Assembly: GCA_947471035.1 (NCBI GenBank)
Contig: CANIWJ010000011.1
Span: forward strand, 1 to 48,966
Direction: 5' to 3'
DNA length: 48,966 nt
Source of the DNA: Verrucomicrobiota bacterium
GTDB taxonomy: Bacteria; Verrucomicrobiota; Verrucomicrobiia; Opitutales; Opitutaceae
Below the pieces are notes generated by a model that saw nothing but the letters and a program-made list of their open reading frames with translations, was not told where the DNA came from and searched no databases. Shown here in pieces: positions 1 to 48,966 of the stretch (its first letter is position 1; each line of letters starts with the position of its first letter). The position numbers and the translations under genes were made by a program.

Positions 1-163
1 CGGCAAATTTCGCCCTCGCCCGGAGGGTTGAGCGGGAAAACGGGTTGGGCCTGCGTTGTCCGAGGCGGCATGGGCCTCTGGCCCACCTCCGCCTCGGCCG
101 CCTAGGCCGAACCCGCTTTCCTGCTCAACGCCACTCCATTGGTTAGCCGGATAGGCTCTAAGG
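1..163. repeat. Palindromic dispersed repeat, left-end copy
   Basis: This stretch contains a long imperfect inverted repeat. The arm starting GTTGAGCGGGAAAACGGG near position 28 pairs with the arm ending CCCGCTTTCCTGCTCAAC near 130, and the tip is GGGCC-TCT-GGCCC. It ends in TTAGCCGGATAGGCTCTAA, which recurs at 48456 and 48949, and the right half recurs in reverse complement at 48802-48880. No coding potential is apparent. The window starts inside the repeat, so its true left limit is unknown. It is likely a MITE-like or REP-like non-autonomous element. Confidence 0.8.
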
Positions 164-180
164 CGGGTCGCAGGATTCGC

Positions 181-364
181 TTATTTTGGTGCAGCCGGCT
201 TGGTTCTGAAATAGAGACAACCTGCGCCAAAGATCGCGAGTACGATGCCCCCAGTAGAGGTTTACGTTATAACCCAAGGAGCGTTGCGTGTATATTATGG
301 GATCGGCGATCAAGCTGCCGTAGCCGGCAATAAGAATGCCGGTGATCAGGAAGAACCAGCCCAT
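181..364 (-). pseudogene. Small two-helix membrane protein gene, frameshifted
   Basis: On the minus strand an ATG at 364 opens a frame beginning MGWFFLITGILIAGYGSL, a clear membrane helix. The frame turns into unrelated sequence after NLYWG, at a run of five C (plus strand 248-252). Removing one base from that run continues the protein as NLYWGIVLAIFGAGCLYF and ends at TAA (181-183). The result is a coherent 60-residue protein with two transmembrane helices and a basic tail. The product is not recognised and no function is proposed. An in-frame stop just upstream of the ATG fixes the start. The break is either a real one-base insertion in a homopolymer or a sequencing error. The gene sits between a dispersed repeat and the sulfatase gene. 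Confidence 0.6.
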
Positions 365-600
365 GGGAATCTATCCAGTTTATATCAAGGAGCTTGGTGG
401 GGCTTAATTCCGCCAAAGCCAGTAGCGAGATGGGGTGGGGCGTCATACGTAAAAATGTTTTTCGGTTTATCTAAAACGGGCGGAAGCGACCCAAGGTGAT
501 AATTTAAACGAATGCAATGTAGGAATTTAAGGCATATCCGTGCCATTAAGAGCCTCCATGGTTTGCAAATATACCTACATATTTACGCAGTAGATTGATG
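365..600. other. Intergenic region, comparatively AT-rich
   Basis: These 236 bases separate the small broken membrane gene from the 3' end of the sulfatase-family gene. They are visibly richer in A and T than the surroundings. I see no credible reading frame, no strong hairpin followed by a T-run, and no clear promoter. Confidence 0.5.
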
Positions 601-2586
601 TTATGGGGCGACTGGCAGGGGATAGGCGGTCTGCCGGTGGTTTTGGAAGAGCCAGCTCGCGGTTTGATAGTTGGCAATCGCGTCATCGACCAGCGGGTGG
701 TCGGCGGGGATGGATGAAAGCGTGTTTTTCGCGGCTCCATAATTGAAGGCGCGGCGTTGACGCACCGGAGCCAAAATCGCGAGGTGTTCTCCGTCGAAGA
801 GACCTAGTTTTTGATAATTTCCAAGGAGGGCGCGTCCGGCGGGCTGGTTGGGCGCGGTAACATCCCAGCCAAAGAAGCGGCTCGGGTAGCTCCAGTTAAG
901 CAAGGCGAGCAGGGTGGGGGCGTAGTCCACTTGGCTGGCGAGGGTCTTGACCACGCCGGGAGCGATCTGGCCGCCGGGAGCATGGATGATCAACGGGATG
1001 TGGTAGTTTTGCACCGGGAGTTCAGTGCGGCCGGCGCTGGAGGCGCAGTGATCGGCCACGATTACGAAGACGGTCTGATTAAACCAAGGGTGGGTGGCGG
1101 CTTCACGAATGAATTTCCCGATGGCGTAATCGGTGTATTTAACACCGCCAGGGCGTTTGGAGGTTTTAGACGGTAAGTCGATACGGCCGTCCGGGTAGGT
1201 AAAGGGACGGTGGTTAGAGGTGGTCATCAGGAACTGAAAAAACGGCTTCCCGGCGGCGTTGGCTTGGTCCGCTTCGCGCAGGGCGCGGTTGAAAAGATCT
1301 TCGTCGCAGGCGCCCCAGGCGTTGGCGAAGGTGACTTCGGACGGGGTAAAGGTGGTGCGATCCACTACGCGGTAACCGTTGCCGCCGAAGAAGGTGTTCA
1401 TGTTATCGAAATAGCCGTAGCCGCCGTATATAAACGAGGTGTCGTAGCCGCGGGTACGGAAGACCGAGCCGAGGGTAAAAAGGCCGCCGTTGTCGGGACG
1501 TTTCACCAAAGAGCGTCCGGGGGTCGGGGGGACCGACAGGCTCAATGCTTCCATGCCGCGATCCGTGCGGGTGCCGGTGGCGTAAAAGTTTTCAAAAATC
1601 AGGGAGCGGGTGCTCAGTTCGTCGAGGTTGGGCGTCCAACCGGAAGTGGAGCCGTAACGTCCGACAAAGTCCGCGCTGAGGCTTTCGACCGTGATTTGGA
1701 TGACGTTAAGGCGTTGCTCGGGCTCGGTGGGGCGTGGAGCGTGCACTTGGCGCAAGAGGTCCTGACCGTCTTTGGCGGCGTCGGGCGAGACGGTGGAGCC
1801 GTCACGGGCCAAGATCTGATGCATGCGTGAAAAGGCCTGCTCGTTCGGGATCGTAGCGTAAAACTGGTCGTAATCGAGGTGGTTGGAGCGGAAGGCGGCG
1901 ACGAAGGACCACGGCCCGTTTTTGGCCAGTTCGCGACTGTAGTTATTCTTCCAGCTCGGCAGCAGTTCTTCGCTGAGACCCAGGCCGAGCGCGACAACTA
2001 CCGCAGTCCAAAGGGCGGCGAAACGCCAGCGACGCCTGGCCGGCGCCACGGCGTGGTCGAGCCAAGTTGTAATCAAGGCGGTGCGCAGGAGCGCAAAGTG
2101 AAGGGCCGCAGCACATAAGCCGATGGATCCTAATATTATAGGCATCGGGTAGGATTCGCGGATGTTGCCTATTACTTCTTGCGTATAGACCAGATAATCG
2201 ACCGCGATGAAGTTAAAGCGGGCTCCGAATTCATCCCAAAAAAGCCATTCCGCCAGGCCGGTGAATAACAGGGCGCATAGAATAAAATAAATAACTCCGT
2301 GAACGAGGAGACGGAGGACGCGATATTTAAAGCCGTTGGCCGGCACCAGACTCAGGCCTAGCACGAGCGGGAGTGACCACCAGCCGGCGGCGGCGAGGTC
2401 GAAAACGGTGCCCCAGGCGTAAGCGGCCACCAACCCGACGTTCCAAGTCAGCACCTCACTCGCTTGAATGGTCAGGGCGATGCGTGTCGCCAGCGCGAGG
2501 GTTACAAATAAGAGTACGAAGAGCACGGCCGCGCCGAAACGATGCTGCAGACCGAGTGCTTTTAGGCGGAGGTAGAGAGTATTCAC
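601..2586 (-). CDS. LTA synthase-like sulfatase-family membrane protein
   Basis: A 661-residue membrane enzyme of the alkaline-phosphatase/sulfatase fold that includes LtaS and MdoB/OpgB phosphoglycerol transferases. The first ~210 residues hold about five hydrophobic helices. The periplasmic catalytic domain follows: VESLSADF (~298, metal-binding Glu), GTRTDRGMEAL (~339, the Thr expected to be the nucleophile) and VADHC (~511, metal-binding Asp-His). The family moves phosphoglycerol or phosphoethanolamine groups onto envelope glycans or lipids. In a Gram-negative-type envelope the acceptor is more likely a periplasmic glucan or lipid than teichoic acid, but this is inference. The start is GTG (2584-2586) with no visible Shine-Dalgarno sequence. 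The gene is divergent from the M50 protease gene. No partner glycosyltransferase is nearby. Confidence 0.85.
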   Translation of the reverse strand: MNTLYLRLKALGLQHRFGAAVLFVLLFVTLALATRIALTIQASEVLTWNVGLVAAYAWGTVFDLAAAGWWSLPLVLGLSLVPANGFKYRVLRLLVHGVIYFILCALLFTGLAEWLFWDEFGARFNFIAVDYLVYTQEVIGNIRESYPMPIILGSIGLCAAALHFALLRTALITTWLDHAVAPARRRWRFAALWTAVVVALGLGLSEELLPSWKNNYSRELAKNGPWSFVAAFRSNHLDYDQFYATIPNEQAFSRMHQILARDGSTVSPDAAKDGQDLLRQVHAPRPTEPEQRLNVIQITVESLSADFVGRYGSTSGWTPNLDELSTRSLIFENFYATGTRTDRGMEALSLSVPPTPGRSLVKRPDNGGLFTLGSVFRTRGYDTSFIYGGYGYFDNMNTFFGGNGYRVVDRTTFTPSEVTFANAWGACDEDLFNRALREADQANAAGKPFFQFLMTTSNHRPFTYPDGRIDLPSKTSKRPGGVKYTDYAIGKFIREAATHPWFNQTVFVIVADHCASSAGRTELPVQNYHIPLIIHAPGGQIAPGVVKTLASQVDYAPTLLALLNWSYPSRFFGWDVTAPNQPAGRALLGNYQKLGLFDGEHLAILAPVRQRRAFNYGAAKNTLSSIPADHPLVDDAIANYQTASWLFQNHRQTAYPLPVAP

Positions 2587-2846
2587 GTAAATTTTGTGTG
2601 ACGTTTAAGAGGCGAATAGGTTAATTAAAGCGATGGGAAAACTGCGGGGTGACGGGTGTATAACAAAGTGAAGGCCGTGTTGCTGCCGAAGTGACACAGA
2701 CCTTCTTGTTTGTGTGCAGTTTACCGGGCTCCGTCACGATCCCGCAGGTAGAAATGCCGGTTTCACGACCGAGCTGAAATCGCTTTGGGTTACACCTTTG
2801 GGAGCGTGGCCTTGCTTGCGGCCGGCCGGTAGCGCAAGGCTGGGGT
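2587..2846. other. Divergent intergenic region
   Basis: This 260-base region must hold the promoters for the leftward sulfatase-family gene and the rightward M50 protease cluster. No convincing -35/-10 pair could be assigned. A small hairpin (CCTTGC pairing with GCAAGG, about 2811-2840) lies immediately before the M50 start codon and could affect its translation. That effect is speculative. Confidence 0.4.
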
Positions 2847-3560
2847 ATGCATCCGACCCGCGAAGGCTCCATCCGCCTCTTTCGTTTTCAAGGTATTGAA
2901 GTGTTTCTGCACTGGTCGTGGTTCGCGGTGGCTTTTTACACGCTCTCGCAGCGCAACGAGGAGTATGCCTCGGTTTACTGGAACGTGGCGGAATATCTCA
3001 GCCTGTTCCTTATCGTTTTGCTTCATGAGTTCGGCCATTCTCTGGCTTGTCGTTCGACCGGGGGCAGCGCCGAGCAAATCGTGCTTTGGCCTTTGGGCGG
3101 GGTGGCCTACGTGGCCCCGCCGCAGCGACCGGGGGCGCAGTTGTGGAGCATAGCGGCCGGACCACTGGTGAATGTGGTGCTCGCACCGTTCCTTTTTGGG
3201 GCCTTGTGGTGGGCGGGAAAGTCGGACGTCTCGCCGGATTTTCACTCCTGGTTGTTCACCGTGAATCTGATCAACGCCACGATTCTCGGGTTCAACTTGC
3301 TGCCGGTCTATCCACTCGATGGCGGGCAAATTCTGCGTTCGCTGCTTTGGTATTTTATGGGTCCGGCCAACAGTCTGCTGGTCGCCACCGTCATCGGTTT
3401 CCTAGGTGGGCTGGGTTTTGTCGCTTACGGGGTGATCGAGGGCTCGATGTGGACGGTGGTCATGGCCGCGTTTCTCCTGTTCAACTGTTACCGTTCTTTC
3501 GTGTTCGCACGACAGCTCCGCCGCCATCTAGCCGCCCAGCCGGTAACGCTGGACGTGTAA
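2847..3560 (+). CDS. Site-2 protease family (M50) membrane metalloprotease
   Basis: A 237-residue polytopic protein of the M50 family, which cleaves substrates within the membrane using zinc. The HEFGH motif (~60-64) supplies two zinc-binding His and the catalytic Glu. The second signature NLLPVYPLDGGQILRSLL (~150-167) supplies the third ligand, the Asp of LDGG. Four to six hydrophobic helices surround these motifs. The protein is short, with no PDZ domain and no C-terminal CBS pair. It therefore resembles the minimal SpoIVFB/Rip3-like group rather than RseP. Its substrate cannot be read from the sequence. It heads a plus-strand run with short gaps, with the ATPase gene 43 bp downstream. Confidence 0.88.
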   Translation: MHPTREGSIRLFRFQGIEVFLHWSWFAVAFYTLSQRNEEYASVYWNVAEYLSLFLIVLLHEFGHSLACRSTGGSAEQIVLWPLGGVAYVAPPQRPGAQLWSIAAGPLVNVVLAPFLFGALWWAGKSDVSPDFHSWLFTVNLINATILGFNLLPVYPLDGGQILRSLLWYFMGPANSLLVATVIGFLGGLGFVAYGVIEGSMWTVVMAAFLLFNCYRSFVFARQLRRHLAAQPVTLDV

Positions 3561-3603
3561 CTCCCCGCTCGCCGCCGCTCAGTCGGCAAACCAAGCTGCA
3601 GGC

Positions 3604-4611
3604 GTGATCGCCTCCGTCGCCTTTCGGAATTTCAAAGCCCTGCGTTCCGCCCGCATCGAGCTGGGGCCGTTTAACCTCGTGATTGGGCCGAACGGTTCGG
3701 GCAAAACGAGTTTGATCCAGGCGCTCTTGCAACTGCGCGGGCTGGCCCGTCTGCCTTTGCGTGAACCGGTGGCGGAGGCGGAGCGTTTGCCGGAGTCGGC
3801 CGAGATCACGTTTGGGTTCCATGCACCGTATGACGGCTTGGAGGCGCAACTGGCCTGCGCGGGCGAGACGCAGTGCGATTTATTACAGGTGCTGCCCCTG
3901 CCACGAGGCGAGGGGCGCGATGACTGGGCGGGTCTGCGCACGAAGTTACTGACGATTCGGACCTACTTTTTCGATCCGTTGGCCATCGCGCAGTCCGTTT
4001 ATCCGGTGACCTCCGGGGAACTGGCGGCCAACGGGGCCAATCTCGCGGCGCGGCTGGCGGGATTACAGGTGCGGGCCCCGACGGCCTACGCGGGTTTGCA
4101 AAGCGAGTTGCTGAGTTTGTTTCCTGAATACGCCGAGTTGTTGCCGCAACCGGCGAAGGGGAGTTTCGCGCTGCGACTGGCTGATCCGGAGGAGCCGGTG
4201 CTCGTGCCGGCGGACGAGCTTTCGCAAGGCACCCTGACCACGCTGGCCTTGCTGGCTATCGCGCACGACCCAGCGCCGCCCGCCATCGTATGCATCGAGG
4301 AGCTGGATCGTGGACTGCATCCACGATTGTTGCGCGGCGTGCGGGATGTGCTCTACCGCCTCAGTTTCCCGGCGGATTACGGCCACGACCGCCCGCCGAC
4401 GCAGGTCGTCGTGACGACGCATTCGCCGCATTTGCTGGATCTGTTTCGTGATCATCCCGAGGAAGTCATCATCGCGGACAAAGTCGGACGGGCGGCGACG
4501 TTTATGCGGCTCTCGGATCGTTCTGATCTGGCTGACTTGCTCGCGGAGGGTGGGTCGCTCGGGGATTTGTGGTATTCGGGTATCTTGGGAGGCGTGCCGG
4601 AGGCGTCATGA
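3604..4611 (+). CDS. AAA family ATPase (OLD/RecF-like, AAA15/AAA21 type)
   Basis: A 335-residue ABC-ATPase-like protein. The N-terminus (VAFRNFKALRSARIEL) is typical of OLD/RecF-type ATPases. The Walker A motif is GPNGSGKTS (~29-37). A signature-like segment, DELSQGTLTTLAL, is followed by Walker B IVCIEELDRGLHP and the switch motif TTHSPHLLDLF. There is no long coiled-coil insert and no fused nuclease. The start is GTG at 3604. The stop codon overlaps the next gene (ATGA at 4608-4611), so translation is probably coupled. In the OLD family the ATPase regulates a TOPRIM nuclease. Here that role is most likely taken by the separate downstream protein. A repair or phage-defence role is possible but not shown. 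Confidence 0.85.
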   Translation: MIASVAFRNFKALRSARIELGPFNLVIGPNGSGKTSLIQALLQLRGLARLPLREPVAEAERLPESAEITFGFHAPYDGLEAQLACAGETQCDLLQVLPLPRGEGRDDWAGLRTKLLTIRTYFFDPLAIAQSVYPVTSGELAANGANLAARLAGLQVRAPTAYAGLQSELLSLFPEYAELLPQPAKGSFALRLADPEEPVLVPADELSQGTLTTLALLAIAHDPAPPAIVCIEELDRGLHPRLLRGVRDVLYRLSFPADYGHDRPPTQVVVTTHSPHLLDLFRDHPEEVIIADKVGRAATFMRLSDRSDLADLLAEGGSLGDLWYSGILGGVPEAS

Positions 4612-5264
4612 ACGGGCGTCCCTTGCGTCTGGCCTTGTTGGGCGAGTCCTTGGTGGACGAGGCGGCGCTGGGGATTTTGGTCGAGGCAGTGCTGGGCGTA
4701 GCGTTTGTGCAGGTGCAGCCCAACCTGCGGGCGCGGGGCTGGCCGTCGGTGCTGCAAATCCTGCCAGCCATCGTGCGGCATTTGCATTTTAACACCGACG
4801 CCGACGGGCTGGTGGTGTTGGTGGATTCGGACGATACGGAGCCGCATCCGTCGGAGCACGAGACGGCGGGCTATTTTCATCCGCGCTGCCGACTTTGCCA
4901 GCTGCGGGCTACGTTTCGGCGAGCGACCAAAACCCTGCCGCCGGCCCGGGGACGCAGCCGGGTATTGCGCGGCATCGGGCTCGCGGTGCCGGCCGCCGAG
5001 GCGTGGTATCTTTGCGGGGTGGAGGATGCGGTGAGCGAGGCGGCGTGGAGGGACGGGCGCGAGACCGGGCGTCCGCCTTACAGCAGGCGCGAGCTCAAGG
5101 CCCGGGTTTACGGGACGGAGCGGCCCAACTTGCAGCAGGCGATTCAGTATGCCACCGAGGCGGCCCGTCGCCATGCGCGAGATACGCGTCGGCTGGAATA
5201 TGATTTTCCCGGATTTGCGGCACTGGCGACGGATCTGCGGGAGTTGGCCCGACTAAACGGTTGA
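4608..5264 (+). CDS. TOPRIM-like protein resembling DUF4276, partner of the ATPase
   Basis: A 218-residue protein that starts inside the ATPase stop codon. Features suggesting a TOPRIM fold are an N-terminal acidic motif after a beta strand (LALLGESLVDEAAL), an acidic cluster at the end of a hydrophobic strand (GLVVLVDSDDTEPH, ~65-75), and a later VPAAEAWYL segment like the EAW-hydrophobic motif of DUF4276 proteins. A CRLC pair (~93-96) is present but no other zinc ligands are obvious. The ATPase-plus-TOPRIM arrangement resembles split OLD-type systems such as AriA/AriB of PARIS, though the family here differs. An in-frame upstream start at 4569 is possible, but the coupled ATG at 4608 is preferred. 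Nuclease activity is inferred only. Confidence 0.65.
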   Translation: MNGRPLRLALLGESLVDEAALGILVEAVLGVAFVQVQPNLRARGWPSVLQILPAIVRHLHFNTDADGLVVLVDSDDTEPHPSEHETAGYFHPRCRLCQLRATFRRATKTLPPARGRSRVLRGIGLAVPAAEAWYLCGVEDAVSEAAWRDGRETGRPPYSRRELKARVYGTERPNLQQAIQYATEAARRHARDTRRLEYDFPGFAALATDLRELARLNG

Positions 5265-5296
5265 TGTAGGGGTGAATTTCCGGCGCGTTTACGGAC

Positions 5297-7531
5297 ATGC
5301 CTGCTCAATATCTGCCTTCGATCATCGCTGCGCCGGTGCGTTTGTTGGTGTGCTGTCTTTATCGTATAAAAGTGCTGGGAGCCGAACGTCTGCCCGAAGG
5401 CGGGGCCTTGTTGCTGGCCAACCATCTTTCGTATGCCGATGTGGCGGTTTTGCAGGTGGCCTGCCCGCGCCCGATCCGGTTCGTGGGTTATGCGGAGCTG
5501 CCGCGCACCTCGTGGTTTTTCCGACTGGCCTTTAATCTATCGGGCACGATTCCCGTTTCGCCGAGCAATGCGCTGGAAGCGACCCGGCGGGTGGCTGAGA
5601 GCCTGCAACGCGGCGAATACGTGCTCCTTTTTCCCGAGGGTTCGATCTCGCGCACCGGGCAGTTGATGAAGATTCAGCGTGGCTTCGAGTTGATGGCGCG
5701 GCGGGCCGGGGTGCCGGTGGTGCCGGTGGCGCACGACGGGCTGTGGGGCTCGGTGTTTTCGTTTTCGGACAACACCTATTTGTTTAAATACCCACGGGTC
5801 CGGCGGACGCATGTGTGCGTGGCTTGGGGCGAGCCCATCGCGGCGAAGGAGGCGACTACGGCGGCGGTACGTCAGGCGTTGTTGGATTTGGGGTATCGGG
5901 CCTTCACCGAGCGTCCGCAGCTGCGACGTCATCTGGGGCGTGAGTTGGTGCGACGGCTGGCGCGGCGGCCCGGGCACTTGGAGTTTGTGGATCGCACGGC
6001 GGGCAGGAAGCCGCTGAGCGCGGGCGAGCTTTTGGCGGCGGCGGCGGCTTTGTCTCGCCACTTGCGGCGCACGGTGGCGGCGCGGCGTATCGGCGTGGTG
6101 CTGCCGCCGGGCGCGGGCGCGACGATCGTGAATCTCGCGGCGGTGTGCGCAGGCAAGGTGCCGGTGAATCTGAATTTCACCGCCGGGCGCGCCGCGCTGG
6201 AGTCGAGCCTGCGGGTGGCGGAGATTGATACGGTGATCACGGCGAAGGCGATGCAGGCGAAGTTGCCCAATTTTCCCTGGCCGGAACGCACCTTGGATTT
6301 GCATACCGAGATGACCGCGCTGGGTGGCAAACGCGCGCTATTGCCCTGGTTGGTGGCGGCTTGGGTGGTGCCGAATCAATGGATCGCGGACTCGCTGGGT
6401 CTGCCCAAATATGGCGACCGCGAGGAGGCGGGGCTGATTTTTACCAGCGGGAGTTCGGGCGAGCCGAAAGGCGTGGTGTTGAGCCACCGGAATATTTTGG
6501 CGAATTGCTGGCAGGTGGCGTCGCTCTCGATCCTGCCGGAATCGGCCATCATGCTCGCGTGCCTGCCGATGTTTCACAGCTTCGGATTTACGGTGACGCT
6601 GTGGTATCCGATGTTGCGCGGTTGCCGGGTGGTGAGCGTGCCCAGCCCGCTGGAAACGGGTAAAATCGTGGAGGCAATTCGTGAAGAGAAGGTGTCGGTT
6701 TTCGTGGGCGCGCCGACCTTTCTTCGTCCGGTGATACGCAAAGCGACATCCGCCGATTTGCGCACGCTGGAAGTGGTCGTTTCGGGGGCGGAAAAACTGC
6801 CGATGGATCTCTACGAAACCTATCTCGATAAATTTAACATCGAAATCATGCAGGGTTATGGACTCACCGAGACCTCGCCGGTGGCGAACGTGAACCAGCC
6901 TGACCCGGCGATTCCGACCCCGACGGCGGAGCGGCAGGCGGGGCGGCGACGCGGCACGGTGGGGCGCATGATGCCGGGCATGACCGTGCGTATCCTGAAT
7001 CCCGACACCAAGGCGGAGCAGGCGGCGGGCCAGACCGGCATCGTGGTTTTCAAGGGGGACAATATTTTCTCGGGCTATCTCAAGGATACGGAAAAAACGG
7101 CGGCGGCGTTTCACGATGGCTGGTTCGTGACGGGGGATCTCGGGCGTTTCGACGAAGATGGATTTTTGATCATTGAAGGGCGGCTTTCTCGTTTCTCGAA
7201 AATCGGTGGCGAGATGGTGCCGCACGGCACGATTGAAGCGCGCATCGTCGAGGCGTTTGGGTTGGATGAGACCGATGGTTACGCGGCGGTGGTCATGGGG
7301 GCGCCTGACTCCGCGAAAGGAGAACAACTGGTGTTGTTGACCACGCGGGAGGAGCTGACGGCGGAGGCGGTGCGGGAAAAGTTGTCCGCCCTCGGCTTGC
7401 CGAATTTGTGGATTCCCAAGTTGGTGCAGCGCGTGGCGAAAATTCCCGTGCTCGGCACCGGAAAGCTCGATCTCAAGGCGGCGAAAGAAATGGCGCTGGC
7501 GGCGGCCGAACCGGGAGCGTCCAAGGCCTGA
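5297..7531 (+). CDS. aas: Acyltransferase / acyl-ACP synthetase fusion (Aas-like)
   Basis: A 744-residue two-domain enzyme. The N-terminal PlsC-type acyltransferase has NHLSYAD (~42-48, the HX4D catalytic motif) and FPEGSIS (~111-117). The C-terminal adenylate-forming domain has TSGSSGEPKG (~382), GYGLTETSP (~520), TGDLGRFDEDG (~612) and GTGKLDLK (~721, carrying the catalytic Lys). E. coli Aas, of similar length (719), re-acylates lysophosphatidylethanolamine at the inner membrane using acyl groups it activates onto ACP. The LplT flippase that sometimes accompanies or fuses with Aas is absent here. The gene lies 32 bp after the TOPRIM-like gene and 3 bp before the amidohydrolase. Confidence 0.88.
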   Translation: MPAQYLPSIIAAPVRLLVCCLYRIKVLGAERLPEGGALLLANHLSYADVAVLQVACPRPIRFVGYAELPRTSWFFRLAFNLSGTIPVSPSNALEATRRVAESLQRGEYVLLFPEGSISRTGQLMKIQRGFELMARRAGVPVVPVAHDGLWGSVFSFSDNTYLFKYPRVRRTHVCVAWGEPIAAKEATTAAVRQALLDLGYRAFTERPQLRRHLGRELVRRLARRPGHLEFVDRTAGRKPLSAGELLAAAAALSRHLRRTVAARRIGVVLPPGAGATIVNLAAVCAGKVPVNLNFTAGRAALESSLRVAEIDTVITAKAMQAKLPNFPWPERTLDLHTEMTALGGKRALLPWLVAAWVVPNQWIADSLGLPKYGDREEAGLIFTSGSSGEPKGVVLSHRNILANCWQVASLSILPESAIMLACLPMFHSFGFTVTLWYPMLRGCRVVSVPSPLETGKIVEAIREEKVSVFVGAPTFLRPVIRKATSADLRTLEVVVSGAEKLPMDLYETYLDKFNIEIMQGYGLTETSPVANVNQPDPAIPTPTAERQAGRRRGTVGRMMPGMTVRILNPDTKAEQAAGQTGIVVFKGDNIFSGYLKDTEKTAAAFHDGWFVTGDLGRFDEDGFLIIEGRLSRFSKIGGEMVPHGTIEARIVEAFGLDETDGYAAVVMGAPDSAKGEQLVLLTTREELTAEAVREKLSALGLPNLWIPKLVQRVAKIPVLGTGKLDLKAAKEMALAAAEPGASKA

Positions 7532-7534
7532 GAA

Positions 7535-8560
7535 ATGACTATGCGTATCGACTGCCATGTTCACGTGATCGGCACCGGTAAACACGGGTCTGGTTGCTGG
7601 TATCAGCCGCGCGGGCTTACGCGTGTGGGCGCGCCGATTTTGTTGCGGTCGATGGGCTTGAAGGCGGCGGATTTGGCCGGCGACTTTGAGACGATCTACA
7701 TCACCGCCTTGCGGGCGCAAATTCGCGAAGCCGGACTGGATGCAGCGGTGATTCTAGCGCAGGAGGAACCTTATCGTGATGACGGCACGCTGCTGGCCGA
7801 TACGGGGTCGTTTTATGTGCCCAACAATTACGTACTCGGGCTGGCGAGAGCGCATCCGGAGTTTTTACCGGCGGTGTCGATTCATCCGGCGCGGCGGGAC
7901 GCGCTGGAGGAGCTGGAGCGGTGTATCGCGGGCGGGGCTATCATGCTCAAGTGCCTGCCGAATTGTCAGAACATGGACTGGAATGAACGGCGTTACCGAC
8001 CGTTTTTGGAACGCATGGCGGAGGCGGGGCTGATCTTGCTGGCGCACACGGGGAGCGAGCGGACGATGCCGGTGTTGCGCCCCGATCTGGCGTCGCCGCG
8101 CATTTTAACCCAGGCACTTGAGGTCGGGGTGACGTGTATCGCGGCGCATTGTGGCACGGGCATGATCGCGCTGGATCCCGATTACTTTGATGAGTTCGTG
8201 GCGATGACCCGGCGTTATCCGAATCTTTATGGCGACAACAGCGCGCTGGCAGGACTGAGTCTGCGTTTCCGGCCACGGCAGCTGCGGTTGATTCGCGAGG
8301 ACGCGGAGCTGGCTTCACGGATCTTGTATGGTAGCGATCTGCCGGTGCCGCCCAGTGGGCTGGTGATGGCGGCGTTTGGCATGCTGGGGTGGCGGGATTA
8401 CGCCGAGTCGAGGCGGCATGTGCAGCCGTTGGCCCGTGATTTGATGCTCAAACGCGCACTGGGTTTTGAGGCTGCGAGTGAAATCCGGTTGGCGGGGGTT
8501 TTGCGGCGCTTGGGCCGGTGGCGGGTGCGTGGTTTGACGCAGAGTGAGTCTAGTGGTTAG
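7535..8560 (+). CDS. Amidohydrolase family protein (Amidohydro_2 type)
   Basis: A 341-residue TIM-barrel metal-dependent hydrolase. Metal-binding motifs visible are DCHVHV at the N-terminus, LKCLPNCQNMDW mid-protein (a Lys on the expected strand), LLAHTGSE, CIAAHCGTGM and GSDLPVPP near the C-terminus (the conserved Asp). This pattern fits the Amidohydro_2 group of hydrolases and decarboxylases. The substrate is unknown. The start is ATG at 7535, with a second in-frame ATG at 7541 that leaves the DCHVH motif intact. It follows the Aas gene by only 3 bp and abuts the subtilase gene, so the three are probably co-transcribed. Confidence 0.8.
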   Translation: MTMRIDCHVHVIGTGKHGSGCWYQPRGLTRVGAPILLRSMGLKAADLAGDFETIYITALRAQIREAGLDAAVILAQEEPYRDDGTLLADTGSFYVPNNYVLGLARAHPEFLPAVSIHPARRDALEELERCIAGGAIMLKCLPNCQNMDWNERRYRPFLERMAEAGLILLAHTGSERTMPVLRPDLASPRILTQALEVGVTCIAAHCGTGMIALDPDYFDEFVAMTRRYPNLYGDNSALAGLSLRFRPRQLRLIREDAELASRILYGSDLPVPPSGLVMAAFGMLGWRDYAESRRHVQPLARDLMLKRALGFEAASEIRLAGVLRRLGRWRVRGLTQSESSG

Positions 8561-10203
8561 TGAACGGTATGAAGCGTTCGCGTACAGGATTCCGGCTGGG
8601 TGTCGGGGCGTTTTTTTTGGTCTTGGGCGGAGTGGTAGCGTGGTGGTTTTTGGGAGCTGATAATGGAGTGGATCGTAAACTCGTCGTTGGAGCGGGTGGG
8701 CCGGAACCCTCGCGCAGGGAGTCGGATTGGGAATCGTTGCCAAGCGTGTCTGCTAAGGAGGATCTCGGGGCTTTGGCGGAGATGTTGAAGGCTCGGTTTC
8801 GTCGGCCAAATGTGCGGGCTGACGAAGGGGTGTTGAGCTTTAAAGACGCGGAGGCGCGACGGAGATTTATGGCTCGAGCCGCGCAGGCGGGAGTATCGCC
8901 ACTGGCGACGATCGAGGCCTTGCAGACCGTGCGTTTGCGCGTCACCGACTACGCGGCTTTCGCGCGCGAACTCGGAACCCATACCGCCGATTTTGCGACG
9001 GTGGGAGCGAATGTGGTGTTGGCTTCGCCGACACCTCCGAAGGACCTCACGCGCACGATGGCGGGGGCGGTCCCGGTGGGTGGGGATCTCTTGGCGGCGA
9101 TCGGGATGCGCGGGGATTATTCCACATTGGGCAGCGGGGTGGTGGTGGCGGTTTTGGATGGTGGGGTGGCCCCCGATCCGGTGCTGGGCGAGCGGCTGCG
9201 TTATCTGGATGTGGGTTATGGTCTGGCCGGTGGTGGTGAGGGCGGGGCGCATGCGTTGGCAGTGGCCGCGTTGGTGGCGGGCAACGGGAGCGAGGTGCGC
9301 GGGGTGGCTCCGGCTGCGACGGTTCTGAGTGTGCGCGTGACGGGAGCGGATGGCACCGGGGATACCTTTGCGGTGGCGAAGGGTGTGGTGGCGGCGGTCG
9401 AAGCGGGGGCGCAGGTGATTAACATCAGCCTGGGCGGCTACGCGACCTCGTCGGTTCTCGGTGCGGCGGTGGATCAGGCCTTGGCGGCAGGCGTGGCCGT
9501 GGTGGCGGCCAGCGGGAATGATCAGGCCGCGCGGATGACTTGGCCGGCGGCCTATCCGGGCGTGGTCTCCGTCGGCGCGGTGGATGCGGCGGGACAGCAG
9601 GCGATTTTTTCCAATGCGGGCGAGGGCTTGCAGCTGACCGCGCCGGGTTACGCTATCTGGACGGCGGGGCCCGGCGGGACGCGGGTGGCCTTTAGTGGCA
9701 CGTCTGCGAGTGCTCCGGTGGCGGCGGGGGCAATAGCGGCGTTGATGTCACAGACCCCGGGTTTGGGTGCGATTCAGGCGGCCGACCTGCTGGCCAACTA
9801 TGCGAATGACGGCGGGGCGGCAGGCGTTGATCCCGATTATGGACGCGGGAGCGTAAACCTCGGCTGGGCTTTGGATCGGGCGAATGCGGCGCGTCAGGAC
9901 CCCGCGATTTCAGCGCTGAATCCGCATTTGGCCGAGCGTTACGTCGATGTTGTGGTGCAGAATCGCGGCGCAGTGCCGGTGACGGGTTTGGCCCTTGCGG
10001 TGGAGATGGGGGCGACGAACGGAAGTTATCCGGTGCCGAAGCTGGCGGCGGGTGCGTCCGCGACCGTGCGCGTGCCGGTGGCGGCTGGCGGCGCGACGGA
10101 ATCGGGTGCGTTGCGTGTTCAGGCGCGTTTAGAGGTGCCAGCCGGGCTGACCGATAGGGACCCGAGCAACAATCGTCGCGCCGGGGTGATCGCGACGAAG
10201 TAA
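8560..10203 (+). CDS. Membrane-anchored subtilisin-like (S8) serine protease
   Basis: A protein of about 547 residues. A short basic N-terminus and one hydrophobic helix (VGAFFLVLGGVVAWWFL) act as a signal anchor. A ~150-residue prodomain-like region follows. The S8 domain shows the Asp motif VVVAVLDGGV, the His motif GGAHALAVAALVAG (in place of the usual GHGTHVAG), the oxyanion Asn in AASGND and the Ser motif FSGTSASAPVAAG. The triad therefore appears complete. The last ~90 residues (YVDVVVQNRGAVPVTG and onward) look like a CARDB-type beta domain. It probably works in the periplasm or outside the cell. The start is either GTG 8560, overlapping the previous stop by one base, or ATG 8569. The stop lies 1 bp from the convergent cimA stop, with no visible terminator. 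Confidence 0.85.
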   Translation: MNGMKRSRTGFRLGVGAFFLVLGGVVAWWFLGADNGVDRKLVVGAGGPEPSRRESDWESLPSVSAKEDLGALAEMLKARFRRPNVRADEGVLSFKDAEARRRFMARAAQAGVSPLATIEALQTVRLRVTDYAAFARELGTHTADFATVGANVVLASPTPPKDLTRTMAGAVPVGGDLLAAIGMRGDYSTLGSGVVVAVLDGGVAPDPVLGERLRYLDVGYGLAGGGEGGAHALAVAALVAGNGSEVRGVAPAATVLSVRVTGADGTGDTFAVAKGVVAAVEAGAQVINISLGGYATSSVLGAAVDQALAAGVAVVAASGNDQAARMTWPAAYPGVVSVGAVDAAGQQAIFSNAGEGLQLTAPGYAIWTAGPGGTRVAFSGTSASAPVAAGAIAALMSQTPGLGAIQAADLLANYANDGGAAGVDPDYGRGSVNLGWALDRANAARQDPAISALNPHLAERYVDVVVQNRGAVPVTGLALAVEMGATNGSYPVPKLAAGASATVRVPVAAGGATESGALRVQARLEVPAGLTDRDPSNNRRAGVIATK

Positions 10204-10204
10204 A

Positions 10205-11770
10205 TCAAACCAAGCCGATGGTATAGTTGACGGCGTCGAGCAGTGCGCCCCAGGAGGCGTCGATGATGTTGTCGCTCACCCCGACTGTGCCCCAGACACG
10301 GTGGCCGTCGCCGCTTTCGATGAGGACGCGGGTGCGGCTGTTGGTGCCGTTGCGGCCGTCGAGGATGCGCACCTTGTAGTCGCGCAGGGTCATGGTGCGG
10401 AGCTTGGGGAAGGTGGGCTCAAGGGCGAGGCGGAGGGCCTTGTCGAGAGCGCCGACCGGGCCCGAGCATTCGGCCACGGTGTGGCGAGATTCGCCATTGA
10501 TTTTGAGTTTAACGGTGGCCTCGGCGACGAGTCGTCCTTCGGGGCCGCGCTCAACGATGACACGATAGCCTTCCACTTCGAAAAACGTTTTTATCCGGCC
10601 ACTGGTACGGGCAATCAAGAGTTGGAGCGAGGCGTCCGCGGCCTCGAATTCGTAGCCGCGGAATTCAAGCTCCTTGAGCTGTTCGATGAGGGCCTTCATC
10701 TCGGGGGCTTTTTCATCGAGTTCGAAGCCTAGTTCCTTGGCCTTCATGGCAATGGAGCTGCGGCCGGCCATGTCGGAGACGAGCACACGGGTGCGGTTGC
10801 CGACGAGGGCGGGGTCGATATGTTCGTAGGAGGATTTGACCTTTTGGGCGGCGTTGGCGTGCAGGCCGCCTTTGTGGGCGAAGGCGCTGGCACCGACGTA
10901 AGGTGATTTGGTGTCGGGTTTGAGATTGGCGAGTTCGTCGAAAGTGAGCGACAGCTCGCGCAGACCGGCGAGGTTTTCCGCGCAGCGGGCGGTCTTGCCC
11001 ATTTTCAGGAAGAGGCTGGGGAGAACAGTGAAGAGATTGGCGTTGCCGGTGCGTTCGCCGTAGCCGTTGGCGGTGCCTTGCACAAGGGTGGCTCCAGCGG
11101 CGACGCCGGCGAGGGAGAGGGCGACGCCGAGACCGGAGTCGTTGTGGGTGTGGACGCCGACCTTGTCGGGGCCAAATTCGGCGACCACGCGCGCGACGAT
11201 GGTCTTGAAATCATCGACCAGGGTGCCGCCGTTGGTGTCGCAGAGCGTGAGGTTGCTGGCACCGCCGGCGAGAGCCGCGCGGAGGGTGCGCAGGGCGTAG
11301 TCGGGTTCGGCCTTGTAGCCGTCGAAAAAGTGTTCGGCGTCGTAAATAACTTCACGGCCCTGTGAGGTGATGTAGCGGACGGAGTCCTCGATCATGGCGA
11401 GGTTTTCCTCCAGGGTGGTGCGCAGGATTTCGGTGACGTGGAGGGTCCAGGTTTTTCCGACCAAGGTGAGCACGGGGGTGTCGGCGGCGAGCAGGGTGGC
11501 GAGCTGGGCGTCTTCAGCGGCGGTGATGCCTGCGCGGCGGGTGGAGCCAAAGGCGGCGAGTTTGGCGTGTTTGAAGACGAGCTTTTTGGCTTCGGCGAAA
11601 AAGGTGATGTCGCGCGGGTTGGAGCCGGGGAAACCGCCCTCGATGTAGTCCACGCCGAAAGCGTCGAGTTTTTGCGCGATGAGCAGTTTGTCGGTGACGG
11701 AGAAGCTGATGCCTTCGCCCTGCGTGCCATCGCGCAGGGTGGTGTCGTAGATTTTAACGGCGTTGCTCAT
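10205..11770 (-). CDS. cimA: Citramalate synthase
   Basis: A 521-residue member of the isopropylmalate/homocitrate/citramalate synthase family. The N-terminus has the family motif YDTTLRDGTQGEG, followed by DYIEGGFPGSNPRD, LCDTNGGTLVDD and the metal-binding VHTHNDSGLGVALS. A long C-terminal LeuA-type regulatory domain follows (allosteric, usually isoleucine-responsive). Length and the FPGSNPRD and FAHKGGLHANA motifs match the CimA group (TIGR00977) rather than LeuA. The enzyme condenses pyruvate with acetyl-CoA to (R)-citramalate, giving a threonine-independent route to 2-oxobutyrate and isoleucine. No leuBCD genes are nearby. No leader peptide or attenuator was recognised upstream. Confidence 0.88.
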   Translation of the reverse strand: MSNAVKIYDTTLRDGTQGEGISFSVTDKLLIAQKLDAFGVDYIEGGFPGSNPRDITFFAEAKKLVFKHAKLAAFGSTRRAGITAAEDAQLATLLAADTPVLTLVGKTWTLHVTEILRTTLEENLAMIEDSVRYITSQGREVIYDAEHFFDGYKAEPDYALRTLRAALAGGASNLTLCDTNGGTLVDDFKTIVARVVAEFGPDKVGVHTHNDSGLGVALSLAGVAAGATLVQGTANGYGERTGNANLFTVLPSLFLKMGKTARCAENLAGLRELSLTFDELANLKPDTKSPYVGASAFAHKGGLHANAAQKVKSSYEHIDPALVGNRTRVLVSDMAGRSSIAMKAKELGFELDEKAPEMKALIEQLKELEFRGYEFEAADASLQLLIARTSGRIKTFFEVEGYRVIVERGPEGRLVAEATVKLKINGESRHTVAECSGPVGALDKALRLALEPTFPKLRTMTLRDYKVRILDGRNGTNSRTRVLIESGDGHRVWGTVGVSDNIIDASWGALLDAVNYTIGLV

Positions 11771-11842
11771 GTCGGTATGCGGGTCGGATGCAGTCGGTGG
11801 GAAAGGGGAACGTGGGGAGTGACGGGTAGAGTTTAAACAACG

Positions 11843-11872
11843 AAAAACCCCGGGCTGGAGGGCCCGGGGTTT
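11843..11872 (-). terminator. Rho-independent terminator of the ElyC-like gene
   Basis: An 11-bp stem (11845-11855 with 11862-11872, core CCCCGGGC/GCCCGGGG) has a 6-base loop. Read on the minus strand it is followed by TTTTT. It lies about 100 bases past the ElyC-like stop and upstream of cimA, so it insulates cimA from upstream transcription. Confidence 0.9.
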
Positions 11873-11975
11873 CGGTGAATCGTTGGCGTGCGCGCGGTGC
11901 GTTTACGCCCGGATTCCCGGCCCTGGGGGCGGGGTAATAATCGAGGCGGTAATTCGGCGGGTGGCGTGCATGTTT

Positions 11976-12839
11976 TCAGGCAGAAAGCCCGGGACTGGAC
12001 GTTTTGTCGAGGGGGGATTGATTGGGCGCGTCCAAGGGTGGCCCGAGCAGGGCGCGCACGCTCCAGGCCCAGAATTGACCGAGATATTCGCGCCAGGCGC
12101 GGGTGGAATCCCCTAGTGCTTCGGCGCTCCAACTGCGCCATGCGCGGGGCGGGATGGCGGCTTCGCGTCCGCCTAGAAAGTCGGCGGGGCAGGGCAGGGC
12201 GAGCAGCCCGGCGGCGGCGGCGAGCTTCATCGCGCGGGGCAGGTGCCAGGCAGAGGTGACGAGGGCGACGGGTTTTCGGCCGGCGAGCTGGGCGAGCGCG
12301 GCGGTTTCCTCGGCGGTGTCGCGTGCGGTGCTGATCTCGACGATACGGTCGCGGGGAAAACCGAGCTCCACGGCGGCGTCGGCCAAGATGCGAGCGTGGG
12401 AGGGGTAGTCGTCGTCGGGTTCGTTTTTGGGGCCGGAAACGATCAGGGTGGCCGAGGGGTGAAGCAGGGCGATGCGGATACCTTCGATGAGGCGGGCGCG
12501 GGCGGAGACGCTGAGTTGTTGCCCGGCGGGAAGGGCGGGGTTGTCGCCGTGTCCACCGCCCAAGACGGCGACGAAGGCGATGGGTTGCGCGGGTGCCGAA
12601 GCGGGCGAGGTTGCACCGGGTACGAAGGCGGCGGGGCAGGTGTTTTGCAGCGAAGCAGTGAGAGCGCGGGAGATGCCATTGTTAGACGCGGCGGCCAGCA
12701 CGAACCAGCCGAGCAGCAGAGCAAACCAGCCGCGCCAGCGACGACGAAGCGCGATGAGAAGAATGCCGAGGGTCAGCAACCCAAACCCAAGGGGGAGGGG
12801 CATGAGCAGAGTGCCGAGCAGCTTTTTTAACCAGAACAT
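11976..12839 (-). CDS. elyC: ElyC-like DUF218/YdcF-family envelope protein
   Basis: A 287-residue protein when started at ATG 12839 (MFWLKKLLGTLLMPLPLG), which matches the usual ElyC N-terminus. A longer frame reaches 12989 but adds an implausible non-membrane leader. Two N-terminal hydrophobic helices are followed by the DUF218 domain: FVAVLGGGHGDN (~90-101), SVSARARLIEGI, LIVSGPK, STARDTAEE and VTSAWHLPRAM. In E. coli ElyC supports peptidoglycan assembly at low temperature and is linked to the lipid carrier. The biochemical activity of the family is not settled. The gene is divergent from serine acetyltransferase. Confidence 0.82.
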   Translation of the reverse strand: MFWLKKLLGTLLMPLPLGFGLLTLGILLIALRRRWRGWFALLLGWFVLAAASNNGISRALTASLQNTCPAAFVPGATSPASAPAQPIAFVAVLGGGHGDNPALPAGQQLSVSARARLIEGIRIALLHPSATLIVSGPKNEPDDDYPSHARILADAAVELGFPRDRIVEISTARDTAEETAALAQLAGRKPVALVTSAWHLPRAMKLAAAAGLLALPCPADFLGGREAAIPPRAWRSWSAEALGDSTRAWREYLGQFWAWSVRALLGPPLDAPNQSPLDKTSSPGLSA

Positions 12840-13003
12840 GACGCAGTCTGCGCACCGCAGGAGGATTGGCGCGAGCAGAAGGCGGGGTTTTGAAAAATCG
12901 GTTTTGACCCGAGCGACGGCTGAACGAACCTTGGTTTCCGTCTTTTGCGCGAAGGGCGCGGTGCCGTTCGCATTTCTTCTCACAGCCAAAACCTACGTAA
13001 CGC

Positions 13004-13951
13004 ATGTCGCTCGACGATACTCTGCAGGCCCTGCTTCGTTCTTATGAAACCGAGGGGGGGATCAACCATCTGGACGGGAGTAATCTGCCGTCCGACGAGT
13101 CGATCAACCGGCTGGCCAACGAGGTCATGCATCTGTTGTTTCCGGGTTTTTTTGAGAACCAGCCCATCGCTCAATCGGATGTTCCGGCGATTACGCGCTC
13201 CAGGCTGCGAGCGGTGCACAATCGTCTGCGCGAAGAAGTAGCCAAGTCGTTCACCTTTGCCGGACCTTCGATGTGTCCGGATCCTATCGGCCGGGCTTCG
13301 GACGTGGCGGATACGGTTTTGGCGTGTTTGCCCGAGCTCCGGCGCATCGTGCAGACGGATGTGCAGGCGGCCTACGCGGGCGATCCGGCGACGCGGCATG
13401 TGGAGGAAATCATTCTGGCCTATCCGTGCGTATTGGTGATTTCGATTCAGCGTTTCGCGCATGAGCTCTATCGTCTCGGTGTTCCGTTGCTTCCGCGCAT
13501 GTTGACCGAATACGCCCACGAGCGCACCGGCTGCGACATCCATCCGGGCGCACGTATCGGGGCCCACTTCTTTATCGACCACTGCACCGGTGTCGTGATC
13601 GGCGAAACGGCGACGATTGGTGATCATGTTAAAATCTACCAAGGCGTCACCCTTGGTGCCAAATCCTTCGAGGTGGATAACGCCGGTAACCCGGTGAAAG
13701 GTGTGAAGCGTCACCCCGACATCGGCGATCATGTGACGATCTACGCCCACGCCACCATCCTCGGTGGCGAGACGCGCATCGGGCCACACTCCATCGTTGG
13801 CGCGAACGTGTGGCTGCTCGAAAACATTCCGGCCAACAGCATCGCGTATTACAAAAACGAGAGCCTGGTGGTTCGCTCACGCCAGAAGAAGGAAGTGGCG
13901 GTCGAGTGCCGAAAGCAGGACGAGTTGCAGGCTTGGAACTGGTCGATTTGA
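13004..13951 (+). CDS. cysE: Serine O-acetyltransferase (EpsC/CysE type)
   Basis: A 315-residue protein that makes O-acetylserine from serine and acetyl-CoA, the first step of cysteine synthesis. An N-terminal helical domain (~1-170) precedes the left-handed beta-helix with hexapeptide repeats. Motifs are AYPCVLVISIQRFAHELY, GCDIHPGARIGAHFFIDHCTGVVIGE (split here across two turns, carrying the catalytic Asp-His), IYQGVTLGAKS and KRHPDIGDHVTIYAHATILGG. The C-terminal tail ends in WNWSI. The terminal Ile is what CysE uses to dock O-acetylserine sulfhydrylase, so complex formation is plausible. The length and the long N-terminal domain resemble the EpsC/SrpH group. No Shine-Dalgarno is visible before ATG 13004. 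Confidence 0.9.
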   Translation: MSLDDTLQALLRSYETEGGINHLDGSNLPSDESINRLANEVMHLLFPGFFENQPIAQSDVPAITRSRLRAVHNRLREEVAKSFTFAGPSMCPDPIGRASDVADTVLACLPELRRIVQTDVQAAYAGDPATRHVEEIILAYPCVLVISIQRFAHELYRLGVPLLPRMLTEYAHERTGCDIHPGARIGAHFFIDHCTGVVIGETATIGDHVKIYQGVTLGAKSFEVDNAGNPVKGVKRHPDIGDHVTIYAHATILGGETRIGPHSIVGANVWLLENIPANSIAYYKNESLVVRSRQKKEVAVECRKQDELQAWNWSI

Positions 13952-13968
13952 GCGATCAACCGGTCTGG

Positions 13969-14919
13969 TCAGCCGAAGCGTTTTTGAATCAAGTCATTGA
14001 TGCGTTCGCGTGAGGCGATGACATCTTCCGGCGAGGTGCGCGGGCTCAATTCCAGAGTCAGCAAATGGTGCGGCTGCCAAAAAGAGCTGATCATTTCGAA
14101 GTCTATGTGACCGGTGCCGATGGGTTGATGGTCTTTGCCCTTGGCATTAACGTCATGCAGGTGAAACCCGAGCAGGCGCGGGGCGTTCTTGGTCAGATGA
14201 TCCTGGTGGTTGATCAGCCCCATGCCGACTTTGATGTCGGCGTGACCGGTGTCGTGCCAATAGCCGCAGGGCGTGTTTTCGCCTAGCGCTTCAAACATCG
14301 CGCCGAAATCGTCGTCGAGGGGGAGTTCCTCGAATTTTTCCCGATTCTCACAGCCAAGGGCGATGCCGCGCTCAGAAGCGTAGGTTGTGATTTCTCTGAG
14401 ACTGGCAAGGGTTTGTTTCCACGCCGGGCCCATGCGGGAGCGCATTATTTCCCCGGCCTTGCGCAGCACGTTGCGGTATTTGGGGTCGGTTTGAGCGACG
14501 GTTTCGGGGGTTTTTTCCAAAAACGCCTTCAACTTTCGGGACGGCGGGAAAAGCCAGAATTTCACGCTGCCCAAATGCAGCACACAGACACGGGCTTTGA
14601 CCTGCGCGGAAAAATCCAAGGTTCGTTTAGTGTGCCGGAGCCATTGATCGTGCTCCTTCGGGTCGGTCGCGGAGGGTTCGAATAAATTCGGTGCGGCTTG
14701 GGTGATACCGGCGGGTAAGGGGCAGAAGTTATGGGTCGAACTGATTTTGATCACGCCCTCTTCCACTGCTCGAAGTATACCCGGCAGGAGCAAAATCCGG
14801 ATGCCGTGGCTCAATTCGGCGTGGGTAAACCCCAAGGCCGCAATCTCTTTGAGCATCGCATAGCCGTCGTTGTGACGAAACGAGTTCCAGCAACTAGAGA
14901 GGGCGAAGGAGGGTTTCAC
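13969..14919 (-). CDS. Sugar phosphate isomerase/epimerase-type TIM barrel protein
   Basis: A 316-residue xylose-isomerase-like TIM barrel (AP endonuclease family 2 clan). Candidate metal ligands fall in the family order: Glu in GCENREKFEELP, His/Asp in GYWHDTGHADI, His in LLGFHLHDVNAKGKDHQPIG, and Glu in LTLELSPR near the C-terminus. The end of the barrel strand pattern HLHDV...GTGHIDF is typical of sugar isomerases/epimerases. The substrate is unknown. The best start is GTG at 14919 (MKPSFALSSCWNSF). A TTG four codons upstream is less likely. It is convergent with cysE and lies downstream of the rpsU terminator. Confidence 0.75.
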   Translation of the reverse strand: MKPSFALSSCWNSFRHNDGYAMLKEIAALGFTHAELSHGIRILLLPGILRAVEEGVIKISSTHNFCPLPAGITQAAPNLFEPSATDPKEHDQWLRHTKRTLDFSAQVKARVCVLHLGSVKFWLFPPSRKLKAFLEKTPETVAQTDPKYRNVLRKAGEIMRSRMGPAWKQTLASLREITTYASERGIALGCENREKFEELPLDDDFGAMFEALGENTPCGYWHDTGHADIKVGMGLINHQDHLTKNAPRLLGFHLHDVNAKGKDHQPIGTGHIDFEMISSFWQPHHLLTLELSPRTSPEDVIASRERINDLIQKRFG

Positions 14920-14976
14920 GGGGACGATCAAAGCGAGAGTGCCTTAACTGCACAGAGCGTGCTGAGAGCCGAAAAC

Positions 14977-15011
14977 AAAAAAACCGCGCGGGCACGTGGG
15001 CACCGGCGCGG
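14977..15011 (-). terminator. Rho-independent terminator of rpsU
   Basis: On the minus strand an outer stem (CCGCGC at 15011-15006 with GCGCGG at 14989-14984) encloses a further imperfect stem and is followed by seven T (14983-14977). It sits about 50 bases after the rpsU stop codon. Confidence 0.85.
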
Positions 15012-15058
15012 CTGGGGAACGAGGCCTGGTCAGCCGTCGTAGCGGGGCAGTGCGCCCT

Positions 15059-15256
15059 TTATTCCGCGTAACGGCGGCGGAGCATCTGGGTGAAGGCCTG
15101 AACCTTCTCCTTGCGACGACGGCGTTCGCAGGGCTTCTCGAAGTAGCGCTTGGCGCGGACATCCTTGATGATGTTTTCACGCTCGAGCTTCTTCTTGAGG
15201 CGACGCAGGGCGCGGTCAACAGGCTCGTTTTTGCGGATTTTGATCTCGATGGACAT
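15059..15256 (-). CDS. rpsU: 30S ribosomal protein bS21
   Basis: A 65-residue, highly basic protein starting MSIEIKIRKNEPVDRALRRL and ending MLRRRYAE. It also carries the bS21 segment RAKRYFEKPCERRRRKE. bS21 sits next to the anti-Shine-Dalgarno end of 16S rRNA on the small subunit and helps initiation. A longer frame starting at 15298 adds 14 residues not expected in the family, so ATG 15256 is chosen. The bases before the start (ACCCTCTCTTTCACC) contain no Shine-Dalgarno sequence. The gene stands alone, ends at its own terminator and is divergent from tyrA. Confidence 0.95.
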   Translation of the reverse strand: MSIEIKIRKNEPVDRALRRLKKKLERENIIKDVRAKRYFEKPCERRRRKEKVQAFTQMLRRRYAE

Positions 15257-15275
15257 GGTGAAAGAGAGGGTCGGG

Positions 15276-15338
15276 AGTTGGGAAAAGATGAGAACCAACC
15301 GACCGCGCCTGTCGCCGTCAACGGCTTTTTTCCCAACT
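15276..15338. repeat. Inverted repeat in the rpsU leader / tyrA upstream region
   Basis: AGTTGGGAAAA (15276-15286) and TTTTCCCAACT (15328-15338) are perfectly complementary 11-base arms 41 bases apart. A small inner hairpin GCCGT-CA-ACGGC (15314-15325) lies between them. The repeat begins 20 bases upstream of the rpsU start codon and about 85 bases before tyrA. It could be a leader RNA structure or an operator. Its function is unknown. Confidence 0.5.
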
Positions 15339-15422
15339 GGCCAGGTCGCGATTTCCCGCCACCCTTCTTGCCCCTAGGCTCGACAAGCCTCTCGCCGCTT
15401 TCACGCTCCCCGCTTCTTTGCC

Positions 15423-16274
15423 ATGATTGCCCATCTCGCCATCCTCGCTCCCGGTCTGCTCGGCGCCTCCGTGGCCCGCGCCGCTTGTGCACGCGGGTTG
15501 GCGAAACGCATCACGGTCTGGGCGCGTCGGGCAGAGGTGCGTGCCGCGCTGCACGGTCAGGATTGGCTGCACAACGTGGCCGATACGCCCGAGGAGGCCG
15601 TCGCCGGGGCCGACCTCGTCGTGCTCGCGGCTCCGGTAGATAAGATTATCGAGCTCGACCGTCAGATCGGTCCACACCTCTCCGCTGGCGCCATCGTCAC
15701 GGATGTTGGCAGTGTTAAAGGCCCCATTTGCGCCGCCGCCGCCGGTCACGCTCGCGCCGCCAACACGTGTTTCATCGGTTCTCATCCTATGGCCGGGAGC
15801 GAGAAAACCGGGTGGGAACACGGCACGGCATCGCTCTTCGAGGGGCGCGTCACCTTCGTAACGCCGAACGCGGATACCCCGCCGCCTGCGCTGCGCACTC
15901 TGGAAACCTTTTGGCGCGCGCTGGGCTCGAGCGTCGTTTCGGTTGCACCCGAGGCGCACGATGAGATCGTGGCCAACATCAGCCATTTGCCGCAGGCCGT
16001 CGCCACCAGTCTGGCCTGCACTTTGGCGGCGCGCGATGGGCAATGGCGTCATCTGGCCGGTAACGGCCTGCGCGACACCACCCGGATCGCGGCGAGCGAC
16101 GCCGCGATGTGGATCGAGATTTTTCAGCACAACCGGACGGCCGTTTTGCAGGCGCTGGCTCGCCATGAGGAGGAGTTGGCGGCTTTTCGCCGTGCGCTCG
16201 AACAGTCCGACTGGGTGGAGATTCGCGCCCGCCTGGAACGCGGTAAACTCTGGCGTGATGGGTTTCGCGCTTAA
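15423..16274 (+). CDS. tyrA: Prephenate dehydrogenase
   Basis: A 283-residue NAD(P)-dependent enzyme of tyrosine synthesis that oxidatively decarboxylates prephenate (or arogenate). The Rossmann fold begins AILAPGLLGASVARA, where the usual G-x-G-x-x-G is A-P-G-L-L-G. Further family motifs are VVLAAPVDKI, IVTDVGSVKG, FIGSHPMAGSEKTGWEHG and the helical C-terminal ANISHLPQAVATSLA. The length matches stand-alone TyrA with no chorismate mutase or ACT domain, so feedback control by tyrosine through ACT is not expected. It is followed 52 bp later by aroA on the same strand and is likely co-transcribed with it. Confidence 0.9.
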   Translation: MIAHLAILAPGLLGASVARAACARGLAKRITVWARRAEVRAALHGQDWLHNVADTPEEAVAGADLVVLAAPVDKIIELDRQIGPHLSAGAIVTDVGSVKGPICAAAAGHARAANTCFIGSHPMAGSEKTGWEHGTASLFEGRVTFVTPNADTPPPALRTLETFWRALGSSVVSVAPEAHDEIVANISHLPQAVATSLACTLAARDGQWRHLAGNGLRDTTRIAASDAAMWIEIFQHNRTAVLQALARHEEELAAFRRALEQSDWVEIRARLERGKLWRDGFRA

Positions 16275-16326
16275 TTAAAATCCGATCCGTGTTTCGCTGT
16301 CCGAATCTGAAATTCATTTTTTAACC

Positions 16327-17694
16327 ATGTCCGCCGTCGCCTCGCCGCTTCCCGCCCAACTTCCTGTTATTCCGTTTGTCCGTCCGGTCGCTGGAACGGT
16401 GGAAATACCGGGCTCGAAGAGCCTGACCAATCGCGCTTTGCTACTCGCCGCGTTGTGCGATGCGCCAGTCATGCTGACTGGGGCATTGTTCAGCGACGAT
16501 ACCCGGTTGATGGCCGAGGCGTTGCGTGAGTTGGGCTACACTGTGATCGCGAATGAGACGGCCAAGACGCTTTACGTGGCCGGCCAGGGCGAGGCGTTTC
16601 AATCGGAGTTTCCCGCCGAGTTATTCGTGGGTTTGGCGGGCACGGCGGCTCGTTTCCTGACTGCGCTCTGCGCCGCCGCTCCGCGTGGCGTTTACCGTAT
16701 CCAGGGCACCGAACGCATGAACCAGCGTCCGATGAAGGGCTTGATCGACGCCTTGCGCGCACTCGGTGCGGAGATTCGCTGCCTCGGGGTCGAGGGGTTT
16801 TTCCCGATCGAGATCCATGCTCGCGGCCTGCGCGGCGGTGAGGTGGCGATCGACGCCACCGAGAGCAGCCAGATGTTGTCGGCGTTGTTGATGGTCGCGC
16901 CCCGCGCCGCCGCGCCGGTCGAGGTTTCGTTGATCGGCGGGGTGCGCTGGCCGTTTGTGGAAATGACCACGCGATTCATGGAGCAATTTGGCCAGCCCGC
17001 GCTGGAGCGCACCGGGCCGGACCGGTTCCGGCTACCCGCTGGAGGGCGTTATGCGTATCCGGGTAAAAACTGTCCCATCGAGCCCGATGCCACTGCTGCC
17101 AGTTACTTCGCGGCGTTACCGCTGGTTGTGGGGGGCGGGCTTACCTTGCTGAATCTCCGGGAAGGACTCCAGGGCGATACGCGGTTTGTCGGCGTGATGG
17201 CGGAGGTCGGTCTCGGCACCGAAGTGGTTGCGGACGGGTTGCGGGTCTCGTTTGCGATGGGCGCTGCGCGAGGCGGCGTGACGCGGGATTTCTCCGGGTT
17301 TTCCGACACCTTCCTTACCCTGGCGGCGATCAGCCCGTTGCTGGCTGGGCCGACGACGATTACCGGTGTGGCGCACACCCGAAAACAGGAGACGGATCGT
17401 GTGGCGGGCATGGTCGCCGAGCTGCGACGTCTCGGGCAAACCGTGCACGAGCACGAGGACGGCGACGGCCTGACGATCACGCCGAATCTGGCGGCGTTGC
17501 GGGCGGCGCGCGGGGCCGTGATTCAAACTTACCACGATCACCGCTTCGCGATGAGTTTCGGCATACTCGGTTCGTGTGATCTGCACGGGGATGGAAAACC
17601 TTGGCTGACCATCGACAATCCGGCGTGTTGCGCGAAGACCTTCCCGGTCTTTTTTGAAGTGCTCGAAACCCTCCGCACCCGCAGCACTGTTTAA
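16327..17694 (+). CDS. aroA: 3-phosphoshikimate 1-carboxyvinyltransferase (EPSP synthase)
   Basis: A 455-residue enzyme that joins PEP to shikimate-3-phosphate in the shikimate pathway. Motifs are VEIPGSKSLTNRALLLAAL (Lys/Ser of the substrate site), DDTRLMAEALRELG, FVGLAGTAARFLTA, GTERMNQRPMKGLIDAL, ESSQMLSALLM, HTRKQETDRV and TYHDHRFAMSFGI. The loop usually read as G-N-A-G-T is G-L-A-G-T here, so a substrate-contacting Asn position is changed. The rest of the active site looks intact. Ten bases separate its stop from the cmk start, consistent with an operon. ATG 16327 has no Shine-Dalgarno and is preceded by TTTTTTAACC. Confidence 0.93.
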   Translation: MSAVASPLPAQLPVIPFVRPVAGTVEIPGSKSLTNRALLLAALCDAPVMLTGALFSDDTRLMAEALRELGYTVIANETAKTLYVAGQGEAFQSEFPAELFVGLAGTAARFLTALCAAAPRGVYRIQGTERMNQRPMKGLIDALRALGAEIRCLGVEGFFPIEIHARGLRGGEVAIDATESSQMLSALLMVAPRAAAPVEVSLIGGVRWPFVEMTTRFMEQFGQPALERTGPDRFRLPAGGRYAYPGKNCPIEPDATAASYFAALPLVVGGGLTLLNLREGLQGDTRFVGVMAEVGLGTEVVADGLRVSFAMGAARGGVTRDFSGFSDTFLTLAAISPLLAGPTTITGVAHTRKQETDRVAGMVAELRRLGQTVHEHEDGDGLTITPNLAALRAARGAVIQTYHDHRFAMSFGILGSCDLHGDGKPWLTIDNPACCAKTFPVFFEVLETLRTRSTV

Positions 17695-17704
17695 TTTTAT
17701 CCTG

Positions 17705-18367
17705 ATGTCTTTTTTAATCATCGCTATCGATGGCGGCGCCGCTGCCGGCAAATCGACCACCGCGCGCGCTCTCAGCTCGCGTTTCAATTTCTTGCATATC
17801 GATACCGGCTCTTATTACCGGGCGCTGACCGCCGAGTTGTTGCGCCGGGGCTTGAACCCCGCCGAGGTCACTGCGGTGGAGAGTGCTTTGGCCGAGCTGC
17901 CCTTGGGCACAGTGGTGGATGGTCGGCGGGCCCAGATCGAGGTCGGCGGTCGGCTGGTGCCCGAGGCCGAGTTGCGCGGACCGGCGGTGAATGCGGCGGT
18001 GTCCCATTTCGCCGCTTTGCCGGCGGTGCGGGCGGCCTTGCTGGCGTATCAACGCGATCAGGCCCGCATCGCCCGGGAGCATCGTTTTGCCGGTTTGGTG
18101 ATGGAGGGACGCGACATTGGCACGGTGATTTTTCCCGACGCGGATTTCCGGTTTTTCCTGCATGCCGACCCGGAGGAGCGCGCCCGGCGTCGCGCCGCCG
18201 AGGGGCAGCAAGACTCCATTGCGGAACGCGACCGGTTGGACAGCACGCGCAAGGCGGCCCCGCTGCTTTGTCCGCCGGGGGCGATTGATATCGATTCCAC
18301 GTTTCTATCGCTCGACGAAGTCGTGGCGCGGGTCTCCGGACCTATCGCCGCCCAGATGGGCGCTTGA
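17705..18367 (+). CDS. cmk: Cytidylate kinase
   Basis: A 220-residue NMP kinase that phosphorylates CMP and dCMP. It shows the P-loop DGGAAAGKST (~8-17), the substrate segment HIDTGSYYRALTAELL, and the LID-region motif MEGRDIGTVIFPDADFRFFL followed by ADPEERARRR. The Ala-rich P-loop is a common cmk variant. A frame open from 17654 adds 17 residues that overlap aroA, so ATG 17705 just before FLIIAIDGG is preferred. The aroA-cmk-plsC order is a familiar bacterial arrangement. Confidence 0.93.
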   Translation: MSFLIIAIDGGAAAGKSTTARALSSRFNFLHIDTGSYYRALTAELLRRGLNPAEVTAVESALAELPLGTVVDGRRAQIEVGGRLVPEAELRGPAVNAAVSHFAALPAVRAALLAYQRDQARIAREHRFAGLVMEGRDIGTVIFPDADFRFFLHADPEERARRRAAEGQQDSIAERDRLDSTRKAAPLLCPPGAIDIDSTFLSLDEVVARVSGPIAAQMGA

Positions 18368-18425
18368 TCGAAAAAAGCACCGAACAGCGGTAAACCGCAG
18401 GCCAAATCATCCCTTCGTTTTAGCT

Positions 18426-19088
18426 ATGTCCGCCCGAGAATCGTTCGCCCAGCTCCGCATGGAGCCGATGTATGGGTTTTTCCATTATTTCCTGAACTGC
18501 GTGCACGAGGCGCTGTTCCGGGGCGAAGTCGTCGGATTGGAGAACTTGCCGGGCGACGGGGCCTTTCTCGTCGCGGCCAATCATGCCAGCCATCTGGACC
18601 CGCCGTTCATCGGCGCGGTGATGCCGCGGCAGATGGCATTTTTCGCCCGGAAGTCCCTTTGGTCCCCGGGCCTTGGCGCATGGTGGATGAATGGGGTGGG
18701 TGCGATTCCGGTGGACCGCGATGGCGCGGATCTGTCGGCGATTAAGCGCGTGTTGGCCACCTTGGCGGCGGGGAAGTCCATCGCGCTGTTTCCCGAGGGC
18801 ACGCGTTCGCCTGACGGCAAGCTCCAGCCGGCCAAGGGCGGGGTCGGCATGATCGTGTGCAAATCGAAGGTGCCGGTGGTGCCGTGCCGGATTTTTAACA
18901 GCCATATCGCGTTTGGACGCGGCGGTGGTTTTCAGCCTGGCACCCAGGTGCACATCGTGTTTGGCCCAGCGTTGCAGCCGGCTGATTACGACAGCCCGAC
19001 GGATGGCAAGGAGCGCTACCAGCGCGCCAGCGAACGCATCATGAGCGCCATCGCGAGTTTGGGTGAGCCGCCCTTGGTGGTGGTTTAG
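18426..19088 (+). CDS. plsC: 1-acyl-sn-glycerol-3-phosphate acyltransferase
   Basis: A 220-residue inner-membrane-associated acyltransferase that converts lysophosphatidate to phosphatidate. Catalytic motif I is NHASHLDPP (HX4D). Motif III is FPEGTRSPDGKL. VPCRIFNSH near the end matches motif IV. The frame is open from 18162, but the family N-terminus and the intergenic distance favour ATG 18426. It follows cmk by 58 bp. It is a second PlsC-type domain in the window besides the one fused in Aas; this one is the likely de novo phospholipid enzyme. Confidence 0.9.
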   Translation: MSARESFAQLRMEPMYGFFHYFLNCVHEALFRGEVVGLENLPGDGAFLVAANHASHLDPPFIGAVMPRQMAFFARKSLWSPGLGAWWMNGVGAIPVDRDGADLSAIKRVLATLAAGKSIALFPEGTRSPDGKLQPAKGGVGMIVCKSKVPVVPCRIFNSHIAFGRGGGFQPGTQVHIVFGPALQPADYDSPTDGKERYQRASERIMSAIASLGEPPLVVV

Positions 19089-19131
19089 GAGCTGAGTTTT
19101 AAATTTAGCTTCGGGCAAAATGTCTGGGCGC

Positions 19132-19159
19132 TTGCACCTAAAGTGGCCCGGCGTAAGCT
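19132..19159 (+). promoter_or_regulatory. Possible sigma-70-like promoter
   Basis: TTGCAC (19132-19137) and TAAGCT (19154-19159) are separated by 16 bases, about 115 bases before the 137-residue gene. The match to consensus is partial and no other evidence supports it. Confidence 0.25.
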
Positions 19160-19272
19160 TATCACGTCGGCGTTCCTGTTCTGCCGTTAGATTCGTCTCT
19201 TCGAGGCGGATTGACCGGCCTAAAGTCCATTAACCGGTGCACGGGCACCCCCAGCTCGAAAGGTCATTAATC

Positions 19273-19686
19273 ATGAAACTCTCGCAACTGCTCGCTTCCC
19301 GTTCCGATTTAGTGCGTCAGGCCACTTTGGCCAACGCCGCCTTCGCCTACACGACGTTTGCCGCCATGGATCAACGGATCCAGCGCGGTGGTTTGCATGG
19401 TCCGGTGCGGTTCCTTGGAATAGATCCCGCCGCCGAACGCTATACGCCGCAGCTCGTCGCTTTGGCCGGTAGCCAAGCGGTGCTAGATGAACACTTTGAC
19501 GAGGCAGATCTCGTGAAGTGGTCCGATGCGCTGGCTTATGTTTCCGAGGAAGGCACGACCGAGTTTGAGTTCCGTTTGGAGGAATTAATGGGGCGTTTTT
19601 CGCCCGCTTTGGAAGATACGCTGCGTCGGGCCGGTGTTCAGCTCGACTCGGCTGGACTCGGCAATACTGAGCCGAACCTCCGTTAG
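19273..19686 (+). CDS. Conserved-looking hypothetical protein, 137 residues
   Basis: I do not recognise this protein. It starts MKLSQLLASRSDLVRQATL, preceded by GAAAGG about nine bases upstream, one of the few purine-rich ribosome-site candidates in the window. It is acidic overall, with no membrane helix or signal peptide and no Cys. A segment VKWSDALAYVSEEGTTEFEFRLEEL suggests a mixed alpha/beta fold. A frame open from 19237 adds 12 residues and seems less likely. It has its own upstream gap (184 bp after plsC) and a strong terminator downstream, so it is probably a single-gene unit. Function unknown. Confidence 0.65.
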   Translation: MKLSQLLASRSDLVRQATLANAAFAYTTFAAMDQRIQRGGLHGPVRFLGIDPAAERYTPQLVALAGSQAVLDEHFDEADLVKWSDALAYVSEEGTTEFEFRLEELMGRFSPALEDTLRRAGVQLDSAGLGNTEPNLR

Positions 19687-19721
19687 AGTTAAATAGGTTT
19701 AGGGTCTGTTTTTAGAAAACG

Positions 19722-19754
19722 AAAAAGCCGGGGCTTTGCGGCCCCGGCTTTTTT
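19722..19754. terminator. Bidirectional rho-independent terminator
   Basis: GCCGGGGC (19727-19734) pairs with GCCCCGGC (19741-19748) around a six-base loop. A-tracts on the left and T-tracts on the right extend the stem. It serves the rightward 137-residue gene and the leftward trpS, which converge here. Confidence 0.93.
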
Positions 19755-19764
19755 ATTGGGCTGT

Positions 19765-20733
19765 TTAGCGTAAGCCGCAGGCGCGGCGGGCGCGGTCGAG
19801 CACGGGGGCGGCGACGGCGCGGGCTTTGGCAGCGCCGTCTTTGAGGGTTTTTTCCACCTGATCGAGGTTGGCCACCAACTCGGCGCGGCGGGCGCGAGCG
19901 GGCGCGAAGTGAGTCCAGACTTGCTCGAAGAGGATTTTTTTAAGGTCGCCGTAGCCGAGGCCGCCGGCGCGGAGTTTTTCCTCGGTCTCGGCGGCGAGCG
20001 CCGGTTCGGCGACAACTTTGAGCAGGCGGATGGCGATGTTTTGGTCGGCGTCGGGCTTGGGTTCGGCCGGGGTGCGCGAATCCATGGGGATGCCCATGAT
20101 TTTTTTGCGCGTAGCCTTCTCCTCCCCGAAAAGCTCCAGGGTGTTGCCGTAGCTTTTGCTCATCTTCTGCCCGTCGAGGCCGGGCACGACGGCGGATTCG
20201 TCGCGGATGACTGATTCGGGAATGGTGAAGGTTTCGCCGTAGGTGAGGTTGAACTTGATGGCCATGTCGCGGGTCATCTCGACGTGTTGCTTTTGGTCGC
20301 GGCCGACGGGCACGTGGGTGGTGTTAAACAGCAAAATGTCCGCCGCCATGAGCACGGGGTAGGTGAACAGGCCGACGTTGGCTGCGATGCCGCGGGCGGT
20401 CTTGTCTTTGTAGCTGTGGGCGCGTTCCAGCAGGCCCATGGGCGCGAGGGTGCCGAGCATCCAGGCGAGTTCGCAGACCTCGGGCACGTCGCTCTGGCGC
20501 CAGAGCACGGCTTTGGCGGGGTCGAGGCCGCAGGCCAGCCAGTCGAGGGCGACGCCGAGGGTGTAGTCGCGGCGTTTTTGCGGATCGAGCAGGGAGGTCA
20601 TCGAGTGATAGTCCGCGATGAAGTAGTAGCAGTCGCCTGGCTGGTCCTGCGCGGCGATGGCCGGCTGCATCGCGCCGAGGTAGTTGCCGAGGTGGAGGAT
20701 GCCGGAGGGCTGGATGCCGGTGAGGGTGCGCAT
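19765..20733 (-). CDS. trpS: Tryptophanyl-tRNA synthetase
   Basis: A 322-residue class I aminoacyl-tRNA synthetase that charges tRNA-Trp. The N-terminus TGIQPSGILHLGNYLGAM contains the HIGH-equivalent, and QKMSKSYGN is the KMSKS loop. Family segments DYHSMTSL, GVPVGRDQKQHVEMTRD-like text (here VPVGRDQKQHVEMTRD) and DSRTPAEPK are present. ATG 20733 is chosen over an upstream in-frame codon at 20778 because MRTLTGIQPSG is the standard start. No T-box leader was recognised. Confidence 0.95.
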   Translation of the reverse strand: MRTLTGIQPSGILHLGNYLGAMQPAIAAQDQPGDCYYFIADYHSMTSLLDPQKRRDYTLGVALDWLACGLDPAKAVLWRQSDVPEVCELAWMLGTLAPMGLLERAHSYKDKTARGIAANVGLFTYPVLMAADILLFNTTHVPVGRDQKQHVEMTRDMAIKFNLTYGETFTIPESVIRDESAVVPGLDGQKMSKSYGNTLELFGEEKATRKKIMGIPMDSRTPAEPKPDADQNIAIRLLKVVAEPALAAETEEKLRAGGLGYGDLKKILFEQVWTHFAPARARRAELVANLDQVEKTLKDGAAKARAVAAPVLDRARRACGLR

Positions 20734-20822
20734 GAAATGAAGGCGAGTAAGGTGGGGCGAAGCGATGCTAGGTTTCAATCCGTGGTTTGGCGATGAGCAG
20801 ATCGGGTAGGTGGAGGTGCGGT

Positions 20823-21716
20823 TTAGCCAAGGATGGTGAGCACAATGCCGGTCAAGATGCCGAGCACGGGCACGATTTTTTGGCGACCGTTGGTCTCTTT
20901 TAGCAACCAGACGCTGCCGGCAAACGACACCAGGGTGCTGCCTCGCCTCAGGCTGGAGACCAGCGAGACGAGGGCCTCGGGCTTGCGCAGCGCGTCGAAG
21001 TAGAGGAAGTCAGCCACCAGCAGGCCGGTTGAGATACCGATAATGCTCCAGCGCCACTGGAAGGTTTTACGCGGCCACCAGCGGAGTTTCCAGCCCACCA
21101 CCAAAGGTAGAAAAAGAAGCGCGAGGTAGATCGAGAACCAGCATTGCACGGTGGCGGCCGTGAAGCCGTTTCGACCGAGGAGAAACTTGTCATACAAACC
21201 GCTGACCGCGCCGATTAGTGTGCCCGCCAGCAGCCAGCCGATCCAAGGGTTTTTATGGAAATGAATGCCTTCGCGAGCGCCAGCTAACGACAGGCCCAAA
21301 AAGGACGCCAGCGTCACACCGACGCCGAGGAATTCCAGTCCGGTGGGACGTTCGCCAAGAATGAGCAAAGCGCCAAACAGGGTCCAAATCGGCCCGGTGG
21401 CCCGCACCGGCGCCGCGATCGAAAGCGGAAGGCTCTTGAGTGCGAAATAACTACACAGCCAAGAGGCGGCGACGATGGCGGACTTTAGTAGCAGTTGAAG
21501 ATGTTGCCCGGCGGTAAGGGAATCCACGCGCAGAATGGCCGGTAGCGCCGCGCCGCTGCCGTCGAGGGCGAGCAGCACGAGCCAGATCAACGCACTGCAA
21601 ACGTTGGCCAGAAACAGCACCGGCAGCACGGCGTTGTCGCGCACTGCGTGTTTCGTGCTCAGGTCGTAGAACCCGAGGAACAGGGCGGACAGTAGGCTGG
21701 CGGCGATCCATGGCAT
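20823..21716 (-). CDS. EamA/DMT-family transporter
   Basis: A 297-residue inner-membrane protein with about ten hydrophobic helices in two EamA-like halves (~1-135 and ~150-297). Family-like segments are FALKSLPLSIAAPVRATGPIWTLFGA in two parts, LLILGERPTG and the C-terminal SLRRGSTLVSFAGSVWLLKET. The last is typical of EamA proteins, where a conserved Glu follows the penultimate helix. The substrate is unknown. An alternative ATG at 21770 would add 18 residues. The frame extends further upstream to 22187 but reads there as low-complexity non-membrane text. It lies 89 bp downstream of the trpS start on the same strand. Confidence 0.8.
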   Translation of the reverse strand: MPWIAASLLSALFLGFYDLSTKHAVRDNAVLPVLFLANVCSALIWLVLLALDGSGAALPAILRVDSLTAGQHLQLLLKSAIVAASWLCSYFALKSLPLSIAAPVRATGPIWTLFGALLILGERPTGLEFLGVGVTLASFLGLSLAGAREGIHFHKNPWIGWLLAGTLIGAVSGLYDKFLLGRNGFTAATVQCWFSIYLALLFLPLVVGWKLRWWPRKTFQWRWSIIGISTGLLVADFLYFDALRKPEALVSLVSSLRRGSTLVSFAGSVWLLKETNGRQKIVPVLGILTGIVLTILG

Positions 21717-22001
21717 GAAAACGTCCAGCTGTGCCAAGAAGCCCAGCGCCGCACAAGACGTGAGAAGCATTCGAACCGTATCTTCCGCGCCGAATCTTCC
21801 GTCATGTTTCCGTACTGAATCGTTCCCGACGACTTCTTCAACACGCCTGTCCCAGCCGACAAAGTAACCTATTAGGTTACTTGATGCTTGGGGCGGCGTG
21901 GCGGGAGGGTTGGGCGGCGGGGCGGGTGTTGGCGATGATGGCTCGGTGGTGTTTTGCCCTTTCCCTTGCTGCTTGCGCCGCGTGTGCTCTCGCGTTTCGC
22001 C
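21717..22001. other. Divergent intergenic region between EamA gene and prfC
   Basis: These 285 bases separate the leftward transporter from rightward prfC. The only clear signal is the palindrome at 21862-21882. The rest is GC-rich with no convincing gene. Open frames continue through it from both sides but lack family sequence. Confidence 0.5.
21862..21882. promoter_or_regulatory. Perfect palindrome, candidate operator
   Basis: The arms AAGTAACC (21862-21869) and GGTTACTT (21875-21882) flank the spacer TATTA. The palindrome lies 145 bp before the transporter start and 119 bp before prfC. The GTAACC/GGTTAC half-sites resemble operators of dimeric winged-helix regulators such as HxlR-family proteins. 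No such regulator gene is in the window. Confidence 0.5.
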
Positions 22002-23642
22002 ATGACGCCCGCCCAGGAAATCGCCCGCCGCCGCACCTTCGCCATCATCTCCCACCCGGATGCCGGTAAAACCACGCTGACTGAAAAGTTTCTGCTCTAC
22101 GGCAACGCCATTCACCTCGCCGGCTCCGTGACCGCCCGCAAACAGCAGCGCGCCACCACTTCCGACTGGATGGAGTTGGAGAAGCAACGCGGCATCTCCA
22201 TCTCCTCGACCGTTCTACAATTCGATTACCAGGGCTACGCGGTCAACCTGCTCGACACTCCCGGGCACAAGGATTTCTCCGAGGATACCTACCGGGTGCT
22301 TACGGCGGTGGACGCCGCGCTGATGGTGATCGATTCGGCCAAGGGCATCGAGCCCCAGACGCGTAAGCTTTTCGAGGTCTGCCGTCGGCGCGGCATCCCG
22401 ATTTTCACCTTCTTCAATAAGTGCGACCGCCCCACCCAAAACCCACTGGAGTTGATCGACGAACTTGAACGCGTGCTCGGCCTCGCGCCCTGTCCGGTCA
22501 CCTGGCCGCTGGGCAACGGTCCTACCTTTCGCGGCGTTTTTGATCGTCGCGCCAACCAGGTGCATCTTTTCGAGCGCACGCCCCATGGCGCCTACCGGGC
22601 TCCGGTTAACGTCACCGGCCTCGATGATCCCTTGGTGCGCGCCAAGTTCGACGATCTCACCTACGCCGAGGTGGCCGAGCAGATCGCCATGCTCGACGGA
22701 GCCACCTCGCCGCTTGATCTGGCGGCGGTCCACGCAGGTAAACAGACGCCGGTTTTTTTCGGTTCGGCGGTGAACAACTTCGGCGTGCAACTCCTGCTGG
22801 AGGGTTTTCTCCAAAAATCCATTCCGCCGACCGAGCGTCGTTCCGTCACCATTGTCACTCCCGGTGCGCCCGCGCCGACCGAGACCAAGGTTATACCGAT
22901 CGATCATCCGAAGTTCTCCGGTTTTGTTTTCAAGATCCAGGCCAACATGGATCCGAAGCACCGGGATCGCATAGCGTTTATCCGCGTCTGCTCGGGCAAG
23001 TTTGAGCGCGATATGGTCGTGACTCATCAACGCACCGGAAAACAGGTGCGGCTGTCCTCGGCGCATCGACTTTTCGGCCAGGAACGCGAGACGGTGGACG
23101 TGGCCTGGCCGGGTGACGTGATTGGCTTGGTGGGCCATGACGCTTTCGGGATCGGCGATACCCTGACCGAGGATCGCTCCATCGCGTTTGACGAAATACC
23201 GCGGTTTCCGAGCGAAGTGTTTACCTATATTTTTAATCCCACTTCGTCCGACGCCAAAAAATACCGCACTGGTTTGGAGCAGCTCCTCCAGGAGGGCGTG
23301 GTACAGTCCTTCATGCCGCGCAACGCCCCGCCGGGAGCGACTTTGCTGGCGGCGGTGGGACCGCTGCAATTTGAGGTGGTGCAGTCGCGCCTCAAGTCCG
23401 AATACAACGCCGAGTGCCGGCTCGATCCGACGCCGTGGACGCAACTGCGCTGGCTCTCTCCGCACCCCAGTCTGGCCAATCCGAATGCGCTAGTGGTGGC
23501 GAGCGGCGTGGCTTTTGGCGTGGATAAATTCGGGCACCCGATCGTGCTCTTTCCCAACGACTGGACGCGCGAGTATTTCATCGAGAAAAATCCCGATTTG
23601 AAACTCCACGAGATGCCGATCGAGCAGACGGTGGAAGCGTAA
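22002..23642 (+). CDS. prfC: Peptide chain release factor 3
   Basis: A 546-residue translational GTPase that removes RF1/RF2 from the ribosome after peptide release. The N-terminal EIARRRTFAIISHPDAGKTTLTE (split motif, G1) is followed by RGISISSTVLQF (G2), LLDTPGHKDFSEDTYR (G3) and FFNKCDR (G4). RF3-specific text such as DWMELEKQRGISI, and its C-terminal domain with AAVGPLQFEVVQSRL and LFPNDWTREYF, distinguish it from EF-G. Length is close to the usual ~530. ATG 22002 is chosen; a frame from 21954 adds 16 unrelated residues. Confidence 0.95.
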   Translation: MTPAQEIARRRTFAIISHPDAGKTTLTEKFLLYGNAIHLAGSVTARKQQRATTSDWMELEKQRGISISSTVLQFDYQGYAVNLLDTPGHKDFSEDTYRVLTAVDAALMVIDSAKGIEPQTRKLFEVCRRRGIPIFTFFNKCDRPTQNPLELIDELERVLGLAPCPVTWPLGNGPTFRGVFDRRANQVHLFERTPHGAYRAPVNVTGLDDPLVRAKFDDLTYAEVAEQIAMLDGATSPLDLAAVHAGKQTPVFFGSAVNNFGVQLLLEGFLQKSIPPTERRSVTIVTPGAPAPTETKVIPIDHPKFSGFVFKIQANMDPKHRDRIAFIRVCSGKFERDMVVTHQRTGKQVRLSSAHRLFGQERETVDVAWPGDVIGLVGHDAFGIGDTLTEDRSIAFDEIPRFPSEVFTYIFNPTSSDAKKYRTGLEQLLQEGVVQSFMPRNAPPGATLLAAVGPLQFEVVQSRLKSEYNAECRLDPTPWTQLRWLSPHPSLANPNALVVASGVAFGVDKFGHPIVLFPNDWTREYFIEKNPDLKLHEMPIEQTVEA

Positions 23643-23658
23643 CCGCGATTACGGTCGG

Positions 23659-23949
23659 TTACGACTGGGGCCCGGTTTGGCGTTCCAGTTGGGCCAGATA
23701 AGCGAGCGCATGGTCCCGGCTCGTACCGCACATTTCTTCCGTCGGGCGCAGGCTGGCGCAGACCGCCGGCCGTTCGGGCTGACCGAAAAGCGCGCAGCGC
23801 AGGTCGGGCAAGAGCTGTACGCAGGGGACGCCCGCCGGCTTGCCTTTGGGCATGCCGGGTATGGGCGACGTAATCGAGGGCGCGATGCAACAGGCGGCGC
23901 ACCCCGCGCGGCAGGCCAGCGGCGGGGTGCTCATCGGGCCGGGCTTCAC
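23659..23949 (-). CDS. YkgJ-family cysteine cluster protein
   Basis: A small protein of 91-96 residues with eight Cys, including CRAGCAACC near the N-terminus. Further Cys follow in VPCVQL, LRCALFG, PAVCASL and EEMCG. The pattern fits the YkgJ/UPF0153 family, predicted to bind zinc or an iron-sulfur cluster; its role is unknown. GTG 23949 overlaps the stop of the upstream DUF748 gene by four bases, implying coupling. ATG 23934 is an alternative start. It is convergent with prfC (16 bp). Confidence 0.75.
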   Translation of the reverse strand: MKPGPMSTPPLACRAGCAACCIAPSITSPIPGMPKGKPAGVPCVQLLPDLRCALFGQPERPAVCASLRPTEEMCGTSRDHALAYLAQLERQTGPQS

Positions 23950-26900
23950 TTCAGGTTTAAGCGTGTCTTAAGGCCGGTATCGGTCGAAGGGGCGAGGAAG
24001 ACGCGCTCGGCCGCCACGCCGCCCTTTTCCACGAGCCAGGCACGGATCGCCTGTGCCCGCGCTTCGCCGAGTTGTTGGACCTCGGCGTCGGTGATGCGGA
24101 TCAGGCCCAGCAAACGCGTTTCCATTTCGGCGAGAGTGATGGTGGCCGGGACGGCTTGGGGGGACGCACTCGAATCGGGCTTGGATTTAGCTACGGTAGT
24201 CGGTGCGGGTCCGGGGGTGAGTTCGGCGGGCAAGGTCACGGGCTTGTTTGCCTCGCGATTCGGAGTCGGGCGAAAGCGGGTGATGCGTCCGATGCTTTGC
24301 GTCCGGCGTGACGCGTCGGCGACTTTGGGGGCGGAAATCACGGGTATGACGACCTTCATGTCGTCCGTGCCGGAGAAGAGCTGCGGGGCCGTTTCTCCTA
24401 CGATGGGAGGGAAGGCGGCGGCGGCGTATAGTTTGGCCAACATCGCGGTCCGTTGCTCCGGGGTGATTTCGATTTGATCAACGGCAGGTGTGGCGGGATC
24501 GGTCTGTTGGCGTTCCGCCCAGATTGCCGTGCGCACCGAACGTTCCAGGCGGAAACGGCGCAGGGCAACCAAGTCGGGCACGGGGCTGAAACCGCCGACG
24601 ATATCCAGGGAGAGCGCGGGGCGGGAGTTGAGCGCTTTAGCCACGGTCTGCAGTTTCTTCTCTGCCGAGTCGTCGAGCGTGGTGGAGCCCGGGGCGAATT
24701 CTTGCCAGCCCAGCTCCTCGCCGCCGCCGCCGAACGCTGCGCCGAGCAGGGAAAACGGGGAGGAGGCCGCCTTGGTCAGAATATTAAGCAACACGCGCCC
24801 GACCACACGGCCGATCTTGAATTCGGGGTCGTCGAGGCTGCCCTTCACCGGCAGGTCGATGATGATCTTTCCTTGTGAGTCGCGCAACAAACCGAGGGCC
24901 AGCCCGACCGGGAGTTTGGTGGCTTCGGGGCTGTTGTTTTTTTCGCCGAGGAAAAACTGCTCGAGCGTCACCACGTTGCTGGTGTCGATTTTCCGGTCTT
25001 GGAGCTGGGCTTTGACCGCGACGTTGAGATTGCCGCGCGCCAGGGTGCGACCGGCGTATTTGCCGATGTAGGGTCCGGCACCGGGTTGCAGGTCGATGCC
25101 CTTGAAATCCACGTTCACGTCCACGAAGGCGGGGCGACCGAGCGGGTTTAGTTTGCCGGTGATGGTGACGGGGGCGACGCCATCGACTTTACCCTTCAGG
25201 CTGACATCGGCCCGGCCGAGGGCGGCGGCAGACAGGCCGGTGATGGCGCCGGAAAACTCCGTGATCGCGGCGCGGGCGGCCGGGCGGATGGACCTGTCCT
25301 CGAAACGGAAGGCGGCCTGCTCGAATGCGAAGCGGTCGATGGTGATATCCAGTGGCTCGGCGGTGGGGCCGCTAGGCACCGTAACGGTGGCGTCGCTCGC
25401 GGGGGCGGGGGCGGCGGAGGCGTGGGTTACGGAGGCGATGCTCAAAGTGCCGTCGGGTTCGATGCGAACCGAGGCGGTGGGCTCGACGAAGCGAATCTCG
25501 TCGGCGTGAAAGGAAAACGGGGCGCTGGTGAGCTTGATTCCGGTGACGGCCAGATCGGTCCATTTCACGAAATCCTCGGATAGTTTTCCATCGAGCACCG
25601 AGAGTTCGGCCAGGCCGAAGTCGCCAGCGAAGCTGGCCACGCCGTCACGCAGGGTGGCGCGGCCCCGGGTGCGCAGAAAGCCGTCGGCAAGGCGCACGTT
25701 GACCAGCGGTTCAAGGTAGGGGCTGGAGTTGGCGAGAGCGAGGTGTTCGAGCGTGATGGCCAGATCCGCCGTCAAGGGCTGCGGGATCACAGTGCCGGTC
25801 AGGGCGATGCGGCCATCGCGCGGGAGTTTTATCCCTAGTTCAAGCGGTAGGGCGCGGTCGAGTCGGGTCGAGTCGAGGTCGCGCACGGTGAGGGTGAGGT
25901 CGTCGATGCGTTGTTCGACGTGGCGTGCAGTCGTGAGGTCGGCTGCGTCGATCCGAACTCCGGATACGCTGATTTCGCCGATGGTGACCGCAGGTTGGGG
26001 CGGCGGGGCGACCGGGCTTGGGGCGGCGGTGGGGTGGGGGGCTTTGGCGGCGAGGGCGCGAGCGGAGCCGGGTTTGGGTTCAAACAAACGCAGCAGGTCG
26101 ATGCCGTTCGCGTCGCGCGCGGCTTTTAGGTCCACGCCCTCGATGGCGATTTTGGTGATGGCAGCGCGGCGGGTGATGGCGTCGGCATTGATGCCGGTGA
26201 CGGCCAGTCGCTTGAGCACGAAGGCGTCGGTCGTGGCGCCGGGCGCGCCGATGCGCACCTCGCGGAGGACCACGCTGCCGTCGGCCAGGGTGAGCGCAGG
26301 GCCGTCGGGTTTTAGTTCAAAGGCGTAGCGGCCGGAGAAATCGACAAAGGCCGAGTGTAGGTCTCCCACCAACTGGTCGTCGAAGTAGGGCGTCAAGTGG
26401 GCGACATCGATGTTTTTCAGGACTAGTTCACCGGTGGATTTGACCGGATCGGCGGAGAGTTTGCCCTTCCAGACAAAATGAGCTCCGGCCGAGGTGACGG
26501 CCTCGAACTGATATGAGGCGTTGGGTTCGCCCACGGTGTGAAAGTCCGTAAGCGCGAAGCTGATCGGGCCGATGCCCAGCGCGTAAGGCCGATTGGCGGC
26601 GGCATCATTGAATTGAATGCTGGCGTCGGTGACCGCGAGTTTACCTACGAAAACTGGGAACGGTTTCTTGGCCTCGGCTTTGGGTTTAGCGGAAGCGGTG
26701 GTAGCGGGCCCAGACGAGACCGACAATTGGGCGAGGATGTCGTCGAAGTTGAAGCCCCCGGTTTTGGTGCGGTCGATGTGGGCCTTGAAGCCGTCCAGGG
26801 AAACTTCCTCCAGCCGCAGTTCGCCGGCGTAGAGGGAGCTGGCACTGAGGTTTACGTGCAGACGCCGCCAACCGGTGAAGAGGCCTTGGCCCGGCGCCGC

Positions 26901-27182
26901 GTCGGCGATGGCAAAGCCCTCGATGGTGGCGGAGAGGGCCAGGGGATTTAATTCGATCCGGTCGATCGTAACCGTGCGCCCGAGTCGGGCGGAGAGTTGT
27001 TTGATCGCTTGGGCTTTGGCGATGGGGGGCAGACCGTAAAAGCCGAAGAGGATCAGAAAAATCAAGGTGCCCAGGGCGATTAGGGAGCGCCGGAAACGGC
27101 GGAAAAACGAGGGCCGGACGCCACGCGCGGCGCGAAGTTCTTGCAGGGAGGGCGCGGAGGCGGAGCGATGGTTTTGGCTCAT
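23946..27182 (-). CDS. DUF748 / AsmA-like membrane protein
   Basis: A 1078-residue protein with a cytoplasmic basic N-terminus and one hydrophobic helix (SLIALGTLIFLILFGFYGL, ~33-51). A very long periplasmic region follows, starting ARLGRTVTIDRIELNPLALSATIEGF, which is the AsmA/DUF748 opening pattern. Repeating beta-strand units follow, with Pro/Ala linkers near residues 380-395 and in the last 200 residues. Near the end ITDAEVQQLGEARAQAIRAWLVEKG resembles the usual DUF748 tail. AsmA-like proteins form long lipid-conducting grooves bridging the two membranes; such a role is inferred here. It forms a probable operon with the peroxiredoxin (83 bp upstream) and the YkgJ-like gene (overlap). Confidence 0.82.
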   Translation of the reverse strand: MSQNHRSASAPSLQELRAARGVRPSFFRRFRRSLIALGTLIFLILFGFYGLPPIAKAQAIKQLSARLGRTVTIDRIELNPLALSATIEGFAIADAAPGQGLFTGWRRLHVNLSASSLYAGELRLEEVSLDGFKAHIDRTKTGGFNFDDILAQLSVSSGPATTASAKPKAEAKKPFPVFVGKLAVTDASIQFNDAAANRPYALGIGPISFALTDFHTVGEPNASYQFEAVTSAGAHFVWKGKLSADPVKSTGELVLKNIDVAHLTPYFDDQLVGDLHSAFVDFSGRYAFELKPDGPALTLADGSVVLREVRIGAPGATTDAFVLKRLAVTGINADAITRRAAITKIAIEGVDLKAARDANGIDLLRLFEPKPGSARALAAKAPHPTAAPSPVAPPPQPAVTIGEISVSGVRIDAADLTTARHVEQRIDDLTLTVRDLDSTRLDRALPLELGIKLPRDGRIALTGTVIPQPLTADLAITLEHLALANSSPYLEPLVNVRLADGFLRTRGRATLRDGVASFAGDFGLAELSVLDGKLSEDFVKWTDLAVTGIKLTSAPFSFHADEIRFVEPTASVRIEPDGTLSIASVTHASAAPAPASDATVTVPSGPTAEPLDITIDRFAFEQAAFRFEDRSIRPAARAAITEFSGAITGLSAAALGRADVSLKGKVDGVAPVTITGKLNPLGRPAFVDVNVDFKGIDLQPGAGPYIGKYAGRTLARGNLNVAVKAQLQDRKIDTSNVVTLEQFFLGEKNNSPEATKLPVGLALGLLRDSQGKIIIDLPVKGSLDDPEFKIGRVVGRVLLNILTKAASSPFSLLGAAFGGGGEELGWQEFAPGSTTLDDSAEKKLQTVAKALNSRPALSLDIVGGFSPVPDLVALRRFRLERSVRTAIWAERQQTDPATPAVDQIEITPEQRTAMLAKLYAAAAFPPIVGETAPQLFSGTDDMKVVIPVISAPKVADASRRTQSIGRITRFRPTPNREANKPVTLPAELTPGPAPTTVAKSKPDSSASPQAVPATITLAEMETRLLGLIRITDAEVQQLGEARAQAIRAWLVEKGGVAAERVFLAPSTDTGLKTRLNLK

Positions 27183-27265
27183 GGAGCGGGCGACCCAAAC
27201 GCATCACGCATCGTCCCGCAAGCCGCGCTTCGGATGGGCGATTTGGGCGGAACTGCTGCCCCGGT

Positions 27266-27742
27266 TTACTTCAAACCATCGAGCAGGGCGTGGAGCTGGG
27301 CGGCGTGGTCCTTGGTGTCCACCTTTTCGGCTACGGCCAGCAAGGTGCCGTCCTTGCCGATGACGAATGCGGCTCGGGCCGGACCTTCGTAGGTTTTGCC
27401 ATACATGGATTTTTCCACGATGGCGTCGGCGGCCTTGGCGAAGAGGTCGTCGGGGTCGCTCGCGAGGGTGTAGGCGATGCCCTTTTTGACCGCGTATTTC
27501 AGATGCGAGCCGCAGGTGTCGCGGGAGACGGCGACTAGGTTATAGCCGCGTTGGTCGAATTCGGCGGCGTGGGCGGCGAGAGAGTCGTTCTGCTTATCGC
27601 ACGAACCGGTGTTGTTCTTCATGTAAACCGAAACGATGGTCGGTCGGGTGAGCAGGTCTTTGAACGCGACCTCGGCCTCTTGGCCGGCGCGGACGACTTT
27701 GAGTTTGAACTGGGTTTTGAGTTTTTGACCGGGTTGGAGCAT
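27266..27742 (-). CDS. Peroxiredoxin (AhpC/TSA, Bcp-like)
   Basis: A 158-residue thioredoxin-fold peroxidase. The peroxidatic-Cys motif reads NNTGSCDKQ, keeping T-x-x-C but lacking the usual Pro (typical TPGCT). VAVSRDTCGSHLKYAVKKG carries a second Cys where a resolving Cys could act, and matches the family SxDSxxSHxxF segment. The C-terminal VIGKDGTLLAVAEKVDTKDHAAQL is the usual sheet-helix end. It would reduce peroxides with thioredoxin. ATG 27742 (MLQPGQKL) is preferred over TTG 27754. Confidence 0.82.
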   Translation of the reverse strand: MLQPGQKLKTQFKLKVVRAGQEAEVAFKDLLTRPTIVSVYMKNNTGSCDKQNDSLAAHAAEFDQRGYNLVAVSRDTCGSHLKYAVKKGIAYTLASDPDDLFAKAADAIVEKSMYGKTYEGPARAAFVIGKDGTLLAVAEKVDTKDHAAQLHALLDGLK

Positions 27743-27825
27743 GGCGATGCGCAAGGAGCGGGCTAGCCTGCGCGGGTCAAAGGGGGAGCAGCTTTTTCTT
27801 AGCGGAGGGACTTGCCGACGAGCGG

Positions 27826-29082
27826 ATGTGGGCGCAGAACCGTGTTTCGCGTATGTTTCCGTCGCTGATTCAAATCTTTAAAGATAGAAAACTCAGATTG
27901 AGTCTCAGCCGCGAGGGATTGCCGGCCGAGTTGATCCGGCGGGCCCAGACGCGGCAGGAATATCGCATGGCGTGGTGGCGTTTGGTGCTGGCGCTGGTGC
28001 CGATGGCGGAGGCCTTGGTAGATCCCGCCCGCAGCGGGGGTGTTTTCAGCTATGTCGTGATCGTCTATGCGTTGATCGTGCTTATGCTTGCAAGCAGACG
28101 GAGCAGGTCGCCGGTTTGGCGGTGGGTGTTCGCGTTTGGCGATGTGGCGGCTTTGCAGGCCTATGTTTACTTTTACCTCGGCGGACGCACCAGCGAGGCC
28201 GAGGCTGCGTATGCCTATGTGGCGACGGCGAATGTCGTGTTGTTGACCAATTCCTTGCGCCTTTCCTTGCCTTTGCTCTGGTCTTCGGCGGCCGGGATCA
28301 TCGCCTGCTATTTGCTGTATTTCCAAAACAGTATGGACGATACCCGGGTGCGCATCGGCGGGGTGATGCTCCTGCTGATCGGGGCTGCGCTGGCCACGAT
28401 GATCGTGCGCGGACAGTTGCGTTTGCTGGCCGAGTCGCGGGTCAGCGCACGGCTACGGCGCTTTGTTTCGCCCGAAGTGGCCGATGATTTGGAACGCCGT
28501 CAAGAAGTAATCGATGTGCCGACGGCCCGCGAGGTGACGGTGCTGTTTGTCGATATTCGCGGTTTCACTCCAAGCGCGGAGACGATGGCTCCGGAGGCTT
28601 CCGTGGCGTTTCTCAATCAGTTTTTTAATCGCGTCACCCTGGCAGTTTACCAGCAACGCGGCACCATTGATAAATACATAGGCGATTGCGTGATGGTGCT
28701 TTTTGGTGCGCCGCTGAGTCAGCCAGATGACGCTACCCGGGCAGTGAGGGCGGCGCAGGGGATTCTACGTTCGATCCAGGAATGGAACGTCGAGCGTGCA
28801 TTGAGCGGCCAGCCGCCAGTAAAAATTGGCATCGGCTTAAACACCTCCCAAGTCGTGGCCGGCGCGGTGGGCACACCGCAGAAACTTGAATATACCGTGA
28901 TCGGCGACGGGGTAAACGTGGCCGCGCGGGTCTGCGCTTTGACCAAGGAGCATGCCTCACCGATCTTGGTGACCGAGGCTACACGCAAGCGAGTAGCGCT
29001 GGAGTTGCCATGGCTTGATCACGGATCGGTTACGCTTCGCGGTCGTAGCCAAGAGCTAAAAATCTACGGGCTCGCCGGCTGA
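27826..29082 (+). CDS. Membrane class III adenylate/guanylate cyclase
   Basis: A 418-residue protein. About five hydrophobic helices (~50-205) form a membrane sensor region. The C-terminal catalytic domain (~225-400) has EVTVLFVDIRGFT (first metal Asp), GTIDKYIGDCVMVLFGAP (second metal Asp and purine-specifying Lys) and KLEYTVIGDGVNVAARV, as in adenylate cyclases. It would make cAMP from ATP in response to an unknown signal. No CRP-like regulator is in the window. ATG 27853 is an alternative start nine codons in. It converges with the dUTPase gene. Confidence 0.87.
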   Translation: MWAQNRVSRMFPSLIQIFKDRKLRLSLSREGLPAELIRRAQTRQEYRMAWWRLVLALVPMAEALVDPARSGGVFSYVVIVYALIVLMLASRRSRSPVWRWVFAFGDVAALQAYVYFYLGGRTSEAEAAYAYVATANVVLLTNSLRLSLPLLWSSAAGIIACYLLYFQNSMDDTRVRIGGVMLLLIGAALATMIVRGQLRLLAESRVSARLRRFVSPEVADDLERRQEVIDVPTAREVTVLFVDIRGFTPSAETMAPEASVAFLNQFFNRVTLAVYQQRGTIDKYIGDCVMVLFGAPLSQPDDATRAVRAAQGILRSIQEWNVERALSGQPPVKIGIGLNTSQVVAGAVGTPQKLEYTVIGDGVNVAARVCALTKEHASPILVTEATRKRVALELPWLDHGSVTLRGRSQELKIYGLAG

Positions 29083-29109
29083 GCGAGGGTGTAAACCCTT
29101 GGCTCGAGC

Positions 29110-29481
29110 TTAAATGTGCCGGGAGTCTTCGGCGTCTTTTTTGACGTAGCCGGTCTCCTGGCGCTGGTGGTTTACCTGGTTCTTTTTGAGGTAAGCCTGG
29201 TAAACGTCTTCCGCGCTCATGCCCAGGGTTTGGGCGAGCGATACGAGGAAGTGGAACAGGTCCACGACCTCGACCTTGGCGTTTTGCTCGTCGAATTTCT
29301 GATATTTCGCCCACCATTTCCAAGGCACGCTGTCGATCAGCTCGGCGGTTTCCTGCTGCATGGCGCGGGTGTAGTTAAGGATCCACTTGGCCTTTTCCTC
29401 GTCGGTGGGCGGCGGCAGGGTGACGCCGATGCGCGCGTTGAGGGCTTCCTGCATGCGAAAGATTTCTTCGAGCTTGTCCAT
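29110..29481 (-). CDS. Dimeric dUTPase (all-alpha NTP pyrophosphatase)
   Basis: A 123-residue all-helical protein of the dUTPase_2/MazG-like superfamily. The metal-binding helices are QQETAELIDSVPWKWWAK (E-x-x-E-like) and NAKVEVVDLFHFLVSLA (E-x-x-D), with the Trp-rich DSxPWKWW motif typical of dimeric dUTPases. It hydrolyses dUTP to dUMP, keeping uracil out of DNA. ATG 29481 (MDKLEEIF) is chosen. The longer frame to 29523 adds an Arg-rich leader unlike the family. Confidence 0.85.
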   Translation of the reverse strand: MDKLEEIFRMQEALNARIGVTLPPPTDEEKAKWILNYTRAMQQETAELIDSVPWKWWAKYQKFDEQNAKVEVVDLFHFLVSLAQTLGMSAEDVYQAYLKKNQVNHQRQETGYVKKDAEDSRHI

Positions 29482-29705
29482 GGTTGAAAAGTGCACGGTG
29501 CGAAGCCTCGCGCGGCTTGGCAAGCCCGGGACCTGCGTCCGCTTTTTGCCTTACAAACAAAAGATTGCGCCGGTGGCAGGGTATCATGACTTTCAGGGCA
29601 GATCGCAGCCGCGTGAAAGCGCCTCCCGCGCTCCGCCGCCGCGCTCTACCGCGCCGCTCCCACGCTCTTGTGGTGAGCGCGCTTTAACCAAAACAGAAAC
29701 CCGAC

Positions 29706-30896
29706 ATGTCCGCCCATAACCCGTCCGACGCCACGCCCTCCGAGGCGAACGTCGCGACTCCTGCCGCGCCCACCGCCCCCGTCGCTATCGACGGCTTCGG
29801 TGCCAGCCGCGGCACTGGCCTGGCCCGGGGCAAACGCCCCGCCCGCCCCGCCACCACTGCCCCGACCGGCTCCGTGCCCGTCGCCGGCTACCAACCGACC
29901 GCCGTCCAGGTGATCGTCGCCAAGACCGAATACGTTAACCCGTTCGCCCCCGAACCCGTGGCTGCGCCCGCTCCCGAACCCGCTCCGGCAGTGTTCGTGC
30001 CCGCTCCCAGCCAAGCTGCCGTCGCTCCTGCGCCGGTGGTCCCGGTGGCGGTTGCGCCTGTGTCCGAACCCGTTGCTCCCGTCCCGGCCCCCGTGCCGGT
30101 CGTGGTGGCGGCGGTCCCCGTCGCTCCTGCAGCCAAGGCCGAACTCAACATCCTGCCTCCCGCCGCGCCTCGTCCGGTGACGAGTTGGGAATCCGCCGGG
30201 GCGGCTTCTGCTCCGTTGCCTTCTCCGGTGCCTGCTCCGGCCAAGCCTGCCGCGCCCGCCACCCCGACGGGTGAGCGCCCGGTGTTCCGCATCGAGCGCA
30301 AGCCCGTCGTGGCTCGCGAGATCGAGCCGCTGCGCCCAGTCGAGGGCCGTCCCGCCGGCGAGCCTTCGCGTCGCGATGGCCGCGAGGGTGGCCGCCGCGG
30401 GGATGATCGTCGTCGTGACGGTGGCGAATCGCGCCGTCCCGAGGCGCGTCCCGCCATGCAGACTCCGAGCCCCGCTCCTACCGGAACTTTGCCCGCCGTT
30501 CCGGCTGCGGCGAAAAACGACAAGGGGCCCGGCTTCATGGGCTGGTTAAAGGGTATTTTCGGCGGAGGCCCTGAGGCTGCCGCTCCTGCCGCCGGCCAGG
30601 CGCCGCGCGGTGATCGGGGTCCTCGTCCCGAGGGTCAGGGTCGTGGCGATGGTCGCGGCCGGCGTGGTGGTCGCGGTCGCTCCGGCGGCGGCGGTTTCCA
30701 AGGCCAGAGCCAGGGTCAGCCCGTAGGCGAAAATCGTGGTCCCCGTCCCGAAGGTCAGGGGCAGGGTCAAGGCCAGCCCCGCCCGCCCGGCGAGGGTGGT
30801 AATCGTCGCCGTCATCGCGGCGGTCGCGGTCGCGGCCCTCGCCCCGAAGGCGGCGGTCCTCGCCCTGAGGGCGGCGCACCGCGTCCTCCGGTTTAG
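29706..30896 (+). CDS. Disordered Pro/Ala/Val-rich protein with RGG-type C-terminus
   Basis: A 396-residue protein of low complexity that I cannot assign to a family. Residues ~80-195 are Pro/Ala/Val repeats. Residues ~195-260 are charged (GERPVFRIERKPVVAREIEP, then Arg/Asp/Gly-rich text). A short amphipathic stretch GFMGWLKGIFGG (~279-290) follows. The last ~100 residues are Arg/Gly-rich with repeated GPRPEG and RGGRGR units. Gly/Arg tails of this kind bind RNA or form condensates in other proteins, so an RNA-linked role is a guess. No signal peptide or membrane helix is seen. It has a strong terminator after it, supporting it as a real expressed gene. Confidence 0.7.
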   Translation: MSAHNPSDATPSEANVATPAAPTAPVAIDGFGASRGTGLARGKRPARPATTAPTGSVPVAGYQPTAVQVIVAKTEYVNPFAPEPVAAPAPEPAPAVFVPAPSQAAVAPAPVVPVAVAPVSEPVAPVPAPVPVVVAAVPVAPAAKAELNILPPAAPRPVTSWESAGAASAPLPSPVPAPAKPAAPATPTGERPVFRIERKPVVAREIEPLRPVEGRPAGEPSRRDGREGGRRGDDRRRDGGESRRPEARPAMQTPSPAPTGTLPAVPAAAKNDKGPGFMGWLKGIFGGGPEAAAPAAGQAPRGDRGPRPEGQGRGDGRGRRGGRGRSGGGGFQGQSQGQPVGENRGPRPEGQGQGQGQPRPPGEGGNRRRHRGGRGRGPRPEGGGPRPEGGAPRPPV

Positions 30897-30941
30897 GCTT
30901 AATAAGCCTTGCCAAGCCCGCTGCGCCTCCGCGCATTTCCG

Positions 30942-30976
30942 AAGCGTCCGCCCTTGCCGGCGGGCGCTTCTTTTTT
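30942..30976 (+). terminator. Rho-independent terminator after the RGG protein gene
   Basis: An 11-bp stem (30942-30952 with 30959-30969, one G-T pair) with a six-base loop is followed by TTCTTTTTT. It separates the gene at 29706-30896 from murA. Confidence 0.88.
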
Positions 30977-31024
30977 GTCCGGTTTTCTCGCTCTCCGTTC
31001 CCTTCTTCCCGATCTTCTCCCTCC

Positions 31025-32317
31025 ATGGCCGATCTCATTGTGCAAGGCGGTAAGCCCCTCTCGGGCACCGTCGTCCCATCCGGTAATAAAAACTCGGTGC
31101 TGCCGATTTTCTGCGCCTCCTTGCTGACCGATGAACCGGTCACGCTGCGCAATGTCCCGGACATCACGGACCTGAATAAACTGGTCGCCTTCCTGACCTC
31201 GCAGGGCTCGCGCATCGAGTGGGATCGCGCCGCCGGCGTCATGCTTCTGGATCATTCCGGTTTCCGCAGCACCCTGGCCAACGACGAACTGCCCTCGGAC
31301 ATGCGTTCGACGGTGTTGTTGTTTCCCGCTCTGCTGCATCGGCTGCACCGCATCACCATTCTGGCCAACGCCAAGGGCTGCTCGCTGGGGGTGCGCGAGA
31401 TTGATCCGCACTTGGAAATCCTCGGCGCGCTCGGAGCCACGGTGGGTTCGGGCGACCCCTTGGTCATCGCTTTGCCGTCGGGTTTCATCGGCGCGCGCCA
31501 TTGGTGCGACTACATGTCGGTCACGGTGACGGAAAACTTCGCCATGGCGGCCTCCCTTGGCAAGGGCGAGTCCACCCTCATCAATGCCGCCAGCGAACCG
31601 CATGTGCAGGAATTGCTGGCCGCGCTGGTCGCGATGGGAGCGCAGATCGAGGGCATCGGCACCTCAATGATCCGCATCACCGGCGTGACCAAGCTCCACG
31701 GGGCCGACATCACCATCGGCAGTGATTACCACGAGATCGTGACCTTCCTCGCGCTCGGCGCCATCACCGGCGGCGAGGTGCGGGTAACCAAGGCCTTGCC
31801 CCATCACTTCGATCTGATCGTGCGCGCCTTCGCCAAGCTCGGTGTCGTGGTCGAGCACGAGGGCGATGTCGCCATCGTGCGTCGCGGCCAGAAGCTCAAA
31901 ATCGTCGAGCCCTATACCAGCAATCTTCTGCCCAAAATCGAGGCCGCGCCCTGGCCGTATTTCTCGGTCGATCTGCTGCCGCTTATGATCGCCCTGAGCG
32001 TGCGTTGCGACGGCACCATCCATTTCTGGAACAAGGTTTACGAAAACGGCTTCGCTTGGATTCCCGAGCTGGCCAAGTTCGGCGCGCACGCGGTGGTGAG
32101 CGACCCGCATCGCCTGATTGTGTTTGGCAACCGTCCGCTGCGCCCCGCCACGGTGGATTCGCCTTACATCATTCGCGCCGCCGTGGCGCTGGCCATGGTC
32201 GCCGCCGCCATCCCCGGCCGCTCGGTGGTGCGCCACGCCGAGATCATCCAGCGCGCCCATCCGCGCTTCGTGGAGAATCTCCGCAGCCTCGGGGCCGAGA
32301 TGGAGTGGACCAAGTAA
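31025..32317 (+). CDS. murA: UDP-N-acetylglucosamine 1-carboxyvinyltransferase
   Basis: A 430-residue enzyme catalysing the first committed step of peptidoglycan synthesis, PEP transfer to UDP-GlcNAc. The N-terminus [23 protein letters not shown] carries the Lys-Asn pair of the active site. The loop [16 protein letters not shown] holds the Cys equivalent to E. coli Cys115, though the usual GGCxIGxRPID is altered. The repeated TIM-like halves and the C-terminal [19 protein letters not shown] match the family. Four bases separate its stop from ruvB, suggesting co-transcription. It may be one of two MurA paralogues; only this copy is visible. Confidence 0.9.
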
Positions 32318-32321
32318 CGCC

Positions 32322-33422
32322 ATGGCCAAACCCGCCAAAGCCTCCGCCGCCTCCGCGCCCAACGCGTCCGCCTATGCCGCCACTCCGCCCGCCGACGCGA
32401 AGGGGCTCAACTACCTCGCCTCGCAGCTGGCCGCGCCCGCCACCACCGCCGAGGCCGCGCTGCGCCCGCTCTCGTTTGCCGATTTCGCCGGCCAGACCAA
32501 ATCCGTCGAACGCCTCCGCATCATGGTCGGTGCCGCCCGCGCCCGCGGCGAAGCGCTTAACCACATCCTGCTCAGCGGCCCGCCCGGACTGGGTAAAACC
32601 ACGCTGTCCTTGATCCTCGGCGCGGAGATGGGCCGAAACGTGCGCATCACCTCCGGTCCGGTGGTGGAAAAAGCCTCCGATCTCGCCGGTCTGCTCACCA
32701 GTCTGGAGGAGGGCGATTTGCTCTTCATCGACGAGATCCACCGCATCCCGAAAACGGTCGAGGAATACCTCTACAGCGCGATGGAGGACTTCCGCCTCGA
32801 TATCATGATTGACCAGGGCCCCAACGCCCGCTCGGTTCGGCTCTCGCTGCCGCGCTTCACGCTTATCGGCGCGACTACGCGAGCCGGCATGCTCACCGCC
32901 CCGCTCCGCTCGCGCTTCACCCTTCAAACCCGGCTCGATTACTACGACGCCGCCACGCTCACCGGCATCGTCAAACGCTCCTGCGGCCTGCTTCAAGTCG
33001 GACTCGACGACGGTGGGGCCAGGGAAATCGCCACCCGTTCGCGCGGCACCCCACGTATCGCGAACAACTTGATCAACTTCGCCCGCGACTACGCCCAGCA
33101 GCGCGGCGACGGACGCATCACCCAGACCGCCGCCGCCGCCGCTCTCGAACTGCTCGAAATCGACGCCCGCGGCCTCGACGAAATGGATAAACGCATGCTG
33201 CGCGTCATGGCCGAAAACTATCGGGGCGGTCCCGTCGGACTCGGCACCGTAGCCATGGCGGTGAGCGAGGAAGCAGACACCCTTGAGGAGGTGCACGAAC
33301 CCTTCCTCATTCAGGAAGGCTATTTGCAACGCACCCCGCAGGGCAGGGTGCTCACGCCCAAGGGCTACGCCGCCATCGGACTTAAGCCGCTCGCCGGCGA
33401 CGCCCAAGGCAGCTTGTTGTGA
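32322..33422 (+). CDS. ruvB: Holliday junction branch migration ATPase RuvB
   Basis: A 366-residue AAA+ motor that drives branch migration with RuvA. Motifs are FADFAGQ and [18 protein letters not shown] (Walker A), [24 protein letters not shown] in two parts (Walker B and beta-hairpin region), [21 protein letters not shown] (sensor 1 and arginine finger) and [11 protein letters not shown] (sensor 2). A winged-helix C-terminus ends in QGSLL. The first ~40 residues are an Ala/Pro-rich extension not usual in RuvB. ATG 32322 lies 4 bp after murA. ruvA and ruvC are not here. Confidence 0.95.
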
Positions 33423-33449
33423 CACCGGTTGCGCCGCCGCCCTCCGCGT

Positions 33450-34223
33450 TTACCCCAGCGCGATTTCCGCCAGCACCGGCCTGTGGTCGGAAAGCCAAGA
33501 GCGCACCACCTCGCAACGCGTGACCCGGAGCTCCGTCGGCACGAGCACGAAATCGAGCAACCTAGTCGGCAAGGGCGAGGGAAACGTGCGCCCGCTTAGC
33601 GGGTGGGCGGCGTAGTCGCCGAAATAGTTTAACTCCCTCAGCAACCCGGCGGTGGCATCGCTGGCTTTGCCCGAGGTGTTAAAGTCCCCGCAAACCACCG
33701 GCGGCACATTCCAGTAAGGCGAACGTGCGTTGTGGCGTTGGGCCAGGTAGCGAAACACCTGTCCGACCTGTTCCAGCCGCGCCTTTCGCGAGCGGTAGTG
33801 CAGATGCAGGTTGATCAGCGGCACCCGACAGCCGCCGACCGTGACCTCGGCGAACAGAAATCCCTTTTCCCCCACCGTGCGTTGCCCGAACGCCACCGCC
33901 TCGCCCTCCTCCAGGGCATAACGCGACAGAAAAGCGTTGCCGTAACTCAGCTTAAACAAACCCGTTCGCCGGGTGGTGATGCCGTGCAGCGAAAACGGAT
34001 AACCGGCATGTTCGCGCAGGTATTCCAGGTGGTCGAAATTCCCCGCCCAGCTCGAATCCCGGTCGATTTCCTGCAAAGCCACCACGTCTGCATCTAATTT
34101 AATCAACAACGCCGCGATCCGCCGCAGATGCGCCTGCATCGAGCGCTTCGTCTGCAAGCCCTGGATCGGACGTAACCCACGACCGTGAGCGATGTTAAAA
34201 GTGACGAGGCGAAGCCGTGGCAT
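33450..34223 (-). CDS. Endonuclease/exonuclease/phosphatase (EEP) family protein
   Basis: A 257-residue DNase I-fold hydrolase. Active-site motifs in order are LVTFNIAHGRG (Asn), VVALQEIDRDS (metal Glu), LINLHLHYRS, VVCGDFNTSG (Asp-Asn) and SWLSDHRPVLAEI (Asp-His). All expected catalytic residues are present. No signal peptide is obvious, so a cytoplasmic phosphodiesterase or phosphatase is likely; the substrate is unknown. It is convergent with ruvB (27 bp) and divergent from the giant exoprotein gene. Confidence 0.85.
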   Translation of the reverse strand: MPRLRLVTFNIAHGRGLRPIQGLQTKRSMQAHLRRIAALLIKLDADVVALQEIDRDSSWAGNFDHLEYLREHAGYPFSLHGITTRRTGLFKLSYGNAFLSRYALEEGEAVAFGQRTVGEKGFLFAEVTVGGCRVPLINLHLHYRSRKARLEQVGQVFRYLAQRHNARSPYWNVPPVVCGDFNTSGKASDATAGLLRELNYFGDYAAHPLSGRTFPSPLPTRLLDFVLVPTELRVTRCEVVRSWLSDHRPVLAEIALG

Positions 34224-34369
34224 CGAGAAAATCAGGTTAAGCGAAGCTGGGCGAAAAGAATATCAGGAGCTTCCGTGGCGACGTTGTAAAAGAAACGCTA
34301 ATAGTGCCTATGCACCAAACGCAAAACCCTTTGTTTATTTCCACGCGTAATTTAACCGAGTAGCCCCAA

Positions 34370-37300
34370 ATGAAGTCCAAGTCCCGTCCCTCCCGCCCAA
34401 AATCCGCGCAAGAACTCACCGTTGGTCAGGGTTTTCGTTTCTGTCTCTGTGTCGCGCTGGCCTCCCAGCAGCTCACCGCCGGACCGCTGCCGAGCGGCGC
34501 TACGGTGGTCAACGGCGAGCTGCGCATCCAGACGGCGGGCACGCGGATGGACATTAACCAGAGTAGCAAATTTGGCATCGTTAACTGGGATTCCTTCAAC
34601 GTCGGGGCCGGACACGCCGTCAACTTCAACAACGGTTCCGGCGCCACCCTCAACCGCGTCACCGGTCTCGACGCCTCCTCGATCAACGGCCGCCTCACCG
34701 CTACCGGCAGCCTCTTCCTGATCAACCGCAACGGCATCATCATCGGGGCCGACGGCCAGGTGCTGACCGGCGGAGCCTTCGTCGCCTCCACCCTCGACAT
34801 CAGCAACGCCGACTTCCTGCGTGGCGGCGGCTTCAGCCTCTTCGGTAATAGCCCTAAGGGCGTCACCAACCTCGGCAAAATCTCCTCCACCACCGGCGAT
34901 GTGCTCCTGGCCGGTTACACCGTTTCTAACCTCGGCACGATCACCGCCCCCGCCGGTCGCGTCGGCCTCGCCGCCGGCACCCAGATCGACGTCGTCACCG
35001 ACGCCGGCTGGCTGAATGGCGCCTACGCCGTCAGCCTCGGCGAACGCGACCACAATGTGACCAATGAGGGCCGCATCCAGGCCCTCGCCGCTGAACTGCG
35101 CACCTTCAACGGCAATATCTACGCCCTCGCCGGCAACAACACCGGCCTCATTCAGGCCACTGGCGTGACCGAAAAAGACGGCCGCGTTTACCTCACCGCC
35201 GCCAACGGCACCGTGCAGAGCACCGGTACCGTCACCGCCACCCGTGGCACCGACGGCGGCGACATTCGCATCGAGGCCGCCAACGTCGAAAACTACGGCG
35301 GCACCCAGGATGTCTCCGGCCAAAGCGGTGGCACGATCACGATCAAGACCGACGCCATCACCAGCGATACCGCCATGCTGGCCAAGGGCGCGTCCGGCGC
35401 GGGCGGCACCATCACCATCGACGCCAACCGCGAAATACTCCTGACCTCGGCCGGCCTGCTCGACGCCTCCGGCACGTCCGCCGGTGGTAACATCACCGTG
35501 CGCTCCGGCCCCGGAATTAACCTCGTCTCCGCCAATCTCGACGCCACCGCTTCCGAAGGCCAGGGCGGTACCGTGTCCCTGCTCGGCGACCGCGTGTCCC
35601 TGCTCGGCGCGACCGTGGATGCCTCCGGCGCGACTGGTGGCGGCACCGTGTTGGTCGGCGGCGGCTACCAAGGCGCACTTGTCCAAGAGCAGGCCAACGC
35701 CTCCCGCACCTACATCGGCGACAAGACCACCCTGCGCGCCGACGCCACCGGCGAGTCCGGCCAGGGCGGCACCGTGGTCGCCTGGGCCGACGGCACCACC
35801 GAGTTTGCCGGCACCATCACCGCCCGTGGCGGCTCCGCCTCCGGCAACGGCGGCACGGTCGAGACCTCGGGTCTCGCCGGCCTCGGCGTCTCCGGCACGG
35901 TGGACGCCTCCGCCCGCTCCGCTTCCGCCGCGAACGGCCAGTGGCTCCTCGACCCCAAAAATATCACCATCGGCACCGTCACCGATTCGATGAACGAGTT
36001 CCGCAGCACCATCGAGGGCTTCGGTTCTCGCCCCGGTGCCGATGCCGATACGAACGGCGCCGGCTTTGGCTATTCCGTGTCCATTAGCGGGGAAAATGCC
36101 GTTGTGGCCGGCCGCCTTACCGGTGCGATTTACATCTTCGAGTCCGGCGCTATCGCCGCCCGTATTGGTGGTTTCTCCACCGGCGGATACCCCAGTTACC
36201 AAAACCCCATCTCCGCCCGCATCGTTGACGACTACATTGCCGTCCTCGACACCAGCGCCTACAACCCCACCTACACCGGCAGCTTCGACTACGCCTACGG
36301 GGCCATCTATGCTTTAGCCAAAGGCACCGGCTGGCGCAGCGGTGTGGTCAACTCCACCGCTCCGAATGTCGCCGGGTATGACGGCCAAATCACCGGTCTC
36401 ACCCCGAATTTCAAATCCAAGGTCGTCAACCCGGAGCAGGCATATAGCCGCGATACCCAGTCAATACGCTTCGGCCACCGCTTCGAAATGGTGAAACACA
36501 CCGACGGTCGCGTCATGGTTTACGTCACCGACCCCGACTTCGATTCGGACCGCACCACTAACATTAACGTCGGAGCGGTTTACGCCGCCCAAATCCACGA
36601 CGGCGGGATCAATTTCCTCCAAAACATCAGCTATCAAACCATGCAAACCGGAGGCTTCCCCTCCGTTGCTAATGCCAAGCTCGGCACCAACATGGTCGCG
36701 ACCAGTGAGTTTGTCGGCGCTAGTTTCGATAACGGCACCGCATTCTGGGACGACTTCTTCCTCTATGATCCGAAGGGGACGATCACCCCTCTCAACCAAA
36801 ACTTCTTCACCACCAGCTTCGCTCCTGCGGGATCATGGGTCGGCGAAGGTACCAAGTCTTTCTTTGCGGCTAACAACGTCCACATGTTGTCCGTTTTTCG
36901 ATCGGGAACCGGTCAACTTTCCGCCAATTCCCCCTCCAGTCCGCTCAATTTGAACCGTGGTGGCCTCGCCTACTCCGGCGATACCCTCCTCGTCAGCAGC
37001 GATAACGCAGGCAGAGCCCAGGTCCTTTTCTATCAAAACCCCGAGTCCCTCATTAACTACGGGTCAAGCTCCCCTTCCTTCTACGCGACCCCCGGCTACA
37101 CCTACATCGACCCCACCGCCAACGCTGCCTCCTATATCAGCTCCATCGCCATCGACGGGAACTACGCGATGCTCGGCATGCCCTACGCATCCCCCCTCGC
37201 CGCTCAATACGGCCGCACTCAAACCGGCGCCGTCCAACAATTCCGTCGTATCAACGGTACCTGGACCTCACGCTCCGCCACCTCCGACCCCGCCTTCGCC

Positions 37301-40300
37301 AACCCCTACTATCTTGGCCCCTTAAACGCAGCGGATAAATTCATCGCCTCCTCCAACGGCGTGGACCTCGCCATCGACGGCAACACCGCCATCGTCGGCG
37401 ACGCTTATTATTGGGACCAAATCTATGGCGGCACCAATTCCGGACGTATCTACGTTTACGAAAACGGCGCTCTGGCCGCCTCCCTCATGGGCAGGGGAAT
37501 CGGCGCCAATATCGCCATAAGCGGCAACCGCATCGCCTCCACTGGCGGATCGAGCCCCTACCGGGTTCATTTATATGAAAAAGGCGCAGCCTGGCGCAAC
37601 GGCACCGCCAATCTCACGTCCACCTTCGATGATTCGGCCAATATTCAATCCATTGCCCTCGACGGCACTACGCTTGCCTACGGCTCGCCTCAGGCCGGGC
37701 CCAACGCACTCGGCAAGGTAAACGTTTTCACGAACATCGGTTCCGGTCTCTCGAACCCAATTACCCTTCGTAACCCCCAAGGCGTCTCCGGCACCGCCGA
37801 CAACTTCGGTTCCGTAATCGCGCTCTCCGGCAACACCCTCGCCGCCAGCCAATCGACCCGGCAGCTCTTTGACGCCGCTGCCGACGGCGTCGGCAATTAT
37901 AACGTCTATCTCTTCGAAAATCTCGCGAATAACTGGGCCACCGCCACCGCCACCCGCCTCGCAGGCTCCACCCTCCTCAGCAACGTCCAGGACAGCGCCG
38001 GCTTCGGATTTTCCCTTGGCCTCGACAACAATACTCTCGCGGTTGGTTATCAACGTGATGGTCAGCAATTCGGTGCTAGCCGAGGCGTTTACGTCTTTGA
38101 GCGCACCAGCACCTGGGCCAACGCCACCACCCCGGTCGCCCGTCTCACCGCTCCCATCACCGCCCGTAACTTCGGCTACGACGTCGATGTCGATGGCAAC
38201 ACCATCGCCGTCAGCAGCCCCTCTGCCGGAGGCGCTTTTGTTTACGGCGGCCATGGCACCCAGACCAGCTTTTCTCCCGTATTCATCTTTCAAAAACAAG
38301 ACGGTTGGAAAAACGGCGCCGTTAACCACGTAGCCTCCCTCGTCCCCACTACCAACGAGGGCAGCGATGTGCGTCCCTTTGGCGCAACCATCGCCCTCAG
38401 TGGAAATAACCTGATCGCAAGCTCCACCTGGGGTGGTGGCGGCTATCAAACCATTCGCCCCGTTTATCACTTCACCGGCCCCTTCGACTTCTCCAGCCGC
38501 GCATCTTTCAGCACCGGCCCCGGCGGCAATCTGAATATCTCCGCCGCCTCCCTCGCCAACTCCCTCTCCCTCGGCACCAACATCACCCTCCAGGCCAACA
38601 ACGACATCACCGTCTCCTCGGCCATCAACGTAAACAACCCCACCGGCGACGGCGGCGACCTCACTCTTCAGGCCGGACGCCGCATCCTCGTCAACGCCTC
38701 CATCACCACCGACAACGGCGACCTCACCCTCGTCGCCAATGCCTCCGGTGCCAACGCCTCCTTCCGCGATGCCGGCGAGCGCGTCGTCGTCCTCGGCCGC
38801 GATACCCTAAACGCTTCCGTCACCCTCTCCCTCGGCACCGGCAACCTCGTCATCGCCGCCGCCGACCGCTTCGAAAACCGCACCGGCGCGACTGACCCGT
38901 TCCGCTTCGCCACCGTCAACCCCGGCCGCTACCTCGTCTATTCCACCACCCCCAACCAGACCGGCGCACCCGACTTGCCCAACCTTCAAGCCGACCTCGC
39001 CACCACTGGCCGCGACTGGGTTTACTACAATCGCGCGTTTAACGCTGCCTCGCCCATCCCCTCCGATCTCCCCGCCGGCGATGGGTTCATCTACACCGTC
39101 CAGCCCACCCTCGGAGTCTCCGTCGGCAACGCCTCCATCACCTACGGCCAGACCGTCTCCGCCAATCTAACCCTCTCCAGTCTCACCCTCGGCGGCAACG
39201 CCGTCTCCGGCACCGTCTTCGGCATCCCTTCGACCTCCAGTGACCTCGCCAACCTCGTAAACTTCGGCTTCGCCAACACCGTCTCCATCGGGACCGGCGG
39301 CCTCGCCAACGCTGGCACCTACACCGGTGGCATCACCGCCACCGCCAAACCGACCGTCACCACCGGCACCGTTTACGGCGTCGCAGTCTCTACCGCCGGC
39401 GCGGGCAACCTCACCGTCGCCAAGAAGACGCTGGACGTCCGCCCCGACAACGCCACCCGCACCTACCGCGACGCGAACCCCGCGTTCTCCGCCACCTACA
39501 CCGGCTTCGTGCCCGGAGACAGCATCAGCGTTCTGGATACCGCGCCCACGCTCTCCACCACCGCCGTCCTCGCCTCCAACATCGGCAACTACGCCATCAC
39601 CGCCACCGCCGGCCTCGACAACAACTACGCGTTCAACGTCACCGGCCCCGGCCAGCTCTCCATCACCCGCCGCGATCTCGCCCTCACCGGCCTCACCGCC
39701 GTAAATCGCGTTTACGACGCCACCGACATCGCCCCCCTGTCCGGCACCGCCACTATCGCGCCCCTCGGCGGCGACAACGTCGTCATCGACACCGCCTTCA
39801 CCCAGACCGCTTATTTCGCCAGCAAGAACTTCGGCACTGCCAAGCCCGTCACCACCTTCACCGGTTTCAACCTCACCGGCGCCCAGGCGAACAACTACAA
39901 CCTCGTCTTCCCCACGAATCTCACCGCCAACGTCTCCCGGGCGACCCTCGCCCTCGGCGGCATCACTGCGCTGGATCGTGACTACGATCGCAGCCTCGCC
40001 GCCGCCCTGACCGGCACCGCCACCGTCGCTCCACTGGGCTCCGATTCCGTTTCAGTCTCCGGCACGCCCAGCGGCACTTTCGCCAACGTCAACGCCGGCG
40101 TCGCCAAGCCCGTCACCGTCTCCGGCCTCACTCTCGGCGGCACCGACGCCGCCAACTACGTTATTTCCAGCGCAGGCATCACCGCCACCATCCGTCCCCT
40201 CGCGCTCGACGTTACCGGCCTTGCCGCCCTCGACAAAGTTTACGACGCCACCCCCGCCGCGCCCCTCGCCGGCACCAGCACCATCGCCCCGCTCTCGGGC

Positions 40301-43300
40301 GACACCGTTACGCTTTCCGGCACCGCTACCGGCGCATTCGCCGATAAAAACGTCGGCACTGCCAAGTCCGTCACCGTCGCGGGACTTTCGCTCTCCGGCA
40401 CCCACGCCGCTAACTACGTTCTGCGCGTGCCCACCGGCCTCACCGCCGAGATCACCCCGGCCGACCTCGCCCTCACCGGCCTCTCCGTGCTCGATCGCGT
40501 TTACGACGCCACCACCGTTGCCGCCCTTTCCGGCACCGCCACCGTCAATGCCCTCGGCTCTGATGTCGTCTCTGTGGTCGCTTCAGGGGCAGCCGCCAGC
40601 TTCCTCGATACCAACGTCGGCACCGCCAAGCCCGTCACCGTCACCGGCTTCACCCTCACCGGCGACGCCGCCAATAATTACAATCTCCTCCAACCTGCCG
40701 GACTCACCGCCACGATCACCGCGCGTCCCATCACCGTTTCCGGCTTCGTCGCGAACGATAAAATTTACGACGCCACCACCAGCGCCACCGGTACCGGCAC
40801 TGTCCAGTTCGGCGGCATCCTCTCCGGCGACGACGCCACCATAGACGGCTCCGCCTTCACCATCGCCTTCGCCGACACCAACGTCGGCACCGCCAAGCCT
40901 CTCGTCCTCTCCGGCATCACCGTCACCGGCACTGCCGCCGCCAACTACGACGCGACCAGCGCCTTCGGGTTCACCGCCAGCATCACTCCCGCCACCCTCA
41001 CCGTCTCGGGCGTCACCGCTCTCGACCGTCTCTACAACGCCACCAACACCGTCGCCCTCTCCGGCGGCACCCTTCAGGGCGTGCAGGGCTCCGATAGCAT
41101 CACCTTCGTCACCGCCGCCCCCACCGGCAGCATGGTGGATAAAAACATCGGCGACGCCAAACCCGTCACCGCCTCCGGTTACGCGGTCACCGGCACCGCC
41201 GCGTCTAACTACGTTCTCACCCAGCCCACCGGCCTCACCGTCAACATCGCCGCCGCCCCCCTCAACCTCGTCGGCCTCTCCGCCGACAAGACCTACGACG
41301 GCACCCGCACTGCCCCGCTCTCCGTGACCGGCCTCGATGCCGTCTTCTCCGGCGACCTTGTCTCGGCCGATCTCTCCGCCGTCTCCGCCATCTACGCCGA
41401 TAAATTCGCCGGCCTCGCCCGCCCCGTCACCCTCACCGGTCTCTTCGGCCTCTCCGGCAACGGCGCAGGCAACTACACCCTTGCTCAGCCCTCCGCCCTC
41501 ACCGGCACCATCGCCCGCCGCGGCATCACAGTCTCCGGCCTCACCATCGCCGACAAAACTTACGACGGCACCGTCTTCGCCGACATCTCAGGCACCGGCA
41601 CCTTCGGCGGCACCATCACAGGCGACGACCTCGCCATCAACGTCGGTGCCACCACCGTCACTTTCGCCGACGCCAACGCCGGCGTGAACAAAACCGTCGC
41701 CCTCTCCGGCGTCACCCTCTCCGGCAACGACAAGGACAACTACACCGCCACCACCCCCACTGGCCTCACCGCCACCATCCTCAAAAAAGACCTCACGGTC
41801 ACCGGCCTCGCCGCCGTGGATCGCGTTTACGACCGCACCCTCGCCGCCAGCCTCACCGGCACCGGCGCGCTCCAAGGCGTGCTCACCGGCGAATCCATCA
41901 CCCTCGATGAATCCACCCGCACCGCCGCCTTCGCCGACAAAAACGTCGGCACCGCCAAGTCGGTCACCGTCTCCGGCTTGATCCTCTCCAGCACCAGCCT
42001 GAATAACCCCAACAACTACCGCCTCGTCTCGCCCGCGCTCTCCGCCTCGATCACCCCCGCCGATGCCAGTGTCATCGGCCTGGCCGCCGTGGATCGCGTT
42101 TACGACACCACCCGCACCGCCCCGCTCACCGGCACCGCCACGCTCGATTTCGGCTCGCTCAACAACGTCCTCGCCTCCGCCGAATCTATCTCCCTGTCCG
42201 GCATCGCCACCGGCACCTTTACCGACAAACACGTCTCCCTCTCGCCCAAATCCGTCACCGTCTCCGGCCTAACCCTCGCCGGCACCGACGCCGCCAACTA
42301 CACCCTCCGTCTCCCGACCACGCTCAGCGCGTCCGTCACCCGCGCCGACCTCGCCATCACCGGTGCCTCCGTCGCCAATAAAACCTACGACGCCACCTTG
42401 GCTGCGACCCTCTCCACTCGCGGCGTGATCGCCCCGCTCGGCGCCGACTCCGTAACCCTCGTCACCGCCGCCGCCACCGCTTCCTTCCTCGATAAAAACG
42501 TCGGCACCGCCAAGTCGGTCACCGCCTCCGGCTACAGCCTCTCCGGCGGCGATGCGGGCAACTATCGCCTGATCGACCCCGCCGGTCTCACCGCCTCTAT
42601 CACCCAGGCCGATCTCTTGGTCACCGGTCTCACTGCGCTGGATCGTTTCTACGACCGCACCGCCATCGCCCAGCTTTCCGGCACCGCCGGCATCGCCCCG
42701 CTGGGCTCCGATGTCGTCACGCTCACCGGCACCCCCACCGCCTCTTTCTTTGACAAGAGCGCCGGTAAAAATCGCCCGGTCACCGTCACCGGCTTCGGCA
42801 TCACCGGCACCGCAGCGGGCAACTACAACCTCGTTGCCCCGCTGCTCAGCGCTACCGTAAATCCGCGTTTCGTCACCATCGGCGGCTTGAGCGCCAACGA
42901 CCGCACCTATGATCGCACCACCGCCGCCACCTTGTCCGGTTCCGCCACCTTCACCGGCTTCCTGCCCGGCGACGACCTGACCTTCGCCCTCTCCGCCATC
43001 ACCGCCACCTTCGCCGACAAAAACGTGGGCCTAGACAAGCCCGTTACCCTCACCGGTGCCGGTCTGCGCGGCACCGATGCCAGCAACTATTCCCAGGTCC
43101 TGCCCTTCGATCTCGTGGCCGATATCGCCGCCAAGCAGCTCTCCGTTATCGGTGCCGACGCCGTGGACCGGGTTTACGATCGCACCCTCAACGTCGTCCT
43201 CACCGGCGGCGCGCTCTCCGGCACCGTCACCGGCGACGTCGTTAACCTCGTTACCACGTCCGCCTCCGGTCTGATCGCCAACAAAAACGCCCAGACCGCC

Positions 43301-46300
43301 CCCAAGCCCGTCACCGCTTCCGGCTACGCCATCACCGGCACCGACGCCACCAACTACGCCCTGCGCCAGCCCACCGGTATCGACGTCCTCATCGCCCCCC
43401 GCCAGGTGGATATCTCCGGCGTGCAGGTCGCCGAAAAACTCTTCGACGGTAACACCAGCGCCACCGTCAGCGGCGGCACCCTCTCGAATGTCGTCTCCGG
43501 CGACGCCCTCGCCTTGGTCACCACCCAGGGCACCGCCAGCTTTGCCACCGCCGATGTCGGCAACAACAAGCCCGTAGTGCTCTCCGGCTTCACCCTCGCG
43601 GGCGACGATGCAGCCAACTACGTGCTCAACGCCGCTCCGCGCACCACCGGCCGCATCCTCCCCAGCCTCAAGGAAATTACCGAGGTCATCCCCGCCGAGG
43701 TCCTGCGCGCCTCCAGCACTCAGGCGACCGAAGTCCAGCGCGCCCAGCTGGTCGCCCTCGCCGCCGCCAAGGGTGACAAAATCCCCGTCATCGACCTGGG
43801 TAAAATCGTCGAACAAGCGACCACCGGCCTCATCATTACCAAGCCGAATCTCGCCATCCTCAACACCCCGCTCGATCAGCAGGATCAGCTCACCAAAAAC
43901 TACATCGCCGCCGCCTACGCCGCCGATGCCGCCAGCAATAACCTCCAAACCCAGGCCATCGGCTTCCGTATCGCCAACCAGATCCAAAAAGAGACCGGCC
44001 AGCAACTCAACCAGACCGCCAAAGCCATCGAGGTGGAGCGCGGCCTCCGCTCCCTCCTGGTCGGCCAGTTCGAGCAGGTGAACAACCAGCTCGCCCTCGC
44101 CAACAAAAACCTCGAGGCCATCGCCGACGCCAAACGCAACATCGCCGACTTCACCCAGCGCCTGGCCGACGCCGCCCGCCTTGGTCGCGGCAGCGAGGTC
44201 GCCGAGTATCAGCGCATTATCGACGCCGCCAAAGCCATCGTCGCCACCGAGGCCAAGACCCTCGCCCAGCGCGATGCCCTCGCGCTCGAAGCCGCCAGCG
44301 GACGCGAAAAGATAGCCGCCAACGACCGCAAGGTCGCCGAGCTCGAAACCAAGAAAGACGAACTCTCCACCAAGCTCGCCGAGGTCGAGTCGCGTTTGGC
44401 CAACGTCAGCGGAGCGATGGCCGACGCCAAAGCCAAGGCCGCCGCCGCCGCCGAAAAACTCGCCCAAGCCCAGGCCGCCGGTGCCGCCGCTTACGCCTCC
44501 AGCAGCACCAGCCTCCAGCAGGCCGATGCCCTCCTCGCCCTCGCCGACTCCGATGTCCCGGCCAAAACCGCCGCTACCATGGTCGCCAACGATCCGCTGG
44601 TGAAACAATTCGAGTCCAAGGCAGCCACCGCCGCCGAAGTGACCAACACCGTCGGCCAGGGGCTCGCCACCGTCCTCTCGCCCGCCGCCCTGGCCTACGC
44701 CAAATCGGTCGCCGACAAGATCAACTCCGGCGGCGTCCTCGACGACTCCACCGCCATGCGCGACTCGCTGGTGAAGTCTGTGCCCGCCCTGCGCGAGCTT
44801 CAGACCCAGCTCGATTCCGTCGAGAGAACCCAAGCGCAAGAAGCCGCCGCGATGGAGGCCCGCATCGCGCAAACGATCGCCGCCAAGGCCTCCGTCAGCG
44901 CGATGTTCGGCATCACGCTTACGCCTGAACAGCAGGCCCAGCAGGCCGCCCAAGAACGCGCCCGCCTCAACGACCGACTCAACCAGCTCACCGGCGGCGC
45001 GCTCGACCTCTCCAAGGTCCCCACCAAAAACGCCGACGGCGAGGCCCTCACCGAACTCGAGCGCATCTCCATCGCCATCCTCAATAAACAGCTCAACACT
45101 CCCCAGGGCGCTGCGGGCGAGGCCGGAACTTTCGCCGCCGGCTACAAGGATCGCCTCAACGAAGCCGTTGCTCAGGAGTTCGGCTTCTCCCCCGAACAAG
45201 CCCTTAACGACCCGCGCGTCCTCGCCAAGGAGGTCGTCAACCGCCAGCCCTTCAACAGCGACGGCTCGCTCGACAAGGAGCAGCTCGCCGAAAACATGAA
45301 GGTGGCCGCCTCCGCCTATGTTAACCTCAGCGGCTCACTCAAGGACGAGGCCATCAAACAGGCCGCCACCCAGGACCCCACCGGTGCTGCCCAGGCTTAC
45401 GTCGGCGCCGAAAAGGCCGCACGCGACGAGTTCGTTAAAACCTACGGTGCCCAGCCCGAAGACGTCATCACCAGCAAAATCAACGCCCGCATCGACGCCT
45501 ACAAAAACGCCGATTCGCCCGAGGCCCTCCTGCGCGTCCACGCCGCCAGCATGGTTCCCGGCGGCGAGATGACCATCGAGGCCGCCACCAAGGCCTACAA
45601 CGACCTCAAGGCCGGCAAATCCCCCGACGCCGTCGCCAAAGACATGGCCAGCAATCTCTGGAACGGAAGCGGCGACGGCCCCTCCGCCCGCGATCAAGCC
45701 GCCCAGGCCGCGCGCACCGCCGCCGCCGCGCAGGATGCCGCCATCACCTCCCTCGAACAGGCTGACAAGACCGGCTTCTTCAAGGCCTCCAATACCATCA
45801 CTGGTGCCGCCGGCGAAGAGTTCGCCAAGACCTTCGGCGGCTCCCCGCAAGAGCTCGGCATCAAGGCCCTCGAAAACCCGGGCGACGCCGCCAACCAGGT
45901 CAAAAACGCTGCCAAGGATATTCTTACCACCCCCGACGGCGCGCTCAACGCGGTCAAGGGCGGCATCGCCACCTACTCCAACATGGCCGACGCCACTCTC
46001 GCTGCCGCCAAACAGCAGCTCGACGTCGTCGGGGCCAAATTCGGCGACGCCGGCAAGGCCGCCGCCTTCGTTGCCAAGCATGGCATCACCGCCGTCACCG
46101 AGGTGAAGAACTTCATGCAGGACGCCGCCAGCACCCTTACCGGCGGCCTGATCGCCAAGAGCGGCCCCTCCAAGACCGAGGTGGAAAACGCCATCGCCTT
46201 CGCCAAGGCCCAGGAAGAAGTCGCCCGCGCCGAGAGCCAGAAACGCGAGGACGCCATGCTGCTTCAATACCTCAAAGCCGCCCAGGACATGGCCCGCCTC

Positions 46301-46549
46301 AAGGCCCAGATGGCCGCCGGCGTGGTCAACGCCAAGGCGCAGGTCGGCCAATACCTCGTCGCTTCCCAGCAACAGGCCAAACAGGAGAAAACCGCCGCCG
46401 CCGCCAAACAGGCGGTCACCGCCGAGATCACCCGCGTGGTTCAGACCGGCCTCACCGAAAAAGCCCAGTCCACCAAGGCCCAGGCCTCCGCCGGCCTCAC
46501 CACCGAACAGATGCAGGCCAAGGCCGCCCTCTGGTCCAAAGGCAGCTAA
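34370..46549 (+). CDS. Giant two-partner secretion exoprotein (TpsA, FHA-like)
   Basis: A 4059-residue predicted secreted adhesin. A basic N-terminus with a weak hydrophobic core (FRFCLCVALASQQLTAG) precedes the TPS domain (~40-300): GIVNWDSFNVGAGHAVNF and LINRNGIIIGADG are the FHA-type NQxS/NPNG-like signatures. Beta-helix follows to WLLDPKNITIG (~525). Residues ~545-1365 are FG-GAP-like repeats, after which FHA-type text resumes (NLNISAASLANSLSLG). MBG-like segments lie near ~1580 and ~1683. Fifteen YDG repeats span ~1767-3097. The last ~960 residues are Ala/Lys/Glu-rich, predicted helical with coiled coils, with no CdiA-type toxin motif. The TpsB gene follows 19 bp later. ATG 34370 has no Shine-Dalgarno; a promoter could not be assigned in the 146-bp upstream gap. 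Confidence 0.9.
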   Translation: MKSKSRPSRPKSAQELTVGQGFRFCLCVALASQQLTAGPLPSGATVVNGELRIQTAGTRMDINQSSKFGIVNWDSFNVGAGHAVNFNNGSGATLNRVTGLDASSINGRLTATGSLFLINRNGIIIGADGQVLTGGAFVASTLDISNADFLRGGGFSLFGNSPKGVTNLGKISSTTGDVLLAGYTVSNLGTITAPAGRVGLAAGTQIDVVTDAGWLNGAYAVSLGERDHNVTNEGRIQALAAELRTFNGNIYALAGNNTGLIQATGVTEKDGRVYLTAANGTVQSTGTVTATRGTDGGDIRIEAANVENYGGTQDVSGQSGGTITIKTDAITSDTAMLAKGASGAGGTITIDANREILLTSAGLLDASGTSAGGNITVRSGPGINLVSANLDATASEGQGGTVSLLGDRVSLLGATVDASGATGGGTVLVGGGYQGALVQEQANASRTYIGDKTTLRADATGESGQGGTVVAWADGTTEFAGTITARGGSASGNGGTVETSGLAGLGVSGTVDASARSASAANGQWLLDPKNITIGTVTDSMNEFRSTIEGFGSRPGADADTNGAGFGYSVSISGENAVVAGRLTGAIYIFESGAIAARIGGFSTGGYPSYQNPISARIVDDYIAVLDTSAYNPTYTGSFDYAYGAIYALAKGTGWRSGVVNSTAPNVAGYDGQITGLTPNFKSKVVNPEQAYSRDTQSIRFGHRFEMVKHTDGRVMVYVTDPDFDSDRTTNINVGAVYAAQIHDGGINFLQNISYQTMQTGGFPSVANAKLGTNMVATSEFVGASFDNGTAFWDDFFLYDPKGTITPLNQNFFTTSFAPAGSWVGEGTKSFFAANNVHMLSVFRSGTGQLSANSPSSPLNLNRGGLAYSGDTLLVSSDNAGRAQVLFYQNPESLINYGSSSPSFYATPGYTYIDPTANAASYISSIAIDGNYAMLGMPYASPLAAQYGRTQTGAVQQFRRINGTWTSRSATSDPAFANPYYLGPLNAADKFIASSNGVDLAIDGNTAIVGDAYYWDQIYGGTNSGRIYVYENGALAASLMGRGIGANIAISGNRIASTGGSSPYRVHLYEKGAAWRNGTANLTSTFDDSANIQSIALDGTTLAYGSPQAGPNALGKVNVFTNIGSGLSNPITLRNPQGVSGTADNFGSVIALSGNTLAASQSTRQLFDAAADGVGNYNVYLFENLANNWATATATRLAGSTLLSNVQDSAGFGFSLGLDNNTLAVGYQRDGQQFGASRGVYVFERTSTWANATTPVARLTAPITARNFGYDVDVDGNTIAVSSPSAGGAFVYGGHGTQTSFSPVFIFQKQDGWKNGAVNHVASLVPTTNEGSDVRPFGATIALSGNNLIASSTWGGGGYQTIRPVYHFTGPFDFSSRASFSTGPGGNLNISAASLANSLSLGTNITLQANNDITVSSAINVNNPTGDGGDLTLQAGRRILVNASITTDNGDLTLVANASGANASFRDAGERVVVLGRDTLNASVTLSLGTGNLVIAAADRFENRTGATDPFRFATVNPGRYLVYSTTPNQTGAPDLPNLQADLATTGRDWVYYNRAFNAASPIPSDLPAGDGFIYTVQPTLGVSVGNASITYGQTVSANLTLSSLTLGGNAVSGTVFGIPSTSSDLANLVNFGFANTVSIGTGGLANAGTYTGGITATAKPTVTTGTVYGVAVSTAGAGNLTVAKKTLDVRPDNATRTYRDANPAFSATYTGFVPGDSISVLDTAPTLSTTAVLASNIGNYAITATAGLDNNYAFNVTGPGQLSITRRDLALTGLTAVNRVYDATDIAPLSGTATIAPLGGDNVVIDTAFTQTAYFASKNFGTAKPVTTFTGFNLTGAQANNYNLVFPTNLTANVSRATLALGGITALDRDYDRSLAAALTGTATVAPLGSDSVSVSGTPSGTFANVNAGVAKPVTVSGLTLGGTDAANYVISSAGITATIRPLALDVTGLAALDKVYDATPAAPLAGTSTIAPLSGDTVTLSGTATGAFADKNVGTAKSVTVAGLSLSGTHAANYVLRVPTGLTAEITPADLALTGLSVLDRVYDATTVAALSGTATVNALGSDVVSVVASGAAASFLDTNVGTAKPVTVTGFTLTGDAANNYNLLQPAGLTATITARPITVSGFVANDKIYDATTSATGTGTVQFGGILSGDDATIDGSAFTIAFADTNVGTAKPLVLSGITVTGTAAANYDATSAFGFTASITPATLTVSGVTALDRLYNATNTVALSGGTLQGVQGSDSITFVTAAPTGSMVDKNIGDAKPVTASGYAVTGTAASNYVLTQPTGLTVNIAAAPLNLVGLSADKTYDGTRTAPLSVTGLDAVFSGDLVSADLSAVSAIYADKFAGLARPVTLTGLFGLSGNGAGNYTLAQPSALTGTIARRGITVSGLTIADKTYDGTVFADISGTGTFGGTITGDDLAINVGATTVTFADANAGVNKTVALSGVTLSGNDKDNYTATTPTGLTATILKKDLTVTGLAAVDRVYDRTLAASLTGTGALQGVLTGESITLDESTRTAAFADKNVGTAKSVTVSGLILSSTSLNNPNNYRLVSPALSASITPADASVIGLAAVDRVYDTTRTAPLTGTATLDFGSLNNVLASAESISLSGIATGTFTDKHVSLSPKSVTVSGLTLAGTDAANYTLRLPTTLSASVTRADLAITGASVANKTYDATLAATLSTRGVIAPLGADSVTLVTAAATASFLDKNVGTAKSVTASGYSLSGGDAGNYRLIDPAGLTASITQADLLVTGLTALDRFYDRTAIAQLSGTAGIAPLGSDVVTLTGTPTASFFDKSAGKNRPVTVTGFGITGTAAGNYNLVAPLLSATVNPRFVTIGGLSANDRTYDRTTAATLSGSATFTGFLPGDDLTFALSAITATFADKNVGLDKPVTLTGAGLRGTDASNYSQVLPFDLVADIAAKQLSVIGADAVDRVYDRTLNVVLTGGALSGTVTGDVVNLVTTSASGLIANKNAQTAPKPVTASGYAITGTDATNYALRQPTGIDVLIAPRQVDISGVQVAEKLFDGNTSATVSGGTLSNVVSGDALALVTTQGTASFATADVGNNKPVVLSGFTLAGDDAANYVLNAAPRTTGRILPSLKEITEVIPAEVLRASSTQATEVQRAQLVALAAAKGDKIPVIDLGKIVEQATTGLIITKPNLAILNTPLDQQDQLTKNYIAAAYAADAASNNLQTQAIGFRIANQIQKETGQQLNQTAKAIEVERGLRSLLVGQFEQVNNQLALANKNLEAIADAKRNIADFTQRLADAARLGRGSEVAEYQRIIDAAKAIVATEAKTLAQRDALALEAASGREKIAANDRKVAELETKKDELSTKLAEVESRLANVSGAMADAKAKAAAAAEKLAQAQAAGAAAYASSSTSLQQADALLALADSDVPAKTAATMVANDPLVKQFESKAATAAEVTNTVGQGLATVLSPAALAYAKSVADKINSGGVLDDSTAMRDSLVKSVPALRELQTQLDSVERTQAQEAAAMEARIAQTIAAKASVSAMFGITLTPEQQAQQAAQERARLNDRLNQLTGGALDLSKVPTKNADGEALTELERISIAILNKQLNTPQGAAGEAGTFAAGYKDRLNEAVAQEFGFSPEQALNDPRVLAKEVVNRQPFNSDGSLDKEQLAENMKVAASAYVNLSGSLKDEAIKQAATQDPTGAAQAYVGAEKAARDEFVKTYGAQPEDVITSKINARIDAYKNADSPEALLRVHAASMVPGGEMTIEAATKAYNDLKAGKSPDAVAKDMASNLWNGSGDGPSARDQAAQAARTAAAAQDAAITSLEQADKTGFFKASNTITGAAGEEFAKTFGGSPQELGIKALENPGDAANQVKNAAKDILTTPDGALNAVKGGIATYSNMADATLAAAKQQLDVVGAKFGDAGKAAAFVAKHGITAVTEVKNFMQDAASTLTGGLIAKSGPSKTEVENAIAFAKAQEEVARAESQKREDAMLLQYLKAAQDMARLKAQMAAGVVNAKAQVGQYLVASQQQAKQEKTAAAAKQAVTAEITRVVQTGLTEKAQSTKAQASAGLTTEQMQAKAALWSKGS
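36040..38480 (+). repeat. FG-GAP-like repeat segment inside the TpsA exoprotein
   Basis: Eight or so degenerate protein repeats follow the pattern F-G-x-x-(V/I)-x-(I/L)-x-G-N-x-(I/L/V)-(A/V), then a turn, then G-x-(V/I)-Y-(V/L)-(F/Y)-E. Examples are NFGYDVDVDGNTIAVSSP, GFGFSLGLDNNTLAVGYQ and SGRIYVYENGAL. The pattern suggests beta-propeller blades. The DNA here is visibly less GC-rich at third codon positions than on either side. Confidence 0.65.
39670..43662 (+). repeat. Fifteen tandem YDG-type repeats in the TpsA exoprotein
   Basis: I count fifteen units averaging about 266 bp (89 residues). Each begins near (L/I)-x-(V/L)-(T/S)-G-(L/V), with D-(R/K)-x-Y-(D/N)-x-T soon after. Each ends in G-x-x-(A/N)-N-Y. 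The K-N-V-G-T-A-K-(P/S)-V-T segment is near identical between several units even at DNA level. The pattern matches the YDG adhesin domain. Confidence 0.85.
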
Positions 46550-46568
46550 TCCCACCTAATCGCATCCC

Positions 46569-48416
46569 ATGCCTTCCTCTCTCCGCGTGAACCACTCCTT
46601 CTCCCTTCGCCTCGCCGCCGCCTGCCTGCTTCTGCCCGCACCCTTTGCGCTGGCCCAAGCCGCCAAGGTCCTCGGCCCCCAGTCTCCCCTCGAACAATAC
46701 CCCGCGCCCGTGGCCGAGCTGCCCTCCACGAAAGGCCTGATCGATTTCCCCGCCCTCATCGCCGCCCCCGGCGCGAACGACCGCGCCGTGATCACGCCCA
46801 CCTTGCGCCGCCTCCAACTGGAGTTCGTCGGCACCGCCGCCGCCGCTGCGCCGATCCCCGCCACCGACTTCGTGCTCCTGCAAGGCACCAGCAAGGTGGA
46901 CGCCGCCCAGCGCGCCGCGCTGATCGATGCGCTCACCACCAAACTCGCCATCTACCGCGACCTGCCGCTCACCCTTGGCGACGCCCGCTTCATCCAGCAG
47001 GACATCACCGACATCTACCGCGCCTCGGGCTACCCGCTCATGTCCGTGGTCGTGCCGCCCCAGGAAATCGTGGACGGTCAGCTCCGCGTGCAGATCAACG
47101 AATTCCGCCTCGAAGCCTACCGCGTCCAGTATGCCGACGGCCAGGGCGGCTACAGCGCCGAGGCCAAACACCGCAGCAGCGATGCCCGCCTCGCCCGCCT
47201 CTTCGACCCCTTGCTCGCCGAGCCCATCCTCCAGCAGGCCTCGCTCGATTCTAAAGTGAAGAAGCTCAACTCCGGTCCCTACCGCAGCGCCCGGGTCGTC
47301 TTCGAGCCCGGCCAGCAACTCGGCCAAAGCGTCGCCCAAATCCAGATCGACGAAAAACGCCCATGGAGCCTGCGCGCCGGCTACAACAACCACGCCACTA
47401 AATCCTCTGGCACCGACCGCTACTCCCTCGGCGGCGCGTTCGAGAACCCCTTGATCGAAGACCACCAAGTCTCGTTCAACGCTGTCACCGGCAACCGCAT
47501 CGAAGAGTTCGCCAACTACTCGCTCAACTACACCGTTCCCACGCTCCCCGGCCAGCGCCTTACCGCCAGCGCCAACTATTCCGACACCGCCTCGTCCACC
47601 ATCCCCGGCATCCCCGGTTCGGCCAGCACCACCCTGCAAAGCTCGCTCAAATACGAGTTGCCAATCTGGGAGCGGGAAAAGTTCCAATGGGGTGCCAACG
47701 CCACCGCCGCGTTTAACCAATACCAACGCGAGAGCCTGTTTAACTCCGTCGTGGTCGGCGGCGCGGATTACGATGCCGCCCAGCTCACCCTCAACAGCGT
47801 GCTCAACTGGAAGGAGGCCACCGCGACCAACCAGTTCGTGGCGGGCGTGATTTTTAATTTCGCCGGCCTGAGCGCGCGCAACAGCACCGCCGATTTCCAG
47901 CAGTTCTACAACACCGCCACCGGCGAACCCACCACCCGCCACTACGTCCTGAACTATGCTCGCGTGCAGCAACTCGGCCCCTGGCTTGCCGCCTTGGACG
48001 GCTGGTCCACCGAGACCCAGGTTTCCTGGCAGATCACCAACCAGCAGCTCGCGGGTGGAGACAACTTCTCGCTCGGCGGCGCCAACGCCTTCCGTGCCTA
48101 CCAATCCAGTGAAGTCAGTGGGGATAACGGGGCCTACCTCATCCAATTCCTGCACCTCAAGCCCTTGGGCGGCGAGCGCCTGGGCTTCGCCAAGACCTGG
48201 ATACAGGAAGTCGCGTTTTCCCCTTTTTACGAAATCGGCTTTGGCAGCTTTGAGCGCGGCGGCGAAGAGAGCCTATGGGATTACGGCCTGCAAATGAACC
48301 TCTCTGGTGCGAAATACTTCTCCACCACCGCCTCCGTGGCCGTGGCAGGGGAGGGCACCCGCGCCACCGGCCGCTACGACACCCAGTTCTACATCAGCTG
48401 CAGCCTGGCCTATTGA
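46569..48416 (+). CDS. Two-partner secretion transporter (TpsB, ShlB/FhaC type)
   Basis: A 615-residue outer-membrane Omp85-superfamily protein. A signal peptide (basic start, then LAAACLLLPAPFALAQA) is followed by a ~60-residue linker. A POTRA region follows: RDLPLTLGDARFIQQDITDIYRASGYPLMSVVVPPQEIVDGQLRVQINEF in consecutive parts. The 16-stranded barrel runs from ~RPWSLRAGYNNHATKSSG to the terminal aromatic SCSLAY. The L6 motif, normally VRGY/VRGF, reads FRAY in FSLGGANAFRAYQ, retaining the Arg but losing the Gly. It would bind the TPS domain of the upstream exoprotein and thread it across the outer membrane. The gap to tpsA is only 19 bp. Confidence 0.9.
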   Translation: MPSSLRVNHSFSLRLAAACLLLPAPFALAQAAKVLGPQSPLEQYPAPVAELPSTKGLIDFPALIAAPGANDRAVITPTLRRLQLEFVGTAAAAAPIPATDFVLLQGTSKVDAAQRAALIDALTTKLAIYRDLPLTLGDARFIQQDITDIYRASGYPLMSVVVPPQEIVDGQLRVQINEFRLEAYRVQYADGQGGYSAEAKHRSSDARLARLFDPLLAEPILQQASLDSKVKKLNSGPYRSARVVFEPGQQLGQSVAQIQIDEKRPWSLRAGYNNHATKSSGTDRYSLGGAFENPLIEDHQVSFNAVTGNRIEEFANYSLNYTVPTLPGQRLTASANYSDTASSTIPGIPGSASTTLQSSLKYELPIWEREKFQWGANATAAFNQYQRESLFNSVVVGGADYDAAQLTLNSVLNWKEATATNQFVAGVIFNFAGLSARNSTADFQQFYNTATGEPTTRHYVLNYARVQQLGPWLAALDGWSTETQVSWQITNQQLAGGDNFSLGGANAFRAYQSSEVSGDNGAYLIQFLHLKPLGGERLGFAKTWIQEVAFSPFYEIGFGSFERGGEESLWDYGLQMNLSGAKYFSTTASVAVAGEGTRATGRYDTQFYISCSLAY

Positions 48417-48418
48417 TC

Positions 48419-48476
48419 CGATGTAGGGCGGGGTCGCCGCACCCTGCCGTCCGATTTAGCCGGATAGGCTCTAAGC
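48419..48476. repeat. Short hairpin repeat plus fragment of the terminal repeat
   Basis: TGTAGGGCGGGGTCGCCG (48421-48438) folds with the following ACCCTGCC into an imperfect hairpin and recurs at 48720. TTAGCCGGATAGGCTCTAA (48456-48474) matches the ends of the palindromic repeats at 143-161 and 48949-48966. It lies between tpsB and tRNA-His. Confidence 0.75.
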
Positions 48477-48514
48477 CCCGCGAGTTTCGAGTTTTTACTC
48501 GGAAAGACAAAAAA

Positions 48515-48592
48515 TGGGGCGGCCAACGGGATTCGAACCCGCGACCCCTAGAATCACAATCTAGTGCTCTAACCAACTGAGCTATGGCCGCC
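48515..48592 (-). tRNA. tRNA-His (anticodon GTG)
   Basis: Read on the minus strand, a seven-base acceptor arm GCGGCCA pairs with TGGCCGC. T8-A9, a D-stem GCTC, the anticodon arm CTAGA-TTGTGAT-TCTAG with anticodon GTG, and a T-arm GCGGG-TTCGAAT-CCCGT follow in order. An extra G at -1 faces discriminator C73, the histidine identity pair, and CCA is encoded (48517-48515). A T-run follows immediately and may stop transcription. Confidence 0.97.
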
Positions 48593-48718
48593 GTAAGGGA
48601 GGCGAGAAAACCAAGCACGGCGGCCCGCCTGTCAACCCTTCTTCTTGTTCCCTCAATTTTTCGGGTGTAACACAAAGTGATGTCACGTTTGCCTCCTTGG
48701 GCGGGGAGAAGCTGAAAC

Positions 48719-48798
48719 CATGTAGGGCGGGGTCGCCGTCCCCCGCTGCCACATCAGCTCCGCGAGCCCGAACGTTGGAGTCCCGCCTTTAGGCGGTC
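48719..48798. repeat. Second copy of the short hairpin repeat
   Basis: TGTAGGGCGGGGTCGCCG recurs here (48721-48738), followed by CCCCCGC as hairpin partner. A second small hairpin, CCCGCCTTTAGGCGG (about 48782-48796), follows. No gene is visible between the tRNA and the window end. Confidence 0.7.
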
Positions 48799-48801
48799 CG
48801 A

Positions 48802-48965
48802 AGAGCCTATCCGGCTAACCAATGGAGTGGCGTTGAGCAGGAAAGCGGGTTCGGCCTAGGCGGCCGAGGCGGAGGTGGGCCTCTGGCCCGCCTCCCGGTC
48901 GGCCGCCTTGCCGGACGGCAAATTTCGCTCCTCGCGCCACTTCATTGGTTAGCCGGATAGGCTCT
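48802..48965. repeat. MITE-like palindromic element, right-end copy
   Basis: About 164 bp bounded by ~30-bp terminal inverted repeats. The left begins AGAGCCTATCCGGCTAACC and the right ends GGTTAGCCGGATAGGCTCT. The interior is itself palindromic with the same GGGCC-TCT-GGCC tip as the copy at 1-163, in inverted orientation. It carries no open frame. The window ends one base beyond it. Confidence 0.8.
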
Positions 48966-48966
48966 A

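Follow-up and report, generated by a model that had tools for sequence, protein, structure and literature searches.

A gene in the window (the whole 48,966-nucleotide stretch of DNA analysed here) was found to encode a TpsA-type exoprotein, probably secreted judging from its sequence, whose stalk is interrupted at a WLLDP junction by an insert that probably consists of two tandem propellers. On balance, we consider it moderately probable that the protein is a TPS stalk with two tandem seven-bladed FG-GAP_2 propellers at the WLLDP loop, and that exchange or rapid change of these propellers retargets it.

The exoprotein gene and its junction

The TpsA protein passes the cut-offs of both TPS families (91 bits with PF05860, cut-off 33.5; 60.5 bits with TIGR01901, cut-off 29.1), and its TpsB partner is encoded directly downstream (ShlB 58.2 bits and POTRA_2 31.8 bits in Pfam; table 1). 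A frameshift or assembly artefact was ruled out by the 4,059-codon open frame and by the equal layout of the L034, L003, L118, and L120 loci. The minus strand has a 616-codon open frame (34352–36202) opposite the TPS domain and helix part; it is taken as no gene and as typical of GC-rich coding DNA. Positions 1–23666 of the window had no blastn match (E 1e-20) to the contig of G280, another genome of the family, pieces of which match from 23667 onward; this may reflect a rearrangement, an island, or a contig limit.

The WLLDP motif starts at residue 525 (position 35942), and stalk sequence resumes with NLNISAASLANS at residue 1387 (position 38528). The 862 residues between the two starts bear out the distance of about 820 residues that the first-pass annotation had placed between the motif and the resumed stalk. 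Residues 1387–1480 are 95% identical to G280 and 89% identical to L003, a locus identical to a contig of G351, which is a genome of the window's genus. Of 150 genomes sampled from the family, 42 matched a search with residues 1–537, and a selection of 40 loci from these was read together with L003. Five of the 41 TpsA-type ORFs lack the LLDP motif, and the match in L073 was judged to be another motif. Helix-type sequence is back within a few tens of residues in 32 of the remaining 35 (by eye, 110 residues each), as had been said of ordinary TpsA proteins, and the three exceptions, L034 (G280), L003, and L053, carry inserts at the junction. The junction of a further relative, G350, reads WVLDP.

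Table 1. Features of the TpsA gene and its TpsB partner (nucleotide positions in the window)
Feature	Position	Strand	Basis or remark
TpsA-type exoprotein gene	34370..46549	+	single open frame, 4,059 aa
TPS secretion domain PF05860, aa 38-288	34481..35233	+	Pfam E 1.5e-25; NCBIfam TIGR01901 E 1.1e-16
aa 289-524, TPS domain to junction, taken as beta-helix	35234..35941	+	identity 92% to G280, 68% to L003
WLLDPKNITIG junction, start of insert	35942..35974	+	
Insert N-terminal half, inferred propeller 1	35975..37315	+	blade motifs by eye and profile alignment of two blades
Insert C-terminal half, predicted seven-bladed propeller 2	37316..38527	+	structure prediction
Stalk resumption (NLNISAASLANSLSLGTNITLQANNDI...), aa 1387-1491	38528..38842	+	like continuation of ordinary TpsA
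MBG_2 domain, aa 1688-1763	39431..39658	+	Pfam E 6.6e-17
YDG repeat array, n=15 (limits approximate)	39659..43279	+	Pfam PF18657, 15 stretches, E 2.4e-213
C-terminal region rich in Ala/Glu/Lys (limit approximate)	43280..46546	+	
TpsB partner transporter, POTRA_2 and ShlB/FhaC/HecB	46569..48416	+	Pfam E 1.3e-7 and 1.2e-15

Blade profiles and predicted fold of the insert

FG-GAP-like blades had been proposed between the two motifs, and the profile search suggested at the time placed the segment well above the cut-off of Pfam FG-GAP_2 (PF14312; 55.2 bits, cut-off 23, E 8.2e-15), with 33.9 bits on the whole protein. In a blade-by-blade genome scan, the highest score for any one blade of the window was 22.2 bits, just below the cut-off. 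The other four complete inserts scored 46.3 to 95.3 bits, L118 and L120 lying above the cut-off. We also combined 35 blades, taken from six further loci, into a blade profile; it matched the window protein with E 1.9e-15 and gave E 0.029 to 12 on six ordinary TpsA controls. Blade motifs were read by eye at residues 566, 614, 704, 770, 830, 864, and 924 of the N-terminal half; those of the C-terminal half lie at residues 998, 1046, 1093, 1146, 1212, 1268, and 1337, the fifth and sixth being the two blades quoted in the first-pass annotation.

Modeling of the C-terminal half gave 28 strands, which we grouped as seven fours (pTM 0.82; pLDDT under 50 at 82 of 403 residues), and propeller chains align across model residues 1–394; this half is predicted to be a seven-bladed propeller. 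The N-terminal half appears to be a propeller as well, as suggested by its motifs and by the profile alignment of insert blades 1–2 to blades 8–9. The proposal of a propeller in the stalk is supported as to the type of insert and probably wrong as to the number, since the insert looks like two propellers in tandem. Structure prediction returned a propeller and no continuous beta-helix for the C-terminal half; the model of the insert as a whole has a mean pLDDT of 45, the N-terminal half being of low confidence in it. Ordinary FHA repeat or a continuous helix in the insert was ruled out by the FG-GAP_2 match together with the predicted fold.

In VIA-align searches with the C-half model, integrin-alpha heads rank first, and many unrelated propellers score no more than about three Z units below the best; in Foldseek, WIPI3 and kelch propellers come out ahead of integrins. 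With the low-confidence model of the whole insert, Foldseek rows include double-propeller proteins (TMq 0.10–0.26), to which we give no weight as evidence. A sequence search of the PDB gave no match at E 0.1. Because the integrin calcium loop D.[DN].[DN]G..[DE] was absent from the five inserts in a pattern search, the likeness to integrin is one of fold; shorter D.[DN].[DN]G strings occur at residues 558 and 1271 of the window protein and at residue 1333 of the G280 protein. It is improbable that the propellers are a secreted enzyme borne by the stalk, considering how many unrelated propellers score close to the best structural match and that no enzyme family was matched in Pfam or NCBIfam.

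Relatives, divergence, and the question of exchange

A search of 252 family genomes with three inserts gave matches in ten. Five of these have a TPS-borne insert (the window's own genome, G280, G350, G351, and G401), and the other five gave short, weak matches (E 1e-8 to 2e-4), the loci of G240 being without TPS by eye. G351 has two copies of the insert (G351a and G351b), and the G350 gene is represented by two contig fragments only, which are taken as one gene. In the L122 locus (G350:C337) the frame breaks shortly after the insert, where an assembly error and a real change are indistinguishable. Alignment with other TpsA proteins of the family, as proposed earlier, showed an insert of this kind, and not ordinary FHA repeat, in the close homologues.

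More widely, two of 177 genomes of the order matched, the window's own and G008, whose protein is non-TPS by eye, and the insert profile matched 41 of 384 genomes of the class. FG-GAP_2 itself was matched in 20 of 150 sampled family genomes. Ten class loci with long frames had no blastp match to the TPS/helix part of the window protein (E 1e-3), the N terminus of L152 lying outside the stretch. Among the genome contigs, one of 15 pattern stretches is an insert carrier (L003). The search of plasmids gave no match, and none of 34 stretches from viral contigs was confirmed. Two other FG-GAP loci have unusual layouts. L151 (G094:C1:2570500-2590400) contains a 6,454-residue open-frame stretch with 49 FG-GAP-like blades by profile, that is, seven times seven. 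L098 (G126:C1:2685000-2692000) encodes an FG-GAP protein without TPS that has MBG/YDG-like repeats and a dockerin-like tail at its end (by eye), the same domains as in the window TpsA in another order.

The TpsA protein of L053 (G220:C27, ORF L053:2-7102:-) has ten DUF5650 repeats (PF18888) between the same two flanks. The FG-GAP blade profile gave E 12 on this protein overall, and stretch 574–606 scored 10.9 bits. DUF5650 was found in one of 150 sampled family genomes (G220) and in six of 288 genomes of the phylum. In five of seven phylum loci, the arrays detected by pattern are free-standing (by eye) and without the LLDP motif; the remaining two loci, whose frames span about 2,600 residues, gave no array under this pattern.

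Comparison of the five complete genes (ten pairs) revealed identities of 65–98% in the TPS domain, 66–92% in the helix part, 71–95% after the insert, and 35–70% in the insert. For the paralogues G351a and G351b, the corresponding values are 72, 79, 95, and 36%. That the propellers are far more divergent than the stalk among relatives suggests an exchangeable recognition head. Between the window and G280, the insert has a dS of 0.755, as against 0.17–0.29 in the TPS domain, helix part, and post-insert part; the junction (21 codons) has 0.07, and values further along the gene reach 0.42. Neighboring genes have dS of 0.16–0.38 in the five that were comparable (13 of 18 tried had no match). The dN/dS of the insert in this pair (0.30) is not much above that of the YDG region (0.23) and of residues 3400–4059 (0.27), and thus positive selection on the insert as a whole is not indicated.

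The segment had also been described as less GC-rich than its flanks, and GC3 is indeed 0.72 in the insert and 0.87 before and after it. The dip recurs in the inserts of G280, G401, and G351b (four of five with the window) and is absent from G351a. Because lower GC3 inflates dS, we counted differences between C and G only at fourfold sites, which amount to 30 of 233 (0.129) in the insert and 117 of 1617 (0.072) elsewhere (Fisher p 0.006). Part of the dS excess of the insert may therefore come from its lower GC3, and the threefold excess is weakened as proof of exchange.

These data bear on whether the propeller pair is a mere spacer or bulge under relaxed constraint, with no specific binding. 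The fast divergence of the insert in all ten pairs, its dN/dS in the window/G280 comparison, and the lower GC3 of four of five inserts would agree with this. Relaxation by itself would speed the insert everywhere, yet the insert of G350 is 89.5% identical to that of G351a over the first 105 residues and 87.4% over the last 175, compared with 72% for the N parts; moreover, the frame is open and all fourteen blade motifs are retained in each of the five complete inserts. We regard the spacer as unlikely. Past the insert, 44 residues were compared between G350 and G351a and are 91% identical. Synonymous differences between these two are similar in flank and insert (sliding windows), a pattern compatible both with orthology and a slowly evolving insert and with exchange.

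In the flank tree, G351a, G351b, and G350 were not separated: two pairings had p-values of 0.16 and 0.35, neither being rejected, and the third pairing, at 56/42, is that of the best tree. In the trees of both insert ends, G350 groups with G351a (100/99), and a pairing of G351a with G351b is rejected (p 0.003 and 0.03). Because the flank tree rejects neither pairing, the reading of exchange rests on unequal distances; topological proof was not reached, flank and insert trees being without significant conflict. Shared scaled branch lengths for flank and insert were rejected (LRT 161.7, df 8, p 7e-31, BIC difference 108) in a test with fixed topology and with the two ends as the only insert data, two other topologies giving a similar gap. 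Hence the insert differs from the flank in tempo or in history. A change of rate only, under antigenic, phage, or predator pressure and with no module exchange, is possible but rather doubtful. It agrees with the lack of significant conflict between the trees and with the window and G280 being sisters in both; however, it needs insert branches about four to nine times longer than those of the flank for window/G280, G401, and G351b, and shorter ones for G351a and G350. Exchange of the insert is the explanation we favor, short of proof.

CdiA, too, is a TpsA protein that adjoins its transporter and varies in an internal region (accessible text of PMC5371414), and the window protein might by this likeness be a contact-dependent inhibition effector, with the insert as receptor-binding part and the C terminus as toxin. 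This is very improbable: none of the four families in the Pfam listing of the protein at E 1 is a toxin, and identity to G280 in the last two blocks of 300 columns is 82 and 88%, which does not resemble the end of a polymorphic toxin.

Proposed mechanism and known systems

Our favored model of a retargetable stalk takes its secretion route from TPS systems, as treated in the accessible part of a review (PMC5422565): the chain would exit unfolded, N-terminus first, through the TpsB pore, and the beta-helix would form outside. The insert would fold sideways into two propellers with their ends meeting, so that the helix could continue. The ends of a propeller lie together, and a propeller thus fits in a loop of the helix without breaking it. 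The inserts of the five homologues contain no cysteine, which suits unfolded export. In view of their fold, context, and variability, the propellers may bind a target such as a glycan, a neighboring cell, or an environmental polymer, CdiA being a precedent for modular receptor binding (PMC5371414, accessible text). The protein would be retargeted when its propellers are exchanged or change rapidly while the stalk is kept, in analogy to the modular receptor-binding regions of CdiA, which have another fold and another place.

We also put forward, tentatively and as a minority view, that the WLLDP loop is a socket for exchangeable heads into which repeats of at least two families, FG-GAP_2 pairs and DUF5650 arrays, are plugged, and that alleles swap heads by recombination while stalk and transporter are kept, a CdiA-like diversification of surface recognition with integrin-like heads.

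TpsA proteins with extra-helical parts and bacterial integrin-type propellers are already known. TpsA is usually seen as a long beta-helix, adherence mapping to loops and extra-helical motifs, in a review whose accessible part lacks the word propeller (PMC5422565), and many bacteria, Verrucomicrobia among them, are known to have integrin-type propellers (accessible part of PMC3192720). The accessible text of a biofilm review (PMC7841849) mentions FG-GAP and two-partner secretion once each. Among the matches listed in a literature search (titles and starts of abstracts, with few subscription papers), we found no FG-GAP, other propeller, or DUF5650 in a TPS exoprotein, and the name DUF5650 itself matched no paper there. 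To our knowledge, most bacterial integrin-type propellers are without known function; here, such a propeller would be placed in a defined secretion context. If the proposal is true, the nested propeller pair shows that the TPS pathway exports large globular domains, and the WLLDP junction marks a natural insertion site. As the module is out of step with the stalk in evolution, its ligand range would be testable on isolated domains.

The closest known systems each share part of this arrangement. FHA-type TpsA proteins (PF05860, TIGR01901) have the same TPS domain, downstream transporter gene, and WLLDP-type junction, to which the window protein adds some 850 propeller residues at the junction and 15 YDG repeats behind. 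Bacterial FG-GAP_2 (PF14312) propellers have the same blade profile; however, the other loci read are without a TPS link, whereas the window propellers are nested in another fold. The integrin alpha-chain head propeller shares 15% identity with the window insert and differs in that the full calcium-loop pattern is absent from the five inserts and that the window has two propellers in tandem. The receptor-binding domains of CdiA (PMC5371414, accessible text) are likewise a variable module within a conserved TpsA chain, from which the window module differs in position and fold, no toxin end being detected. Finally, the DUF5650 array (PF18888) of the L053 TpsA uses the same junction with a family different from FG-GAP_2.
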